From assembly GCF_000184705.1 (NCBI RefSeq), contig NC_014831.1:1426001-1490000 (forward strand): a stretch of DNA of 64,000 nucleotides, given 5' to 3'. Position numbers and translations under genes: made by a program. The DNA comes from Thermaerobacter marianensis DSM 12885 (lineage in GTDB: Bacteria > Bacillota > Sulfobacillia > Thermaerobacterales > Thermaerobacteraceae). Positions 1 through 64,000 of the stretch are shown piece by piece (the first letter of the stretch is position 1; each line of letters starts with the position of its first letter). The notes under the pieces were generated by a model that saw only the letters and a list, made by a program, of their open reading frames with translations, was not told the origin of the DNA and did no database searches.

Positions 1-1589
1 GTGGTGTGGGGCGCCTGGCGCACCACGTCGGGTTCCTCCTCGGCCTCCCGGGCGATGCGCCGCATCACCGCCACGAAGCGGTCCAGGGTCTCCTTGCTCT
101 CGGTCTCCGTCGGCTCGATCATCAGTGCCTCCTCGACGATCAGCGGGAAGTAGATGGTCGGCGGGTGGATGCCGAAGTCCAGCAGCCGCTTCGCCACGTC
201 GAGGGCGCGGATTCCCGTGCGCTCCCGGAGGTTGGACGCCGAGAGGACGAACTCGTGCATGCAGGTGCGGTCATAGGGCAGCCGGTAGAGGCCGGCCAGC
301 TGCCGCATGACGTAGTTGGCGTTGAGCACCGCATCCTCGCTGACCCGGCGCAGTCCCTCGGCCCCCAGGGCGCGGATGTAGGCGTACGCCCGCACCAGGA
401 CGGCGAAGTTGCCGTAGAAGGAGCGCATCCGCCCGATGGCCTGGGGCCGGTCGTGGTCCAGGTAGAACCGGCCCGTGGCCGGGTCCCGCTCCACCAGGGG
501 GGCGGGCAGGAAGGGGACCAGCTCCTCCTTCACCCCCACGGGCCCGGCACCGGGCCCGCCGCCCCCGTGGGGCGTGGAGAAGGTCTTGTGCAGGTTGAAG
601 TGGACCACGTCGAAGCCCATGTCGCCCGGCCGGGAGATGCCCAGGATGGCGTTGGCGTTGGCGCCGTCGTAGTAAAGGAGCCCGCCCGCTGCGTGGACCA
701 TCTCGGCGATGCGGTGGATGTTCTCGTCGAACAGCCCCAGGGTGTTGGGGTTGGTCAGCATGAGGGCAGCCACGTCCTCGTCCAGCACCGCTTCGAGGGC
801 CTTGAGGTCCACGCCGCCGCGGGCGTCGGACGGCACCTCCACCACCTTGTACCCCGCCATGGCGGCCGTGGCCGGGTTCGTCCCGTGGGCCGAGTCGGGC
901 ACGATGACCTTGTACCGGTGCCCCTGGCCCCGGGAGCGGTGGTAGGCGCGGATCAAGAGGATCCCCGTCAGCTCGCCGTGGGCGCCGGCCGCCGGCTGCA
1001 GGGTGGCGCGGGCCATGCCGCCGATCTCGCACAGGGCCCGCTCCAGGTCGTACATGAGGCGCAGGGCGCCCTGGGCCAGCTCGTCGGGCACGTAGGGGTG
1101 CAGGTCGGCAAAGCCCGGCAGCGCCGCCACCCGCTCGTTGACCTTGGGGTTGTACTTCATGGTGCACGAGCCCAGCGGGTAGAAGCCCGTGTCCACGGCA
1201 TGGTTCATCTGGCTGAGGCGCGTGTAGTGGCGAACCAGGTCGACCTCCGCCACCTCGGGCAGGGCCGGCGGGTCGCGGCGCAGCAGCTCCGCCGGCACCC
1301 GCTCCTCCACCGGACGAACCGGCACGTCGGGCGCGGGCCAGCGCACGCCACCGCGGCCCGGGCGGCTATAGGCGAAGATCAGGGGCTCGGGCTCGGCGCC
1401 CACAGGGGCGGGCTCGTCCCTCCGGCCGGGCGCGGCTGCCGAACCGGCACCCGCATCCAGGCTCGCCACCGGCCCCTCGCCCTTGGTCTGGGGCGCAGCG
1501 GGCACGCCCTCGGCGGCCCGGGCGCCCACAGGCACGCCGGCCGGCGCCTGGCCGTCGCCCGGCCGGCCGCCTTCGCGGTCGACGCTCAT
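1..1589 (-). CDS. gcvPB: Glycine dehydrogenase (decarboxylating) subunit 2, C-terminus cut by window edge
   Basis: PLP-dependent P-protein beta subunit of the cytosolic glycine cleavage system; with GcvPA it decarboxylates glycine and loads the aminomethyl group onto lipoyl-GcvH. About 529 residues are visible and the frame runs off the left edge. The diagnostic stretch [17 protein letters not shown] lies near residues 136-152, and the PLP-lysine motif [16 protein letters not shown] near residue 333. The ATG overlaps the gcvPA stop as ATGA and follows a GGGGGTGA ribosome site, which supports this start. It gives an unusual N-terminal extension of about 90 Gly/Ala/Pro-rich residues before family similarity begins; a later GTG start cannot be excluded. 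Last visible gene of the gcvT-H-PA-PB operon. Confidence 0.95.
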
Positions 1590-2938
1590 GCCGTCACCCC
1601 CCACGCCGCCACCAGGCCGTCCATCTGCTCCCGCGTCCGCCGCTCCGTCACCGCCACCAGCAGCTGCCCCCGGCGCTCGCGCTCCCAGCGGCCCAGGTCG
1701 GGCCCCACCAGATAGCCGGCCTCCAGGGCCGCTGCGGCGGGGTCGAAGCCGGGCCGGTCGCAGGCCACCACGAACTCCTTGAAGAAGGACGCCCGGAAGA
1801 CCCGCCGGAAGCCGGGCAGCGCCTCGATCCGTTCCGCCAGGTAGTGGGCCTTGTGCAGGCAGAGCTCGCCCAGCTGCCGCAGGCCGCGGGGCCCCAGGGC
1901 CGCCAGGTGGATCGTGGCCGCGAGGGCCATCAGGCTATGGTTCGTGCAGATGTTGGACGTGGCCCGGTCGCGCCGGATGTGCTGCTCCCGGGTCTGGAGG
2001 GTCAGCACGTAGCCCTCCCGGCCCTGGCGGTCCACCGTGCGGCCCACGATGCGGCCCGGCAGCCGGCGCACGTGTTCGGCGCGGCAGGCGAAGAAGCCGA
2101 AGTGGGGCCCGCCGAAGGCCATGGGCAGGCCCAGGGACTGGCCGTCGCCCACCACGATGTCGGCCCCGTAGCGGCCCGGTGCCTCCAACAGCCCCAGGCT
2201 GACGGGGTCGGCGCTGACCACCACCATGGCGCCCGCGGCCTTGGCCCGCCGCGCGATCTCCGGCGCCGGCTCCAGGCAGCCGTAGAAGTTGGGCTGCTGG
2301 ATCAGCACGCAGGCCACGTCCCCTGCCGCCAGCACCTCGTCCAGCGCCTTGAGGTCGGTGGTGCCCTCTTCCGGGTCGACGGGCACCACGGTGACGGGCA
2401 GCCCCTGGCCGCCTGCGTAGGTCTGGAGCACCTGGCTCGCCTCGGGGTGGACGCCGCCCAGGACCACGATCCGCTCCCGCCGGGCCACGTTCACCGCCAT
2501 GAAGGCCGCCTCGGCCAGGGCCGTGGCCCCGTCGTACATGGACGCGTTGGCCACGTCGAGGCCGGCCAGCTCGGCGATCATGGTCTGGAACTCGAAGATG
2601 GCCCGCAGCGTCCCCTGGCTGACCTCCGGCTGGTAGGGCGTGTAGGCTGTGGCGAACTCGCCCCGGCCGGCCAGGTAGGGGACCACCGAGGGGATGAAGT
2701 GGTCGTACACCCCGCCGCCCAGGAAGCAGACCTTCCGTGCCCCGGCGTTGGCCGCCGCCAGTTCCTCCAGATGCGCCACCAGCTCGGGTTCCGTCAGGGC
2801 CGGCGGCAGGTCAAGGGCCCGCCCCAGCCGCAGGGCGGGAGGGATGTCCTCAAACAGCTCGTCCACGGACCCGAGCCCCAGGGCGGCCAGCATGGCCTCC
2901 CGGTCGCTGCCGGTGTGGGGTATGTAGTCGATTGCCAT
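1586..2938 (-). CDS. gcvPA: Glycine dehydrogenase (decarboxylating) subunit 1
   Basis: Alpha subunit of the two-chain P-protein, typical of Firmicutes and archaea; it pairs with GcvPB in glycine decarboxylation. The 450-residue length is normal. Recognisable stretches include the N-terminal [19 protein letters not shown] and the [19 protein letters not shown] region near residue 270, both characteristic of this subunit. It starts at ATG, 17 bp after the gcvH stop, and its stop overlaps the gcvPB start. This subunit lacks the PLP lysine, as expected for the family. Confidence 0.96.
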
Positions 2939-2955
2939 CGTCGCCGTCCCTGCCT

Positions 2956-3339
2956 TCAGCTGGTGCGCTGCCGGTAGGCGGCCGCATCCAACAGGCCGGC
3001 CAGCTCATCCCGGTTCAGGATCTGGATGCGGACCAGCCAGCCCTCGCCGTAGGGGTCCTGGTTCACCAGCTCCGGGCGGTCGGCCAGGGCCCCGTTCACC
3101 GCCACCACCCGGGCCGAGACGGGCATGTACACGTCGGAGACGGTCTTGACCGACTCCACCACGCCGAAGGCCTCGCCCGCCCGGTACTGGGCACCCACCT
3201 CGGGCAGCTCGACGAAGACCACGTCCCCCAGCTGGTCCTGGGCGTAGGCGGTGATCCCCACCACGCCCTCGTCGCCCTCGACCCGCAGCCACTCGTGCTC
3301 CTCGGTATAGTACAGCCCGTCGGGCACCTCGTGGGCCAC
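2956..3339 (-). CDS. gcvH: Glycine cleavage system H protein
   Basis: Lipoyl carrier that shuttles the aminomethyl intermediate between the P-protein and GcvT, and dihydrolipoyl groups to lipoamide dehydrogenase. At 127 residues it is the usual size. The lipoylated lysine sits in ESVKTVSDVYMPVSG-type context (here ESVKTVSDVYMPVS, around residue 64). The opening TEEHEWLRVEGD is the standard H-protein start. Only 4 bp separate it from gcvT upstream, so the two are cotranscribed. Nothing unusual in the sequence. Confidence 0.97.
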   Translation of the reverse strand: MAHEVPDGLYYTEEHEWLRVEGDEGVVGITAYAQDQLGDVVFVELPEVGAQYRAGEAFGVVESVKTVSDVYMPVSARVVAVNGALADRPELVNQDPYGEGWLVRIQILNRDELAGLLDAAAYRQRTS

Positions 3340-3343
3340 GTCC

Positions 3344-4462
3344 TCAACCTCCCCGCCGCCGGCGATAGAAGGGGGTCTCCACCACCTGGGCCGCCACGGC
3401 CCTGCCCCGGATCTCCACGGCCAGCCGCTGCCCCACCGCCGCCACGGCAGGCGGCACGTAGGCCAGGGCGATGCTGGCCTGGAGGGTCGGGGCCACCGTG
3501 CCGCTGGTCACGCGGCCCACGGGTTCGCCGCGCTCGTCCAGCACCCGGTACCCCGTGCGGGCCACCCCGGGCTCCAGCAGCCGCAGGCCCACCAGCTTCT
3601 TCCGCAGGCCCTGCTGGCGCTGCCGGAGCAGGGCGTCACGGCCCAGGAACGGCCCCTTGTCCCATTTGACGACAAAGTCCAGCCCCGCCTCAAGCGGCGT
3701 CGTTTCCAGGTCCAGCTCTTGGCCGTACAGGGGCAGGCACGCCTCCAGCCGCAGGGTGTCCCGGGCACCCAGGCCCGCCGGCACCAGCCCTTCGGGCTCG
3801 CCGGCGGCCAGGATCCCTCGCCAGATGGCGGGCGCGCCGTCCCAGCTGACGAACAGCTCGAAGCCGTCCTCGCCGGTGTAGCCCGTCCGCGAGATCATGC
3901 CTTCCCAGCCGCCGACGAAGTGGAACGGGCGCAGCGCCTCCAGATCGACGTCGTCGGTCACCAGGGACAGGATCGCCTGGGCCCGGGGACCCTGCAGGGC
4001 CAGCAGCGCCGTCTCCAGGCTCCGGTCCACGACGGTGACCTGCGGCCCGCCGGCGTGCTCCCGCACCCACTCCAGGTCGCGGGCGGTGTTGGCGGCATTG
4101 ACCACCAGCATGTAGCGCTGATCGTCCAGCTGGTAGACCAGCAGGTCGTCGACCACGCCGCCTTCGGGGGTACACATCACCGTGTAGAGGGCGCGGCCCG
4201 GGACCAGGCGCTCCACGTCGTTGGTGACCAGGCGCTGCAGCGCCTGCCGGGCACCGGGGCCCGACACCTCGATCTCGCCCATGTGGCTGACGTCGAAGAG
4301 ACCGGCGGCCTGGCGCACCGCCCGGTGCTCCTCGACGATGCCGGTGTACTGCAGGGGCATCTCCCAGCCGGCGAAGGGGACCATGCGCGCCCCCAGCGCC
4401 TTGTGCTCCTCGTAGAGCGGGGTGCGGCGCAGGCTCTCCCCTTGAGTGGTCTCCCCGGTCAA
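3344..4462 (-). CDS. gcvT: Glycine cleavage system T protein (aminomethyltransferase)
   Basis: Transfers the methylene group from aminomethyl-lipoyl-GcvH to tetrahydrofolate, releasing ammonia. The 372-residue protein carries the folate-binding GcvT domain (FAGWEMPLQYTGIVEEHRAV near residue 30, DVSHMGEIEVSGP near 58, NAANTARDLEWV near 125 with the catalytic Asp) and a C-terminal barrel ending in a typical FYRR region. Translation starts at TTG, seven bases after a strong AAGGAGG. First gene of the gcvT-H-PA-PB operon; a 25-bp tandem repeat lies just upstream of its ribosome site. Confidence 0.96.
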   Translation of the reverse strand: MTGETTQGESLRRTPLYEEHKALGARMVPFAGWEMPLQYTGIVEEHRAVRQAAGLFDVSHMGEIEVSGPGARQALQRLVTNDVERLVPGRALYTVMCTPEGGVVDDLLVYQLDDQRYMLVVNAANTARDLEWVREHAGGPQVTVVDRSLETALLALQGPRAQAILSLVTDDVDLEALRPFHFVGGWEGMISRTGYTGEDGFELFVSWDGAPAIWRGILAAGEPEGLVPAGLGARDTLRLEACLPLYGQELDLETTPLEAGLDFVVKWDKGPFLGRDALLRQRQQGLRKKLVGLRLLEPGVARTGYRVLDERGEPVGRVTSGTVAPTLQASIALAYVPPAVAAVGQRLAVEIRGRAVAAQVVETPFYRRRRGG

Positions 4463-4476
4463 CGGCCTTCCTCCTT

Positions 4477-4526
4477 CCGCGGCACCCGTTGGGCGTTCGA
4501 CCCGCGGGACCCGTTTGGCATTCGAC
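4477..4526. repeat. Two tandem 25-bp direct repeats upstream of gcvT
   Basis: Two head-to-tail copies occupy 4477-4501 and 4502-4526. Both begin CCGCGG and end TTCGAC, and they differ at three positions. They lie about 15 bp upstream of the gcvT start codon, just outside the AAGGAGG, in the 183-bp gap before the Nudix gene. The position suggests an operator or leader element of the glycine cleavage operon; that role is inferred. I see no glycine-riboswitch core in the gap. Confidence 0.8.
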
Positions 4527-4645
4527 AGGGAGGGCCGCCCTTCCCTCCCGCCGGCGGCCGGATCGGCAGCATGGGCCGGACCGCCGGAGCGCCTGCGCCC
4601 GCCCGCAGGCTCCGGGCGCCCGCCCCCGGCGCCCGTCCGGTCCCC

Positions 4646-5134
4646 CTAGCTGCCGCGCCCGGCCCGTTCCACCGCCTTGAACAGGATCTCGCGGTCCCCC
4701 GGGGCGAACGCCTCTTCGGGGGCCGCAGCCAGGTCGACCCACCGGATCTCCGTCACCTCGGAGCGCTGGGGCGTGAAGGTGGCACCCGCCGGCACCCGGA
4801 CCAGAAAGTAGAAACGCAGGGAATGGAACGGGTGGTCGAAGAAGGCGAAGAAGTTCTCCGTGAAGTGGAACAGCTCCAGCGGCTCGGGTTCCACCCCGGT
4901 CTCCTCGCGGAACTCGCGGCGGAGAGCCTGTTCCAGGGACTCCCACGGTTCCACCGCCCCGCCCGGGATGTCCAGCCGGCCGGTGAAGGCCGACCGGCCC
5001 AGAAGAACCCGCCCTCCTTCCACCGCGACCCCGTAGACGGCGGGGCGGAAGCGCACCTGGTGGGCGGGATAGCGACGGCGCTGGCCGTGCAGGGTGATGC
5101 ACTCCACTTCCGCGGGCGGTACCGGTCCTGCCAT
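4646..5134 (-). CDS. Nudix hydrolase
   Basis: Hydrolase of nucleoside diphosphates linked to another moiety; the substrate is not predictable. The Nudix box GX5EX7REUXEEXGU is intact as GGAVEPWESLEQALRREFRE followed by ETG, roughly residues 62-84 of 162. The chosen ATG follows AAAGGAGG with seven-base spacing; an in-frame ATG 11 codons upstream lacks such a site. It is read toward gcvT on the same strand and divergently from the YpiB-like gene at 5189. The rest of the fold (VYGVAVEGGRVLLGR, LDIPGG) is typical of ADP-ribose or 8-oxo-type Nudix proteins. Confidence 0.9.
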   Translation of the reverse strand: MAGPVPPAEVECITLHGQRRRYPAHQVRFRPAVYGVAVEGGRVLLGRSAFTGRLDIPGGAVEPWESLEQALRREFREETGVEPEPLELFHFTENFFAFFDHPFHSLRFYFLVRVPAGATFTPQRSEVTEIRWVDLAAAPEEAFAPGDREILFKAVERAGRGS

Positions 5135-5188
5135 GGCCGGTCCTCCTTTCACCCTCTGGGTGTACACTTATGGCAGGAGGCGAGGGAG

Positions 5189-5758
5189 ATGGAGCGGCAA
5201 CGGGAAAAGATGGTCGCCCTGATGCATATCTCGCGCATGTTGCCCCAGCACCCCGGCCTCTTCATGTTGCTGGGCTTCCTGGCCGCGCGCCTGGACCGCC
5301 TCCACTTCGTCGCGACGCCGGACGACGCCGATCCCGCGGGGGCCCGCATCCTGCTGGCCACGCCCCACGCCCGGATCTGGACGGGGCGCTGGTTCCGCTC
5401 GTGGGTCGGCTCGGCCGAGGTCCCCGATCCCGTGATCCTGATCTCCGTCCTGGCGGAACGGGATACGGACATCTACCTCGCCCTGGACATCGGACCGCGA
5501 CCGGCCTGGCTGGAGGCCGTGCTGGCGCCCGCCGAACCGGCATCGCCGCCGGATCCCCGGGAGCGCCTGGATGAGCTGCGGGCTCGGGTCGACCAGGCCC
5601 TGGACATCTACAACGAGTGCCGCCGGCAGCTGGAACAGGGCGATCCCCAGCGCCGCCAGGAGCTGGAGTTCTTCCTGGACCTGGCCCGGCGGGAGGTGGA
5701 AGAACTGGGCCGCGAGCTGCAGCGGCTGAAGGAGTCGCTGCCGGCCCAGGAGGGCTAG
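5189..5758 (+). CDS. YpiB/UPF0302-like protein (tentative)
   Basis: A 189-residue soluble protein starting at ATG eight bases after AGGAGG. The N-terminal half (LMHISRMLPQHPGLFMLLGF, then DRLHFVATPDDADP) resembles the UPF0302 domain of B. subtilis YpiB, where an RLHFVE-type strand is typical. The C-terminal third (residues about 130-185) is a charged predicted coiled coil with LDIYNECRRQLEQGD, roughly where YpiB has its IDEAL motif. Biochemical function is unknown. One of only four convincing plus-strand genes in the window; divergent from the Nudix gene. The family assignment rests on short similarities. Confidence 0.7.
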   Translation: MERQREKMVALMHISRMLPQHPGLFMLLGFLAARLDRLHFVATPDDADPAGARILLATPHARIWTGRWFRSWVGSAEVPDPVILISVLAERDTDIYLALDIGPRPAWLEAVLAPAEPASPPDPRERLDELRARVDQALDIYNECRRQLEQGDPQRRQELEFFLDLARREVEELGRELQRLKESLPAQEG

Positions 5759-5976
5759 CCACCGTCCCGGGACGGGGTGGTGCCCGGGGCGGGGTGGCGG
5801 GCCCGCGTACCGGCCCTCGGCGGCCACGGCGGCGGCGCCGTCACCCGCTTCCCGCGGCCCCGGCGGTGGAGCCGCCCTCGTTTTCCACCGGTGCGGCGGC
5901 GGATCCGGTCACCCGGCACGACGGGCCATGGGTGCCCGCCCCTTGGCCCGTCGCCGCGGGCCTGACGCGATGTGGG

Positions 5977-7176
5977 TTAGGCCCGCCTTGCGGCGGCCTC
6001 CCGCCGCAGGGAACCCGCGCGCAATGCCTCGTACAGCTCCAGGATGCGCGCCAGGATGGTGTCGCCGTCGTAACGCCGGGCCGCCTGCTGGGCGGCCCGG
6101 CCCATCTCCCGCCGCAGGCGAGGATCGTCCACCAGGTGCCGGCAAGCGCGGGCCAGATCGTCCGGAGAGGCGGGCACCACCAGACCGGCCCGGCCATCGG
6201 CCAGGATCTCCTCGGACACCTCGCTGGCCACGGCGACCACCGGCAGGCCGGCCGCCATGGCCTCGACCACCACCAGCCCCTGGGTCTCCGTCACCGACGG
6301 GAACACGTAGACGTCCGCCGCGCGGTAGAACGCGGCGATCCGGTCCGGCGGCACCGCCCCGGTGAGGCGGACGCGGCTCGAGAGCCCCCAGGCTGCCACC
6401 GTCCGCTCCAGGGTCGGCCGCAGCGGCCCGTCGCCGACCAGCACCAGGCGCACCGACGGTTCGACCGCCGCCAGCCGGCGGAAGCTTTCCAACAACAGCG
6501 GCAGGTTCTTCTCGCGGCTGAGGCGGCCCGTATAGAGCAGGACGGGGTCGTCCCTCTCCAGACCCAGTTGCAGGCGCACGCGGAGCCGCTCGCCGGGGTC
6601 GCCGCCTGCGAAGCGCCCCACCGCGACGCCGGTGGGGACCACGGCCACCGGCGAGCGAACGCCGAGTTCCTCCACCCGGCGGGCGATGGCACGGGTCGGG
6701 GCGATGACCAGGTCGCAGGCGTTGCAGAACTTGCGCACGTAGGCGTTGAGGGCCGGGACCAGCACCGCCCCCGCGCCTGGCGCGTAGTGGCGCAGGTAGA
6801 CGTCGTAACGGGTGTGGAAGGTGAAGCACACGGGCCTGCCCAGGACGCGGGCCGCCTGCAGGGCCATGCGGCCCATGACGAAGGGCGTGTGGGTGTGCAG
6901 GACGTCCAGGCCCAGGCGCGCCACCGCCTCCCGCACCTGCGCCTGACGCGGCACGGGGATGCGGAACTGCGGGTAGAGGGGCGCGGCCACCGAGGGGAAC
7001 CGGACGACCCGGGCTTCGTCGCTGGCGTCGGGAGCGCCCAGGCCCTCCGGGTACCGCGGCCCGAAGACGTAGACTTCGTGGCCGGCCTGCTCCATGCCCC
7101 GGCGCAAGGTCTGGATGGAGCGCACCACGCCGCTGATGTAGGGCGTGTAGCTGTCGCTGAACATGCCGATGCGCAT
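5977..7176 (-). CDS. GT4-family glycosyltransferase (group 1)
   Basis: Retaining GT-B glycosyltransferase of 399 residues. The N-terminus MRIGMFSDSYTPYISGVVRS matches diacylglycerol glucosyl/mannosyltransferases that build membrane glycolipids. LHTHTPFVMGRMAL near 95 and TFHTRYDVYLRHY near 120 are acceptor-domain motifs. VLLYTGRLSREKNLPLLLES near 220 and FPSVTETQGLVVVEAMAAG near 305, with the E-x7-E nucleotide-sugar motif, mark the donor domain. The start ATG is chosen because the family motif begins there; no strong ribosome site is seen and the open frame extends upstream. Donor sugar and acceptor are not predictable. Monocistronic in appearance. Confidence 0.93.
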   Translation of the reverse strand: MRIGMFSDSYTPYISGVVRSIQTLRRGMEQAGHEVYVFGPRYPEGLGAPDASDEARVVRFPSVAAPLYPQFRIPVPRQAQVREAVARLGLDVLHTHTPFVMGRMALQAARVLGRPVCFTFHTRYDVYLRHYAPGAGAVLVPALNAYVRKFCNACDLVIAPTRAIARRVEELGVRSPVAVVPTGVAVGRFAGGDPGERLRVRLQLGLERDDPVLLYTGRLSREKNLPLLLESFRRLAAVEPSVRLVLVGDGPLRPTLERTVAAWGLSSRVRLTGAVPPDRIAAFYRAADVYVFPSVTETQGLVVVEAMAAGLPVVAVASEVSEEILADGRAGLVVPASPDDLARACRHLVDDPRLRREMGRAAQQAARRYDGDTILARILELYEALRAGSLRREAAARRA

Positions 7177-7587
7177 CGGCCGCCGCCCGACCCCCTCTGC
7201 CTTGCACCGGCCGGCCGCGCCTTCCCGGCTGCACCGGCGCGCGGGGCTCTCCGCAACGGCCGCCGGTCCCGCCGGGCCGGCCGCGGGCTGCGGGACCGGT
7301 GGGACGCCTGCAGAAGCGGCCGTCTGCCCGTACCGCCGGATGGAATCAGAACCAGGATAACACACCGCGCCGGCGGCCGAGGACGCGCCCGCCGGCTGGT
7401 AGCAGCCCGCGGGCGGCATCGACGGACCGCGCAGCGGGCGGCACGGACGCATTGGGGCACGAACGGACTGGGGCACGGGTGGACTGGACGGTCGCCACGC
7501 CAACGTGGGCCCTCGAGTGGGCCCTCAAAGCCGGCGCGGGCATCCCGGTGGTTGTGCGGGATGCCCGCGCGATCCCACAGCTGCCGT

Positions 7588-8007
7588 TCAGGCCGTCGCC
7601 TTTTCGGCCGGCGCCTTCGCCGCCCGCCGCCGGCGCGGCTTGATGGCAACCGTCTCGACGGACATGTAGCACTTGGAGCGCTTGTTCCACTCCATCACGT
7701 AACGACCCTGGTGGAAGCCCTTCTCCGCCAGCAGCGCCAGCAACTTCTTGTTGTGGGTGCGCCCCGTCTTGGGATTGATGTACCACGCATCCTTGTCGTC
7801 GGGGCGCGCCTTGACGACGACCAGCTTGCTTCCGTTGGTGCCGAAGAGGACGTAGACACCGGGCTTCTTGCCATCCTGGGTCGCCAGTTCCTCCCGCAGG
7901 GCTGCGGAAAGGCTTACGGCATTGGGCAAGATGTTCACCGCCAGGGTGCCATTGGAACGCGTATCGCGATCCGCCGACTTTCGAATCCACTCGATGGCCA
8001 CCACCAT
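7588..8007 (-). CDS. Hypothetical protein, AT-richer gene with its own promoter
   Basis: A protein of about 139 residues that I do not recognise. It opens with VAIEWIRKSADRDTRSNG, has a middle section (GVYVLFGTNGSKLVVVKARP near residue 50) that reads like beta strands, then an Arg/Lys-rich C-terminus (KPRRRRAAKAPAEKATA) suggesting nucleic-acid contact. AGGAG lies just upstream of three clustered candidate starts (GTG, ATG, GTG); the ATG is used here. Codon use is noticeably less GC-extreme than its neighbours. A TATAAT promoter lies 40-65 bp upstream. It stands alone between the glycosyltransferase and the gene-poor 8.1-8.9 kb gap, so an acquired gene is possible. Confidence 0.75.
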   Translation of the reverse strand: MVVAIEWIRKSADRDTRSNGTLAVNILPNAVSLSAALREELATQDGKKPGVYVLFGTNGSKLVVVKARPDDKDAWYINPKTGRTHNKKLLALLAEKGFHQGRYVMEWNKRSKCYMSVETVAIKPRRRRAAKAPAEKATA

Positions 8008-8045
8008 CACACTCCTGAGTGACGATTTGGGATTTACCCTGTAAT

Positions 8046-8072
8046 ATTATACGCATCCTGCATCGGCAACAA
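8046..8072 (-). promoter_or_regulatory. Sigma-A-type promoter for the 7588-8007 gene
   Basis: On the minus strand a perfect TATAAT -10 box (8051-8046) is preceded by TTGTTG (8072-8067) with a 15-bp spacer, shorter than the usual 17. It sits in one of the few AT-rich patches of the window, about 40 bp upstream of the ribosome site, leaving no doubt about which gene it would serve. Confidence 0.6.
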
Positions 8073-8109
8073 GGGTATACCTCGATACCACAAATTTTCC
8101 CTTGCGTCT

Positions 8110-8865
8110 TTTGGTAAGGAAGTGCATCCGGGAGGATGACATGCCGGTGATGGCGGGCGGTCCATGAACGAGCTGCAAAACCGCGGTGGCCGCATCCTCC
8201 GCTTTCACCATCTTGGTTGTCGTTCCCTGGGCGAGCAAAAAGAAAGGCGGCGCCGGCCGCACAGGGCCAGGATCCCTGTGGCCGGACGATCCCACCGGTT
8301 CCACCCTGGGCCGGCTGGACGGGTGGCAATCGACGGTCCGGCGGTCGGGCCTGCTCCTCCGGAACCGGCGGTACCGTCTTCGGGATGAACCCCTGGTCCA
8401 GGGCGGGCAAATTGAAAGAAGGCAGTTGCAAGAAAATGAAGGATTCTTGGCGGGGCATTTTCCACGACGGAACGCCAGCAAGAAGAAGGTCCCCAAACCG
8501 AAATGGCGGTCACCACGTGGGGACAAGGAAGACCCGATCACCGCAACACCAAGAATCGACAAACCGGGGACACGAACACCCGCCGGTGGGAGAGGACGTG
8601 CTCCGCGGGCATCGTTGGCCGGACACCATCGATGGTGCCCAACGGTTTACAGTACGTCGCGTGATTTCGTCGGTGAAGCGAACGGTCCAAGGTTCACAAA
8701 CACCTTCAAAATCCCGATGCCGATGACGAAAAACGTCGCGACCGGGGACGGTCCGCCGCGGGCCGGATACCCCCACTCCGGCCCGCGACCGCAGGCCTGC
8801 AAACCCTCCGAAAAGTGATGCCAACGGACCGGCACCCGCCCCCGGCGGAGGGTGCGGCCGGCGGG
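8110..8865. other. Gene-poor, lower-GC intergenic region
   Basis: About 750 bp between the 7588-8007 gene and the pilus locus. Base composition is visibly less GC-rich than the flanks. Open frames exist on both strands (for example a plus-strand frame 8186-8818 and a minus-strand one 8647-8835 with a short hydrophobic stretch), but none has a ribosome site, codon bias or recognisable similarity. A stem-loop with arms GGCCGCACAGGG-type and CCCTGTGGCC lies near 8258-8284. It may be an eroded gene remnant or an untranslated RNA region; I cannot decide between these. Confidence 0.4.
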
Positions 8866-9489
8866 TCAGGGCCGGCTCGCCGCCGTTTGGCGCTCCACCG
8901 CCACGCTGGCATCGGCTGTCACGGTGAGAGGGATCGCCGCGACGGCGGGCAACCAGCCCAGTCGCACCGGGACCACCAGGCGGACGCCGACCGTGGGCTC
9001 CGCCACCCGCCGGCCGGACCAGGGATGCCGACGCGGGGAGGCAGGGGAGGCGTTGACGACCACCACGTCCACGGTGGCGTCCTCGGCCACCGCGTCTCCG
9101 AAGGCACGGCGCAAGCCGTCCTCCGCCCACTGCCGTGCCGTGGCCGCCGCCGCGGCCTCCCGCAGCGCGGGCTCGCCCCGGGCGAAGGCGTCCTCATCGA
9201 TCTCTTGCACCGCCGCCAGTCCGGCCAGGTCGGCCACCGCCTGGGCATGGGCCCGCACGACCACCAGGCGACCGGCGTCCAGGCCAAGTCCCACCGCCGC
9301 CAGCAAGACGGGCAAGACGAGGACGAAGGCGGCCGCCACGGCACCCTGTTGGCCGGACGGGCGGGCCGGCTGGCCGGGTGGTGCCCCCCTCGTACGACGT
9401 ATCGAACCGAAGCCGGGCCGGCGAATGCCAACGCGGCCGTGCGCCGGCTTCCTCCCCTCTTCCGGGCGGTGTCCCCTTGCAACCTCCAC
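8866..9489 (-). CDS. TadG-like pilus assembly protein (locus B)
   Basis: A 207-residue protein with one hydrophobic segment (QGAVAAAFVLVLPVLLAAVG, residues about 47-70) followed by GLDAGRLVVVRAHAQAVADL. This is the classic opening of Tad/TadG-type Flp-pilus proteins, where an alpha-helical pseudopilin anchor leads to an extracytoplasmic domain. The start is GTG preceded by GGAGGAA; the first 45 residues are basic and low-complexity. Last gene of pilus locus B, 186 bp downstream of tadE. It lacks the long C-terminal region of its locus A counterpart at 23940. Likely a minor pilus or pseudopilin component. Confidence 0.75.
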   Translation of the reverse strand: MEVARGHRPEEGRKPAHGRVGIRRPGFGSIRRTRGAPPGQPARPSGQQGAVAAAFVLVLPVLLAAVGLGLDAGRLVVVRAHAQAVADLAGLAAVQEIDEDAFARGEPALREAAAAATARQWAEDGLRRAFGDAVAEDATVDVVVVNASPASPRRHPWSGRRVAEPTVGVRLVVPVRLGWLPAVAAIPLTVTADASVAVERQTAASRP

Positions 9490-9675
9490 GGTCCGTTCCT
9501 CCCCTCCCCGTCTTCCGTACGGGACCCGACGGTCGTTCCGGCGCCGGGCGGGCCGGGGCCAGAACCACCAGGGGGAGCCTGGCGTCCCTTCCCGTCCCGG
9601 CCCCCCGCCGGCGCAGGGGAACCCGCGGGGTCCACGACCCCGCGGGTTCCTGGCCAGGTCCCTGTCGGCTTCGCG

Positions 9676-10095
9676 TTAGGTTCCCGGCGGCCGCAGGCGC
9701 TCGTTGCGGCCGCGCATCTCGATTTGCAGCCGGAGGCCGTTGGGCACCAGCTGGCGGATCACCGGCGTCACCGGTCGGACCGTCAGGGACAGGTGGACGG
9801 CCAGCTCGGAGCCGTACGCCGGTCGCCGGGGCTGGATCCGGACGTCGACCCGGGCCGGGTCGATGCCCCCCGCCCGGAGCTGGCGGGCGATGACCGCCCG
9901 CACTTCCGGCGTGTCCCCGCCCTCCACGATGGCCCGCCGCACCCCTTCCCGGGCGGCCTGGACCAGGACGATCTGGCGGTTCAGGATCAGGGTCAGGTCG
10001 AAGAGGCCGAACACCAGGACCGCCAACAAGCCCGCGACCAGGGCGAACTCGGCGGCAGCCGCACCCCGCTGCGCGCGCCGGGCACCACCGGTCAT
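9676..10095 (-). CDS. TadE-family pseudopilin (locus B)
   Basis: A 139-residue TadE-like protein. The N-terminus AAAAEFALVAGLLAVLVFGL with the characteristic EF pair, then DLTLILNRQIVLVQAAREGV, matches the TadE domain: a prepilin-type leader, one membrane helix and an aromatic/acidic turn followed by AREG. These minor pilins are needed for Flp fibre assembly. Its ATG overlaps the stop of the upstream Flp pilin gene as ATGA, so the two are translationally coupled. The C-terminal 85 residues are beta-strand-rich and presumably exposed. Confidence 0.85.
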   Translation of the reverse strand: MTGGARRAQRGAAAAEFALVAGLLAVLVFGLFDLTLILNRQIVLVQAAREGVRRAIVEGGDTPEVRAVIARQLRAGGIDPARVDVRIQPRRPAYGSELAVHLSLTVRPVTPVIRQLVPNGLRLQIEMRGRNERLRPPGT

Positions 10096-10319
10096 CCCCC
10101 GGCGTTCTCGAGTGCCGAGGTGATATCTTCGAGCCGGGATTGAATCGCGCCGCCCAGGTCCGTCAGGGCGGTAATCAGGACGATGACCACCAGCGCCAGC
10201 AGCAGAGCGTATTCCGCGGAGGCCGCTCCGCACTGGTCGCCCAGACGGGCCGCCCAGCGCCGCCACCGGGGCCACCGGCCCACCCACGCTGCGGCTACAC
10301 GCATGGTCATCCATATCAC
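10092..10319 (-). CDS. Flp-family type IVb pilin (locus B)
   Basis: A 75-residue prepilin. A basic leader of about 32 residues ends at QCG, followed by AASAEYALLLALVVIVLITA, the Flp motif with Glu at +5 and Tyr at +6 after the predicted cleavage glycine. The start is GTG eight bases after AAGGAGG. The mature pilin would be about 42 residues, small but normal for Flp. Cleavage would require a TadV/CpaA-type prepilin peptidase, which is not encoded in the window. A strong hairpin separates it from tadC upstream. Confidence 0.85.
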   Translation of the reverse strand: MIWMTMRVAAAWVGRWPRWRRWAARLGDQCGAASAEYALLLALVVIVLITALTDLGGAIQSRLEDITSALENAGG

Positions 10320-10361
10320 CGTTCCCGCCTCCTTCTCGACCCTTGGGGTCCGGCCGATTCC

Positions 10362-10383
10362 CCGCCCGCCTGGAGGCGGGCGG
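10362..10383. repeat. Inverted repeat upstream of the locus B pilin gene
   Basis: Perfect nine-base arms CCGCCCGCC (10362-10370) and GGCGGGCGG (10375-10383) around a four-base loop, about 45 bp upstream of the flp start in the 234-bp gap after tadC. No U-run follows on the minus strand, so it is more likely an mRNA-stabilising or processing hairpin that allows high pilin expression than a simple terminator. The role is inferred. Confidence 0.5.
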
Positions 10384-10553
10384 TCCGGCCGGCGCTGCAG
10401 AATGCCTAGCGAACCTCACACCCACGCACCGCTGCCCGAACCGCAACCCTCGCGCGCCTTGTGCCCCGAAGACGGCCGGGTCGGACCGGCCTGCAGGATC
10501 CGCCCGGGACACCCGCCCGTGGGGCCTGCTCCCACCCCCTTCCCTGGGTCCGC

Positions 10554-11459
10554 TCAGTGGTAGAGGCGGAGGAACTGCAGCACGTTGGGGAGCAGCACCA
10601 CCACCAGCACCGGCGGCAGCAGCAGCCCCATGGTGATCACCGTGAGCCAGAAGGGCAGGCTGTCGGCGTGCCGCTGGAGCCGGCGGGCGGCCAGGGCCCG
10701 CATGAGCCGCACCTGTTCCTCCAGGGTCTGGGCCAGCGGCAGGCCGCGGGTCTCGGCCTCCACCAGGGTGCGCAGGGCGACGGTCACCTCCGGGTCCGGG
10801 TACAGGCGTGCCAGTTCCAGCAAGGGCTGGCGCAGGGGCTGCCCGGCCCGCACGCGGGCGAAGGCTTCCCGGGCATCGTCGATCAGCGGCCCCTCCCCCA
10901 CGTCGTTCGCCACCTCCACGGCCTGCCGCAGGTTGAGACCGCCCCGGGCCGCCAGCGCGATGTCCTCGAGCCAGCCGGGCAGGCCATCTCGCACCCGTGC
11001 CGCCCGGCGCCGGCCGGCGGCCTCGAGACCGGCCAGAAAGCCCCGCCGGCCTGCGAGGTAGCCGGCCGCGGGCAGGAGCCACCACGCCGGGCTCCACCCG
11101 CCGGCGATCCCGGCCGCCAGCGCCAGGCATCCGCCGGCGGCGGCGCCGCCCCACGACGCCAGCCCCAAGGCACGGCAGACCCAGCGCAAACCGTCGTCGC
11201 CGGCGACCCGGTGCCAGCCGGCACGGCGCAGCAGCAGGATGAGGTCCATGTCCGCCGGGGGCCGGGCGGGCCACGGCCACCGGTCGATCCACTCGACCAG
11301 CGGCGGCCTGGGCAGGCGCACCAGCCCCTGCCCGTCCGCCCCGGCCCGCAGCCACCGCACCCCAACCGGGCCGGGGGTCGCGCCGCGATGCAGCACCCAC
11401 CATGCCCCGCTGGCGCCGGCGGCGCCTGCCAGGAGGGCCACGATCCATGCGGTCACCAC
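10554..11459 (-). CDS. TadC-like type II secretion F-domain platform protein (locus B)
   Basis: Inner-membrane platform protein of about 301 residues for Flp pilus assembly. A first membrane helix (TAWIVALLAGAAGASGAWWV) is followed by a second hydrophobic cluster near residue 125, and the T2SSF domain (LPGWLEDIALAARGGLNLRQ near 170 to about 270) ends in two C-terminal helices (SLPFWLTVITMGLLLPPVLV). Two adjacent GTG codons at 11459 and 11456 are candidate starts, both overlapping the previous gene's stop. It forms the downstream half of a TadB/TadC pair with the gene at 11453. Confidence 0.85.
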   Translation of the reverse strand: MVTAWIVALLAGAAGASGAWWVLHRGATPGPVGVRWLRAGADGQGLVRLPRPPLVEWIDRWPWPARPPADMDLILLLRRAGWHRVAGDDGLRWVCRALGLASWGGAAAGGCLALAAGIAGGWSPAWWLLPAAGYLAGRRGFLAGLEAAGRRRAARVRDGLPGWLEDIALAARGGLNLRQAVEVANDVGEGPLIDDAREAFARVRAGQPLRQPLLELARLYPDPEVTVALRTLVEAETRGLPLAQTLEEQVRLMRALAARRLQRHADSLPFWLTVITMGLLLPPVLVVVLLPNVLQFLRLYH

Positions 11460-12277
11460 GATCCCCCCGTCCCGGCCAGGGTGCCGGCCAGTCGCCGCAG
11501 GAGATAGATCCCGGCCAGCCACGAGGCGACACCGTAGCTAAGCCCCCAGCGCCCCAAGGGGTCGTTCCAGAGGGGGCGCACGAAGGCCGGGTCGAGGGCC
11601 AGGGCGTAGGCGGTCACCACCACAGGCAGGAGCGCCAAGAGCCGGGCCGAGAGGCGTGCTTCCGCCGTGCGGGCGGCCACATCGGCCCAGGCCAGCCGCT
11701 GTTCCCGCAGGCCGTGGATCACCGCCAGGGTGGGCCCCGTGGCGTCACCCCCGGTGCGGCGGTGGGCGGCGGCCACGGCCTGGCACCGCCGCAGGGCCCG
11801 CAGCCTGGTCCGCTCGTACCACTGGCCCAGCGCTTCATCCAGGGAAAGACCGGCCGACAACCCCGCGACGAACTCGGCCTTGGCAGGCTCCAGCACGGGG
11901 GCGACCACCTCCCGCGCGGCTTCCACCCAGGCCTGGCGCAGGGGCCGTCCCGCCTGCAGGTGGGCGATGACCGTCACCAGTACGCTTTCCAACGCCTCGG
12001 CAGCGGCGTCTACCGCTTTCCCGGCAACCGGGCGCCTTGGGGCCGCCAGGGCGGCAACCCAGGTCGGCCGGGACCGGGTCCACCGCCTCCACCGTCCCCA
12101 GGCAAGGGAACCCCTGGCACCCCCTTGCCCGTCCTGCCCGTCGCGGCGGCGCCTGGCCGCGTGCAGGGCCGCCCGCAGTTCCGGCCAGGCGGCAGCGGCC
12201 ATCCACGTGGCGACGGCCACGGCGGTGGCAAAGGCGGTTGCGCTAAGCGACGGGAGCGTCCCTGCGGAAGGCATCAT
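11453..12277 (-). CDS. TadB-like type II secretion F-domain platform protein (locus B)
   Basis: A 274-residue membrane protein with an N-terminal helix (SATAFATAVAVATWMAAAA), a central T2SSF-like cytoplasmic domain (SVLVTVIAHLQAGRPLRQAW near residue 98; FVAGLSAGLSLDEALGQWYE near 138), and C-terminal helices from residue 215 onward. Its ATG overlaps the cpaF stop (ATGA) and its stop overlaps tadC. The order cpaF-tadB-tadC is the canonical Tad arrangement. The sequence is shorter and more divergent than the locus A TadB at 18959, so the TadB label rests on position. Confidence 0.8.
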   Translation of the reverse strand: MMPSAGTLPSLSATAFATAVAVATWMAAAAWPELRAALHAARRRRDGQDGQGGARGSLAWGRWRRWTRSRPTWVAALAAPRRPVAGKAVDAAAEALESVLVTVIAHLQAGRPLRQAWVEAAREVVAPVLEPAKAEFVAGLSAGLSLDEALGQWYERTRLRALRRCQAVAAAHRRTGGDATGPTLAVIHGLREQRLAWADVAARTAEARLSARLLALLPVVVTAYALALDPAFVRPLWNDPLGRWGLSYGVASWLAGIYLLRRLAGTLAGTGGSW

Positions 12278-13524
12278 GTCGTCGGTGTCCCTCCCTCCGT
12301 CCCGACGGCGGCCGGTACCCAGGACACGGTTCCGTTACAGGCCGGCCGGATCGCACCGGGATAGGACGCGAGACTTACTGGCTCCAGCCGGCCGTCGGGC
12401 CGCACCTCGCAGATCTCCGCCACCACCCGCCGGCCGCCGGGAAGCCGCTGCTGGTGGACCACCACGTGGATGGCCCGGCTCACCTGCTCGCGCACCAGCG
12501 CGGGCGGCCAGTTCTCCCCTGCCATCAGGACCAGCTGTTCCAGCCGGCGCAGGGCGTCGAGACTGCCGTTGGCGTGGATGGTAGAGACCGAGCCCAGGTG
12601 GCCTGTGTTGAGAGCCTGCATGAGGTCGGCCGCCTCCTCCCCGCGCACCTCTCCCACCACCAGCCGGTCCGGCCGCATGCGCAGCGCATTGCGCAACAGG
12701 GTGCGCAAGGGGACGGCGCCCTGCCCGTCCAGGCCGGGCGGCCGCGCTTCCAGGCGGACCACGTGCCGGTCCGGGCCCAGGTCGATCTCCGCCGCCTCCT
12801 CCAGGGTGATGATCCGCTCCAGCGGGTGGGTGGCCGCCCGCAGCAGGGCGATCAGGGTCGTGGTCTTCCCCGAGCTGGTCGCACCGGAGATCAGCACGTT
12901 GCGGCGGGACCGCACGGCCTCGGCCAGGTACCGCGCTGCCGCGGGCGTCAAGGTGCCCTGCCGGACCAGGTCGTCCAGGCCCGGGCGCTGCCGGCGGAAC
13001 CGCCGGATGGTCAGCACCGGGCCGTCCACCGCCAGGGGCGGTACCACGGCGTGGATGCGGTCACCGTTGGGCAGCCGGGCGTCCACGAAGGGATGGGCCG
13101 GATCGACCCGGCGGCCGAGGGGCGCCACGATGCGGTTGATCGTCTCCACGAGATGTTCCGCGTCGCGGAAGCGGCCGGCGAAGGGCTCGATCCGGCCGTT
13201 CCGTTCCACGAAGATGCGGTGCGGGCCGTTGACCATGATCTCCGTGACGGCGTCGTCGTCCAGCAGGCCGTCGATCGGCCCCAGCCCCACCATCTCGGCG
13301 CAGATGGCCCGCACCAGCCCCGGAGCGACCCGGGTCCCCGCCAGGGCGCCCGGACGCACCAAAACCTGGGTGACGAAGGCTTCCAGGCGCTGGCGCAGCT
13401 CGGGGCCGGGCGGCTCCCGCAAGAGCTGCGGGCGCTCCCGCAGCAGCCGTTCCCGCACCGCTTCCACCAGGTGGAGGAACCGCCGCTCCTCCCATGAATC
13501 CGGGACCCGTTGCTCAACCGGCAC
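12274..13524 (-). CDS. CpaF/TadA-type secretion ATPase (locus B)
   Basis: Cytoplasmic hexameric ATPase that powers Flp pilus extension; 416 residues. Family signatures: GLGPIDGLLDDDAVTEIMVN near residue 80, the P-loop GATSSGKTTT near 215, an Asp-box-like region ITLEEAAEIDLG near 243, MRPDRLVVGEVRGEEAADLM near 285 (Walker B), and TGHLGSVSTIHAN near 310 (His box). All catalytic motifs are intact. It starts at GTG, overlapping the end of the TadZ gene by 11 bp. The N-terminal region is about 40 residues shorter than the locus A CpaF. Confidence 0.94.
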   Translation of the reverse strand: MPVEQRVPDSWEERRFLHLVEAVRERLLRERPQLLREPPGPELRQRLEAFVTQVLVRPGALAGTRVAPGLVRAICAEMVGLGPIDGLLDDDAVTEIMVNGPHRIFVERNGRIEPFAGRFRDAEHLVETINRIVAPLGRRVDPAHPFVDARLPNGDRIHAVVPPLAVDGPVLTIRRFRRQRPGLDDLVRQGTLTPAAARYLAEAVRSRRNVLISGATSSGKTTTLIALLRAATHPLERIITLEEAAEIDLGPDRHVVRLEARPPGLDGQGAVPLRTLLRNALRMRPDRLVVGEVRGEEAADLMQALNTGHLGSVSTIHANGSLDALRRLEQLVLMAGENWPPALVREQVSRAIHVVVHQQRLPGGRRVVAEICEVRPDGRLEPVSLASYPGAIRPACNGTVSWVPAAVGTEGGTPTT

Positions 13525-14893
13525 CGAACCTCACCCCCCGGGCCGCACCGTCCTGCACCCGCGTGCCGGGTCGCCAGCGGTGCCAGAGACGCCGCAGCGC
13601 CCCGCCGCGCTGGGGACGAACCGGCTCGCCCAGCAGTACACCCAGCAGCGCCGCCACCGCCTCTGCCACCGCATGTCCGGGTTGGGCCAAGCCCAGCGGC
13701 AGGCCTGCCGCCGTCGCCTGCTGGACGGCTTCCGGGTCGTCGGGGATCCAGGCGACCACCGGGCTGCCCAGGTACCGCTCCGTCTCGGCACGGGCGGAGT
13801 CCGCGCCGTTCCAGCGGTTCACGACCACACCCCAGTGGCTCCCCAGCCCGCCGTGGGCCCGCGCGTCCTCCAGCCAGAGGCGGGTACGGCGCAGGGCACC
13901 CGGTTCGGGCGTGGTCACCACCAGGACCGTGGGATCCGGCCCCTCGCGCCAGGCGCCGCCGGCCCCGCCCGGGGTCGGCGGTGCGTCGACCACCACCAGC
14001 TCGAAGGCGGTGACCGCTCGCCGCAGGACCTGGGGCAGGGTACGGGGTTCGATGAGCCCTGCCAGTTCCGGTCGTGGCGGTGCCGCCAGCACCCGCACCC
14101 CTGACCGGGCATGAACCAGCCACTGCTCGCTCCAGGCTTCATCCGTACCCTCCAAGAGGGGCTGCAGGTCGAGGACCGTGGGACCCGCGGGCAGGTCCAG
14201 GACCGCGGTGACGTCGGCCGCCGTCCAGTGGGCGTCGACCAGGGCGGTCCGGAGGCCGTGGGCGGCGGCAGCCACGGCCAGTTCACAGGCGAGCCACGTG
14301 CGCCCGGCCCCACCCTTGGCCCCCACCACCGCCACCAGCTGCCCCGTGGAACCGCCAGCAGGCGGACTCGACGACTCGTGGAACGCCGTTCCGCTCCCTA
14401 GCGCCGGCCTCGCGGTGCCCGGCGGCGTGCCGGCCGGGGTGCCGGCAAGGTCCACCGCGACCGCCGGGGCGCCGCTCGGCCCCGTGCCGGGCGGTCGCCC
14501 CGCGTCCTTGCCCGCCCCGGACGGCGCCGGGGCCTCCCGAGAGCGGGGTTCATCCAGCAGCCGGTCCAGGGAGGACACCACCCGCACGCCCGGTGACGGC
14601 CCGAGCAGGGCCGCCGCGGCGGCTTGCCACACGTCGGCGGGCGCCTGGGGCGGGAGGAGCAGGCACAGGTCGCCCTGCCGGTGGCGCTCCCGGACGATCC
14701 GGCCGCTGCGCAGCGCTTCCGCCAGATCGGAGGCTTGGACCAGCCACAGGTCCACAGGGCCCCTGGGGTCCGTCACCGCATCGGCCGTCCGGGCCAGGCC
14801 CGCCGGCTCCCATCCGGGACAGCGGGCTAGGCGCTCGATCTGCTCGGGTCGCAAGCCGACGCCGTACCACCATACCGTGCGGTCCCCTGTCAT
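13514..14893 (-). CDS. TadZ/CpaE-like pilus localisation ATPase with deviant P-loop (locus B)
   Basis: A 459-residue protein. Residues about 1-115 look like an atypical receiver-type domain without a convincing phosphoacceptor Asp. A Gly/Pro/Ala-rich linker (115-185) precedes a ParA/MinD-type ATPase domain (190-430). Its P-loop reads VGAKGGAGRTWLACELAVAA: the signature lysine (KGG) is present, but the catalytic Walker lysine is replaced by arginine. FELVVVDAPPT is the Walker B strand. TadZ proteins place the Tad machine at a cell site. The ATG overlaps the cpaB stop (ATGA). The altered P-loop suggests weak or absent ATP hydrolysis; the locus A homologue is canonical. Confidence 0.85.
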   Translation of the reverse strand: MTGDRTVWWYGVGLRPEQIERLARCPGWEPAGLARTADAVTDPRGPVDLWLVQASDLAEALRSGRIVRERHRQGDLCLLLPPQAPADVWQAAAAALLGPSPGVRVVSSLDRLLDEPRSREAPAPSGAGKDAGRPPGTGPSGAPAVAVDLAGTPAGTPPGTARPALGSGTAFHESSSPPAGGSTGQLVAVVGAKGGAGRTWLACELAVAAAAHGLRTALVDAHWTAADVTAVLDLPAGPTVLDLQPLLEGTDEAWSEQWLVHARSGVRVLAAPPRPELAGLIEPRTLPQVLRRAVTAFELVVVDAPPTPGGAGGAWREGPDPTVLVVTTPEPGALRRTRLWLEDARAHGGLGSHWGVVVNRWNGADSARAETERYLGSPVVAWIPDDPEAVQQATAAGLPLGLAQPGHAVAEAVAALLGVLLGEPVRPQRGGALRRLWHRWRPGTRVQDGAARGVRFGAG

Positions 14894-15744
14894 GGCGCAT
14901 CCTCCCCCTCGCCCACCCAGGCCGGGTCCACCAGCGGAATGGGGGCGCCGGCCGGACCGGGGGGCTGGTTGCCCGCCTGCCCTGCCCCCGGCGGGACAGG
15001 GGCAGCGGTCGATGCCGTTCCGCCGGCTCCTGCCGGCGACCCGGAAGCGGGCCCCGTGCCGCCCCCTGCCGCCGGCAATGGCGGAACAAACAGGTTGTCC
15101 CATGTCACCCCAGCGCTGCCGCCGCTCCGGGCCGCGGCCGGCGCCAGCGCCAGGAATACGCGACCGTAAGTCAGCGCATAGGCCAGCCGCTCCGCCTGAT
15201 CGCGGGAGACGGCCACCAGGACGCCCATCGGCCGGCCCTCCTCCCAGCGGCGTCCCTCCTCGTCGCGCACCTGGAGGACCGGTAGGTTCTCCAGCAGGGT
15301 CCGGGCCACGGCACCGGGGCCTTCCCCACCAACGAAGATCACGTCCACCCGGTCGCCGGGCTCGACCGCACCGCCCAGGCCTTGTTCCAGTCGGGCGGGA
15401 ATGAAGAAGGCCTGCTGGCCCTCCTCGAGGTATAGGGAAAGTCCGGCCCCTTGCCCCGCCGCCACGTCCGCCGCGAGAAGCGGTTCCCCGGCCTCCACGT
15501 CGCGGCGCAGGACCCGCCCCACCACCGCGGCCGGATCCGATACGGCCTCGGGGTGCACGGCGGCCGCCGGGACGTGGCTAACGGCGACCATACCGGGCTC
15601 GATCTTCAAGGGGGCCTGAAGCGCTTGGGTGGCAACCACCACGGGTAAGGACGCGGTAGCGTCCAGGTAGAGGACGTACGCACTGGTCCCCGCCAGCAGC
15701 GCGACGCCCAGGCTGGCGACCGCCCGCCACGAGATCCTGGCCAC
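14890..15744 (-). CDS. CpaB/RcpC-like Flp pilus assembly protein (locus B)
   Basis: A 284-residue exported protein with an N-terminal membrane anchor (VASLGVALLAGTSAYVLYLD) and a SAF-like domain (VVVATQALQAPLKIEPGMVA near 34; GRVLRRDVEAGEPLLAADVA near 75; VEPGDRVDVIFVGGEGPGA near 127), the hallmark of CpaB. The C-terminal 75 residues are Gly/Pro-rich and low-complexity. The GTG start follows AAGGTGGTGA. First gene of locus B, with a clear sigma-A promoter upstream that lies back to back with the S-layer gene promoter. In Gram-positives CpaB probably acts at the outer membrane face or cell wall. Confidence 0.85.
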   Translation of the reverse strand: MARISWRAVASLGVALLAGTSAYVLYLDATASLPVVVATQALQAPLKIEPGMVAVSHVPAAAVHPEAVSDPAAVVGRVLRRDVEAGEPLLAADVAAGQGAGLSLYLEEGQQAFFIPARLEQGLGGAVEPGDRVDVIFVGGEGPGAVARTLLENLPVLQVRDEEGRRWEEGRPMGVLVAVSRDQAERLAYALTYGRVFLALAPAAARSGGSAGVTWDNLFVPPLPAAGGGTGPASGSPAGAGGTASTAAPVPPGAGQAGNQPPGPAGAPIPLVDPAWVGEGEDAP

Positions 15745-15784
15745 GGCATCACCACCTTGCCATGATCTGGGTTGCCCTAGCCAG

Positions 15785-15814
15785 ATGCTACCTCGCCGGG
15801 GATGGGAAAGTCAA
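15785..15814 (-). promoter_or_regulatory. Sigma-A promoter for pilus locus B
   Basis: On the minus strand TTGACT (15814-15809) and TAGCAT (15790-15785) are separated by 18 bp, placing the start of transcription about 35 bp upstream of the cpaB GTG. The match is good and the spacing acceptable. The -35 box is three base pairs from the -35 box of the divergent S-layer promoter. Confidence 0.75.
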
Positions 15815-15817
15815 TAC

Positions 15818-15846
15818 ATGACAGTTATGGTTTTAGATGGTATACT
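15818..15846 (+). promoter_or_regulatory. Sigma-A promoter for the S-layer homology protein
   Basis: ATGACA (15818-15823) and TATACT (15841-15846) with exact 17-bp spacing. The predicted transcript begins near 15852, so the GGAGG ribosome site (15853-15857) lies at the very 5' end and the untranslated leader is only about 12 nt. Back to back with the locus B promoter. Confidence 0.75.
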
Positions 15847-15864
15847 CGATATGGAGGTGCGATC

Positions 15865-17742
15865 GTGGACCCAAACAGCGGGTACGCCGGCAACGGCGTG
15901 GCGGAACCGATCCGCCTGAGGGAGGGCACCCCATGGACGGTCCGGGCTCGGCACTCCGCCGCGGGAGGGGCATCCGGCGGCTGCGTGACCCGGGACGGAC
16001 TCACCGGCCTCCGGCTCGTCGGGGAGGGCGACGGGGAAGGGGCAGTGGGCGGCCGTGGGACCCGGGACGGCCGGCCGGCGGCGGATGGGGCGGCGACGGC
16101 GGAGCAACGCGGCGTGACGGCGGCTCCCGCCGGTTGCGCAGCGAGCGGTCAACGGTGCTTCCGCCGCTTCCGCCCCCGCCCGCCGCGGCCCGTGCGGCTC
16201 GTTCCGGTGCTGGCCGGCGTCTTGCTCATGGCCGTTCCGGCCCAGGCCGCCGACCCCTGGTATGTGGACCTCGGCAACCACTGGGCCGCCGACGAGGTGC
16301 GCGTCCTCTGGGAGGAGGGGGTCACCGACGGTTACCTGCGGACCGATGCCCTGGGCCGGCCGCAGGCGTACTTCCTCCCCAACGCCTATATGGAGCGCGC
16401 CCAGTTCGCCGTGCTGCTGGCCAAGGTGATGGGGCTCGAGCCCACCCCATCCGGGCCGCCCGTGTATCCCGACGTGCCACCGGGCTACCGGGCGGGGGGT
16501 GACCTGGACGCCTACCCGTGGATCCAGGCGGGTTCCCGGGCCGGTCTCTTCCCGGACGAACCCGGCCGCGCCTTCCGGCCGGCGGCCGTCATCCGCCGCG
16601 ATGAGGCGGTGGCCATGCTGGTGTACGCCCTGGACCTTTCCTGGTACGCGGAAGGGCTGCCGGAGGCCCGGGTTGCCGCTTTGCTGGGCCGGTTCGACGA
16701 TGCCCACCGGATTCGCCCCGCCCTGCGCCGGGCGGTGGCGGCGGCCATCGACCTGGCCATCGTGGTAGGGTACGGGGACGGCTTCCTCCGTCCTGACCGT
16801 TCCCTCACCCGGGCGGAGGGTGCCACGCTGATCTACAAGGCGGCCATCATGCGGGTCGGCGCCCGGCCCCCGTCCTTCTCGCCTGACGGGGACGGCGCCG
16901 ACGACACCACGCGCCTCGAAGCGGAGGCCCTGCTGAACGGGAACCAGAAGGCCTGGAAGGTGGAGATCCTCGACACCACGGGCCGCCCGGTACGGGTGTG
17001 GACCGGAACCCGGCTGCCGGCCTCCTGGGACTGGGACGGCCGCGATGCGCAGGGACAGCCCGTGCCCGCCGGCGTCTACCTGCTGCGCGGCGAGCTGACC
17101 GCCCGGCAGGGGACCCGGTTCGTCTCGGCCATCGAGCCCGTCGAGGTGATCTACCGACGCCTGGCGGCCACGGCCTCCCCGCCGGTGGTGGAACCGGGCG
17201 ACGTGGTCCAGGTCGCCGCCTTCACCGAGGGGCCCGCGGAGGCGGTGCACCTCGAGGCCCCAGGATCGACGAGGCCGGCCCCCCTGGCCGCCGTGGCCCC
17301 GGGGACGTGGTGGGGTCACTGGACGGTGCCGCAGGACCTGGAGCCGGGTACGTATACCCTGACGGTGATCGGCCGTTTCCCCGGCTTGGAGCGCCGCCAG
17401 GCGCTGTCCGTCCAGGTCCTGCCGCCCCTGTGGATCCGGGGTGAGGTACACCCCGACCGGGTGGCGCCCGGGACGGCGGTGACGGTCACGGCGGAGGTGC
17501 CCGCATCCGCAGACGCCGTGGAGCTGCACCCGCCGGGCGGCGGTCCTGCGGTCCCCCTGGTGGAAGCCGGACCCGGCCGGTGGGAAGTCACCTGGACGGT
17601 CCCCAGGACGGCGCCGCCCGGTTCCGTGCTGGCGCTCGAACTTGAGGCCCGGCGCGGCACCCGCCGGGCAACAGCCCAGCTGCAGATCAGGGTGGTCGAG
17701 CCGGGTGTGGCCGCCAGACCCGTATTCCACCTGACCCATTGA
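15865..17742 (+). CDS. Exported S-layer homology (SLH) protein with FlgD-like domain
   Basis: A 625-residue surface protein. After about 110 N-terminal residues of low complexity comes a signal segment (VPVLAGVLLMAVPAQAA, about 113-129). Three SLH-type repeats follow between about 133 and 330: VDLGNHWAADEVRVLWEEGV, then a second ending in PDEPGRAFRPAAVIRRDEAV, and a third with GYGDGFLRPDRSLTRAEGAT. SLH domains bind pyruvylated cell-wall polymers. Residues 335-415 contain FSPDGDGADDT and WDWDGRDAQGQPVPAGVYLL, typical of FlgD-like Ig domains, then two Ig-like beta domains. The GTG start fits GGAGG and the promoter, but the long pre-signal stretch is odd. It lies between two pilus loci on the opposite strand, which suggests a surface role alongside the pili. 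Confidence 0.88.
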   Translation: MDPNSGYAGNGVAEPIRLREGTPWTVRARHSAAGGASGGCVTRDGLTGLRLVGEGDGEGAVGGRGTRDGRPAADGAATAEQRGVTAAPAGCAASGQRCFRRFRPRPPRPVRLVPVLAGVLLMAVPAQAADPWYVDLGNHWAADEVRVLWEEGVTDGYLRTDALGRPQAYFLPNAYMERAQFAVLLAKVMGLEPTPSGPPVYPDVPPGYRAGGDLDAYPWIQAGSRAGLFPDEPGRAFRPAAVIRRDEAVAMLVYALDLSWYAEGLPEARVAALLGRFDDAHRIRPALRRAVAAAIDLAIVVGYGDGFLRPDRSLTRAEGATLIYKAAIMRVGARPPSFSPDGDGADDTTRLEAEALLNGNQKAWKVEILDTTGRPVRVWTGTRLPASWDWDGRDAQGQPVPAGVYLLRGELTARQGTRFVSAIEPVEVIYRRLAATASPPVVEPGDVVQVAAFTEGPAEAVHLEAPGSTRPAPLAAVAPGTWWGHWTVPQDLEPGTYTLTVIGRFPGLERRQALSVQVLPPLWIRGEVHPDRVAPGTAVTVTAEVPASADAVELHPPGGGPAVPLVEAGPGRWEVTWTVPRTAPPGSVLALELEARRGTRRATAQLQIRVVEPGVAARPVFHLTH

Positions 17743-17814
17743 GGCCGCGGACCGCCCCCACGAACCCGCGCCCGGCGCCGGTGCGGACCGCCCGGGTCGG
17801 CGCCTCCCTGCGGC

Positions 17815-18759
17815 TCAGTCGTTGAAGGCGGCCAGGATCTGGATCAGGGCGGGTCCCAGCAAGACGATGAACAGCGTGGGAAAGATGAACAGGACCAGCG
17901 GCAGCAGCATCTTGATCGGCGTCTTCATGGCCTGCTCTTCCGCCCGCTGCTTGCGCTGGAACCGGAGCTGCTCCGCCTGGACGCGGAGCACCCTGGCCAG
18001 GCTGACCCCCAGCCGGTCCGCCTGGATCACTGCCGCCGCGAAGCTGCGCAGTTCGGGCAGCTCGCAGCGGTCGGCCAGGGAGCGCAGGGCTTCCTCGCGC
18101 TCGACCCCCAGCCTCAGCTCCTTGAGATACTGGCGGAACTCGGTGCTGACCGGGGCGGGAAACTTCTCGCTGACCTTCTGAATCGCTCCGTCGAACCCCA
18201 GACCCGCCTCCACCGAGACGCTCAAGAGATCCATCACGTCGGGCAGGGCGCGGGCCATCTGGCGGCGGCGCCGGGCGGCCCGGTCGCGGAGCACGGCGTC
18301 GGGCAGCCCCCAGCCCAGAAGCCCCAGCAGGACGAGCCCGGCCGCCCGGCCCGCCGGGCTGCCGCCGAGGGGATCCGGAAGCCAGCCGGCGGACAGCAGC
18401 CCCAGCCCGCCGCCCACCGCGGCACCGGCCGCCTTCAGGCACACCAGGGCGCCCAGACCCAGCGGCCGCCCGGCCGTCTGCAGCAGCCGCTCCCACCGGG
18501 CCGCAACCCCCTGGGGCGTCCATCGCTCGGCCGCCGCCACCAGCGCCTCCCACCAGGGCCGGAGCACCCGCCGGCTGAAGGGCTGGGCCAGTTCCTCCGC
18601 CTCCGCCTGGTCGGGCGGGGCACCCCGCCGGCCCAGCTCCCGCAGCCGCTTGCGGGCGATGGCCTCGGCTTCCGGCGGCGCCAGCAGCGCCAGCGTACCG
18701 AGCGCGGCCGCCATGAACACGAGCCACAGCAACACGGGTTCGACCCAACCGGCGTGCAC
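17815..18759 (-). CDS. TadC-like type II secretion F-domain platform protein (locus A)
   Basis: A 314-residue inner-membrane platform protein. N-terminal helix VLLWLVFMAAALGTLALLAP, a second hydrophobic region near residues 120-180, then the T2SSF domain with ALPDVMDLLSVSVEAGLGFD near 190 and a C-terminal helix MLLPLVLFIFPTLFIVLLGP. These motifs are diagnostic of TadC. The GTG start is chosen over an upstream in-frame ATG because AAGGGA lies eight bases before it and the first helix starts immediately after. Last gene of locus A, converging on the S-layer gene with only 72 bp between stops. Confidence 0.92.
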   Translation of the reverse strand: MHAGWVEPVLLWLVFMAAALGTLALLAPPEAEAIARKRLRELGRRGAPPDQAEAEELAQPFSRRVLRPWWEALVAAAERWTPQGVAARWERLLQTAGRPLGLGALVCLKAAGAAVGGGLGLLSAGWLPDPLGGSPAGRAAGLVLLGLLGWGLPDAVLRDRAARRRRQMARALPDVMDLLSVSVEAGLGFDGAIQKVSEKFPAPVSTEFRQYLKELRLGVEREEALRSLADRCELPELRSFAAAVIQADRLGVSLARVLRVQAEQLRFQRKQRAEEQAMKTPIKMLLPLVLFIFPTLFIVLLGPALIQILAAFND

Positions 18760-18958
18760 GGGGAATCCCTTCCCTTCCACCCCGTCCCATTCACGCTGCC
18801 CGTCATGCACCCGACAGCCCGCCGACTCCCCAGGGATCCGCAGCCGGCGGCACCGGCCGGCCGGAGCCACCGGCCCCCGGCCGGCAAGGCCCCCAGGGGG
18901 CCGGTCGTGGTCCGAACGTCCGCGACCGGTTCCCGGCCGCCCGGCCCCCCCCCCGCCG

Positions 18959-20164
18959 CTAGATGTCGACCCGGATCAGGGCGCGGATGACCAGCACCCC
19001 CGCCACTTCCATCACCACCCCGGCGCCAAGCAGCATCCAGCCCACCGGCGTGGCCAGCAACGGCTGCAAGTAGGCAGGGTTCATGGCGCTCAGCAGCACC
19101 AGCAGGGCCACGGGCAACGAGCCCACGATCCACCCCGACAGGCGCCCCTGGGCGGTGAGGGTGCGGATCTGCCCCTGCAGGCGGACCCGCTCGCGGATGG
19201 TCTCCGCCGTCCGCTCCAGGACACCGGCCAGGTTGCCGCCCACCTGCTTCTGGATCAGCACCGCCGTGACCACCAGGTCCAGGTCCGGGCTGGGCACCCG
19301 GTCCAGCAGGTTCGCCAGGGCGTCCTCGAGGGGGATGTTGACCCGCGTCTCCTTCACCAGCCAGCCGAACTCCTCGGCGATGGGGGCGGGCATCTCGCGG
19401 GCCACCACGTCGGCCGCTTGGAGGAACGAGTAACCCGACTTCAGCGCGTTGGCCATCAGGGTCAGGGCATCGGGAAGCTGGGCGTCGAAAGCCTGCAGCC
19501 TCTGCCGGTACCGGCGGGCCACGTAGGCATCCGGCGCCAGCATCCCCGCCACGCTGCCGGCGACCGCCAGCCACCAGCGCCCGCCCAGGGCCAGGCCCAC
19601 CAGACCGCCTGCCACCCCCGCGGCCGCCTGCAGGGCCAGGAACTCAACGGCCCGCCACCGCAAGCGGGCCCGGTTGAGCTTGCGCTGAACGCCGTCCAAC
19701 CAGGGGGCACCGCGCAACCGGGCCTCGGCCTGCTCCACCAGCTGCCGGCGCCAGGAGCGGCCTTCCCGCGGACCCGGCTGGGCCTCCTCCATGACCAGCA
19801 TGGGCGCCAGCCGCAGGCCGCGCTGCCGGCTGTGCCGGTGGACGGCTTCCAGCCGCCGCGCCACGCGGGCGCCCTGCCACCCCTCCCAGGCCCGCAGCAG
19901 CCCCCATGCGACGTAGGTGGAACCCGCGAAGACCAGCAGGAGCACCATCCAGTCCGCGGCACCCAAGCCTGCCAGCCCCGCTGCCCCGTCCGCCGCCCCG
20001 CCCAGCACCCCACCCCCGGCCGCGCCCCCCGCCGGTCCGGACGGGGCCCCGCCGGTTCCTCCGACGAACCCGGCCAGCCAGTGCCAGGCCGCCCCGGCCC
20101 ACCGCCCCAGGGCGGCCCATAGCGTCTTCCACGCCTCTGCCAGCCATTGGCCGATCCCCGCCAC
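18959..20164 (-). CDS. TadB-like type II secretion F-domain platform protein (locus A)
   Basis: A 401-residue membrane protein. An N-terminal Ala/Gly/Trp-rich stretch precedes a helix (DWMVLLLVFAGSTYVAWGLL, residues about 72-91) and a pair of helices near 165-205. The T2SSF domain follows, with QLPDALTLMANALKSGYSFL near 228 and GNLAGVLERTAETIRERVRL near 300, then two C-terminal helices. This is the standard TadB pattern, and the GTG start sits seven bases after AAGGAGG. It follows cpaF by 42 bp. A 199-bp gap separates it from tadC; I see no terminator there. Confidence 0.93.
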   Translation of the reverse strand: MAGIGQWLAEAWKTLWAALGRWAGAAWHWLAGFVGGTGGAPSGPAGGAAGGGVLGGAADGAAGLAGLGAADWMVLLLVFAGSTYVAWGLLRAWEGWQGARVARRLEAVHRHSRQRGLRLAPMLVMEEAQPGPREGRSWRRQLVEQAEARLRGAPWLDGVQRKLNRARLRWRAVEFLALQAAAGVAGGLVGLALGGRWWLAVAGSVAGMLAPDAYVARRYRQRLQAFDAQLPDALTLMANALKSGYSFLQAADVVAREMPAPIAEEFGWLVKETRVNIPLEDALANLLDRVPSPDLDLVVTAVLIQKQVGGNLAGVLERTAETIRERVRLQGQIRTLTAQGRLSGWIVGSLPVALLVLLSAMNPAYLQPLLATPVGWMLLGAGVVMEVAGVLVIRALIRVDI

Positions 20165-20206
20165 GGAAGCCCCTCCTTCCCGGAACCGGCAGCCGGACGG
20201 ACCCGC

Positions 20207-21583
20207 CTAGTCGAACAGCCCCGGCGGCAGCTCGATTCCCGCCGCCTCCAGCCGCTCCTGGCAACGGGGCCGGATGCCCGTGGCCACGAACTCGCCCCGC
20301 ACCCGCCCGCCGGTGTCGACGCCGTGGACCTGGAACCGGAACAGGTCCTGCAGGACGATGACGTCGCCCTCCATGCCCTGGACCTCGGTGATGTGGGTGA
20401 TCTTCCGCGTGCCGTCCTTGAACCGGCTCTGGTGCACGATCAGGTCCAGGGCGGAGGCGATCTGCTCGCGGATGGCCCGCACCGGCAGGTCGATGCCCGC
20501 CATCAGCACCATGGTCTCCAGGCGCGATAGCAGATCCCGCGGGCTGTTGGCGTGGGCCGTGGTCAGGCTGCCGTCGTGGCCGGTGTTCATCGCCTGGAGC
20601 ATGTCCAGGGCCTCGCCCGACCGCACCTCGCCGACCACGATGCGATCCGGCCGCATGCGCAGGCTGTTGCGCACCAGCTGCCGGATGGTCACCTCGCCGC
20701 GGCCCTCGATGTTGGGCGGCCGGGTCTCCAGGGACACCACGTGCTCCTGCTGCAGCTGCAGCTCCGCAGCGTCCTCGATGGTGATGATGCGCTCGTCCGG
20801 CGGGATGAAAGACGAGAGCACGTTCAGGGTGGTCGTCTTGCCCGAGCCCGTTCCTCCCGAGACGATGATGTTGAGGCGGCCGCGCACGGCGGCTTCCAGG
20901 AACACGGCCATCTTGGCGCTCAAGGTGCCCAGGCGGATCAGGTCGTCGATCCCCAGCGGGTCACGGCTGAACTTGCGGATGGTCAGGCACGGCCCCCGTA
21001 GAGCCAGGGGCGGGATGATGGCGTTGACCCGCGAGCCGTCGGGCAGCCGCGCGTCCACCATGGGGCTCGCCTCGTCGATGCGCCGCCCCAGGGGTGCCAC
21101 GATCTTCTCGATCAGGTGGAGGATCTGGCGGTCGTCCTCGAACTGGACCGGAACCCGCTCCAGCCGGCCGCGGCGCTCGACGTAGACCTGGTCGCGGCCG
21201 TTGATCATGATCTCGCTGACCTCCGGGTCCCGCAGCAGCGGTTCGATGGGCCCGTAACCGAGGATCTCCGCCATCAGGGTCTCGGCCAGGTCCTCCCGCT
21301 CCAGGGGCGAGACCGACTCCTCCTCCGCCAGGTACCCGAGGATCTTGGCCCGGATGGCCGCCCGCTGCTCTTCGGTCGGCCCCTCGGGACGAACCAGCAC
21401 CCGGGCGTCCACCTCGTCGATGAGCCGCAGCTGGATGCGGTTCTTCAGGGCGCGGTGGGGGTCATCGCCGGGCGTCCCCTCGCCCCGGACCCCCTCCCGG
21501 GACCGGCCGCCCCGTTCCGGCTCGGGCTCCGGCACGGGATCCCAGGGCTTGTCCTTCAGTCGCTGGTACAGGCTCGAACCCAT
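20207..21583 (-). CDS. CpaF/TadA-type secretion ATPase (locus A)
   Basis: Motor ATPase for Flp pilus assembly, 458 residues. Intact signatures: GYGPIEPLLRDPEVSEIMIN near residue 118, P-loop GGTGSGKTTT near 252, RPPNIEGRGEVTIRQLVRNS near 300, MRPDRIVVGEVRSGEALDML near 322, and TGHDGSLTTAHANSPRDLLS near 345. The N-terminal 45 residues are charged and Pro-rich, then the usual helical N domain. The ATG follows AGGAGGGGGTGG. It sits immediately downstream of the locus A TadZ gene (14-bp gap), preserving the cpaB-tadZ-cpaF-tadB-tadC order. Confidence 0.96.
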   Translation of the reverse strand: MGSSLYQRLKDKPWDPVPEPEPERGGRSREGVRGEGTPGDDPHRALKNRIQLRLIDEVDARVLVRPEGPTEEQRAAIRAKILGYLAEEESVSPLEREDLAETLMAEILGYGPIEPLLRDPEVSEIMINGRDQVYVERRGRLERVPVQFEDDRQILHLIEKIVAPLGRRIDEASPMVDARLPDGSRVNAIIPPLALRGPCLTIRKFSRDPLGIDDLIRLGTLSAKMAVFLEAAVRGRLNIIVSGGTGSGKTTTLNVLSSFIPPDERIITIEDAAELQLQQEHVVSLETRPPNIEGRGEVTIRQLVRNSLRMRPDRIVVGEVRSGEALDMLQAMNTGHDGSLTTAHANSPRDLLSRLETMVLMAGIDLPVRAIREQIASALDLIVHQSRFKDGTRKITHITEVQGMEGDVIVLQDLFRFQVHGVDTGGRVRGEFVATGIRPRCQERLEAAGIELPPGLFD

Positions 21584-21597
21584 GCCGCCACCCCCTC

Positions 21598-23013
21598 CTA
21601 GAACAGGCCGAGGAGCGACAGGCGCCGCGGCGCGGGCCGGGCCGCTGCCGGCACCCCCGACGGAGCCAGCTTCTCCGCCAGCGCCTCCACGGCCTCGCCC
21701 AGCGGCGAGCGGGCTCGCCGGGCGCAGAAGGGCACCCCGGCGTTGGCCGCCTGCAGCGCGGTGACCGGATCCCGGGGCAGCACGTGGGCCACGGGAAAGT
21801 TCAGGCCGTGGGCCACCTCGTCGGGCGTCAGGCCCTGCCCCTCGTGCTGGTTGAGGACCACCCGGACCTTCTCCTCGGGGTACTCCAGCTTCTGGATCAG
21901 CAGGTCCAGGCACTTGGCCGTGTTGGCCACGGCCGGCAGGTCGGCGGTGGTGACGATCACCAGAAGGTCCGACAGGTCGAAGGCCGTCAGGTTGGAGTCC
22001 CGGTAGTTGGCGGCGGTGTCGACCACCACGTAGTCGTGGGTGGCCCGCAGGGCCTCCAGCACCTCGGCGGTATAGTTGCGGGAGGGGTCCCGGCGGCCCT
22101 CGCCCTCGATCTCCGCCGCCTCGTGGGGGAAGAGGGGCGCCGGCAGCAGCGACAGCCGGAAGCTGGCCACGGGGTGCAGCGCGGGCGCTACGGCCTGGGG
22201 ATCCAGGGCCCCTTCTCGCCGGCAGAGGTCGGCCAGCGTGGCCCGCGGCCGGATGCCCAGCAGCATGGCGGCGCTGCCCAGTTCCAGGTCCAGGTCCACC
22301 AGCACGGTCCGCCGGTCGGGCCGCTTGGCCAGGACCACCGCCAGGTTGACGGCCACGGTGGTCTTCCCCACGCCCCCCTTGGCGGAGAAGACGGTGATCA
22401 GGCGGCCGCGCCGTCCGGCTGCGGCCGGCAGGGCCGGTTCGTCCGCGGCGGGGGCGGCCCGGCGTACCGCTTCCGCCAGGACATCAGGAGAAAAGGGTTT
22501 GACCAGGAAGTCGCAGGCCCCCGCCTGCATGGCCCGCCGGAAGTACTCGGGGCCGTTCTCCACGGACACCATGATGATCCGGGTCTCCACCTGCCGCAGG
22601 ATTTGCTCGGCTGCTGCCAGCCCGTCGAGCCGCGGCAGGTTGATGTCCATGAGCACCACGTCGGGCCGCAGGTCCGCGGCCAGGGCCACGGCCGCCTCCC
22701 CGTCGGCCGCCTCGCCCACCACGTGAAAGTCGGGTTCCATTTCAAGCATCTCCACCAGGCTGCGGCGCACGGGCTCGGCGTCCTCCACCACGACCACCCG
22801 GATCCGCCGGCCCCGGCCCCCAGCCGGGTCGGCCTGGACGAACCCGGCCGCCGCGCCGCTGGCCCCGGCGGCGCGGCGCCACCCCTGGCTGCCGTCGCCC
22901 GGAGCGCCTGCCTGGATACGGTCGTCACGCCGGATCAACGCGGTTCCCCACCTCTCCACGGGCCCGGTCTTCCCGAAGGACCCGGTCCTCTCGCCGGCCC
23001 GGATCCCTCTCAA
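21598..23013 (-). CDS. TadZ/CpaE-type ATPase with N-terminal response-regulator receiver domain (locus A)
   Basis: A protein of up to 471 residues. Residues about 70-185 form a complete receiver: acidic pair VVVVED, phosphoacceptor VVLMDINLPRLDG, and conserved lysine FLVKPF. Residues 203-450 are a ParA/MinD-type ATPase with the canonical deviant Walker A SAKGGVGKTT, and DYVVVDTAANYRDSNLTAFD as Walker B. CpaE/TadZ proteins localise the Tad machine; phosphorylation could tie that to signalling. The TTG at 23013 overlaps the cpaB stop (TTGA), but a TTG 26 codons later with AGAGGTGGGG upstream may be the true start. Contrast with the degenerate locus B homologue. Confidence 0.93.
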   Translation of the reverse strand: MRGIRAGERTGSFGKTGPVERWGTALIRRDDRIQAGAPGDGSQGWRRAAGASGAAAGFVQADPAGGRGRRIRVVVVEDAEPVRRSLVEMLEMEPDFHVVGEAADGEAAVALAADLRPDVVLMDINLPRLDGLAAAEQILRQVETRIIMVSVENGPEYFRRAMQAGACDFLVKPFSPDVLAEAVRRAAPAADEPALPAAAGRRGRLITVFSAKGGVGKTTVAVNLAVVLAKRPDRRTVLVDLDLELGSAAMLLGIRPRATLADLCRREGALDPQAVAPALHPVASFRLSLLPAPLFPHEAAEIEGEGRRDPSRNYTAEVLEALRATHDYVVVDTAANYRDSNLTAFDLSDLLVIVTTADLPAVANTAKCLDLLIQKLEYPEEKVRVVLNQHEGQGLTPDEVAHGLNFPVAHVLPRDPVTALQAANAGVPFCARRARSPLGEAVEALAEKLAPSGVPAAARPAPRRLSLLGLF

Positions 23014-23720
23014 CGGGCCAGGTCGGCCAGCCGGGCCGTTATGGGACCGGCGGGTGTGTCGTCGCCCGCCGGCCGCAGCGCCAGCCGCAGCCGGCCCTCC
23101 TGCTCGGCCAGTACGATGGCCGCGGCGTGGGCGGGCGAGACCGCCAGCGTCAGATGGGTCAAGCCTTCGCCGGCCGGCTGCCCTTCCGCCGCCGTCTGCT
23201 GCTGGACGGCCAGGACCAGCACGTTCTCCACCAGCAGCCGCACTTCGGGTTGCGCGACGCCAGGCTGGCCGCCGGGCAGGCCGATGAACACGTCCACCCG
23301 GTCCCCGGGCTGGACGAACCCGCCTACGGCGATGACGGGATCCGCGGCGACGGTCAGGGCCCGGGTACCCTCGGGCAACCGGTAGGCGAGGCCGTCGGTG
23401 CCGTCGCCTCGGGCCAGCTTGCTGGCTAGGACGAACTCGCCCTCGGCCAGCGGCACCTTGGTGACCTTGCCCACGGCGTCTTCCAGGCGCCCGATGGCGC
23501 CCCGGCCCACCAGATCGGCCGGCACCTGGCGTACGGCCAGCATGTCGGCCTCCAGCCGGGTCTGGGCCGGCACGGGCCGGGTGGCCACCACCACCGGCAC
23601 CCGCGGCCCGCTCTCGGCCTGCCCCGCCGGCACGCGGATGTAGAAGGCGACCAGCACGGTCACGGCCAGCCCGACCAGCACGGGCAAGAGCAGGTAGCGC
23701 ACGATCCGCCCACGGCTCAC
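23010..23720 (-). CDS. CpaB/RcpC-like Flp pilus assembly protein (locus A)
   Basis: A 236-residue exported protein: N-terminal anchor IVRYLLLPVLVGLAVTVLVA, then SAF-like domain VPVVVATRPVPAQTRLEADM near 42 and KVPLAEGEFVLASKLARGDG near 85, and the typical VQPGDRVDVFIGLPG near 130. The GTG start at 23720 was preferred to an in-frame ATG 64 codons upstream because GAAGGAGACGAGGGG precedes it and the anchor follows at once. First gene of the machine module of locus A, 219 bp after the TadG gene. No promoter was identified in that gap. Confidence 0.9.
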   Translation of the reverse strand: MSRGRIVRYLLLPVLVGLAVTVLVAFYIRVPAGQAESGPRVPVVVATRPVPAQTRLEADMLAVRQVPADLVGRGAIGRLEDAVGKVTKVPLAEGEFVLASKLARGDGTDGLAYRLPEGTRALTVAADPVIAVGGFVQPGDRVDVFIGLPGGQPGVAQPEVRLLVENVLVLAVQQQTAAEGQPAGEGLTHLTLAVSPAHAAAIVLAEQEGRLRLALRPAGDDTPAGPITARLADLAR

Positions 23721-23939
23721 GTCCCCTCGTCTCCTTCCGGCTGCATGTGACCCGCGGTCCCCGGCGGGCTCCTGCCCGGTGACGGGCCGGCGGGCGCCAC
23801 GGCTCCGCGCCGGAGGCGCTATGACCCGGGCGCGCCCCACCGGAGGGGACCGCCCCGTGGCGCCGGCCGGGACCGCCGGGGCCGCATCCTCCGCCCCGCC
23901 GGCCGGGGCCACCCCGGGCCGGGTCCGTGTCGGGCTGCC

Positions 23940-24977
23940 CTAGTCGACGAGGCGCACCACCCGGACCAGGGCGGTACCCGGGTCGCCGCCCGCCTCCCCC
24001 TCCACCCAGTGGCGGATGAACCGGCCCACCACCTGGCCTTCCCCTTCCCGTGCCTCTTCCAGGAAGAACGCGGCAAAACCCGTCACCGTCACCCGGTCGC
24101 GCCCCCGGGCCTCCGCGAAGCCGCGGATCACCGGCACCACCACCACCCGCGGCGAGTCCGGCCGGTAGCTGTCATAGGTACTCGCGGGGTCGGCGGCGAT
24201 CCGCTCGCGGTACACCTCCACGGCGCCGGTTTTGCGTCCCGGTTCCGTTTCCACCTGGTCCCCGACCCGCACCCAGCCGGGATAGCCGTACCGGATGTTG
24301 TCCCGCACGGTGTCGGCGCCCCGCCCGCCCAGGGCCAGCAGGTGGAAGTTTCCCGGCGAACCCGGCCGATCCAGGACCAGGGTGTAGCGCTGGCCGGGCT
24401 GGAACACCTGCTCGTCGACCCCGTAGGGCTGGACGCCGCGGACCCCGCTGGCGGCGGCCACCGTGGCCGTTGCCCCGGCCTGGACCGTCACCTCCTGCGG
24501 CCCCAGCACCCGGGCCAGGCCCAGGGGGACGGCCGCGGACGCCCGGACATGGATCCGGGTCCGCGGTCCGTCCACCTCCACCTGGGCATGCTGGACCGGG
24601 ACGCCGTTCCGGGCCAGGTAGTCCAGGGCCACCTGCCGGGCGGCGGCCGGGTCCTCCGGCAACTCGGTGGCGCCGGCCAGGGCCGCCACATCGGCGGCAG
24701 CCTGAAGGCGGGCGCGCTCGGTGTAGAGACGGCCGCCGTCCACCACCAGCCCGGCCATGGCCATGAGGGCGGCCAGGCAGATGGCCACCAGCACCGCCAC
24801 GTTGCCTTCCTGGCCCGGTGGCCGCCCGCCGGCCGGCCGGGCGGCCTTGCCGCCCCGATCCGCACCCCGCCCGGGGTTCCACCGTTCCGGCAGCCGGCCA
24901 GCGGAACCCCGGGGCGAACCGGACCCCGGCCCCGTTACCTGCCGGTCGCCCCCAGCCCGCCGTCCCCACGGCACCAC
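23940..24977 (-). CDS. TadG-like pilus assembly protein (locus A)
   Basis: A protein of about 345 residues. A Gly/Arg-rich N-terminus leads to QEGNVAVLVAICLAALMAMA (about 55-75) and GLVVDGGRLYTERARLQAAA, then DVAALAGATELPEDPAAARQ. This is the classic TadG N-terminal domain (Flp pilus assembly TadG-like), followed by an extracytoplasmic beta-rich region of about 250 residues. The GTG start is preferred because GAGGAGGGGAGG lies just before it; an ATG eight codons upstream (25001) is the alternative and has a poor ribosome site. It belongs to the pilin module flp-tadE-tadG of locus A. Confidence 0.88.
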   Translation of the reverse strand: MVPWGRRAGGDRQVTGPGSGSPRGSAGRLPERWNPGRGADRGGKAARPAGGRPPGQEGNVAVLVAICLAALMAMAGLVVDGGRLYTERARLQAAADVAALAGATELPEDPAAARQVALDYLARNGVPVQHAQVEVDGPRTRIHVRASAAVPLGLARVLGPQEVTVQAGATATVAAASGVRGVQPYGVDEQVFQPGQRYTLVLDRPGSPGNFHLLALGGRGADTVRDNIRYGYPGWVRVGDQVETEPGRKTGAVEVYRERIAADPASTYDSYRPDSPRVVVVPVIRGFAEARGRDRVTVTGFAAFFLEEAREGEGQVVGRFIRHWVEGEAGGDPGTALVRVVRLVD

Positions 24978-25151
24978 CCGCTTCCTCCCCTCCTCTGGCA
25001 TCTCGCCCGGACCTGTGGTGACGGGCCGTCATGGGACCCTTGCCGCGTCGCGGCCTGCCCCTCCCCCTCGCCCCCCGGACCCCGCGTAACGGGTACCGGG
25101 GAGCCGGCGGTGGCCGTCACGGCCGGCCCGTGCCCCGCGACCCGCCGGCCT

Positions 25152-25610
25152 TCACTCGATCCGCGTCACCACCACGGCCGTCAGCTGGTGCTCCTCCCCC
25201 ACCAGGCCGGCCAGCGGCGTGACGAACCGGAAGGGATAGGCTACCTGCACCACCAGCGCCTCCCCCACGCGCCGCTGGGCCGGTGCGGGGGACACGGTGA
25301 CGGTCAACTGCGACGTATCAAGGCCCGTGGCGGCCTGTTCGACCCGGGCGCGGATGGCGGCGTCGTCGCTGGCGTGGACGGCGCCGTAGCGGGCTCCTTC
25401 GCGGGCGGCGTGCCGGACCGTCAACCCGGTGTAGAAGTACCGGCCGAAGTCCAGAACCCCCATGAGAATCAGCAGGAGAACGGGCAAGAGCACGGCCATC
25501 TCCACCAGGGCCTGCCCCCTCTGGCCGCGGACCCTGCCAGGATGCCGCCCCCGCAGCCGCCCCGGGGCCGGCCGCAGGTCGTCCCGCCCGCCAGGCTTCG
25601 TTGCCGCCAC
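25152..25610 (-). CDS. TadE-family pseudopilin (locus A)
   Basis: A 152-residue TadE protein. After a basic leader comes GQALVEMAVLLPVLLLILMG, with the prepilin-type Gly and Glu, then VLDFGRYFYTGLTVRHAARE and GARYGAVHASDD, exactly the TadE domain signature. The GTG start lies about eight bases after GAGGAGGTG; a TTG six codons upstream is less likely because it overlaps the ribosome site. Needed as a minor pilin for Flp fibre formation. About 140 bp downstream of the Flp gene and 174 bp upstream of tadG. Confidence 0.92.
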   Translation of the reverse strand: MAATKPGGRDDLRPAPGRLRGRHPGRVRGQRGQALVEMAVLLPVLLLILMGVLDFGRYFYTGLTVRHAAREGARYGAVHASDDAAIRARVEQAATGLDTSQLTVTVSPAPAQRRVGEALVVQVAYPFRFVTPLAGLVGEEHQLTAVVVTRIE

Positions 25611-25727
25611 GGGGCCGCACCTCCTCAAGGCGCGTCGCGGACAGTAGCGCCAGCGGCGGGGCGCGGGCCTTAGGCCGCGGCCCCGCCGCCGCGCGGGGGG
25701 AGTTCTGTGATGGGGGTGGGGAAATGT

Positions 25728-25742
25728 GGTGGTGTTACCACC
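25728..25742 (-). terminator. Short inverted repeat after the locus A pilin gene
   Basis: GGTGGT-AAC-ACCACC, a six-base-pair stem with a three-base loop, 10 bp after the flp stop on the minus strand, followed by ACATTTCCCC. It could act as an attenuator that makes the pilin message more abundant than the assembly genes. The U-run is weak, so the role is inferred. Confidence 0.4.
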
Positions 25743-25752
25743 AAAACTGGTG

Positions 25753-25944
25753 CTATTGCGTGTTGTTGAGTTGCTGCGTCACGCGGCTAAAAATGGATCC
25801 CAAGCCACCGCTCAGGGCCACCAGGGCGCCGATCAGCACCACCGCGATGAGCGCAATGATCAGCCCGTATTCCACCATGCCCTGTCCCGCCTCGTCGCGC
25901 AGGCGGAACTTGACGCCCTCCCACCAGGCCATCAGCCGCAGCAT
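25753..25944 (-). CDS. Flp-family type IVb pilin (locus A)
   Basis: A 63-residue prepilin, the major fibre subunit candidate. The leader ends at EAGQG, followed by MVEYGLIIALIAVVLIGALV, a textbook Flp motif (cleavage after Gly, Glu at +5-type position, Tyr next). The C-terminus (SGGLGSIFSRVTQQLNNTQ) is short and polar. The ATG lies eight bases after AAGGAGG. First gene of locus A, with a candidate sigma-A promoter about 55 bp upstream. Base composition is less GC-extreme than the surrounding genes, consistent with a highly expressed gene. Confidence 0.94.
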   Translation of the reverse strand: MLRLMAWWEGVKFRLRDEAGQGMVEYGLIIALIAVVLIGALVALSGGLGSIFSRVTQQLNNTQ

Positions 25945-25997
25945 GCTGCCGCCCTCCTTTCGTCCCCGCCGGTTCGTCCGGCGCGTCGGCTGATTCC

Positions 25998-26026
25998 AGC
26001 CTAAAGGGCGGCGCCTGGGCTTCCAA
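25998..26026 (-). promoter_or_regulatory. Candidate sigma-A promoter for pilus locus A
   Basis: Minus strand TTGGAA (26026-26021) and TAGGCT (26003-25998) with a 17-bp spacer, about 55 bp upstream of the flp start. Both boxes deviate from consensus, so this is a moderate prediction, but it is the only plausible promoter in the 274-bp gap before degU. Confidence 0.5.
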
Positions 26027-26082
26027 TGGCCGGCAGGTCGCGTTTTGGCGGTCCCGCGGTCCTATGGCGGGGAATGGGATCG

Positions 26083-26102
26083 GGGTCCCAAAAAAGGGAC
26101 CC
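26083..26102. repeat. Perfect inverted repeat GGGTCCC-A6-GGGACCC
   Basis: Seven-base arms around six adenines in the gap between degU and the locus A pilin gene, about 60 bp upstream of the pilin promoter. It is distinct from the degU terminator at 26151-26180. An operator-like site for pilus control is one reading; the A6 loop would become U6 in a minus-strand transcript. Function unknown. Confidence 0.55.
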
Positions 26103-26142
26103 GAAGCGGGGACGGCCGGGTGGGCGCGCCGGAGACAGCCTC

Positions 26143-26180
26143 CAACGAAAGCGGCCCCGCCCGGTGAACGGCGGGGCCGC
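26143..26180 (-). terminator. Rho-independent terminator after degU
   Basis: Eleven-base-pair perfect stem (GCGGCCCCGCC at 26151-26161 and its complement at 26170-26180) followed on the minus strand by TTTCGTT. It lies 39 bp past the degU stop and isolates the degS-degU transcript from pilus locus A. Confidence 0.8.
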
Positions 26181-26218
26181 CAGCGAGGGCAACGCGGCCG
26201 GTGTCGGACCGTCTGGCC

Positions 26219-26875
26219 CTAAACCTTCACCCACCCCTCCCGGATGGCGTGGATCACCGCCTGGGTGCGGTCCGCCACGCCCAGCTTGCGGAAGATCGAC
26301 GTGATGTGGTTCTTCACCGTCTTCTCGCTGATGAACAGCCGCTGGCCGATCTCCCGGTTAGACACACCCTCGGCCACCAGCTGGAGCACCTCGAACTCGC
26401 GCCGGGTCAGCGGCTCGGGGATGCCGCCGCCTAAAGGCGTCCACCGCTCCCGGCGCCGGGTGCCCAGGTTCAGCACCCGGGCGGACAGGGTGGGATGCAC
26501 ATAGCCCTCGCCCCGGCAGCAGAGCCGCACCGCCTCCACCAGCGTGCGGGGTTCGACGTCTTTCAGGACGAACCCGCTGGCCCCGGCGGCGATGGCCTCC
26601 AGCAGGTACTCCTCCTGGTCGTGGATGGTCAGGACCAGGACCTGGGTTGAGGCCGAGGCCGACCGGATCTCCCGGGTGGCCTCGATGCCCGACATGTCCG
26701 GCAGGTTGATGTCCATCACCACGATGTCGGGCCGCAACCGGGCCGCCTGGCGCACCGCCTCGGCCCCGGTGCGCGCCTCTCCCACCACCTCGATGTCCGG
26801 TTCCAGGTGGAGCACCTGCCGCAGCCCCTCCCGCAGCAGGGCGTGGTCGTCAGCGATCAGGACCCGGATCGGCAT
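26219..26875 (-). CDS. degU: NarL/FixJ-family response regulator (DegU-like)
   Basis: A 218-residue DNA-binding regulator. The receiver domain spans residues 1-120 with IRVLIADDHALLREGLRQVL, the phosphoacceptor DIVVMDINLPDMSG and lysine FVLKD. The LuxR-type helix-turn-helix covers about 152-215 (EPLTRREFEVLQLVAEGVSN, SEKTVKNHITSIFRKLGVAD). The latter half is very close to B. subtilis DegU. The ATG overlaps the end of degS by 26 bp. Partner of the DegS-like kinase. In Bacillus this pair controls exoenzymes, competence, motility and biofilm; here it lies directly upstream of a pilus locus. Confidence 0.9.
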   Translation of the reverse strand: MPIRVLIADDHALLREGLRQVLHLEPDIEVVGEARTGAEAVRQAARLRPDIVVMDINLPDMSGIEATREIRSASASTQVLVLTIHDQEEYLLEAIAAGASGFVLKDVEPRTLVEAVRLCCRGEGYVHPTLSARVLNLGTRRRERWTPLGGGIPEPLTRREFEVLQLVAEGVSNREIGQRLFISEKTVKNHITSIFRKLGVADRTQAVIHAIREGWVKV

Positions 26876-28061
26876 GACCGGCTTCTTCCCTCCCCAGCGG
26901 GATCTCCAGGCGTACCCGCGTCCCGTGTCCGGGGCGGCTGCGGATCTCCAGCCGCCCGCCGACCATCGCCACCCGCTCCTGCATGTTCGCGAGGCCGAAA
27001 CGATCGGTGCCGCGGGGCGCGGCGGGGTCGAACCCGCAACCGTCGTCGGCCACTTCCGCCCACAGCCGCTGTGCGGCAAACTCCACCCGCAGGACCACCC
27101 GGCTGGCGCCGGCATGCTTCCAGACGTTGTTCAGAGCCTCTTGCAGCACCCGGTAGACCGTGATCTCCACGGCGGGGTCCAGGCGCCGCGCGGATCCCCG
27201 GGAGACCAGCTCCACCGGCAGACCCGTCTTCTCGATGAACCCCGCCACGTACTGGCGCAGGGCGGGCAGGAGGCCGAGGTCGTCCAGGGCCATGGGCCGC
27301 AGGTCGAAGATGATCTTGCGCACGTCCTGCAGGCTCTCCCGGGTCAAGGCCTTGAGCCGCTCCAGCTCCTCCCGGGCCCGCGCCACGTCCTCGTCCAGGA
27401 GGCGCTGGCACACCTCCACCCGCAACACCACGTTGGCCAGCATCTGGGCCGGGCCGTCGTGGATGTCCCGGGCCAACCGGCGCCGTTCCTCCTCCTGGGC
27501 TTTCAGGAGCATGAGGCCCACCTGCAACCGGCGTTGCAGGTCCGCCGCCTGACCCAAAAGCTGCCCCAGCTTGCCCGAGAGCAGCTCCAGCGCCAGGCGG
27601 ATGTTCCCGGCGAGCTCCTCCGCCCGCTGCACCGTGGCGCCCAGCCGGCGCAGCCGCCGCTCCAGTTCGTCCCGGCGCTGGCGGAGCTGGGCCTCCCGCT
27701 CCTGGGCCCGCACCCACTGCTCGTGAAGACGCATGGCCTCCTCGTAGGCCTCGCGGTAGGCCTCTTCGCCGTACCGGTGAAAGTGCCGGGAGATCTCCAC
27801 CAGCCGCAGGCGCGCCCCCTGCTGCCTCCGCGCCAGGTCGTCCACCTGCTGGATCAGGGCCTGGACTTGAGCCCGGACCTCGTCCAGCTCCCGGGCGGCC
27901 TCCCGGTACTCCTCCCGGGCCTGCTCGGCGATGAAGAAGACCTGCTCTCGGCCGCGTTCCACCGCCGCCAGGGTCTCCCGCAAGACCCGGTCGAGGGTCA
28001 CGGGATCGAGGGGACCCGGGATGGAGGCCTCCGCCGCTTCCACCGACGCCAAGGGCACCAC
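26850..28061 (-). CDS. degS: DegS-like cytoplasmic sensor histidine kinase
   Basis: A protein of about 403 residues. Residues 10-180 are a sensor region of long coiled coils (LDRVLRETLAAVERGREQVF aligns with the start of Bacillus DegS; SEVSRNFHRF-like LVEISRHFHRYGEEAYREAY near 100). The HisKA_3 box EEERRRLARDIHDGPAQMLA near residue 195 holds the phosphorylated histidine. IIFDLRPMALDDLGLLPALR near 250 is a DegS hallmark, and DDGCGFDP with GLANMQERVAMVGG form the HATPase domain. No membrane segment, as in DegS. The start is uncertain; the GTG at 28061 is chosen because the family similarity begins shortly after, though its ribosome site is poor. Confidence 0.9.
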   Translation of the reverse strand: MVPLASVEAAEASIPGPLDPVTLDRVLRETLAAVERGREQVFFIAEQAREEYREAARELDEVRAQVQALIQQVDDLARRQQGARLRLVEISRHFHRYGEEAYREAYEEAMRLHEQWVRAQEREAQLRQRRDELERRLRRLGATVQRAEELAGNIRLALELLSGKLGQLLGQAADLQRRLQVGLMLLKAQEEERRRLARDIHDGPAQMLANVVLRVEVCQRLLDEDVARAREELERLKALTRESLQDVRKIIFDLRPMALDDLGLLPALRQYVAGFIEKTGLPVELVSRGSARRLDPAVEITVYRVLQEALNNVWKHAGASRVVLRVEFAAQRLWAEVADDGCGFDPAAPRGTDRFGLANMQERVAMVGGRLEIRSRPGHGTRVRLEIPLGREEAGHADPGPDR

Positions 28062-28150
28062 CGCCGGGCGGCGCCGCCGCCGCGACCCGTTCCGGCCGCG
28101 CCCGCGGGCGCCATGTTCTGCCCCAGTTATCGGCGGAGAGGGAGAGACGG

Positions 28151-28669
28151 TTAAGACCGCAGGGCGCCGCGGCGGGCCAGGTGGCGCAGCACCCAGCGCT
28201 CCACCAGGCGCACCAGCCGGGTTCCGACGAACTCCTTGCCGGGGAGGGGGGTCACCAGCACGGTCACCATGCCCAGCCGGTTGCCGCCCAGCACATCGGT
28301 GAAGATCTGGTCGCCGATGACAGCGGCCTGGGCCGGTTCGACCCCGATGGTCTGGAGGGCGCGCAGGAAGGCACGGCGTCGCGGCTTGGTGGCGGCGTGG
28401 ACGGCGGGCACGCCGCAAGCCTGGGCGAAGAGCTGCACCCGATGCTCGAGGTTGTTGGACAGGATGCAGGCCGAAAAGCCCTGCTGGCGGGCCTCATCCA
28501 GCCAGCGCCGCAGCGTCTCGTCGGGCAGGGGCTGGTCGCGGCGTGCCAGGGTGTTGTCCAGGTCCAGGACCAACCCGCGCACGCCCAGGTCGCGCAGGTC
28601 GTCCCAACGGATGGCGTAGATCGAGGGCACGACGAATCGGGGCGTCAGCAACCGCCACAAGCGCTGCAC
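28151..28669 (-). CDS. yqeG: YqeG-family HAD phosphatase
   Basis: A 172-residue HAD-superfamily IIIA protein. Motif I VLDLDNTLARRDQPLP near residue 36, motif II ILSNN near 70, the conserved KPRRRAF lysine near 95, and IGDQIFTDVLGGNRLGM near 118 as the motif III/IV region are all present. The N-terminal LTPRFVVPSIYAI is typical of YqeG. It is related to mitochondrial PGP phosphatase Gep4, so phosphatidylglycerophosphate dephosphorylation is possible but not shown. The GTG start is chosen for AAGGAG eight bases upstream instead of an ATG 11 codons earlier. About 90 bp before degS, probably same transcript. Confidence 0.9.
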   Translation of the reverse strand: MQRLWRLLTPRFVVPSIYAIRWDDLRDLGVRGLVLDLDNTLARRDQPLPDETLRRWLDEARQQGFSACILSNNLEHRVQLFAQACGVPAVHAATKPRRRAFLRALQTIGVEPAQAAVIGDQIFTDVLGGNRLGMVTVLVTPLPGKEFVGTRLVRLVERWVLRHLARRGALRS

Positions 28670-28819
28670 GCGGGGGACTCCTTTCCGGTTCTCACGCCCC
28701 ATTATACGGCACGCACCCTGCGCCTCGCGGGTGGGATGGCCGGTCCGGTCGCTGGCCCGAGGACCGCAGCCCGAAGCCGCCCGTGCACGGGGGCCGCCGC
28801 CCCGACCGCCGGGAGAGGC

Positions 28820-29575
28820 CTAGGGTTCGCCGTCGTCCTCCTCCTCGTCCCGGGGACCGCCGGCCGGCAGGCCGGGTTCGTCCAGCACGTGGCGGGTCAG
28901 CTTGCGCACGGCCCGCTTTTCGATGCGGGAGACGTAGGAACGGGAGATGCCCAGCACCCGGGCCACCTCCCGCTGGGTGTAGCGGCGCTGGCCGTCCAGG
29001 CCGAAGCGCAGCTCCAGCACCCGGCGCTCCCGCGGCCCCAGCTCCCGCACCGCTTCCCGGATGCGTCGGGCCAGGAGCCGGCGGCCCACCGTGTCCTCTA
29101 CGGCGTCGTCGTCGGCGGGCAGCATGTCCATCAGGGTCACCTCGTTGCCCTCCCGGTCGACGCCGATGGGGTTCTGCAGGAAGACCTCCCGCCGGTTGCG
29201 GCGGGTCGCCCGCAGGTGCATCAGGATCTCGTTCTCGATGCACCGGGCGGCGTAGGTGGCCAGGCGCGTCCCCTTGCTGGGATCGTAGGTGTCGACGCCC
29301 TTGATCAGGCCCACGGTGCCGATGCTGATCAGGTCCTCCGGGTCCTCGCCGGTCTCGTCGAACTTCTTGGCGATGTGGGCCACCAGGCGCAGGTTGCGCT
29401 CGATCAGCACGTCCCGCGCCCGCTCGTCGCCGTGGCGCATGCGCTCCAGGTAGTGGGCCTCTTCCTCCGGGGTCAGGGGCTGGGGGAAGCTGCGGCCCGT
29501 CTGCAGGTAGCCGACCAGGTAGAGCAGGCCGCGCACCAGGGCCGCCCCAAGGAGCAGCAGCCATCCGGGTCCCAT
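28820..29575 (-). CDS. sigK: RNA polymerase sporulation sigma factor, SigK type
   Basis: A 251-residue sigma-70 family protein. The first 20 residues (WLLLLGAALVRGLLYLVGYL) form the hydrophobic pro-peptide typical of pro-sigma-K, removed by SpoIVFB in Bacillus. Region 2 (LIERNLRLVAHIAKKFDETG, EDPEDLISIGTVGLIKGVDT, YAARCIENEILMHLRATRRN) and region 4 (RRYTQREVARVLGISRSYVS RIEKRA) align closely with SigK. The gene is intact and not interrupted by a skin element. The ATG follows AGGAGG at seven bases. A short acidic tail (RDEEEDDGEP) ends the protein. It implies a spore-forming host and late mother-cell expression. Confidence 0.92.
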   Translation of the reverse strand: MGPGWLLLLGAALVRGLLYLVGYLQTGRSFPQPLTPEEEAHYLERMRHGDERARDVLIERNLRLVAHIAKKFDETGEDPEDLISIGTVGLIKGVDTYDPSKGTRLATYAARCIENEILMHLRATRRNRREVFLQNPIGVDREGNEVTLMDMLPADDDAVEDTVGRRLLARRIREAVRELGPRERRVLELRFGLDGQRRYTQREVARVLGISRSYVSRIEKRAVRKLTRHVLDEPGLPAGGPRDEEEDDGEP

Positions 29576-29996
29576 GGCAGCGCCTCCTCGCCGAAGTACG
29601 GGATGCCGCCGTGCCCGCTGCTCGTACCGCCGGGCGCGGGGATTCCCGCACGGGCCTCGCCGCCGGCGAGGGCCGCACCGGGGACAGGTCCGAGCCCACA
29701 CCCTGCGGCGCGGGGCATGCCGGGGCCGGAGGGGCCGGACCCCCGGCGCGGGACGAACCCGTCACACCCGGCAGCGTGGCGAGCCAGCACGCGGGGCACT
29801 GCCACGGTATGCGCAGCGGGCGCGGGCCGTACCTGTCCGGTGTGGAAAATGGGCGCAGGCGGAGGCCGATGGGTGCGGCATGGCAGGCAACGGAGGCGGG
29901 CAACCGGCTCCCGCCCGGGTGGCCCGGAGCGCCCCGCCCCGGAGGGGAACGCCGCGCCGGCCGGACGGGGCATGCGTCAAAGGCGCCGCTGGTGGT
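29576..29996. other. Intergenic region upstream of sigK
   Basis: A 421-bp gap between mltG and sigK. I find no gene with a convincing ribosome site. On the minus strand the octamer CATACCGT (29811-29804) resembles a sigma-E -10 box (CATACANT with one mismatch), which would fit sigK regulation, but no good -35 accompanies it. One GACGAACC motif copy occurs near 29750. Confidence 0.3.
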
Positions 29997-31073
29997 TCAA
30001 CCGTCCCGGTCCTGCAGCGACTGCCGGTAGGCCTGCACGTTGCGGTTGTGCTCGGCCAGGGTGCGGGCAAACCGGTGGCGACCCGACCCGTCGGGGCTCA
30101 GGACGAAGTACAGATAGTCGACGTCGGCGGGTTGAAGCACGGCTTGCAGCGCGGCCCGGCCCGGGGCGCCGATGGGCCCGGGCGGCAGGCCGGGGTACCG
30201 GTAGGTGTTGTAGGGCGAGTCGGTGCGCAGGTCGCGGTAGGTCAGGGTGCCCGAGGTCCGCCCCAGGGCGTAGAGCACCGTGGGGTCGGCGTCCAAGGAC
30301 ATGCCGCGCTCCAGGCGATTGAGGTAGACGGCCGCGATCACGGGCCGCTCGTCGGCGACCCGGGCCTCCCGCTCCACGATGGACGCCAGGGTGACCGCCT
30401 GGTGGACCGTCAGCCCCAGGCGGCGGGCCCGTTCCTCCTCACCCTCACCGAACACCTGGCGGAAGCGGTCCAGCATCATCCGGACCACCAGGGCCGGGTC
30501 GGCCCGCCCGGATTCGTCCACGGGAACCCGGTATGTATCGGGAATGAGGTATCCTTCCAGGGGCTCCTTGAGGGCGGCCCGCGCCTTGGGGTCGCGGGGG
30601 AGGTAGGGCCAGGTCGCCGCCGCCCGGTCCAGGGCGGCGCGGAAGGCCTGCCGGTCGACCAGCCCCTGCCGGTCCAGGTGGTCGGCCACCTGGGCCACGG
30701 TCCAGCCTTCGGGGATGGTGAAGCGGGCGGTGAGGATCTCGCCGCGGGCCAGCTTGTCCAGGATTGCCGCCGCCGGCATGCCCGGGCTCAAGCGGTAGAC
30801 CCCGGCCCGCAGCTCCCCGTCCCGCCCTTGCAGGCGGGCCAGCACACGGAAGGCCAGCGGGTCGCGGATCAGGCCGCGCCGGTAGAGCAGCTCGGCGATC
30901 TCCACCGAGGAGGCGCCGCGGGGTACCCGCACCACCACGGCCTGGGTCGAACCCGGCCTGGGCGGCTGGAGGGCATTCTGGTAAGCGCGGTAGGCCCAGC
31001 CCGCGGCCCCGGCGGCCGCCACGGCCAGCATCGCCACCACTGCGCCCAGCCATCGCCACGGGATGCGCCGCAC
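29997..31073 (-). CDS. mltG: Endolytic murein transglycosylase MltG (YceG family)
   Basis: Membrane-anchored lytic transglycosylase thought to end nascent glycan strands; 358 residues. N-terminal helix WLGAVVAMLAVAAAGAAGWA, a LysM-like region (RVPRGASSVEIAELLYRRGL near 48), then the catalytic YceG domain with LEGYLIPDTYRVP near 192, VTLASIVEREARVADERPVI near 246 containing the catalytic Glu, LDADPTVLYALG near 277 and LPPGPIGAPGRAALQAVLQP near 312. The GTG start is seven bases after AGGAGG. In B. subtilis the homologue (yrrL) also follows the ruvX-DUF1292 genes. Confidence 0.95.
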   Translation of the reverse strand: MRRIPWRWLGAVVAMLAVAAAGAAGWAYRAYQNALQPPRPGSTQAVVVRVPRGASSVEIAELLYRRGLIRDPLAFRVLARLQGRDGELRAGVYRLSPGMPAAAILDKLARGEILTARFTIPEGWTVAQVADHLDRQGLVDRQAFRAALDRAAATWPYLPRDPKARAALKEPLEGYLIPDTYRVPVDESGRADPALVVRMMLDRFRQVFGEGEEERARRLGLTVHQAVTLASIVEREARVADERPVIAAVYLNRLERGMSLDADPTVLYALGRTSGTLTYRDLRTDSPYNTYRYPGLPPGPIGAPGRAALQAVLQPADVDYLYFVLSPDGSGRHRFARTLAEHNRNVQAYRQSLQDRDG

Positions 31074-31332
31074 CGCTCGCCCTCCTCACCTCCCGCAGTT
31101 CGCGACGGGTCATGCCGATCCCTGCCCGGGCGGCCGCAGGGTTGGCCGGGCCCCGGCCGCGACCGGCCCCAACGGCCGCCGCCGCGTGGCGGGCCGGCTG
31201 CTCCGGCCGGGCCGGGGTTCGGAGCGGACGGATGGCACAACGCACTACCCTAGGCCACGCGGCCGACCCCAGGCCCCGACCGGCGCGGCGCGGGCTGCCG
31301 GACCCCGTTCCGGTCAGGCCGGGCGCCGGGTC

Positions 31333-32313
31333 TCACCGGCCCCGGCGCCCGCCGTCGCCTTCCTCATCGTCCTCGTCGTCCAGGTCGGCCTCGTCGCCAT
31401 CCAGCTCCTCCAGATCCTCCAGGTCCTCGTCGTCCAGGTCCGCGTCATCCAGTTCCTCGTCGTCGTCCTCCTCGTCCCACTCGGCCTCTTCCCATTCCTC
31501 GTCGTCGGCACCCAGGACTTCGTCGGCGTACTCGTCATCCTCTTCTTCCGCCATCATGTCTTCCCAGGCTTCGGCCACGGCGTCCCACTCGTCGTCGTCT
31601 TCGATCTCCACCAGCACCGGCGTCCCGTCGTCCTCGTGCAGCAGGCGGAAGATGAAGGCCTCCTCCTCGTCGTCGGGGTCGGCGACGATGGCATACTTCC
31701 GGTCGTTCATCTCCACCAGGTCGATGACGACGAACTGCTGCTCCTCGCCGTTCTCGTCCCGGAAGGTGACGATCCGGCGCTCCTCCGGCAGGTCCATCAC
31801 TGCCCCACCACCTTCCTCCACAGGCTCCTGGCTGAGAGATTCACCGCCGCGGGGCCGTCGCCTGCGCGCCTCGCCGGGAGATTCGCCGCCGCCGTCCCGT
31901 TGCCTGCGTTGGGACTGCAAGAACGCCTGCAGGATCACCGTCGCCGCCATGCGGTCGATGATCTGCTTCCTGCGGCGCCGCGACAGGTCCGCGGCGATCA
32001 GCACCCGCTCCGCCTCGACGGTCGACAGCCGCTCGTCCCATAGGGTGACCCTCGGCACGCCGGCCTCCCGCAAAGCGTCGGCAAACCGCTCGGCAGCCTC
32101 TGCCTCCGGACCGCGGGTCCCGTCCAGGCGCCGCGGCCAGCCGACCACTACGCCCCCGGCGCCGTGCCTTCTCACCAGGTCGGCCACCTGGGCCGCGTTC
32201 TCCGCGTCGGTGCGGCGCGGCAGGCTGCCCAGGGGCCGGGCCACGATCCCCTCGGGATCGCTGATCGCCACGCCGATCACGCGGGAGCCCAGGTCGAGGC
32301 CAAGCCAGCGCAT
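31333..32313 (-). CDS. ruvX: In-frame fusion of RuvX/YqgF and a DUF1292 (UPF0473) protein
   Basis: One open frame of 326 codons with no stop between two families that are normally separate adjacent genes (yrrK and yrzB in Bacillus). Residues 1-130 are a RuvX/YqgF RNase H-fold domain (MRWLGLDLGSRVIGVAISDP; VVVGWPRRLDGTRGPEAEAA; LWDERLSTVEAERVLI; KQIIDRMAATVILQAFL), implicated in 16S rRNA 5' processing. A basic linker of about 40 residues follows. Residues 173-230 are DUF1292 (RIVTFRDENGEEQQFVVIDL), ending in a roughly 75-residue Asp/Glu tail. GGAGGAAGGTGG before an internal ATG at 31797 could also give a separate 154-residue DUF1292 product. I checked codon by codon across 31798-31920 and found no stop. 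Confidence 0.88.
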   Translation of the reverse strand: MRWLGLDLGSRVIGVAISDPEGIVARPLGSLPRRTDAENAAQVADLVRRHGAGGVVVGWPRRLDGTRGPEAEAAERFADALREAGVPRVTLWDERLSTVEAERVLIAADLSRRRRKQIIDRMAATVILQAFLQSQRRQRDGGGESPGEARRRRPRGGESLSQEPVEEGGGAVMDLPEERRIVTFRDENGEEQQFVVIDLVEMNDRKYAIVADPDDEEEAFIFRLLHEDDGTPVLVEIEDDDEWDAVAEAWEDMMAEEEDDEYADEVLGADDEEWEEAEWDEEDDDEELDDADLDDEDLEDLEELDGDEADLDDEDDEEGDGGRRGR

Positions 32314-32378
32314 GGACCACCCTCGCCCTCCCTGCCCTGGCCGCGGACGAACCGGCCCGGCCGGCCCGCGGGCGCGGC

Positions 32379-33074
32379 TCAGAGCCACCGCGGTGCCCGC
32401 CGCCGCGGCGCCAGCAGCAACAACCCCGCGGCCCCAGCGACGAATCCCGCCACGTGGGCCCACCATGCCACCAGGCTCACGTTGGGCGCCCCCAGCGCCG
32501 CCAGGCCGTTGAACACCTGCAGCCCAAACCAGACCAGCAGGAAGACCCACGCGGGCACTTCCGCTACCGTAATGAAGACGAAGAGAAAAATCAAGGTAAT
32601 GATACGTGACCGGGGGAAGGCCAGGAAGTAGGCACCCAGGACCCCCGCCACGGCGCCGCTGGCGCCGATAGTGGGGATGGTGGACGAGGGGTTGGCCGCC
32701 ACGTGGGCCCAGTTGCCCAGCACGCCCGTCAGCAGGTAGAAGAGCAGGAACCGGCCCTTGCCCAGACGGTCTTCCACATTGTCGCCGAAGACCCACAAAA
32801 ACAACATGTTGCCCAGCAGGTGCACCGGGCTGCCGTGGAGGAACATGGCCGTGATCAGAGGAAGGTAGGGGCCCGGGCCGACCTGGGGCAACAGGGACAG
32901 GGGCGGGATGGAAGCGGGGATCACGCCGTAGCGCTCGGCCAGCATCCCGATCCCCGCGGCCGGGGTCGGACCCGTGGTCCATTCCACGTAAAACACATAG
33001 ACATTGATGGCAATGAGCAGTACGGTGATCCAGGGAAAGCGCCGGGAACGGATGGTGTCGCGCAACGGGATCAT
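32379..33074 (-). CDS. Rhomboid-family intramembrane serine protease
   Basis: A 231-residue polytopic membrane protease. WITVLLIAINVYVFYVEWTT is the first helix. HLLGNMLFLWVFGDNVEDRL (near residue 84) supplies the His and Asn of the oxyanion region, GASGAVAGVLGAYFLA (near 137) the catalytic serine, and WAHVAGFVAGAAGLLLL (near 205) the catalytic histidine, so the dyad is complete. The ATG follows AAGGAG at six bases. It lies between ireB and ruvX, in a spot where Bacillus has no rhomboid gene. Substrate unknown. Confidence 0.94.
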   Translation of the reverse strand: MIPLRDTIRSRRFPWITVLLIAINVYVFYVEWTTGPTPAAGIGMLAERYGVIPASIPPLSLLPQVGPGPYLPLITAMFLHGSPVHLLGNMLFLWVFGDNVEDRLGKGRFLLFYLLTGVLGNWAHVAANPSSTIPTIGASGAVAGVLGAYFLAFPRSRIITLIFLFVFITVAEVPAWVFLLVWFGLQVFNGLAALGAPNVSLVAWWAHVAGFVAGAAGLLLLAPRRRAPRWL

Positions 33075-33256
33075 GGTCTGCTCCTTCCTGCCGGTGCCTC
33101 CGGCTTCCCGTGCCCGGCCGGTGCGGGCGTCCCTCTACGGGGGCCCTGTTCCGGTCCGGCCCACCCCCCGCAGGCGGCCCTTCCGGTGCGAAATCCTGTG
33201 AGGCCACGGCGCCCGCGGCCCCTGGGTCCGCCGGGCGCCCGGAAGGCGAGGTGACC

Positions 33257-33562
33257 GTGGTGACCCAGCCGATGGTACCCTCCCCCCGGCCCCGCCCGCC
33301 CCGGTTGCGGCGGCGGCTCCGCCACGCCCGCCGGCCGGCGGCCCCGTGGCCCGGCGATGCGTGGGGTGCCGCGCCCGGTGTCGCCCCGCTCCCCGAGCCC
33401 CGCTCGCAGGCGGGCTTCTGGGCCCGCTTCAGGGCGGAGCTGGCCTTCGTCGCCAGCTTGAAAGGCCTGTGGCTGGCGGTCGCCGCCGGCGGGTTCGTGG
33501 CCGGGTTCCTCCTGGGGACCTGGTTCGGGCGGGCCCTGGCGGCCGCCGCCCGTCTGCAGTAG
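33257..33562 (+). CDS. Hypothetical single-span membrane protein
   Basis: About 101 residues. An Arg/Pro-rich N-terminal half is followed by FWARFRAELAFVASLKG and one strong membrane helix (LWLAVAAGGFVAGFLLGTWF, about 73-92), ending RALAAAARLQ. A purine-rich GGAAGGCGAGGTGA precedes three clustered GTG codons (33251, 33257, 33260); the middle one is used here. No family recognised. On the plus strand between the divergent rhomboid and convergent ireB genes. Codon pattern fits coding but the short length leaves doubt. Confidence 0.55.
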   Translation: MVTQPMVPSPRPRPPRLRRRLRHARRPAAPWPGDAWGAAPGVAPLPEPRSQAGFWARFRAELAFVASLKGLWLAVAAGGFVAGFLLGTWFGRALAAAARLQ

Positions 33563-33732
33563 GCCCGCTGACCACCACTCCTCCCGGCAGGCCGCCCGAC
33601 CTCCCGCCCGTCGCCCGGTCGCCCCCCTGCCGGCCGGCAGGCAACCGCGGTCTGGCGGCCGGCCCTGCCCGACAGCGGTGAGGCTCCTCGGCAGGGCGCC
33701 CGGCGTGACCGCCTGCCGCAGGCCGCCTGCCG

Positions 33733-34164
33733 CTACGCCTCCCGGCGCGCCTCCCGGGCCCGGAGTCCCATCACGTACGACCGCACCAGCTCGGCCAGCA
33801 GTTCATCCCGTTCCACCCGGGCCACCAGCGCCCGGGCGCCGCGATGGCTGGTGATGTAGGCAGGATCACCGGACAAGAGGTAACCCGCCAGCTGCCGCAC
33901 GGGGTCGTAGCCCCGTTCTTCCAGGGCCTGGTACACCGCCGCCAGGATGGCCGCGGGATCCGCCGGCTGCCCGGCGGATCCCGCGGCGGGGCCCGTCGCA
34001 CCGAGGGCCAGGCCCCCGTACATCGTGGGCTCGCCGTCGGTAAAGGCACCTGCGGCCGTTCGGCCGGCCGCGGCCGCCCCGCCGGCCGGCCCGGCCAGCG
34101 GGCCCACCGCCAGCCCCCGCACCGGACCGTTCGCCGAGCGGGCCGGCTCCGCTCCCTGATGCAC
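33733..34164 (-). CDS. ireB: IreB-family regulatory phosphoprotein (UPF0297/YrzL), N-terminally extended
   Basis: A 143-residue protein whose last 85 residues are an IreB/UPF0297 domain: [40 protein letters not shown] and [20 protein letters not shown]. In Enterococcus IreB is a target of the Ser/Thr kinase IreK in cell-wall stress signalling. Normal family members are about 85-90 residues; here an extra 55-60 Ala/Gly/Pro-rich residues precede the domain. The GTG start is eight bases after GGAGG; an internal ATG near 34023 would give the usual length but lacks a ribosome site. Downstream of alaS, as in Bacillus. Confidence 0.88.
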
Positions 34165-34370
34165 GCCTTTCGCCTCCGATCGGTGAACACGCCGTGGGCG
34201 CTCCTGAACCCGCCGTGGTCGGGGCCGGGCAGACGCCGCAGGCAGGGTCCCGGCGTCCGCCTCCGGCAACCCGGCGGACAGGTCCACCGGCACCCGCCGC
34301 AGGCGTCCAGCCCGCCCCGGCCGGAGCCGCGCGCCGCGGCGTGCGGGCGCCGGTGCCACCGTCATCCTCG

Positions 34371-34390
34371 CGGTTCGGCCCGCCGAACCG
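34371..34390 (-). terminator. Hairpin just after alaS
   Basis: Perfect eight-base arms CGGTTCGG and CCGAACCG around a four-base loop, two bases past the alaS stop. No U-run follows, so termination is uncertain; it may instead pause or process the alaS-ireB message. Confidence 0.4.
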
Positions 34391-34392
34391 GG

Positions 34393-37867
<3,475 letters not shown>

Positions 37868-38335
37868 ATGCCGGTGAAACCCGGATTCGTTCCCGGCCTC
37901 CGCGCCGAGGTGGAGGCGACGGTCGACGCCGGCATGCAGGCGGCCTTCGACGGCCGGGTGATCCACCCCCTTTACTCCACCTGGTCGCTGGTTCACCATC
38001 TCGAACACGCCGCCCGCCGGGTGCTGGAACCCTATCTCGAACCCCACGAGGAGGGGGTCGGGTACGCGGTGGAGGTCCGCCACCTGGCGCCGACACCCGT
38101 GGGCGCCAGGGTGCGGGCGGTGGCGGTCCTGGAGGCGGTGGAGGGCAACCGGGTGGTCTGTCGCGTGGAAGCCTACAACGACCTGGAGAAGATCGCCGAA
38201 GGCCGGCAGGTCCAGGTGGTCCTCGACCGGGCCGCCTTCCGCCGGCGCATCGCCGAAGTCCAGCAGCGCCTGGGGACCGCGGCGGCCGGTACCCCGGGGC
38301 AGGGGCGGACCTCGCGGGAAGCCCCCGGCGTCTGA
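37868..38335 (+). CDS. FlK-type hotdog thioesterase
   Basis: A 155-residue acyl-CoA thioesterase of the fluoroacetyl-CoA thioesterase family. STWSLVHHLEHAARRVLEPY (near residue 38), then GYAVEVRHLAPTPVGARVRA (near 63), with Thr, Glu and His spaced T-x7-E-x25-H, exactly the FlK catalytic triad spacing. VVCRVEAYNDLEKIAEGRQV completes the hotdog fold. Most family members outside Streptomyces cattleya probably hydrolyse ordinary short acyl-CoAs. GAGGTG touches the ATG, so a GTG two codons later may be the true start. Divergent from alaS and convergent with the AI-2E transporter gene. Confidence 0.88.
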   Translation: MPVKPGFVPGLRAEVEATVDAGMQAAFDGRVIHPLYSTWSLVHHLEHAARRVLEPYLEPHEEGVGYAVEVRHLAPTPVGARVRAVAVLEAVEGNRVVCRVEAYNDLEKIAEGRQVQVVLDRAAFRRRIAEVQQRLGTAAAGTPGQGRTSREAPGV

Positions 38336-38372
38336 CCCGGGCGCAGGGTTCGACACCACCGGGCGCGGCCGC

Positions 38373-39839
38373 TCACTCCGGGGTCTTCGTGCCCGACGGA
38401 ACCGGGGTGCGGGGCGTGCTGCGGCCCGGCCGGGGCGGGGCGGCCGCCGCCTCGGGCGCGCCCGGCGCCCGGCGGGTTGCCGGCTGCGGGCCCTCGCCGG
38501 TCCGCGCCTCCGGCGCCCTGGGCGGGAGCGGCTCCGGTGTCCCGCGGGCGGGTGCCTCCCGTACGGGGGCTGTCCCTTCCAACGGCTCCGGCCGGGAGGT
38601 GCCCGCCGCCCACGGTGGCGGGGCGTGGCCCGGGTTCGGCGTGGCACCGGCCGGCGGCCGGCCTTGGGGCGGCGCCGGCCGCCAACCCCGGAGCTTGCCG
38701 CCTGCCGCCGGACGCCCATGGCCGGCGGTCCCGGCGGGTGCCGGACCTCCCCCGCCGGCCCCGGTGGCCGGGGCGCTAGGGCCCCCCGGCCCGCGCCCCG
38801 CCAGCCGGCCGATCCCACCCACCCACTCCGGCCAGGCGAAAGCCAGGAGCACGTGGACGAGTCCCGCCACGGGAACGGCAAAGAGCAGGCCGGCCAGGCC
38901 GAAATGGTGGCCGGCCACCAGGAGCGCGCCGATCACCACCAGCGGGTGCACGCCCACCCGCTGGCCCAGGATGCGGGGCGAGAGCACGCTGTTCTCCACC
39001 CACTGGATCAGCAGCAGCGCCAAGGCCACCTTGACGGCCGTGGCCGGCGACTGGAGGGCCGCCATGGCCACCACGGGCACGGCGCCGATGATCGGACCGA
39101 AGTAGGGGATCAGGTCGGCCAGGGCCGCCAGGGCTCCCAGCAGCACGGCGAAGCGGAGGCCGAAGAAGGTGGCAACGGCGGTCACCATGAACCCCACGAA
39201 GCCGGCCACCAGCAGCTGCCCGCGGATGAACCCGCCGACCACCTGGTCCACGGCACGAACCAGCTCCAGCCAGCGCCGGCGCCGCCCCCGGCCCAGGCGC
39301 TCCCGTGCCCAGCGGCGCAGCCGCGGCAGGTCGTTGAGCAGGTAGAACGCCATGACCGGTGCCAGCAGCAGGGGCGCAGCGCCCAGCAGCCCTTCCACCA
39401 GGCCGCCCGTCAGATCGGCCAGCAGGGCAGTGACCCAGGCCTCGGTGCGATCGATCTGCTGCAGCACCGCTTGGCGCACCGTGGCGGGCAGCGTCGCCCG
39501 GGCCGCGTCCTGCCGGACCCCTTCCACCAGCGTCCGCAGCCGGCGGGTGTAACCCGGAAGCTGGGTTCCCAGCCGGTTCAGCTCGTCCAGGAAACCGGGC
39601 AGGAGATAGACCACGGCCACCGCCGCCGCCAGGGTGACCAGCAGGTAGAGCAGGAGGATGGCCGTGGCCCGGCGCAGGCCATAGGCCTCGAGAAAGTCCA
39701 CGGCCGGTGCCAGAAGATAGGTCAGGACCAGGGCGAGGACGAAGGGCGGCCAGGTGCCCCGCAGCAGGTAGAGGAGCCCCAGCCCGGCCGCGGCCAGGGC
39801 GGCGACGGAGAGGAGCCCACGCCAGGATGCCGGCGGCAT
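38373..39839 (-). CDS. AI-2E-family transporter (PerM/YdbO type)
   Basis: A 488-residue membrane protein. About seven to eight helices lie in residues 5-345, with family signatures LLAPVMAFYLLNDLPRLRRW near 160, DLIPYFGPIIGAVPVVAMAA near 245 and SPRILGQRVGVHPLVVIGAL near 288. The C-terminal 140 residues are a Pro/Gly/Ala-rich cytoplasmic or surface tail not found in standard members. Substrate is unknown; the family includes Na+/H+ antiporters and a proposed AI-2 exporter. Last gene of a three-gene operon with the small proteins at 39849 and 40066. The ribosome site is weak. Confidence 0.92.
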   Translation of the reverse strand: MPPASWRGLLSVAALAAAGLGLLYLLRGTWPPFVLALVLTYLLAPAVDFLEAYGLRRATAILLLYLLVTLAAAVAVVYLLPGFLDELNRLGTQLPGYTRRLRTLVEGVRQDAARATLPATVRQAVLQQIDRTEAWVTALLADLTGGLVEGLLGAAPLLLAPVMAFYLLNDLPRLRRWARERLGRGRRRRWLELVRAVDQVVGGFIRGQLLVAGFVGFMVTAVATFFGLRFAVLLGALAALADLIPYFGPIIGAVPVVAMAALQSPATAVKVALALLLIQWVENSVLSPRILGQRVGVHPLVVIGALLVAGHHFGLAGLLFAVPVAGLVHVLLAFAWPEWVGGIGRLAGRGPGGPSAPATGAGGGGPAPAGTAGHGRPAAGGKLRGWRPAPPQGRPPAGATPNPGHAPPPWAAGTSRPEPLEGTAPVREAPARGTPEPLPPRAPEARTGEGPQPATRRAPGAPEAAAAPPRPGRSTPRTPVPSGTKTPE

Positions 39840-39848
39840 GGCCGCGTT

Positions 39849-40061
39849 CTACCGCGCACCCACCCGGGCCAGCCCGCGCTGGGCCCGCGGCCGCGCCCAG
39901 CGCACCAGGCGCCGGCGCTGCCGGGGCAGCTCGAGCTCCAGCCACCGCCGGCTCCAGCGGCCCGCGCGGGCCAGCCAGCGGCCGGGCCGCATGCCCGCAC
40001 CCTCCAGGGCCGCCACCACCAGGCCGCCGATGACCACGCCCGCCCAGAACCGGCCGCCCAT
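39849..40061 (-). CDS. Small membrane protein of unknown function
   Basis: Seventy residues: one N-terminal helix (FWAGVVIGGLVVAALEGAGM) followed by a strongly basic C-terminus (RWSRRWLELELPRQRRRLVR). The ATG follows GGAGGGGTGA. Four base pairs after the zinc-ribbon gene and nine before the AI-2E transporter, so it is cotranscribed. YtxH-like in layout but no clear family. Confidence 0.65.
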   Translation of the reverse strand: MGGRFWAGVVIGGLVVAALEGAGMRPGRWLARAGRWSRRWLELELPRQRRRLVRWARPRAQRGLARVGAR

Positions 40062-40065
40062 GGCC

Positions 40066-40263
40066 TCACCCCTCCACCGGGGCCCGGCCGTTGGCGGCCC
40101 CGGCGCCGCCCACCAGCCGGACCCGGTTGCCTTCGGAGTCCAGGACGAAGCAGTCCACCTGGCCGGAGCCCAGATCCTGAAACTCGATGCAGCATTCCCA
40201 GCAATACCACTCGTTCTGGCCGATGCGACCCGTGGCATTGCCCGCGCAGACCGGACAGCGCAC
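40066..40263 (-). CDS. Small zinc-ribbon-like protein
   Basis: Sixty-five residues beginning MRCPVCAGNATGRIGQNEWY then CWECCIEFQDLG: two CxxC pairs that would bind one zinc, followed by a short beta-rich tail. GTG start nine bases after AGGAGG. First gene of the operon with the small membrane protein and the AI-2E transporter. No specific function can be assigned. Confidence 0.7.
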   Translation of the reverse strand: MRCPVCAGNATGRIGQNEWYCWECCIEFQDLGSGQVDCFVLDSEGNRVRLVGGAGAANGRAPVEG

Positions 40264-40339
40264 GTGGCGTCCCTCCTCGTGTTTCCTTAATCTGCGCGGG
40301 CTCGCCGCCGGTCATGCGGGCTGCGGTCCCAAAGGCACG

Positions 40340-40368
40340 GCGGCCGGGTGCCTTGCGCACCCGGCCGC
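40340..40368 (-). terminator. Hairpin terminator after mnmA
   Basis: Twelve-base arms GCGGCCGGGTGC (40340-40351) and GCACCCGGCCGC (40357-40368) with a five-base loop, about 75 bp past the mnmA stop. A short CTTT follows a few bases later on the minus strand. It separates mnmA from the downstream zinc-ribbon operon. Confidence 0.65.
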
Positions 40369-40444
40369 GGGACCTGGCGATACATACCTGGCGATAACGA
40401 TCAACGACCTCTGTCGCGGGACGATGACTCCGCCAACCGCACCG

Positions 40445-41662
40445 CTACCGCGCCGCCATGACCGCCGGCGCCGCGCCGGCGGAACGGTCGTGGCCGGGCG
40501 CCGCCCCGCCATCGGCCGCCGCCCCGGGGTCGTCGTCCAGGTCGCCGGGCGCCACGGGATCCAGCACCTCGGCGATCACGCCGCCGCCGGCCACCCGGTC
40601 GCCGTCGTAGAAGACCACCGCCTGCCCGGGGGTGATGGCCCGCTGGGGCTCGTCGAACCAGACCTCCACCGCGTCGTCGCGGCCCGCTACCGGCCGCACC
40701 ACCGCTGCCGCCTCGGGCGACTTGTACCGCACCTTGGCGGTGACCCGCGCCTCGCCCGCCAGCCCGGGCCAGGACACCCAGTTGACGTCCACCGCCCGCA
40801 GGCCCCGGGCGTAGGTGGCGGTGTCCGGCCCCACGATCAGCGCGTTCTGCTCGGGCAGGATCCGCACCACGTACATGGGCCGGTCGCTCTGGATGCCCAG
40901 GCCGCGCCGCTGGCCCACGGTGTAGTAGGCCAGGCCGCGGTGGGTGCCGATGCGCCGCCCGCGAATGTCGTAGATGGGCCCGGGCTGGATGCGGTCACCG
41001 GCCCGTTCCTCCAGAAACCGGTGGTGGTCATCGTCCTTGACGAAGCAGATCTCCTGGCTTTCGGGCTTGCGCGCCGTCACCAGGCCGTAGGCCTCGGCCA
41101 GGCGGCGCACCTCACTCTTCTCGAACCGCCCGATGGGCAGCAGGGTCCGGGCCAGCTGCTCCTGGGTGAAGTTGTAGAGCACGTAGGTCTGGTCCTTGCG
41201 CCGGTCCGCCGACTTGCGCAGGACGAACCGGCCGGCGGCGTCGTCATACTCCACGATGGCGTAGTGGCCGGTGGCCACGTAGTCGCAGCCCAGGGCCTGG
41301 GCCCGCCGCAGGAACTCGTCGAACTTGATGTAGCGGTTGCACGCGATGCACGGGTTGGGCGTGCGGCCGCGCAGGTACTCCTCCACGAAATAGTCGATGA
41401 CCTTCTCCTCGAAGTCCTGCCGCATGTTCATGACGTAGTACGGGATGCCCAGCCGCTCCGCCACCCGGCGCGCATCGTCGATGGCGCTCAGCGAGCAGCA
41501 GCCGCCGTAGCGGGCCTCGTCCTCGGCGGCCATGGCCGGCCACGTCTGCATGGTCACGCCGATGACCTCGTAGCCCTCGTCCCGCAGCAGGGCGGCCATC
41601 ACGGAGCTGTCCACCCCGCCGCTCATGGCCGCCAGGACACGGCCCTTGCCGGTCTTGCCCAC
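40445..41662 (-). CDS. mnmA: tRNA-specific 2-thiouridylase
   Basis: Thiolates U34 of Lys, Glu and Gln tRNAs; 405 residues. The PP-loop [20 protein letters not shown] is near residue 13, [18 protein letters not shown] with the catalytic Cys near 110, [20 protein letters not shown] near 137, [20 protein letters not shown] near 165, and [20 protein letters not shown] with the second catalytic Cys near 205. The C-terminal 40 residues are a low-complexity addition. The GTG start fits GAGGAGGTGG. About 56 bp downstream of the cysteine desulfurase that would supply sulfur, the normal firmicute pairing. Confidence 0.96.
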
Positions 41663-41718
41663 GGCGCCACCTCCTCTCCGCTGCTCCGACCCAGTGTCCT
41701 CGCCTCGATCTCGCAACC

Positions 41719-42891
41719 TCAAACGCCCGCCACCAGGCCCAGGCTCCGGGCGCGTCGCGCCCGTTCCACCACCTCGGGCAGCACGTCCAGCACCCGGTCG
41801 ATGTCGGCCTCGGTGGTCCCGTCCCCCAAGGAGAAGCGGACGGCACTGAAAGCGTCGGCCTCGGAGAGCCCCATGGCCTGCAGCACGTGGGACGGTTCCG
41901 GGGTCCCGGCGCTGCACGCCGAGCCGCTGGAGGCCGCGATGCCTTCCAAATCCAGCTGGATCAGCACCGTATCCGCCGTCACCCCCGGCAGCCCCACGTT
42001 GGTGATGTGGGGCGCCCGGGGTGCGCCGGCACCGTGGATCCGCGCCCCCGGAATGCGCGCCAGCAGGCCTTCCTCCAGCCGCCGCTGCAGCCCGGCCAGG
42101 CGCGTCACCCGTTCCTCGCGCTCCCGGCCCGCCAGTTCCGCCGCCAGGCCGAAACCGGCGATGGCCGCCGTGTTCTCCGTCCCCGAGCGCAGGCGCCGCT
42201 CCTGCCCCCCGCCGTCCAGGAGGGGCAGCAGCTCCGTCCCTGCCCGGACATAAAGGGCGCCCGCACCCTTGGGGCCGCCGATCTTGTGGGCCGACAGGCT
42301 AAGCAGGTCGACGCCCAGCGCCTCCACATCCAGGGGCAAGACGCCCGCCGCCTGGACGGCATCGGTGTGGACCAGCACGCCCCGCGCCCGCGCCGCGCGG
42401 GCGATCTCGGCCACGGGCTGGATCGTCCCCACCTCGTTGTTGACCAGCATCACCGAGACCAGGATGGTGTCGGGCCGCAGGGCAGCCGCCACGCGCTCGG
42501 GATCGACGCGCCCGTCGCCGTCCACCGGCACGTAGCTGACGTCGAATCCCTGCCGCTCCAGGGCGGCGCAAGCGTGGAGCACGGCGGGGTGCTCCACCGC
42601 GGTGGTGACGATGTGCCGGCCCCGGTCGCCGTGGGCCAGGGCGACCCCCTTGAGGGCCAGGTTGTCGGCCTCGGTGCCGCCGGAGGTGAAGATCACCTCC
42701 CGCGGCCGGCACTTGAGCAGGCCGGCCACCTGGGCGCGCGCCTCGTCGATCACGGCCCGGGCCGCCCGCCCGGCGTGGTGCAGGCTGGACGGGTTGCCCC
42801 ACGCCTCCTCCAGAACCGCCATCATCCGCCGACGCACCTCGGGCCGCACGGGCGTGGTCGCCGCGTAGTCCAGGTAGACCCGCCGTTCCAC
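41719..42891 (-). CDS. Cysteine desulfurase (NifS/IscS family)
   Basis: A 390-residue PLP enzyme that mobilises sulfur from cysteine, here probably for MnmA as with YrvO in Bacillus. [20 protein letters not shown] opens the protein; [20 protein letters not shown] is near 72; the PLP lysine sits in [20 protein letters not shown] near 205; [16 protein letters not shown] near 240; and the active-site cysteine loop is [17 protein letters not shown] near 328. The GTG start lies after AGGAGGTGG; the frame is open 37 codons further upstream without similarity. It has its own sigma-A promoter at 43031-43059, separate from rrf2. Confidence 0.95.
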
Positions 42892-43030
42892 CGCCACCAC
42901 CTCCTCTCCGTCGGCCCCGTGCACCTGCCAGACGGGAACGCCGTCGCCAGGCCTGGTCAGGGGCCCCAAGCCCCGGGTCCGCTGCGCCAGACCCCTTATC
43001 ACCCTTCATCAACTGTAAAACCTCACATTC

Positions 43031-43059
43031 AGGCTAACCCAGGGTGTGTGCCGGGTCAA
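43031..43059 (-). promoter_or_regulatory. Sigma-A promoter for the cysteine desulfurase-mnmA operon
   Basis: Minus strand TTGACC (43059-43054) and TAGCCT (43036-43031) with 17-bp spacing. Transcription would begin about 130 bp upstream of the cysteine desulfurase start. This separates the operon from rrf2, with which it would be contiguous in Bacillus. Confidence 0.7.
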
Positions 43060-43245
43060 CAAACCCGCGCCACGCCTTGATTTTGGGCTCGATCAGGAAC
43101 GTGTGTTTGCGGTGCCGACGGTGGGTTCGGTGGCACCCATGGCACCAACGTGGCACCAACTGCGCCACTGGCAGCGGTGGCGGTGCCCGACCCGTGCTCT
43201 GCCATGCCCACCGGATCAAAGACGGGAGAGCCTGCAGGGCATCCT
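43060..43245. repeat. Short gap with GGCACCAAC-type direct repeats
   Basis: Between the promoter and the terminator of the small gene pair. Near 43130-43165 the word TGGCACC recurs three times in about 30 bp (at roughly 43131, 43141 and 43150). Small open frames on both strands are rich in His and Cys but have no ribosome site. Possibly debris of an insertion. Confidence 0.35.
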
Positions 43246-43278
43246 AAAATAAAAGGGGGCGCGCCAACGACGCACCCC
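43246..43278 (-). terminator. Rho-independent terminator of the HicA-like operon
   Basis: Eight-base-pair stem (43278-43271 with 43263-43256, one G-U pair) and a seven-base loop, followed on the minus strand by CTTTTATTTT. A convincing intrinsic terminator about 115 bp past the small gene ending at 43395. Confidence 0.8.
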
Positions 43279-43394
43279 GCTCCCTCTCTTGAACGCGAAA
43301 TTCGCGCTCGCGGTCAGACCGTAAAAGCCCTGGCCTGGCTTCGGTCGCTACCGGCCGACGTCCCCCCGCTCTCCCCGTTCTAACACGTACACTA

Positions 43395-43745
43395 CTACAC
43401 CGACACAGGTGCCGCGCACAGATCGACAGAAGCCGCCCCTCCCGGATCAACTTCCTCGACCTGAATCTCGATCAAGTCCAGCGGGCCCTGGTAGCCAATG
43501 GACCGCAACGCATCCCCGAAGATGGCCTTGGCCTGCTCAAGGGCGACATCGGCATCCTGCGCCTGCACGTTGAAACGCGCCCCCAGGATCGGCGGGTCAA
43601 AGTGCCCCCACGTCACAGGACCGAGGGCCCGCCCATGATCCTCCAGCGCGCTCAACAGATCGGAGGCGCGCTCCGCCGCCTCCTCCCTCCTGGTACCCGG
43701 CGGCGCCGGCAGGCGAGCGGTCAGGTCGACCGAAAACTCACGCAT
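43395..43745 (-). CDS. Hypothetical protein, partner of the HicA-like gene
   Basis: A 116-residue acidic protein. MREFSVDLTARLPAPPG and ILGARFNVQAQDADVALEQA suggest two beta-alpha units of a ferredoxin-like fold, with a Leu-rich helix between (AAERASDLLSALEDHGRALG). No family name is recognised with confidence, but proteins of this pattern occur beside HicA-like genes. An ideal AAGGAGGTGATC ribosome site precedes the ATG. Only seven bases follow the upstream HicA-like stop, so the two are coexpressed in the order toxin-like then partner, as in hicAB. Base composition is less GC-rich than the flanks. Confidence 0.75.
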   Translation of the reverse strand: MREFSVDLTARLPAPPGTRREEAAERASDLLSALEDHGRALGPVTWGHFDPPILGARFNVQAQDADVALEQAKAIFGDALRSIGYQGPLDLIEIQVEEVDPGGAASVDLCAAPVSV

Positions 43746-43752
43746 TCCAGGA

Positions 43753-43959
43753 TCACCTCCTTGGCGGCCACTTCAGGCCAAACTTGCGAAGCCGAGCCAG
43801 GTTGTTGTGCCAGGCCCGCCAGTCGCTCGGCGTTTTCGCGATGACGACCGGTGGGAACCGCGGATCTGGAGGGTAGAGCTTGACGTGCTTGCCGCTGTCC
43901 TCGATGCGCCACCCCTGGCGTGCAGCTTCACGGAGGAGTTCGTGAACTTCCTTCTTCAT
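43753..43959 (-). CDS. HicA-like toxin-family small protein
   Basis: Sixty-eight basic residues: MKKEVHELLREAARQGWRIE, then SGKHVKLYPPD with the conserved histidine, a strand (PPVVIAKTPSD), and WRAWHNNLARLRKFGLKWP. This matches the dsRBD-like fold of HicA mRNA interferases and related phage proteins with a KHxK and an ARLRKxG ending. An active RNase toxin is plausible but not shown. The start ATG follows GGTGGTAGG. It is immediately downstream of the terminator at 44013-44050 and upstream of the acidic partner. Confidence 0.75.
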   Translation of the reverse strand: MKKEVHELLREAARQGWRIEDSGKHVKLYPPDPRFPPVVIAKTPSDWRAWHNNLARLRKFGLKWPPRR

Positions 43960-44012
43960 CCTACCACCCGGCGCAAGTTTTCTGCATGGCTCTGGCAATT
44001 CCTTCCTGAGAG

Positions 44013-44050
44013 AAAACAGAAAAAGGGGCCGCGCCCTCGCGGCGCGCCCC
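44013..44050 (-). terminator. Strong intrinsic terminator upstream of the HicA-like gene
   Basis: A GC stem with one bulge between 44050-44041 and 44036-44025, followed on the minus strand by TTTTTCTGTTTTCT. It would stop read-through from rrf2 before the small gene pair, which then needs its own promoter close to 43960-44010. Confidence 0.75.
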
Positions 44051-44202
44051 ACGTCACCAACAGGGCCCGATCCAGCATGACCGCCACCTGCAGCCGCGTT
44101 ATGCCCTGCCGGGCCGCCAGCAGGCGCTGGTGCACCGGATTGGAATTGGCGCGAAATTGGCACCATTCGGCGACGTCGAAGGCGGAGAAAATAAAGCAGT
44201 GA

Positions 44203-44220
44203 CGCGGGTTTCTTCCCGCG
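44203..44220 (-). terminator. Hairpin after rrf2
   Basis: CGCGGG-AAGAAA-CCCGCG, six base pairs, 16 bp past the rrf2 stop, followed after a few bases by TGCTTTATTTTC on the minus strand. A plausible first terminator for rrf2, backed up by the stronger one 155 bp further on. Confidence 0.55.
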
Positions 44221-44235
44221 CCACTCACGCCCCAC

Positions 44236-44661
44236 TCAAATGTAGAACATGTACCCCCGGCGCTGGCGTTCCTCCGCCTGCCGGACCAGATCGTCCAGGG
44301 TCGTGCCTTCCAGCACATCGGTGATGGCCTGGCGCACCGCCTCCCAGACGGGATCGGCCACCGACGGGGTCCCCGTCGCCTCCTGATCCGTCTCCGGGCC
44401 GATGGGCCCGTCCAGCAACCGGACGATGTCGGCCACCGTGATCTGCCGCGGGCTCCGGGCCAGCACGTAGCCGCCCTGGGCGCCGCGCACGCTCTGCACC
44501 AGGCCGCCCTTGCGCAGGGGCGCCATCAGCTGTTCGAGATAGTTCTCCGGCAGCTGCTGGGCTTCGGCCACTTCCCGCAACGGTACCGGACCCTGGCCGT
44601 AGCGGCGCGCCAGTTCGAACATCGCGCGCACGCCGTAACGGCCCCGCGTGGATAGTTGCAT
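44236..44661 (-). CDS. Rrf2-family transcriptional regulator (CymR-like)
   Basis: A 141-residue winged-helix regulator. MQLSTRGRYGVRAMFELARR opens the protein; PLREVAEAQQLPENYLEQLM (near 27) is the recognition helix region; and LVQSVRGAQGGYVLARSPRQ (near 54) the wing. There are no cysteines, so it cannot hold an Fe-S cluster as IscR does; the CymR-type cysteine-metabolism regulators also lack them. It has a good sigma-A promoter. In Bacillus the gene is followed directly by the desulfurase and mnmA; here about 1.2 kb with a HicA-like pair intervenes. Confidence 0.92.
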   Translation of the reverse strand: MQLSTRGRYGVRAMFELARRYGQGPVPLREVAEAQQLPENYLEQLMAPLRKGGLVQSVRGAQGGYVLARSPRQITVADIVRLLDGPIGPETDQEATGTPSVADPVWEAVRQAITDVLEGTTLDDLVRQAEERQRRGYMFYI

Positions 44662-44691
44662 GGCGAACCCTCACATGGCGGGACAGTGCGC

Positions 44692-44716
44692 GCCCGGCCG
44701 GAAGAACCGGCCGGGC
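44692..44716. repeat. Ten-base inverted repeat in the rrf2 leader
   Basis: GCCCGGCCGG (44692-44701) and CCGGCCGGGC (44707-44716) around a five-base loop, between the rrf2 promoter and start codon. It may be an attenuator or a regulator-binding palindrome. No U-run follows. Confidence 0.5.
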
Positions 44717-44754
44717 GTGCCAATTCCCACTGATTCACTGGGTTTTCCGAGGCC

Positions 44755-44784
44755 ATGCTACCACGCGGCGACACCCCGTGTCAA
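44755..44784 (-). promoter_or_regulatory. Sigma-A promoter for rrf2
   Basis: Consensus TTGACA (44784-44779) and TAGCAT (44760-44755) with an 18-bp spacer on the minus strand. Among the best promoter matches in the window. The -35 is about 55 bp from the end of the upstream cytidine deaminase fusion gene. Confidence 0.8.
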
Positions 44785-44838
44785 AGACGGTCGCCGAGCG
44801 GGCCGGACCCACGATGCCCGCCGGATGACCGGCACCGA

Positions 44839-46707
44839 TCAGCGTTCCAGGCGGAAGCCGAGGGGCAACAGGGCCTCGATGGGCTGGGGCGCCGGCTGGC
44901 CGTCGATCCAGACCTCAAGCCCGGGCGCATATTCGAAGAGCAGCTGCCGGCAGGCGCCGCAGGGAAAAGCGGGCTCGGGCCCGTCGGCCGTGATGACGAT
45001 GCGGGTGAACCGCCGCTCCCCCTCGGACAGCGCCTTGAACAGCGCCACCCGCTCGGCGCACATGGTCAGGCCGAAGCTGGCGTTCTCGATGTTGCCCCCG
45101 GTGTAGATCCGGCCGCCGGCCGTCTCCAGCGCCGCACCCACCCGGTACCGGGAGAAGGGGGCGACGGCCGACTCCCGCGCCGCCCGGGCCAGGCGGTGGA
45201 GCGTCTCCCAGCCGGTGCCGGCCTTTCGGCCCACGCCCACCGCCGCCGCTTGCGGAACCCCCGACAGCGCGCCGGAGGCCGCCGCTGCGGCCGGGGATCC
45301 GCCCGCCTCCCCGTGCGGGCGGGCCGCCGCGCCCCCGGCCCCACCGCCCCCCGCGGCAGCCCCCGCGGCCGGGCCGTGTCCGGCGGCCGCAGGTCGTGGG
45401 TCGGCGCCGACCACCGCGTGGATCAGGGGAGGCACCGGAGCCGGTTCCTCCGCCAGGGTGAAGGCACGCTCCAGCCACTCCCGCGCTGCCTCGAGCCGGG
45501 CCGGGTCGTTGAAGTGCAACTCCACCAGGGGCTCGCCGGCCTCGACCCGCTCCCCCAGCCGCTTGCGCATCACCAGCCCCGCCGCCAGGTCGATCACGTC
45601 GTCCTTGCGGGTGCGGCCGGCACCCAGCACCATGGCGGCGGTTCCCACCGCCCGGGCGTCCATGGCCACCAGGTAACCCGGCCGCGGGGCGGTGAAGACC
45701 TCCCGGTAGCGGGCTTGCGGCAAGAGGTCGGGGTCGTCCACGGCCCGCGGATCGCCGCCCTGGGCCGCCACCAGCCGGCGCAGCACAGCCAGGCCGTCGC
45801 CGGCCTGCAGATGCCGGGCCACCAGGGCCCGGCCCGCCTGGGGATCGGGCGCCTTCCCGCCCAGCCACGCCATGTACCCGCCGAGGGTCAGGCACAGCTC
45901 GGTCAGCTGGGCCGGCCCCTGGCCCTTCAGGGTGAGGATGGCCTCCCGGACCTCCAGGGCGTTGCCCACCGCCCGGCCCAGGGGCTGGTTCATGTCCGTG
46001 ACCACGGCCACCACCCGCCGGTCCAGCTGCCGCCCGATGTCGACCATCAGGCGCGCCAGCTCCAGGGCGCGGTCCAGGGTCTTCATCAACGCCCCCGAGC
46101 CCACCTTGACGTCGAGGACGATGGCGTCGGCGCCCCCTGCGATCTTCTTCGACATGATGCTGGCGGCGATCAGGGGAATGCTGTCCACCGTCGCCGTCAC
46201 GTCCCGGAGGGCGTAGAGGCGCTTGTCCGCCGGCACCAGGTCGGCGGTCTGGCCCGCCACGGCGATGCCGATCTCTCGCACCTGGCGCGTGAAGGCTTCG
46301 CGGCCCAGCTCGACCCGGAAGCCGGGGAAGGATTCCAGCTTGTCCAGGGTGCCGCCGGTGTGGCCGAGGCCGCGGCCCGACAGCTTGGCGACGGGGATGC
46401 CCGCAGCGGCCACCAGGGGCGCCAGCACCAGGGTCGTGGTGTCGCCCACGCCCCCCGTGCTGTGCTTGTCGACCTTGATGCCGGGGACGTCGCTCAGGTC
46501 CACGGTTCCGCCGGAGAAGGCCATGGCCCGGGTGAGGTCCGCCGTCTCCCGGGCGTCCATCCCGCGGAAGAACACGGCCATGGCCCAGGCGGCCACCTGC
46601 TCGTCGGGGATGGTGCGGCGGGCCACGCCCTCCACCCACCACTCGATCTCCTGGCGGGTCAGGGTGCCGCCGTCGCGCTTCTTCTGGATCAGGTCGTACG
46701 CCCGCAA
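44839..46707 (-). CDS. Pyrimidine-nucleoside phosphorylase fused to cytidine deaminase
   Basis: A 622-residue bifunctional salvage enzyme. Residues 1-432 are a complete pyrimidine-nucleoside phosphorylase (LIQKKRDGGTLTRQEIEWWV; VDKHSTGGVGDTTTLVLAPL near 78; KLSGRGLGHTGGTLDKLESF near 108; KKIAGGADAIVLDVKVGSGA near 187). A 75-residue Gly/Ala/Pro linker follows. Residues about 505-622 are a cytidine deaminase with the zinc motifs NIENASFGLTMCAERVALFK (His/Cys-Ala-Glu type) and PCGACRQLLFEY. Together they convert cytidine to uridine and phosphorolyse uridine or thymidine. TTG start nine bases after GGGAGG. Followed by deoC and tdk upstream on the same strand, a coherent salvage cluster. Confidence 0.93.
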   Translation of the reverse strand: MRAYDLIQKKRDGGTLTRQEIEWWVEGVARRTIPDEQVAAWAMAVFFRGMDARETADLTRAMAFSGGTVDLSDVPGIKVDKHSTGGVGDTTTLVLAPLVAAAGIPVAKLSGRGLGHTGGTLDKLESFPGFRVELGREAFTRQVREIGIAVAGQTADLVPADKRLYALRDVTATVDSIPLIAASIMSKKIAGGADAIVLDVKVGSGALMKTLDRALELARLMVDIGRQLDRRVVAVVTDMNQPLGRAVGNALEVREAILTLKGQGPAQLTELCLTLGGYMAWLGGKAPDPQAGRALVARHLQAGDGLAVLRRLVAAQGGDPRAVDDPDLLPQARYREVFTAPRPGYLVAMDARAVGTAAMVLGAGRTRKDDVIDLAAGLVMRKRLGERVEAGEPLVELHFNDPARLEAAREWLERAFTLAEEPAPVPPLIHAVVGADPRPAAAGHGPAAGAAAGGGGAGGAAARPHGEAGGSPAAAAASGALSGVPQAAAVGVGRKAGTGWETLHRLARAARESAVAPFSRYRVGAALETAGGRIYTGGNIENASFGLTMCAERVALFKALSEGERRFTRIVITADGPEPAFPCGACRQLLFEYAPGLEVWIDGQPAPQPIEALLPLGFRLER

Positions 46708-46976
46708 ACCGGCCCGCCTCCCTCACCGTCGTGCCTTGCTGGCTCCCTCGCCGCCGTGCCTCGCCGCCCGTTTCGCCCCGGCCCTTCTGACCGCGCCGCC
46801 CCGGCGCCGCCCGAACCCGGCCCCCTACCCGGGCACCCCGGCCGTCCGCTCGCGGGCGGGCTGCGACCGGTCCTTTGAGGAACAGCCGCCGGGTCCCACC
46901 GGTCGCCCGTCTTGGGCCGCCCACCCCGCGATGCAGGCCGGTGCAGCGGGGTGCAGGCCGAGGTCGGCCCCGGAGC

Positions 46977-47693
46977 TCAGGCCGGTTCGTCCGGCGCGCC
47001 GGCCAGGATGGCCAGGCTGGCGCTGGCCCCGATGCGGTTCGCGCCCGCGGCCACCATTCGGCAGGCCGTCGCGTAGTCGCGGATGCCGCCCGAGGCCTTG
47101 ACGCCCACGTCGGGTCCCACCGCCGCCCGCATCCGCCGCACCGCCTCTTCCGTGGCGCCGCCGGCCCCGAAGCCGGTGGAGGTCTTGACGAAGTGGGCGC
47201 CGGCCTCCACCGCCAGCCGGCAGGCCAGGTCGATCTCCTCGGGCGTGAGGAGGCCCGTCTCGAGGATCACCTTGACCAGGGCGCCGGCCTTGCGGGCCAG
47301 GGCCACCACGCCATGCAGGTGGGCGACCACCTCCCGGTGGCGGCCCGCCTTCAACAGGCCGATGGGCTGGACCACGTCGAGCTCCCGCGCCCCGGCAGCC
47401 AGGGCCGCTTCGGCCTGGCGCGCCTTGTCCGCCGCCGCCCCGGCCCCCAGGGGAAAGTCGATGACGGTACAGACCACCGGCGCCGCCCCGGCCAGCAGTT
47501 CCGCCGCCAGGGGCACGTAGACGGGGTTGATGCAGACCGCGGCGAAGCCGTGCTCCACCGCCTCGCGGCACAACTGCTCGATCTGCGCGGGGGTGGCGTC
47601 GGGTTTGAGCAGGGTGTGGTCGATCAGCGCCGCCAGCTGCCGGCGGCTGAGGGCCGGCACTGCGGCGGCGCCCTCCTGGGGAACACCCGTCAT
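46977..47693 (-). CDS. deoC: Deoxyribose-phosphate aldolase
   Basis: Class I aldolase that splits 2-deoxyribose 5-phosphate into acetaldehyde and glyceraldehyde 3-phosphate; 238 residues. IDHTLLKPDATPAQIEQLCR near 25, VCTVIDFPLGAGAAADKARQ near 73, GARELDVVQPIGLLKAGRHR near 97 (catalytic Asp), the Schiff-base lysine in FVKTSTGFGAGGATEEAVRR near 160, and VGVKASGGIRDYATACRMV near 190. All catalytic residues are present. The ATG overlaps the tdk stop (ATGA). It uses the deoxyribose phosphate released by the neighbouring phosphorylase. Confidence 0.96.
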   Translation of the reverse strand: MTGVPQEGAAAVPALSRRQLAALIDHTLLKPDATPAQIEQLCREAVEHGFAAVCINPVYVPLAAELLAGAAPVVCTVIDFPLGAGAAADKARQAEAALAAGARELDVVQPIGLLKAGRHREVVAHLHGVVALARKAGALVKVILETGLLTPEEIDLACRLAVEAGAHFVKTSTGFGAGGATEEAVRRMRAAVGPDVGVKASGGIRDYATACRMVAAGANRIGASASLAILAGAPDEPA

Positions 47694-48490
47694 GGGGAAG
47701 CCTCCTCTCCGGCCGGGGCGGATCCGCCCTCCCCCGCCGGCGTGCCCAGGGTCCGGGGGCTGGAGGGGCCGGCGGGATCCGCCGCGGGCCCGCCGGCGGG
47801 CCATGCGGAGCCGGCCAGGGACGCGCCGGCTCCGGCCGGAGCCGTGCCGGCGGCGGCCCGGGCGGCGCCGGGCCCGGCCAGCGGGGCGGCCGGCGCCGCC
47901 TGTGCCCGGGCCGGGTTCTCGCCCGGTGCCAGCTGGTGGTGCCGGCGGCAGCGGGGCTCGTAGGACTCCTGGCCCCCGATGAGGATGACCGGATCGTCGG
48001 GCGCGGCGGGCCGGCCGCCGATTAGCCGCTGGGTGAAGGTGGCGGGCTCGCCGCACACCACGCAGATGGCCTTAAGCTTGACCACCTCGTCCGCCACGGC
48101 CATGAGCTCGGGCATGGGCCCGAATGGGCGCCGGGCGAAGTCCATGTCCAGCCCCGAGACGATGACCCGCCGGCCCTCGGCCACCAGCTCCAGGACGGTG
48201 GGCACGATCCCCGGCGCGAAGAACTGGGCCTCGTCGATGCCTACCACGTCGGCACGGGCGGCCCGGGCCAGGGCCAGCAGCTCCTCCGGCCGGCCGGCGG
48301 GCACCACCGCCGCCTGCAGGTCGCGGCCGTCGTGGGAGGCCACGGCGTCCCGCCGGTAGCGGTGATCCAGGTCCGGCTTGCACAACAGGACCTGCCGGCG
48401 GGCGATACGGGCCCGCTGCACCCGGCGCAGGAGTTCCTCCGTCTTCCCCGAGAACATCCCGCCTGTGATGACTTCCAGGTAACCTGCCAT
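47690..48490 (-). CDS. tdk: Thymidine kinase, with C-terminal extension
   Basis: Type II thymidine kinase. MAGYLEVITGGMFSGKTEEL contains the P-loop; RRVQRARIARRQVLLCKPDL follows; VVGIDEAQFFAPGIV near 83 is the Walker B/catalytic region; and CVVCGEPATFTQRLIGG near 142 with a later Cys (YEPRCRRHHQL) forms the zinc lasso. The catalytic core ends near residue 190; the remaining 75 residues are an Ala/Gly/Pro-rich tail not seen in standard enzymes (about 190-200 residues). The ribosome site is weak. Upstream of deoC and the phosphorylase-deaminase fusion. Confidence 0.94.
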   Translation of the reverse strand: MAGYLEVITGGMFSGKTEELLRRVQRARIARRQVLLCKPDLDHRYRRDAVASHDGRDLQAAVVPAGRPEELLALARAARADVVGIDEAQFFAPGIVPTVLELVAEGRRVIVSGLDMDFARRPFGPMPELMAVADEVVKLKAICVVCGEPATFTQRLIGGRPAAPDDPVILIGGQESYEPRCRRHHQLAPGENPARAQAAPAAPLAGPGAARAAAGTAPAGAGASLAGSAWPAGGPAADPAGPSSPRTLGTPAGEGGSAPAGEEASP

Positions 48491-48560
48491 GTCGCTTGCC
48501 GTCGCGCTCCTCCACCGCCCGCCGAGGCCGGCCGCCAGGTGCCGGCCGGCGGGTATTCGA

Positions 48561-50063
48561 CTAGTCTTCGCGGGGTGGCGAGGGGGTTCCTGTGCCGCCG
48601 GCGCCGGCCCCCTCCGGTTCCTCCCGGCCCGCGCCGCCGGTGCCGGCCGAGGCGGTTGCGGCGCCCGTCCCGGCCGGCCCGCCCGGCCGGTGCCGGGGAA
48701 CCGGCCCGCGGCGTGCCTCGATCAGGGGCGCCAGGCGGCCTTCGTACCCCTGGTCGCTGGGCTCGTAGAAGCGGGCGCCCAGCAGCTCGTCGGGCAGGTA
48801 CTGCTGCCGGACGAAGTGGCCGGGATAGTCGTGGGGGTAGCGGTACCCCTTGCCGTGGCCCAGGGCCCGCGCCCCCGGGTAGTGGGCGTCCCGCAGGTGG
48901 CGCGGCACGCCGGCGATGGCCCGTTCCTCCACGGCCTTCCAGGCCGCGTCGATGGCCTTGATCACCGCGTTGCTCTTGGGCGCCGTGGCCAGGTAGAGCA
49001 CGGCTTCGGCCAGGGGGATGCGGGCCTCGGGCATCCCCACCTGCTCGGCCGCGGTGGCGGCCGCCGCCGCCACCTGCAGGGCGCGCGGGTCGGCCAGGCC
49101 GACGTCCTCGGCGGCGTGGACCAGCAGGCGCCGGGCGATGGCGCGGGGGTCTTCCCCGGCGTAGAGCATGCGGGCCAGCCAGTAGACGGCGGCGTCGGGG
49201 TCCGACCCGCGGATGCTCTTGATCAGGGCGGACAGGTGGTCGTAGTGCTCGTCCCCCGTGGGGTCGTAGGCCAGGGCGCGCTTCTGGATGGACTCCTCGG
49301 CGACGGCCAGGGTGATGCGGCGCACCCCGTCCTCCCCGGGCGGGGTGGTCAGCACCGCCAGTTCCAGGGCGTTCAGCGCCGACCGGGCATCGCCGCCGGC
49401 CACCCGCACCAGGTGGTCCAGGGCCTCGGGCTCCACCTCCACCCGGTAGTTGCCAAGGCCCCGCTCGGGATCGGCCAGGGCGCGCAGCAAAAGCCGGCGC
49501 ACGTCCTCGTCGGACAGGGGTTCCAGGCGGAAGATCCGGGCCCGGGAGACCAGGGGCGGGACGCAGGCGAAGTAGGGGTTCTCCGTGGTGGCGCCGATCA
49601 GCGCCACCAGCCCGCTCTCCAGGTGGGGCAGCAGGGCGTCCTGCTGGGCCCGGTTCCACCGGTGCACCTCGTCGACGAAGAGCACCGTCGACCGTCCTTC
49701 CAGGGCGCGGCGCTCCTTGGCCTCCTCCACCACCCGGCGCAGGTCGGCCACGCCCGCGGTGACGGCGTTGAGCGGTTCGAAGTGGGCGCGGGTGGTGCGG
49801 GCGATGATCCGCGCCAGGGTCGTCTTCCCCGACCCCGGCGGCCCCCAGAGGATGATGGAGCCCAGGCGGTCGGCTTCGATGGCGCGCCGCAACAGCCGCC
49901 CCGGTCCCACCAGGTGCTGCTGGCCCACGAACTCCTCCAGGGTGCGGGGGCGCATGCGCTCGGCCAGGGGGGCCTCGCGGCGCGCCCGCTCCTGCGCCGC
50001 GAGCGTGAAGAGGTCGTCGGCGGGACCTTCCCGCCCGGGTCCAGGGTTCTTCCTGCGCGCCAA
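48561..50063 (-). CDS. rarA: Replication-associated recombination protein A (RarA/MgsA)
   Basis: AAA+ ATPase of the clamp-loader clade acting at stalled forks; 500 residues. LAERMRPRTLEEFVGQQHLV near 30, Walker A IILWGPPGSGKTTLARIIAR near 62, Walker B STVLFVDEVHRWNRAQQDAL near 113, sensor 1 LVALIGATTENPYF near 140. C-terminal MgsA domain with YDPTGDEHYDHLSALIKSIR near 255, AEDVGLADPRALQVAAAAAT near 305 and YPHDYPGHFVRQQYLPDELL near 400. A 60-residue Gly/Ala/Pro tail follows. TTG start with AGGAG ten bases upstream. A long frame continues upstream but is only the shadow of the threonine aldolase gene. Confidence 0.95.
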   Translation of the reverse strand: MARRKNPGPGREGPADDLFTLAAQERARREAPLAERMRPRTLEEFVGQQHLVGPGRLLRRAIEADRLGSIILWGPPGSGKTTLARIIARTTRAHFEPLNAVTAGVADLRRVVEEAKERRALEGRSTVLFVDEVHRWNRAQQDALLPHLESGLVALIGATTENPYFACVPPLVSRARIFRLEPLSDEDVRRLLLRALADPERGLGNYRVEVEPEALDHLVRVAGGDARSALNALELAVLTTPPGEDGVRRITLAVAEESIQKRALAYDPTGDEHYDHLSALIKSIRGSDPDAAVYWLARMLYAGEDPRAIARRLLVHAAEDVGLADPRALQVAAAAATAAEQVGMPEARIPLAEAVLYLATAPKSNAVIKAIDAAWKAVEERAIAGVPRHLRDAHYPGARALGHGKGYRYPHDYPGHFVRQQYLPDELLGARFYEPSDQGYEGRLAPLIEARRGPVPRHRPGGPAGTGAATASAGTGGAGREEPEGAGAGGTGTPSPPRED

Positions 50064-50137
50064 GGTCGACCGGCTCCTCTCGCCACCCGGCTTCCGCCGG
50101 CGACTTCGTCCGGCCCGGTGGGGGTCCGGTGGCCTGA

Positions 50138-51178
<1,041 letters not shown>

Positions 51179-51241
51179 CAGTCGGTTTCCTCCCCCGTTC
51201 CGGCGATCGTACCGCCCCCCGGGCGGTCAGCAGTCCTGCCC

Positions 51242-51565
51242 TCAGGTGGGGTGGAACCCGCAGCGCGGGCAGATCCAGCCCCAGGGCCGCCGTGCCAGCC
51301 GGCCGCCGCAGGCGGGGCAGCCGGGCGCAGCGCCGCCGGACGAACCGGCACCTCCGGCGGCGGCGACGGAAGGAGCCCCGTGGACCGCGGCCGCCGGGAG
51401 GGCAGGGGCTGTCCACACGCCGGCAGGGCCGTCGCCGGCGGCGGGCGCCCAAGCGGCGGCAAGCACCGCCCGGGCGGGGCCGGCCGCACCGGCGGAACCC
51501 CGCACGGCTCCATTCTGCCCGTCCGGGCCCGGCCACGGGCCCGGCGCCCCCCGGTCCACCACCAT
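51242..51565 (-). CDS. Hypothetical protein with C-terminal zinc ribbon
   Basis: About 107 residues. A long Ala/Gly/Pro-rich N-terminal part leads to GCPACGGRLARRPWGWICPRCGFHPT at the end, a clear two-CxxC zinc ribbon. The ATG follows GGGAGG at nine bases. The ribbon is convincing, but the low-complexity body means the exact start is uncertain; only the last 25-30 residues are well supported. Lies between trxA and the threonine aldolase gene. Confidence 0.55.
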   Translation of the reverse strand: MVVDRGAPGPWPGPDGQNGAVRGSAGAAGPARAVLAAAWAPAAGDGPAGVWTAPALPAAAVHGAPSVAAAGGAGSSGGAAPGCPACGGRLARRPWGWICPRCGFHPT

Positions 51566-51660
51566 CCCCCGGTCCCTCCCTGCGTCCTCTGCCCAGCCGG
51601 TCCGTCCTGGCGGGGGCTCCGCCCGGCGGCGCCCTGCCGGCGCGCCGGGGCCCCATAGAC

Positions 51661-51696
51661 GGGCGGGGCTGCGGCCCGCCGGCCGCAGCCCCGCCC
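51661..51696 (-). terminator. Perfect 16-bp hairpin after trxA
   Basis: Sixteen-base arms (51661-51676 and 51681-51696) around a four-base loop, 15 bp past the trxA stop. No U-run follows on the minus strand, but the stem is exceptionally stable; a terminator or 3'-protecting structure is likely. Confidence 0.65.
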
Positions 51697-51711
51697 GGAG
51701 CCGGTTCCACC

Positions 51712-52041
51712 TCAGCCGATGGCCTTCAGGATCTCCTGCTCCAGCTCCTCCTTGGGCCGGAACCCGACGATGCGCGTGACGGGCTGGCCGCCCTTGAAGA
51801 CGATCAGCGTCGGGATGGACATCACGCCGTACCGGCCGGCGATGGCGCCGTGGTCGTCCACGTTGAGCTTCGTGACCTTGAGCCGGTCGGCGTACTCCTG
51901 GGCGATCTCCTCGACGATGGGCGCGATCATCCGGCACGGCCCGCACCAGGGCGCCCAGAAGTCGACCAGCACCGGCTTGTCGGACTGGAGGACCTCGGTG
52001 TCGAACCGGTCGGCGGTAAGGTCCAGAATGCCCGCTGCCAT
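51712..52041 (-). CDS. trxA: Thioredoxin
   Basis: A 109-residue thiol-disulfide oxidoreductase with the active site VDFWAPWCGPCRMIAPIVEE near residue 27, the cis-proline loop GVMSIPTLIVFKGGQPVTRI near 71 and the usual IVGFRPKEELEQEI C-terminal helix. ATG seven bases after AAGGAGG. It has a 155-bp leader, a candidate promoter overlapping a palindrome, and a strong hairpin downstream, so it looks monocistronic. Confidence 0.97.
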   Translation of the reverse strand: MAAGILDLTADRFDTEVLQSDKPVLVDFWAPWCGPCRMIAPIVEEIAQEYADRLKVTKLNVDDHGAIAGRYGVMSIPTLIVFKGGQPVTRIVGFRPKEELEQEILKAIG

Positions 52042-52197
52042 GGCAACGCCTCCTTGTCCGTCGCCCGCGGCCCGCCGCGGGCGCGCCCACCCCAGCCCGC
52101 GGGCCGTACCGGCGGATGCCGCGCGGCGCCCGCACCTCCCCCAGGGCAACCGCGGGGCCGCCTGCCGGCCCAGCGGCCTCGGGGCGGGTACGACACC

Positions 52198-52238
52198 ATC
52201 TTAAACCACATCGGGTGGGCGGGGACAATGTCCCGCCC
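52198..52238 (-). promoter_or_regulatory. Candidate trxA promoter overlapping a palindrome
   Basis: Minus strand TTGTCC (52228-52223) and TTTAAG (52205-52200) with a 17-bp spacer. A 22-bp near-perfect inverted repeat (GGGCGGGGACA / TGTCCCGCCC, 52217-52238) covers the -35 box, the classic position for a repressor. The assignment to trxA is by orientation and distance. Confidence 0.55.
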
Positions 52239-52375
52239 TTGCCCCCGGCCGGCCCCGGCCGCCCAGGCGGCCTTGTCCGGCCCTGGGGAGACACCGGCCC
52301 CTCGCCCGGACGGAGCCGCCCCCGCAACACGGCGCGCCACCCCATCAGGGCACCCAAAACCGGCCGCAGGGCACC

Positions 52376-52403
52376 AAAAACCGGCCGGAAGGACCGGCCG
52401 GTT
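52376..52403 (-). terminator. Intrinsic terminator after the 6S RNA candidate
   Basis: CCGGCCGG-loop-CCGGCCGG with two flanking A-U pairs, followed by UUUUU on the minus strand (52380-52376). It lies about 40 nt past the proposed 3' end of the RNA and would also close any aspS read-through. Confidence 0.8.
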
Positions 52404-52441
52404 GCATCGGGCGCCCAAAGTGGGCACCCCGCGGGTGCCGT

Positions 52442-52630
52442 GGCGCGAGAGTCTTTGAACCCCTTCCCCCACAGGTGGGTGCCCTCCCACGACCGTCTTG
52501 CCCGTCCCCTGACCGTGGGGGCATGGACGCAGGCCGCGGAGAGCCGGGCTCCCTTGTTCTTGGTGTTGGATCAAGACTTTCCGCCCACCACGCGCACCGC
52601 AGGGTGCCGAAACCGCTCCGCTCGTGCGCC
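52442..52630 (-). ncRNA. Candidate 6S RNA (bsrA/ssrS-like)
   Basis: A transcript of about 185 nt from a good promoter (52663-52634) to a terminator (52403-52376). The ends pair: GGCGC..GAG at the 5' end with CTC..GCGCC at the 3' end. Inside, AAAGTCTTGATCC (5' at 52580) pairs with GGTTCAAAGACT, and the former closely resembles the AAAGUCCUGAUGU start of Bacillus 6S-1 RNA. The position immediately downstream of aspS on the same strand is that of B. subtilis bsrA. 6S RNA mimics an open promoter and binds the housekeeping holoenzyme. No protein frame fits the region. Family confirmation would need a covariance search. Confidence 0.55.
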
Positions 52631-52633
52631 TCC

Positions 52634-52663
52634 ATCGTAGCACGGCCCGCCGGCGGCCTTCAA
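52634..52663 (-). promoter_or_regulatory. Promoter of the 6S RNA candidate
   Basis: TTGAAG (52663-52658) and TACGAT (52639-52634) with an 18-bp spacer on the minus strand, placing the transcription start near 52627, about 75 bp after the aspS stop. It makes an independent small transcript likely. Confidence 0.65.
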
Positions 52664-52702
52664 CGCCGGACCGCCCCCGGTTACCGGCAGCCCTCGGCCA
52701 GG

Positions 52703-54546
<1,844 letters not shown>

Positions 54547-54550
<4 letters not shown>

Positions 54551-55908
54551 TCCGCCTCCACCTCCGCCCTTCCTTGGCCGTGGCCTTTGCCGTGTCCGCT
54601 GCCGTGGCCGTCGCCGTCAGCGCCGCCTTCACCGGCTGGACTGCCGGCCTCCTCCCGCAGCGCGGCCGCCAGTTCCGCCAGCGCCACCCGCCGCTGGGCG
54701 CCGCTCTCCAGGTGGCGGACCGTGGCCTGGCCCGCTGCCCACTCCTCGTCGCCCAGGATCACGGCGTAGCGCACCGGGAGGCGTGCCGCAGCCCGGAGCT
54801 GCGCCTTCAGGCTCCGCCCCACGTGGTCCATGTCGACGGCCAGGCCGGCCCGCCGCAGATCCTGCACCAGCGCCAGCACCCGGGCCCGTGGCACCTGGCC
54901 GGTCACCGCCACGAAGGCGTGCAGCGGGCGCGCCGCGCCGGGCACGCGCCCCAGGGCTTCCAGGGTCAGCAGCAGCCGCTCCAAGCCCATGCCGAAGCCC
55001 ACGCCCGGCGTGGGCGGCCCGCCCAGGAGCTCGATCAGGCCGTCGTACCGGCCGCCGCCGCAGACGGTGTCCTGGGCGCCCAGCCCGCCGTACTTGATCT
55101 CGAAGACCGTGCGGGTGTAGTAGTCCAGCCCCCGGACCAGCCCGGAATCCAGGCGGTAGGCGATCCCCAGCGCCGCCAGGGCCGCCTGCAGCTGGTCGAA
55201 GTGGTCACGGCAAGCGTCGCAGAGGTAGTCCACGGTGCGGGGCGCCCCCGCCTTGTGGGGCTGGTCTGCGGGCACCTTGCAGTCCAGCAGCCGCAGGGGG
55301 TTCGTCTCCAGCCGGGCGCGGCAGTCGCTGCACAGCTCCGCCGCCCGGGGCCGATAGTACTCCAGCAGCGCCTGCCGGTAGCGCGGCCGGCACACCGGGC
55401 AGCCGATGCTGTTGAGGTGGACCTCCAGTCCCTCCAGCCCCAGTTCCGCGAAGAGCGTCACCGCCAGGGCGATGATCTCCGCGTCGGCCGTGGCCTCGCC
55501 GGCGCCGAAGATCTCCACGCCGAACTGGACGTGCTGGCGGTACCGCCCGGCCTGGGGCCGCTCGTGGCGGAACATGGGCTGGATGTAGAACAGCTTGACC
55601 GGCTGGGGCCCGTTGTGCAGCCCGTTCTCCAGATAGGCCCGCACGGCCGCCGCCGTGCCCTCCGGCCGGAGCACCAGCTGGCGGTCGCTGCCCGGCGGCG
55701 TCAGCACGTACATCTCCTTCTGGACGATGTCCGTGGTCTCCCCCACGGTGCGCTGGAACAGTTCCCGCGCCTCGATCACCGGCGTCCGCAACTCGCCGAA
55801 GCCGAACCGCGCCGCCACGTCGCGGATCCGCGCCTCCAGGGCCTGCCAGCGCGGCGCCTCCTGGGGCGTCACGTCATAGGTTCCGCGGGGACGCTGGATG
55901 CGCTCCAA
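54547..55908 (-). CDS. hisS: Histidyl-tRNA synthetase, with His/Gly-rich tail
   Basis: Class II synthetase of 453 residues. Motif 1 region IQRPRGTYDVTPQEAPRWQA at the start, FYIQPMFRHERPQAGRYRQH (motif 2) near 108, QFGVEIFGAGEATADAEIIA near 128, the His-A box LVRGLDYYTRTVFEIKYGGL near 258, and GVGFGMGLERLLLTLEALGR (motif 3) near 303; anticodon domain from 330. The last 28 residues are an unusual tail with GHGSGHGKGHGQGRAEVEAE. TTG start seven bases after GGAGG. First gene of the hisS-aspS pair. Confidence 0.96.
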
Positions 55909-56012
55909 ACCTTTCCCTCCCCCGCCGTGCTAGGGGTTGTCCATCGCGGTGGTGCCGCTTCTCTGCCACCGGACCGTCCGAACGGGGCCCCCTGGTCCCG
56001 CCCGGCGCCCGC

Positions 56013-56471
56013 TCACGACCTCCGGCTGTCCAGCCACAGGGTCACCGGCCCCTCGTTGACCAGTTCCACCTGCATGTCGGCGCCGAACCATCCCGTGCGG
56101 ACGAACAGGCCCCGGGCAGCCAGGGCCTCCGCCACCGCCTGGTAGAGGGGCTCGGCCTCCTCCGGCCGCGCCGCCGCCGAGAAGGACGGCCGGCGCCCCC
56201 GCCGGCAGTCGCCGAGCAGGGTGAACTGGGAGACCAGCAGCACCTGGCCGCCCACGTCCGCCAGCGACCGCTCGAAGTGCCGCCCGGCAGCCTCCCCCTC
56301 CCCGGGGAAGATGCGCAGGTGGGCGATCTTCTCTGCCATCCATGCCACGTCCGCCGGCCCGTCGCCCTGCTCCACCCCGAGCAAAACAACAACCCCTCGA
56401 CCGATGGTGCGAGGGGCTTGTCCGGGGGTGTGCACCGACGCGCGGGCCACCCGCTGGATCACGGCCCGCAT
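56013..56471 (-). CDS. dtd: D-aminoacyl-tRNA deacylase
   Basis: A 152-residue proofreading enzyme that clears D-amino acids, and glycine from tRNA-Ala. [14 protein letters not shown] at the start, [11 protein letters not shown] near 49, [20 protein letters not shown] near 78 with the SQFTL signature, and [17 protein letters not shown] at the end, where the usual Gly-Pro motif is NEGPVT. All DTD landmarks are present. It sits between rel and hisS, as in Bacillus. Confidence 0.95.
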
Positions 56472-56567
56472 GCCCGACCTCCGTCCCGCACCGTATGTCG
56501 CCCCGGCGGCCGACGGGGTCTTGCGCGCCGCCCCCGCCCCGCCGCGCCGGCGGAGGCAGTTGGGCGG

Positions 56568-58763
56568 CTAGCGGCTGGCCACCCGCTCCACCCGGATCAC
56601 GTCCCGGACCCGCTCCAGCTGGCGCCGCAGCTGGTCGAACTGCTCGAGATTCTGCACCTCCACCACCAGGTCGATGGTGGCCGTGCCATCCCGGTGGGTG
56701 CGGGTCCGGGCCGCCAGGATGTTGCGGCGGGTGTCCGCCACCACGGCGGTGATGTCCGACAACAGGCCCACCCGGTCATAGCAGGAGATCTCCACCGCCA
56801 CCGGGAAGGCCTGCCCCGCCACCTGGTCCCAGCTGACGTCGATCAGCCGCTCGCCGACTTCGGGGCTCGTCTTGAGCATATTGCAATCGGCCCGGTGGAT
56901 CGAGACCCCCCGTCCCCGGGTCACGTACCCGACGATGGGATCGCCGGGCACCGGGTTGCAGCAGCGGGAGAACCGGACCAGGATGTGGTCCAGGCCGTCC
57001 ACCCGGACGCCCGTCCGGGCGGGGCTGCCCCGTGCCCGCCGCCCCTCCCCGTCGGGAAGAACCGGCTCCGCCTCGGCGCCGTCCCGGGTCACCTGGCGCC
57101 GGTACAGGTCCCGCAGCCGCCCGGCCACCTGGCCCGCCGCCACGCCCCCGTAGCCGATGGAGACCAGCAGTTCCTCGCCGTCGGGCAGGTTGTAGCGGGC
57201 CGCCACCTCGTCGAGCCAGTCCTTGCGCCAGACCTCCCGCACCGGCAGGCCGTGGGCCTTGAGCTCGTGCTCCAGCATGGCCCGGCCGCGCTCCAGGTTC
57301 TCGTCCCGCCGCTGCTTCTTCAGCCACTGGCGGATGCGGCTGCGGGCGGTGGAGGTGCGGACGAACTGCAGCCAGTCGGCGGAGGGGCCGCCGGACTGCT
57401 TGTTGGTCAGGATCTCCACGATGTCGCCGTTCTTGAGCCGGTAGTCCAGGGGCACGATCCGCCCGTTGACCTTGGCGCCCACGCAGCGGTGGCCGATCTC
57501 CGTGTGGATCCGGTAGGCGAAGTCCACCGGCGTGGAGCCCGCCGGCAGGTCGATGACGTCTCCCTTGGGCGTGAAGACGAAGACCTCGTCGGAGAAGACG
57601 TCGATCTTCAGCGACTCCATGAACTCCCGGGCGTCGCCCAGGTCGTTCTGCCACTCCAGCACCTGCCGCAGCCACGCCAGCTTGGCGTCGAAGTCGCGGT
57701 CCGTGCGCCCCCGCTCCTTGTACCGCCAGTGGGCGGCGATGCCGTACTCGGCGGTGCGGTGCATGTCCCAGGTGCGGATCTGGATCTCGAAAGGCTCCCC
57801 CTGGGGCCCGATCACCGTGGTGTGCAGGGACTGGTACATGTTGGACTTGGGCGTGGCGATGTAGTCCTTGAACCGGCCGGGCAGCGGCCGCCAGATGGTG
57901 TGCACCACGCCCAGGGCCCCGTAGCAGTCCTTCACCGTGTCCACGATGACCCGCACGGCGATCAGGTCGTAGATCTGGGACAGGTCCTTGCCCTGCTCGT
58001 ACATCTTGCGGTAGATGCTATAGAAGTGCTTGGCCCGCCCCTGGATGTCGGCGCGGATCCCCGCCTCGGCCAGGCGCGCCTTCAAGGTGGCGATGATCAC
58101 CTGGGCCAGTTCCTCCCGCTCGGCGCGCTTGCGGGGGATCCGCTCGGCCAGCTCCCGGTAGCGCTCGGGCTCGAGGTAGCGCAGGGCCAGGTCCTCCAGC
58201 TCCCACTGGATCTGGGACATGCCCAACCGGTGGGCCAGGGGGGCGAAGATCTCCAGGGTCTCCCGGGACTTGGCGATCTGCTTCTCCCGCGGCACCACCG
58301 CCAGGGTGCGCATGTTGTGCAGCCGGTCGGCCAGCTTGATCAGCACGACCCGGATGTCCCGGGCCATGGCCAGGAACATCTTGCGCAGGTTCTCCGCCTG
58401 CTCTTCCAGGCGGGTGCGCCACTCGATCTGGTTGAGCTTGGTCACCCCGTCCACCAGCAGGGCCACCTCGGGCCCGAACTCCCGCTCCACCTCTTCCAGG
58501 GTCACGGGGGTGTCTTCCACGGTATCGTGGAGCAGGGCGGCCACCAGGGTGGCGGCATCCAGCTCCAGGTCCGCCAGGATCAGCGCCACGGCCAGGGGGT
58601 GCTCGATGAAGTCCCGGCCCGAGGCGCGCTTCTGCCCCTGATGGGCCGCCTTGCTGAACTCGAAGGCACGGCGGAGCCAGTCGAGCTCCGCGGGCCCCAG
58701 GTAACGGCCCGCCCGCTCGAGGAGCTCGTCGGGCGTGATGGACGGCTGCAGCTCCACGGCCAT
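56568..58763 (-). CDS. rel: Bifunctional (p)ppGpp synthetase/hydrolase (RelA/SpoT type)
   Basis: A 731-residue long Rel protein. Hydrolase domain with the HD signature FIEHPLAVALILADLELDAA and VAALLHDTVEDTPVTLEEVE near 50-85. Synthetase domain with AKHFYSIYRKMYEQGKDLSQ near 240 and RFKDYIATPKSNMYQSLHTT near 295; the RxKD motif indicates a bifunctional enzyme. TGS domain VFVFTPKGDVIDLPAGSTPV near 395, zinc-finger/helical region with FSRCCNPVPGDPIVGYVTRG near 595, and a C-terminal ACT domain near 655. The ATG follows AAAGGAGGTG. It controls the stringent response; downstream neighbours are dtd, hisS and aspS. Confidence 0.97.
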   Translation of the reverse strand: MAVELQPSITPDELLERAGRYLGPAELDWLRRAFEFSKAAHQGQKRASGRDFIEHPLAVALILADLELDAATLVAALLHDTVEDTPVTLEEVEREFGPEVALLVDGVTKLNQIEWRTRLEEQAENLRKMFLAMARDIRVVLIKLADRLHNMRTLAVVPREKQIAKSRETLEIFAPLAHRLGMSQIQWELEDLALRYLEPERYRELAERIPRKRAEREELAQVIIATLKARLAEAGIRADIQGRAKHFYSIYRKMYEQGKDLSQIYDLIAVRVIVDTVKDCYGALGVVHTIWRPLPGRFKDYIATPKSNMYQSLHTTVIGPQGEPFEIQIRTWDMHRTAEYGIAAHWRYKERGRTDRDFDAKLAWLRQVLEWQNDLGDAREFMESLKIDVFSDEVFVFTPKGDVIDLPAGSTPVDFAYRIHTEIGHRCVGAKVNGRIVPLDYRLKNGDIVEILTNKQSGGPSADWLQFVRTSTARSRIRQWLKKQRRDENLERGRAMLEHELKAHGLPVREVWRKDWLDEVAARYNLPDGEELLVSIGYGGVAAGQVAGRLRDLYRRQVTRDGAEAEPVLPDGEGRRARGSPARTGVRVDGLDHILVRFSRCCNPVPGDPIVGYVTRGRGVSIHRADCNMLKTSPEVGERLIDVSWDQVAGQAFPVAVEISCYDRVGLLSDITAVVADTRRNILAARTRTHRDGTATIDLVVEVQNLEQFDQLRRQLERVRDVIRVERVASR

Positions 58764-58919
58764 GGGCCGGGCACCTCCTTTCCCTGGCTTCGGCGCCCCC
58801 GCCCGGCACTCCCTGGGACCGGCGCCGTCCGGACCCGTCGTGCCGGCCTCCGGGCCGGGGAAACGCCGCACCGGTCGCGGCCCCTGCGGAACCGCCGGTG
58901 AGACCCGGATCCGCCCCGT

Positions 58920-61376
58920 CTAGCCGCCGTCCGGGCCGGCGGCGCCGCCGAACCCCGCCGGGCCGCCCGTCCGGCTGGCGTTTCTTATCATCTCATTGTA
59001 TCCCAGCGGCAAGGGGACGGCCAGGGGATGGGCCAGCGCCCGCTCGGCCTCCTCCCACCGCCGGGCAGCCAGGGCCGCGGCCACCCCGTCCAGCAGTCGC
59101 CGGCGGACGACGCCCGTGCGGTAGCGGGGGCTCTGGTTGAGATCGAAGGCCCGGCGGCCCCGGGGCGCCAGCACCCAGGCGGACGAACCCGCCGCGGGGC
59201 CGCCCTGCGGGCCGGTGGAGCGGCCCGGGGCGGCACCTCCGCCCGCACCGGCGGCAGCCCCCGCGGCGCCGGCCCCCGCACCGGCGGCGCCAGGCGCCCA
59301 ACCGGCCGCCGGGGCGCTTGCCGGCGCGGCACCCGGAGCCTGGACCGCCGGCGCCAGGACGCCCGCCTCCCGCAGGATCTCCACCGCCGCCCACAAGGTG
59401 TGGCGAGGCCAGCCCGGCAGTTGCGCGGCCAGGGCCTGGACGAGGGCGGACGCGCTGGCCGGCAGGAGCCGGCCCGCGCCCGCGGCCTCCGGGTGGTCCC
59501 GGGAAGGGGATCCGCCCGGCGTGCCTCGGGTCGCCGCTCCCGCCGCCGGCGTGTGGCGGGGCGAGGCTGCCGCCGCCACCCGCTCCAGGGCCGCGTACAC
59601 CTGCACCAGCGCCTCCCGGTCCGGGTACAGTTCCGCCGTCCACCGGCGCCGCCGCTCCAGCTCCGCCGCCAGCCACGCCGCCCGGGCCGCGGCGGCCGGG
59701 CGCAGGTCCTGGATGTGCAGGTCGACGCGCTCCTCGCCGCGGAAGGTGCCCACCCGCGGCCGTACGGCCACCTCCACCTGGCGCGCCTGCCGGACCTGCT
59801 CGGCCAGCTCGCCCAGCCCGAAGGCCACCGCCGACCACCCGCCCGGCCACTCCAGTCGCAGATGCTCGCCGGCACCGCCCACGGTCCGGGCCCCGGCCGG
59901 CGGCAGGCCCGCCAGGGCCACCACGGGTTCGGGGTTCCCCTCGCCGAAGGGCGCCAGGCGTTCCAGCTCCCGCACCGCCGCCACCGTCAGCTCCTCCGGC
60001 CGGACGACGGCGTCCACGTCCACCGCCGGGATGCGGTCGTCGGGCCCCAGGTGGCGTCGGGCCTCATCGGCCAGGCGCGCGCCCAGGTCGGCCCAGCGGT
60101 CCGCGGGCAGGGTGAAGCCTGCGGCCTGGGCGTGGCCGCCGAAGCGCTCGAACAGGTCGGCGCAGGCCGCCAGCGCCCGGAACAGGTGGAACCCGGCGAT
60201 GCTGCGCCCCGAACCCGTGATGCGATGGTCCTGCCGGCGGCCCACCAGGGCCGGCCGGTGGAAGAGGTCGACCAGCCGGGAGGCCACGATGCCCAGCACC
60301 CCCTGGTGCCATGTGGGGTGGGCCAGGGCAATGACCTCGTCGCCGTAGACGCCCTCCCCCCGCTCCACCCGCTGGAGCGCCTGGCCCAGGGCGAGCTCTT
60401 CCTGCTGCCGGCGCAGGCGGTTGAGCTGCTCGATGGCCATGGCCAGGGCCCGGGCGCGGCCCAGGTCGTCGGTGGCCAGCAGCTCCCACGCCTGCCAGGC
60501 CGACCCCATACGACCGGCGGCGTTGAGCCGCGGGGCGAGGATGAACGCCACGCCGTGGGCATCCAGGCGGGTATCCCCAAGGCCCGCGGCCTCGGCCAGG
60601 GCCGCCAGCCCGGGCAGCGGCGCGGCGGCCAGCTCCTCCAGCCCCCGCTGGACCAGGGCGCGGTTCTCGTCGAGCAGCGGCACCACGTCGGCCACCGTCG
60701 CCACGGCGGCCAGTTGCCACCAAACGGGGGAGGCCGGTTCGTCGCCCAGCAGCGCCTGGAGCAGCTTGAACACCACGCCCGCGCCGCACAGGCCGCGCCA
60801 GGGATAGCCGCTGTCCGGACGGTGGGGGTTGATCACCGCCAGGGCGGGGGGCAGCGTGTCCTGCACCTGGTGATGGTCCGTGACGATGACGTCCAGGCCC
60901 CGGCGCCGCGCCTCGGCCAGCGGCCCGTGGGCGGCAATGCCGTTGTCCACGGTGATCAGCAGGCCCGCCCCCATGGTCGTGGCGGCGTCCAACGCCCCCA
61001 CCGGCACGCCGTAGCCTTCCCGGTGCCGGTCCGGGATGTAGACCTGGACCCGGGCATCGGGCTCCAGGTCCAAGAGGCCGCGGTACAGCAGGGCGGCGGC
61101 AGCCACGCCGTCGGCGTCGTAGTCGCCGACGATCAGGATCCCCTCCCCGCGGGCCAGGGCGCGGCGGATGCGGTCGACGGCGGCCGCCATGTCGGGCAGC
61201 CGGAAGGGGTCGTGCAGGGGCGGGCGGCCCCGCAGCAACTGGCGCGCCACCGCGACGTCGGTCCAGCCGCGGGCGGCCAGCACCCGGGCCGTCAACGGGG
61301 TGACGCCCAGGGCGTCGACCAGGCGGGCGGCAGCTTCGGGGGAGGCGGGACGAACCCGCCAGCGGCGGCCCGCCAC
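58920..61376 (-). CDS. recJ: Single-stranded-DNA-specific exonuclease RecJ
   Basis: A 5'-3' exonuclease of 818 residues for recombination and mismatch repair. DHH domain: ILIVGDYDADGVAAAALLYR near 78, LITVDNGIAAHGPLAEARRR near 138 and VIVTDHHQVQDTLPPALAVI near 162. DHHA1 domain: GSGRSIAGFHLFRAL near 390 with RFGGHAQAAGFTLPADRW near 420. OB-fold near 520-580. The C-terminal part contains a Gly/Ala-rich insertion of about 60 residues before FDLNQSPRYRTGVVRRRLLD. The GTG start is preceded by GGTGAGG; longer frames upstream are low-complexity. It is read toward rel, 156 bp away. Confidence 0.96.
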   Translation of the reverse strand: MAGRRWRVRPASPEAAARLVDALGVTPLTARVLAARGWTDVAVARQLLRGRPPLHDPFRLPDMAAAVDRIRRALARGEGILIVGDYDADGVAAAALLYRGLLDLEPDARVQVYIPDRHREGYGVPVGALDAATTMGAGLLITVDNGIAAHGPLAEARRRGLDVIVTDHHQVQDTLPPALAVINPHRPDSGYPWRGLCGAGVVFKLLQALLGDEPASPVWWQLAAVATVADVVPLLDENRALVQRGLEELAAAPLPGLAALAEAAGLGDTRLDAHGVAFILAPRLNAAGRMGSAWQAWELLATDDLGRARALAMAIEQLNRLRRQQEELALGQALQRVERGEGVYGDEVIALAHPTWHQGVLGIVASRLVDLFHRPALVGRRQDHRITGSGRSIAGFHLFRALAACADLFERFGGHAQAAGFTLPADRWADLGARLADEARRHLGPDDRIPAVDVDAVVRPEELTVAAVRELERLAPFGEGNPEPVVALAGLPPAGARTVGGAGEHLRLEWPGGWSAVAFGLGELAEQVRQARQVEVAVRPRVGTFRGEERVDLHIQDLRPAAAARAAWLAAELERRRRWTAELYPDREALVQVYAALERVAAAASPRHTPAAGAATRGTPGGSPSRDHPEAAGAGRLLPASASALVQALAAQLPGWPRHTLWAAVEILREAGVLAPAVQAPGAAPASAPAAGWAPGAAGAGAGAAGAAAGAGGGAAPGRSTGPQGGPAAGSSAWVLAPRGRRAFDLNQSPRYRTGVVRRRLLDGVAAALAARRWEEAERALAHPLAVPLPLGYNEMIRNASRTGGPAGFGGAAGPDGG

Positions 61377-61384
61377 GGGCGGCC

Positions 61385-61531
61385 TCACCGGTCCCCGGCC
61401 CCCCGCTGCGCCCGGCTTGCAGCCGCCCGGACGGCGCCAGGGCGCCCGGCCCCCTTCCGGGCGGCACCCGCCGCCCGCCGGACGCCGGGGCGCCGGCGGG
61501 CTCTCTCGCGACTCCAGCGGAACACCGTCAT
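61385..61531 (-). CDS. Possible basic leader peptide before recJ
   Basis: A 48-codon frame MTVFRWSRERARRRPGVRRA... ending eight bases before the recJ GTG. GTGGAGGCG lies just before the ATG. The product would be very Arg/Ala-rich. Position suggests translational coupling to recJ, but GC-rich DNA often yields such frames, so this is weak. The rest of the roughly 390-bp recJ-VWA gap (to 61764) shows no other gene. Confidence 0.25.
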   Translation of the reverse strand: MTVFRWSRERARRRPGVRRAAGAARKGAGRPGAVRAAASRAQRGAGDR

Positions 61532-61764
61532 CGCCTCCACGAGGAGGCGCACTTCGACAGGGGGAGGGCGGTTCCTGCGGCATGGAATTCCTGCCGCACC
61601 TTGCCGGGTGGGCCGGGAGTGGGCGGCAGCGAACCGGTGCGTCGGGGCGCGGGGGTGCCGAGCGCCCCTCCGGCGGGGGAACCCGGGCCATGCAGGCCCG
61701 GCACGCCCCCGGAGCCCCGGCGCCCTGGGGTCCGGTGTTCGGTCCGGTGGCGGGCGGCGCCGGC

Positions 61765-64000
61765 TCACGGCCGCGCCCGTTCCTTGCGCTGGGCCCGCTC
61801 CCGGTGGACGATGGAGACGAGGGTATCGCGTTCCAGCTCGTCCACCACGTACAGGCGCCCGCCGGCCGCCCGCACCAGCGCCCGCAGGTACCGCTCGTTG
61901 GGCTGCAGGCCGATGCAGGTGAAGCCGATGCGGCCGAACCGGCCCTCGCCCAGCTGGCGGGCCACCTGGATGGCGTCGTCCAGCGGGTTGGCGCTACGGT
62001 AGGGGACCGTGGGGATGCCGTCGGTGATCAGCACCAGCAGCGGATTGCGGGCGCGGCTTTGGGCCAGGTAGGCCAGGGCCGCCTCCAGCCCCTGGGCCAG
62101 GGGCGTCAGGCCATAGGGCTGGATCTGGCTCAGCCCGCGCTCAACCCGGGTGGTGTTGCGCGTCAAGGGCACCTGGACCTGGACGACCCGCTCCTGGAAG
62201 GTGATGACGGCCACCCGGTCGCGGGTCGAGACCAAGAGCTGCTGGGCCAGATCCTTGGCGGCGCGGATCCGGCTGCCCGCCATGCTGGCGCTGGCGTCGA
62301 GAACCAGGCAGACGTCCACCGGGTGACGCCGAAGCCGCCGGTAGAGGCGCAGGTCCCGGACCTCCACCCGCAGGGGCAGGCCGCCCCGGGCCAGGGCCGC
62401 CAGGACCGTCTCCGCCACGGCCAGCCCGTCACCGCCCGTCCCCGGCGCCCACGGCCGCACCCCCCGCCGGTTGGCCTGCCGGCCCCGCTCGTCGTCGTAG
62501 ACCGCCACCTGGCCGTGGCCGGGCCGCGGATCGTGCTGGACGGGCCGCACCCGCAGCATCCGGCGCAGGGCCGTGCGGACGGCGGCGGGTTCGTCCATGA
62601 GGAACAGCAGCAGCTCCCGGCCCAGGCGGCTCAGCCGGTATCGCTCGCCCTCCCGTTCCAGCAGCCCCGCTTCCCGCAGGGCGACCAGCCAGCGGCGCAG
62701 GTCCTCGTAGCTGGCGCCGGGCAGCTGCAGGTCCCGCAGCCCGGCGCCCTGGGCCAGCCGTTCCAGCAGCGCGGTGCCCAGGTCGACCCCCGTCTCCCGC
62801 AGCCAGTCCAGGGAGCGGGCCAGCAGCTGCTGCCGGGCGGCCTCGGCCCGGAGGAGCGGGATCCCGCCCGGACCCGTCAACCCGCGGCCGGCGCCGCCGG
62901 CCGCGGCCACGGACGAACCGGCGTCCCCGCCCGGGGAACCCCGGTCCGCGGTTCCGGACAGCCCGTCCCCCGCGGTGCCGGTACCCCCCTCCCGGCCGGG
63001 TCCGGCTCCGCCCGGTGGCCAGACGGCGGGCGGGACGTCCCCCGGGCTGGCGCCGGCCCACCGGCCGGCGCCCCACCAGGACCGCCACAAGGCGCGACCC
63101 GCCGCGCTGCCCCGGCGGATCCCCCCGGACGGTCCCGCCCCCGTCCGGCCCCGGCCTGTCCCCGGCCCATCGGCACCGTCACCGTCCACGGGGACTTCCC
63201 GCCACCCGGTGGGGCCCGAGGCCTCGCCCGGTTCCTGCCCGGCGCCGGCCCGCGGCGGCAGGCCGCCGCCGGTCTCCCACCCGGGTGCGGGCCCCCGGAC
63301 GAGAACGCCCTCTCCAGCCCCACCCCCGGTGGGCGCTCCCGGCCCCTCCCCGTCGCCGCCGGCACCCGGTGTCCCGGCCGCGCCCGGGCTTCCGGCTTGC
63401 CGGCCGGGGGCGAAGCGGGCGTCGCCCGGCCCCGCCCAGGGCCAGCCGCCTCCTCCGGGCCGCGGGCGTCCCTCCTCCCGCAGGAAGGAGTCGGACGAGG
63501 TCTCGTAGTCGCTGAGATCCAGGGGGGCACCGCCGCGGCCGGGGACCCGCTCCACCGCCTCGATCCGGCGCAGTTCCAGGCCCGCCGCCAGGATGGCCTC
63601 TTCGGCCGCCGCCACGGCATAGACGGCAAAGCCCCACAAGGCCCGGGGCAGCCCGACGGCCAGGTGGACGTGGTTGCGGTGGGCCAGGCGCAGGGAGAGG
63701 CGGCGGCCGTAGATCAGCGAGCCCGAAGCGCGGCCGCCGCCCGTCCCGGTCTGCAGGTCGACGTAGTCGGGGATCTGCTCGACAGGCAGGCCGGCCATGC
63801 GGTAGGTGCCGGCGTCCCGGGCGAAGATGCGCGCCGCCCGGGCCAGCTGGCGCGCCACCAGGCGGTGGTCCACCTCGCCTTCGGCGTGGAAGACGTCGAT
63901 GTGGAGGATCTGGCCCGGGCGGGACCGGCCGTAGAAGACCTGGCCGGCGTCCACGTCCTGTAGCACCTGGACCACGCCGGGCCGTCCCACCACCAGCAGG
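61765..64000 (-). CDS. von Willebrand factor A domain protein, N-terminus beyond the window
   Basis: About 745 residues visible; the frame is open through the right edge, so the true start lies outside. An N-terminal region of about 165 residues (HIDVFHAEGEVDHRLVARQL; LSLRLAHRNHVHLAVGLPRA) is not assigned. Residues about 170-405 are a Gly/Pro-rich linker. A winged-helix-like segment follows (LRRWLVALREAGLLEREGER). The C-terminal 190 residues form a VWA domain with a complete MIDAS: VCLVLDASASMAGSRIRAAK, the Thr in YGLTPLAQGLEAALAYLAQS and VLITDGIPTVPYR. The VWA part resembles magnesium-chelatase D/CoxE-type proteins, which usually work with a MoxR AAA ATPase; none is visible here. Confidence 0.85.
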   Translation of the reverse strand, partial: LLVVGRPGVVQVLQDVDAGQVFYGRSRPGQILHIDVFHAEGEVDHRLVARQLARAARIFARDAGTYRMAGLPVEQIPDYVDLQTGTGGGRASGSLIYGRRLSLRLAHRNHVHLAVGLPRALWGFAVYAVAAAEEAILAAGLELRRIEAVERVPGRGGAPLDLSDYETSSDSFLREEGRPRPGGGGWPWAGPGDARFAPGRQAGSPGAAGTPGAGGDGEGPGAPTGGGAGEGVLVRGPAPGWETGGGLPPRAGAGQEPGEASGPTGWREVPVDGDGADGPGTGRGRTGAGPSGGIRRGSAAGRALWRSWWGAGRWAGASPGDVPPAVWPPGGAGPGREGGTGTAGDGLSGTADRGSPGGDAGSSVAAAGGAGRGLTGPGGIPLLRAEAARQQLLARSLDWLRETGVDLGTALLERLAQGAGLRDLQLPGASYEDLRRWLVALREAGLLEREGERYRLSRLGRELLLFLMDEPAAVRTALRRMLRVRPVQHDPRPGHGQVAVYDDERGRQANRRGVRPWAPGTGGDGLAVAETVLAALARGGLPLRVEVRDLRLYRRLRRHPVDVCLVLDASASMAGSRIRAAKDLAQQLLVSTRDRVAVITFQERVVQVQVPLTRNTTRVERGLSQIQPYGLTPLAQGLEAALAYLAQSRARNPLLVLITDGIPTVPYRSANPLDDAIQVARQLGEGRFGRIGFTCIGLQPNERYLRALVRAAGGRLYVVDELERDTLVSIVHRERAQRKERARP

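Follow-up and report, generated by a model that had tools for sequence, protein, structure and literature searches.

DUF1292 is a widespread domain that, to our knowledge, is uncharacterised. In Bacillus subtilis it is represented by yrzB, which we take to be a DUF1292/UPF0473 gene, and Bacillus presumably has other genes, of the IreB type (yrzL), between alaS and ruvX. The B. subtilis genes yrrK (RuvX, BSU27390) and yrzB (BSU27380) are separate, carry adjacent locus tags and lie beside yrrL (PMC3814617). RuvX is essential in several bacteria, and its role, in 16S rRNA maturation or in junction resolution, is debated (PMC9601230). Some phage endolysins come from one frame that gives two products by way of an internal start, as we propose below for a bacterial gene; in the endolysins, however, the short product is a trimmed protein, whereas here it would be the product of a formerly independent gene (PMC12203907). 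In a literature search, a single paper named both RuvX and DUF1292, and did so incidentally.

We have analysed a window of 64,000 nucleotides (the whole stretch of DNA under study) from the heat-loving bacterium Thermaerobacter marianensis. Like B. subtilis, this organism has both domains beside an mltG/yceG-like gene (yrrL in B. subtilis). Yet the B. subtilis pair consists of two genes with a stop between them, whereas T. marianensis has one frame, with a rhomboid-like gene between alaS and ruvX. The same-strand neighbours, named by their reading frames, are alaS and the rhomboid-like gene upstream and mltG downstream. A sequence-only reading of this DNA had held that the two genes are separate and adjacent in Bacillus; this is borne out, and it is also the state of most relatives. 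The rhomboid-like gene, named from its frame, occupies 32379-33074 on the minus strand. Rfam families gave no match in the window from 25000 to 40000.

The fused frame and its domains

We observed that the frame opening at ATG 32313 on the minus strand runs for 326 codons, to a stop ending at 31333, and passes from the RuvX domain into DUF1292 uninterrupted by a stop codon. The features of the locus are as follows.

31333..32313, minus strand: fused ruvX-DUF1292 frame, 326 aa, 36.7 kDa (translation and Pfam)
31915..32313, minus strand: RuvX/YqgF domain, residues 1-133 (PF03652, E 1.7e-40; predicted fold; D7, E94, D120)
31798..31914, minus strand: linker, residues 134-172 (no third-position bias; low GC3)
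31806..31819, minus strand: putative internal Shine-Dalgarno-like sequence GGAGGAAGGTGGTG (duplex energy; conserved across the genus)
31795..31800, minus strand: putative internal start codons GTG-ATG (start codon at the aligned position in 5/5 genomes of the family)
31549..31755, minus strand: DUF1292 domain, residues 187-255 (PF06949, E 3.3e-18; five strands then a helix in the predicted model)
31336..31548, minus strand: acidic tail, 71 residues (46 D/E; model confidence mostly low)

In profile searches the RuvX part scored 138.9 bits against PF03652 (curated cut-off 29.2) and 106.7 bits against TIGR00250 (43.25), and the DUF1292 part scored 66.8 bits against PF06949 in the Pfam search (curated cut-off 24). 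Genome-wide, over a single contig of 2,844,696 bases, each of the two profiles matched only here, so that the fused gene is the sole source of both domains. That the domains share a frame with no intervening stop, as had been read from the letters, is confirmed by translation, by Pfam and by all 5 genomes of the family. The same reading described a basic linker of 40 residues and an acidic tail of about 75; the linker has nearly that length (39 residues) but its basic character is weak (8 K/R, 7 D/E), and the tail agrees well, with 46 D/E among its 71 residues. The DUF1292 profile also matches in Synechococcus elongatus, so that this family is not confined to Bacillota.

AlphaFold2 modelled residues 1-133 confidently (block pLDDT 87-98), and the best PDB matches of this model were 1vhx from B. 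subtilis (E 2.4e-12) and 7ess from M. tuberculosis; the segment is predicted to adopt an RNase H-like fold. The YqgF active site has three carboxylates, located in strand 1, at the end of strand 5 and in helix 3 (PMC9601230), and D7, E94 and D120 fall at these positions by motif and by structural element in the predicted model. The DUF1292 part is predicted to form five strands followed by a helix. Comparison of this model with the PDB gave no Foldseek match at E <= 0.001, a profile search found no solved DUF1292 structure, and the best VIA match was weak (Z 4.2), with SH3/Tudor-like barrels among the matches, from which no function can be inferred. The AlphaFold2 model showed no docking between the domains, and its confidence was low throughout the linker and in the greater part of the tail.

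At about 73% G+C, an open frame alone is weak evidence for a fusion: a randomised linker of equal dinucleotide composition would be open with a probability of about 0.6, and upstream of ruvX the frame of the fusion likewise stays open over a long distance (799 codons). We base the fusion on the presence of both domains in a common frame and on the family of the window (f1), in which 5/5 genomes, from four Thermaerobacter species and the only other genus sampled, have the fused open frame. The gene of the non-Thermaerobacter genome (G004) is split over two contigs, whose exact overlap of 127 nt identifies it as one gene; the apparent extra copy of DUF1292 in this genome is rejected accordingly. 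A conserved stop between the domains, which the sequence-only reading had named as counter-evidence, is absent from all 5 genomes of f1. In both genomes of the neighbouring family, which belongs to the same order, ruvX and DUF1292 are separate genes with stops and lie in different frames. That an assembly or sequencing error conceals a ruvX stop is hardly conceivable: five genomes have the open frame in common despite diverged linkers, and their agreement refutes an indel or assembly error in the linker. The fusion is thus real and, on the simplest reading of these sequences, no younger than the family.

Distribution of the fusion

We surveyed 154 genomes of the class and read the domain border in 109 loci, the choice of which favoured same-frame pairs, so that only within-family proportions can be quoted. 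Fused calls were re-checked by reading frames; in-alignment stop counts mislead where an alignment overruns the gene end. The same fusion, for which a search in relatives had been advised from the sequence, was found in 5/5 genomes of f1, in 29/33 of f8 (the other 4/33 having separate genes), in one genus each of f7, f26, f45 and f46 and, outside the class, once more in a 398-genome sample of the phylum whose candidates were frame-checked. This last fusion (L130, genome G399, family f96) apparently arose independently of the others. A short-pattern scan of genome contigs, which possibly did not extend to the near relatives of the window, showed no further fusion.

In a tree of the joined domains, f1, f7 (genus g34), f26 (genus g88) and f8 together with f45 and f46 stand apart, with a minimum of nine state changes. 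Because this is a quick tree, in which many forks are weak and branches are long, we hold the claim to a lower bound and give no exact number: the RuvX-DUF1292 fusion likely arose at least four times. The fusions of f8 and of the other families of the class have the domain order of T. marianensis and no stop, and those of f8 also keep the internal Shine-Dalgarno sequence and start, as in T. marianensis. In f8 and these other families the linker is mostly shorter (72-120 nt between the domains, versus 93-135 in f1) and the acidic tails are short.

The fused state also has exceptions within f8, in two genera. In the unfused members of genus g69, a stop directly precedes the DUF1292 ATG. In two species of genus g76 (L079 and L080, genomes G131 and G128), ruvX lies in another frame and overlaps the DUF1292 start, with its TGA stop inside the ATGGCTGA of that start, and the other members of the genus are fused; these overlapping separate genes are a natural reversal. 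In the unfused f8 sisters (L060, L068, L079 and L080), DUF1292 starts at the same ATG that their fused relatives have within the continuous frame.

The probable internal start

At the domain border we found the purine-rich sequence GGAGGAAGGTGGTGGGGCAGTGATG, and TGGAGGAAGGTGGTGGGGCAGTGATG lies upstream of the DUF1292 start in the window. The calculated energy of pairing with the 16S end is -12.4 for the internal Shine-Dalgarno sequence, versus -11.4 at ruvX's own start; the internal site averages -12.2 across f1, and in-frame starts elsewhere in these genes give -3.7 to -5.5. Ribosome binding site and start codon are kept in 5/5 f1 genomes, and all four Thermaerobacter species share an unchanged GGTGGTGGGGCA block, whereas the remainder of the linker, upstream of the site, is down to 62-66% identity when the more distant species are compared. 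In the Shine-Dalgarno codons of f8, Glu is encoded by GAG in 25/25 representatives, other Glu columns mixing GAA and GAG, and Arg by AGA or AGG in 19/19, CGN prevailing elsewhere in the same genes; these are raw counts over related genomes, shared descent included. A synonymous-recoding test of the Shine-Dalgarno sequence gave p<0.05 in 9/29 f8 genes and, applied per gene in f1, was not significant (p 0.07-0.15). Initiation at ATG 31797 would give a free DUF1292 of 154 aa and 18.0 kDa. It had been suggested from the letters that the ATG at the border could yield such a protein; pairing energy, conservation and the ATG of the unfused sisters together make the internal start very likely real, and it very probably continues to yield free DUF1292.

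Linker and acidic tail

Between two f1 genes (L001 and L002), the linker differs by 0.19, 0.16 and 0.19 substitutions at the three codon positions, versus 0.14, 0.15 and 0.36 in RuvX, and its GC3 is 0.61-0.82, versus 0.89-0.96 in both domains. By these criteria the linker behaves like non-coding DNA, presumably former intergenic DNA, in its evolution and its composition. A direct repeat within the linker, sought as a sign of duplication, was not found, and length changes were too few and too little independent for frame conservation to serve as proof of selection on the tether.

In the other 36 fused genes, outside f1, the acidic tail has a median length of 8 residues and a maximum of 24, and on unfused DUF1292 proteins of other families it reaches 75 residues and has the same composition. 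Because long tails occur on unfused proteins and short ones on other fused proteins, tail length follows lineage and not fusion; these comparisons assign the tail to the DUF1292 of certain lineages, independently of the fusion.

Discussion

We propose, with a probability of about 0.68, that this is a two-product gene, in which a tight ruvX-DUF1292 operon would have lost the stop codon of ruvX and so have come to encode an obligate fusion together with free DUF1292. Ribosomes that start at 32313 would read through into DUF1292, and as there is no stop, RuvX could be produced on its own only by frameshift or drop-off; all RuvX of T. marianensis would then carry DUF1292 and the acidic tail. Ribosomes would also start internally, at ATG 31797 or GTG 31800, as the conserved signals suggest, so that two products, of 36.7 kDa and 18.0 kDa, are expected. 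The tether would set at least one DUF1292 per RuvX. DUF1292 may be a partner that assists or regulates RuvX, and the linker, which is long and probably flexible, may let either domain act without strict geometry; of the whole explanation, we are least certain of this functional step.

One alternative is that the gene makes the fusion only, with the internal GGAGGAAGGTGGTG and ATG unused and all DUF1292 tethered to RuvX. The Gly and Glu residues of the linker do themselves favour Shine-Dalgarno-like DNA, and the recoding p of about 0.1 in f1 agrees with this; yet in f8 the Shine-Dalgarno sequence is kept at the nucleotide level, the GGTGGTGGGGCA block is kept in the genus, and the same ATG serves as the start in unfused sisters, so that we consider this alternative unlikely. 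More improbable still is the idea that the acidic tail, or DUF1292, mimics nucleic acid and in this way inhibits RuvX in cis at its active site. It draws on the 46 acidic residues among the 71 of the tail and on the cutting of branched nucleic acids by RuvX/YqgF proteins (PMC9601230), but the tails of unfused proteins reach 75 residues and those of other fused genes are at most 24. The sequence-only suggestion that the tail mimics nucleic acid and regulates its own protein is left unsupported by these equal tails on unfused DUF1292.

A neutral fusion comes close to even odds. Here chance would have removed the ruvX stop, the operon being rich in G+C and its spacer short; the extension of RuvX would be merely tolerated, and free DUF1292 from the internal start would do the work, the fused form having no function of its own. 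This alternative concerns function only and fits the two-product anatomy, so its probability overlaps with that of our main explanation. It is favoured by the equal substitution rates at the three codon positions of the linker and its low GC3, by the chance of about 0.6 of an open linker, by the unfused species within a fused f8 genus and by the retained signals for free DUF1292. Against it stand the fused state of 5/5 (f1) and 29/33 (f8) genomes and the repeated origin, which are not statistically decisive given shared descent; shared descent, and the high probability that a linker stays open by chance, leave room for the neutral reading. A linker without peptide-level selection would be a spacer at best, and the separate genes in 4/33 f8 genomes make the tether dispensable there. 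We therefore give about even weight to a functional tether. The earlier proposal that the two domains act together is plausible: frequent adjacency and repeated fusion speak for it, and a linker with no coding signature speaks against it.

Whichever of these holds for the tether, two operon neighbours have been joined here, as they have repeatedly in other lineages, and the internal start has been kept; the locus is as such a variant of a known arrangement. Annotation of such loci as only one gene, or as only two, would miss a product. The fused, stop-separated and frame-overlapping relatives form a natural series for testing the tether. Recurrent fusion to RuvX points DUF1292 towards a shared pathway. 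It is a bolder and rather unlikely extension that DUF1292 would be a dedicated partner of RuvX across Bacillota, with a repeatedly selected fusion and a controlled free pool, the tethered and free forms competing and setting RuvX activity; if true, this would be the first function for DUF1292.
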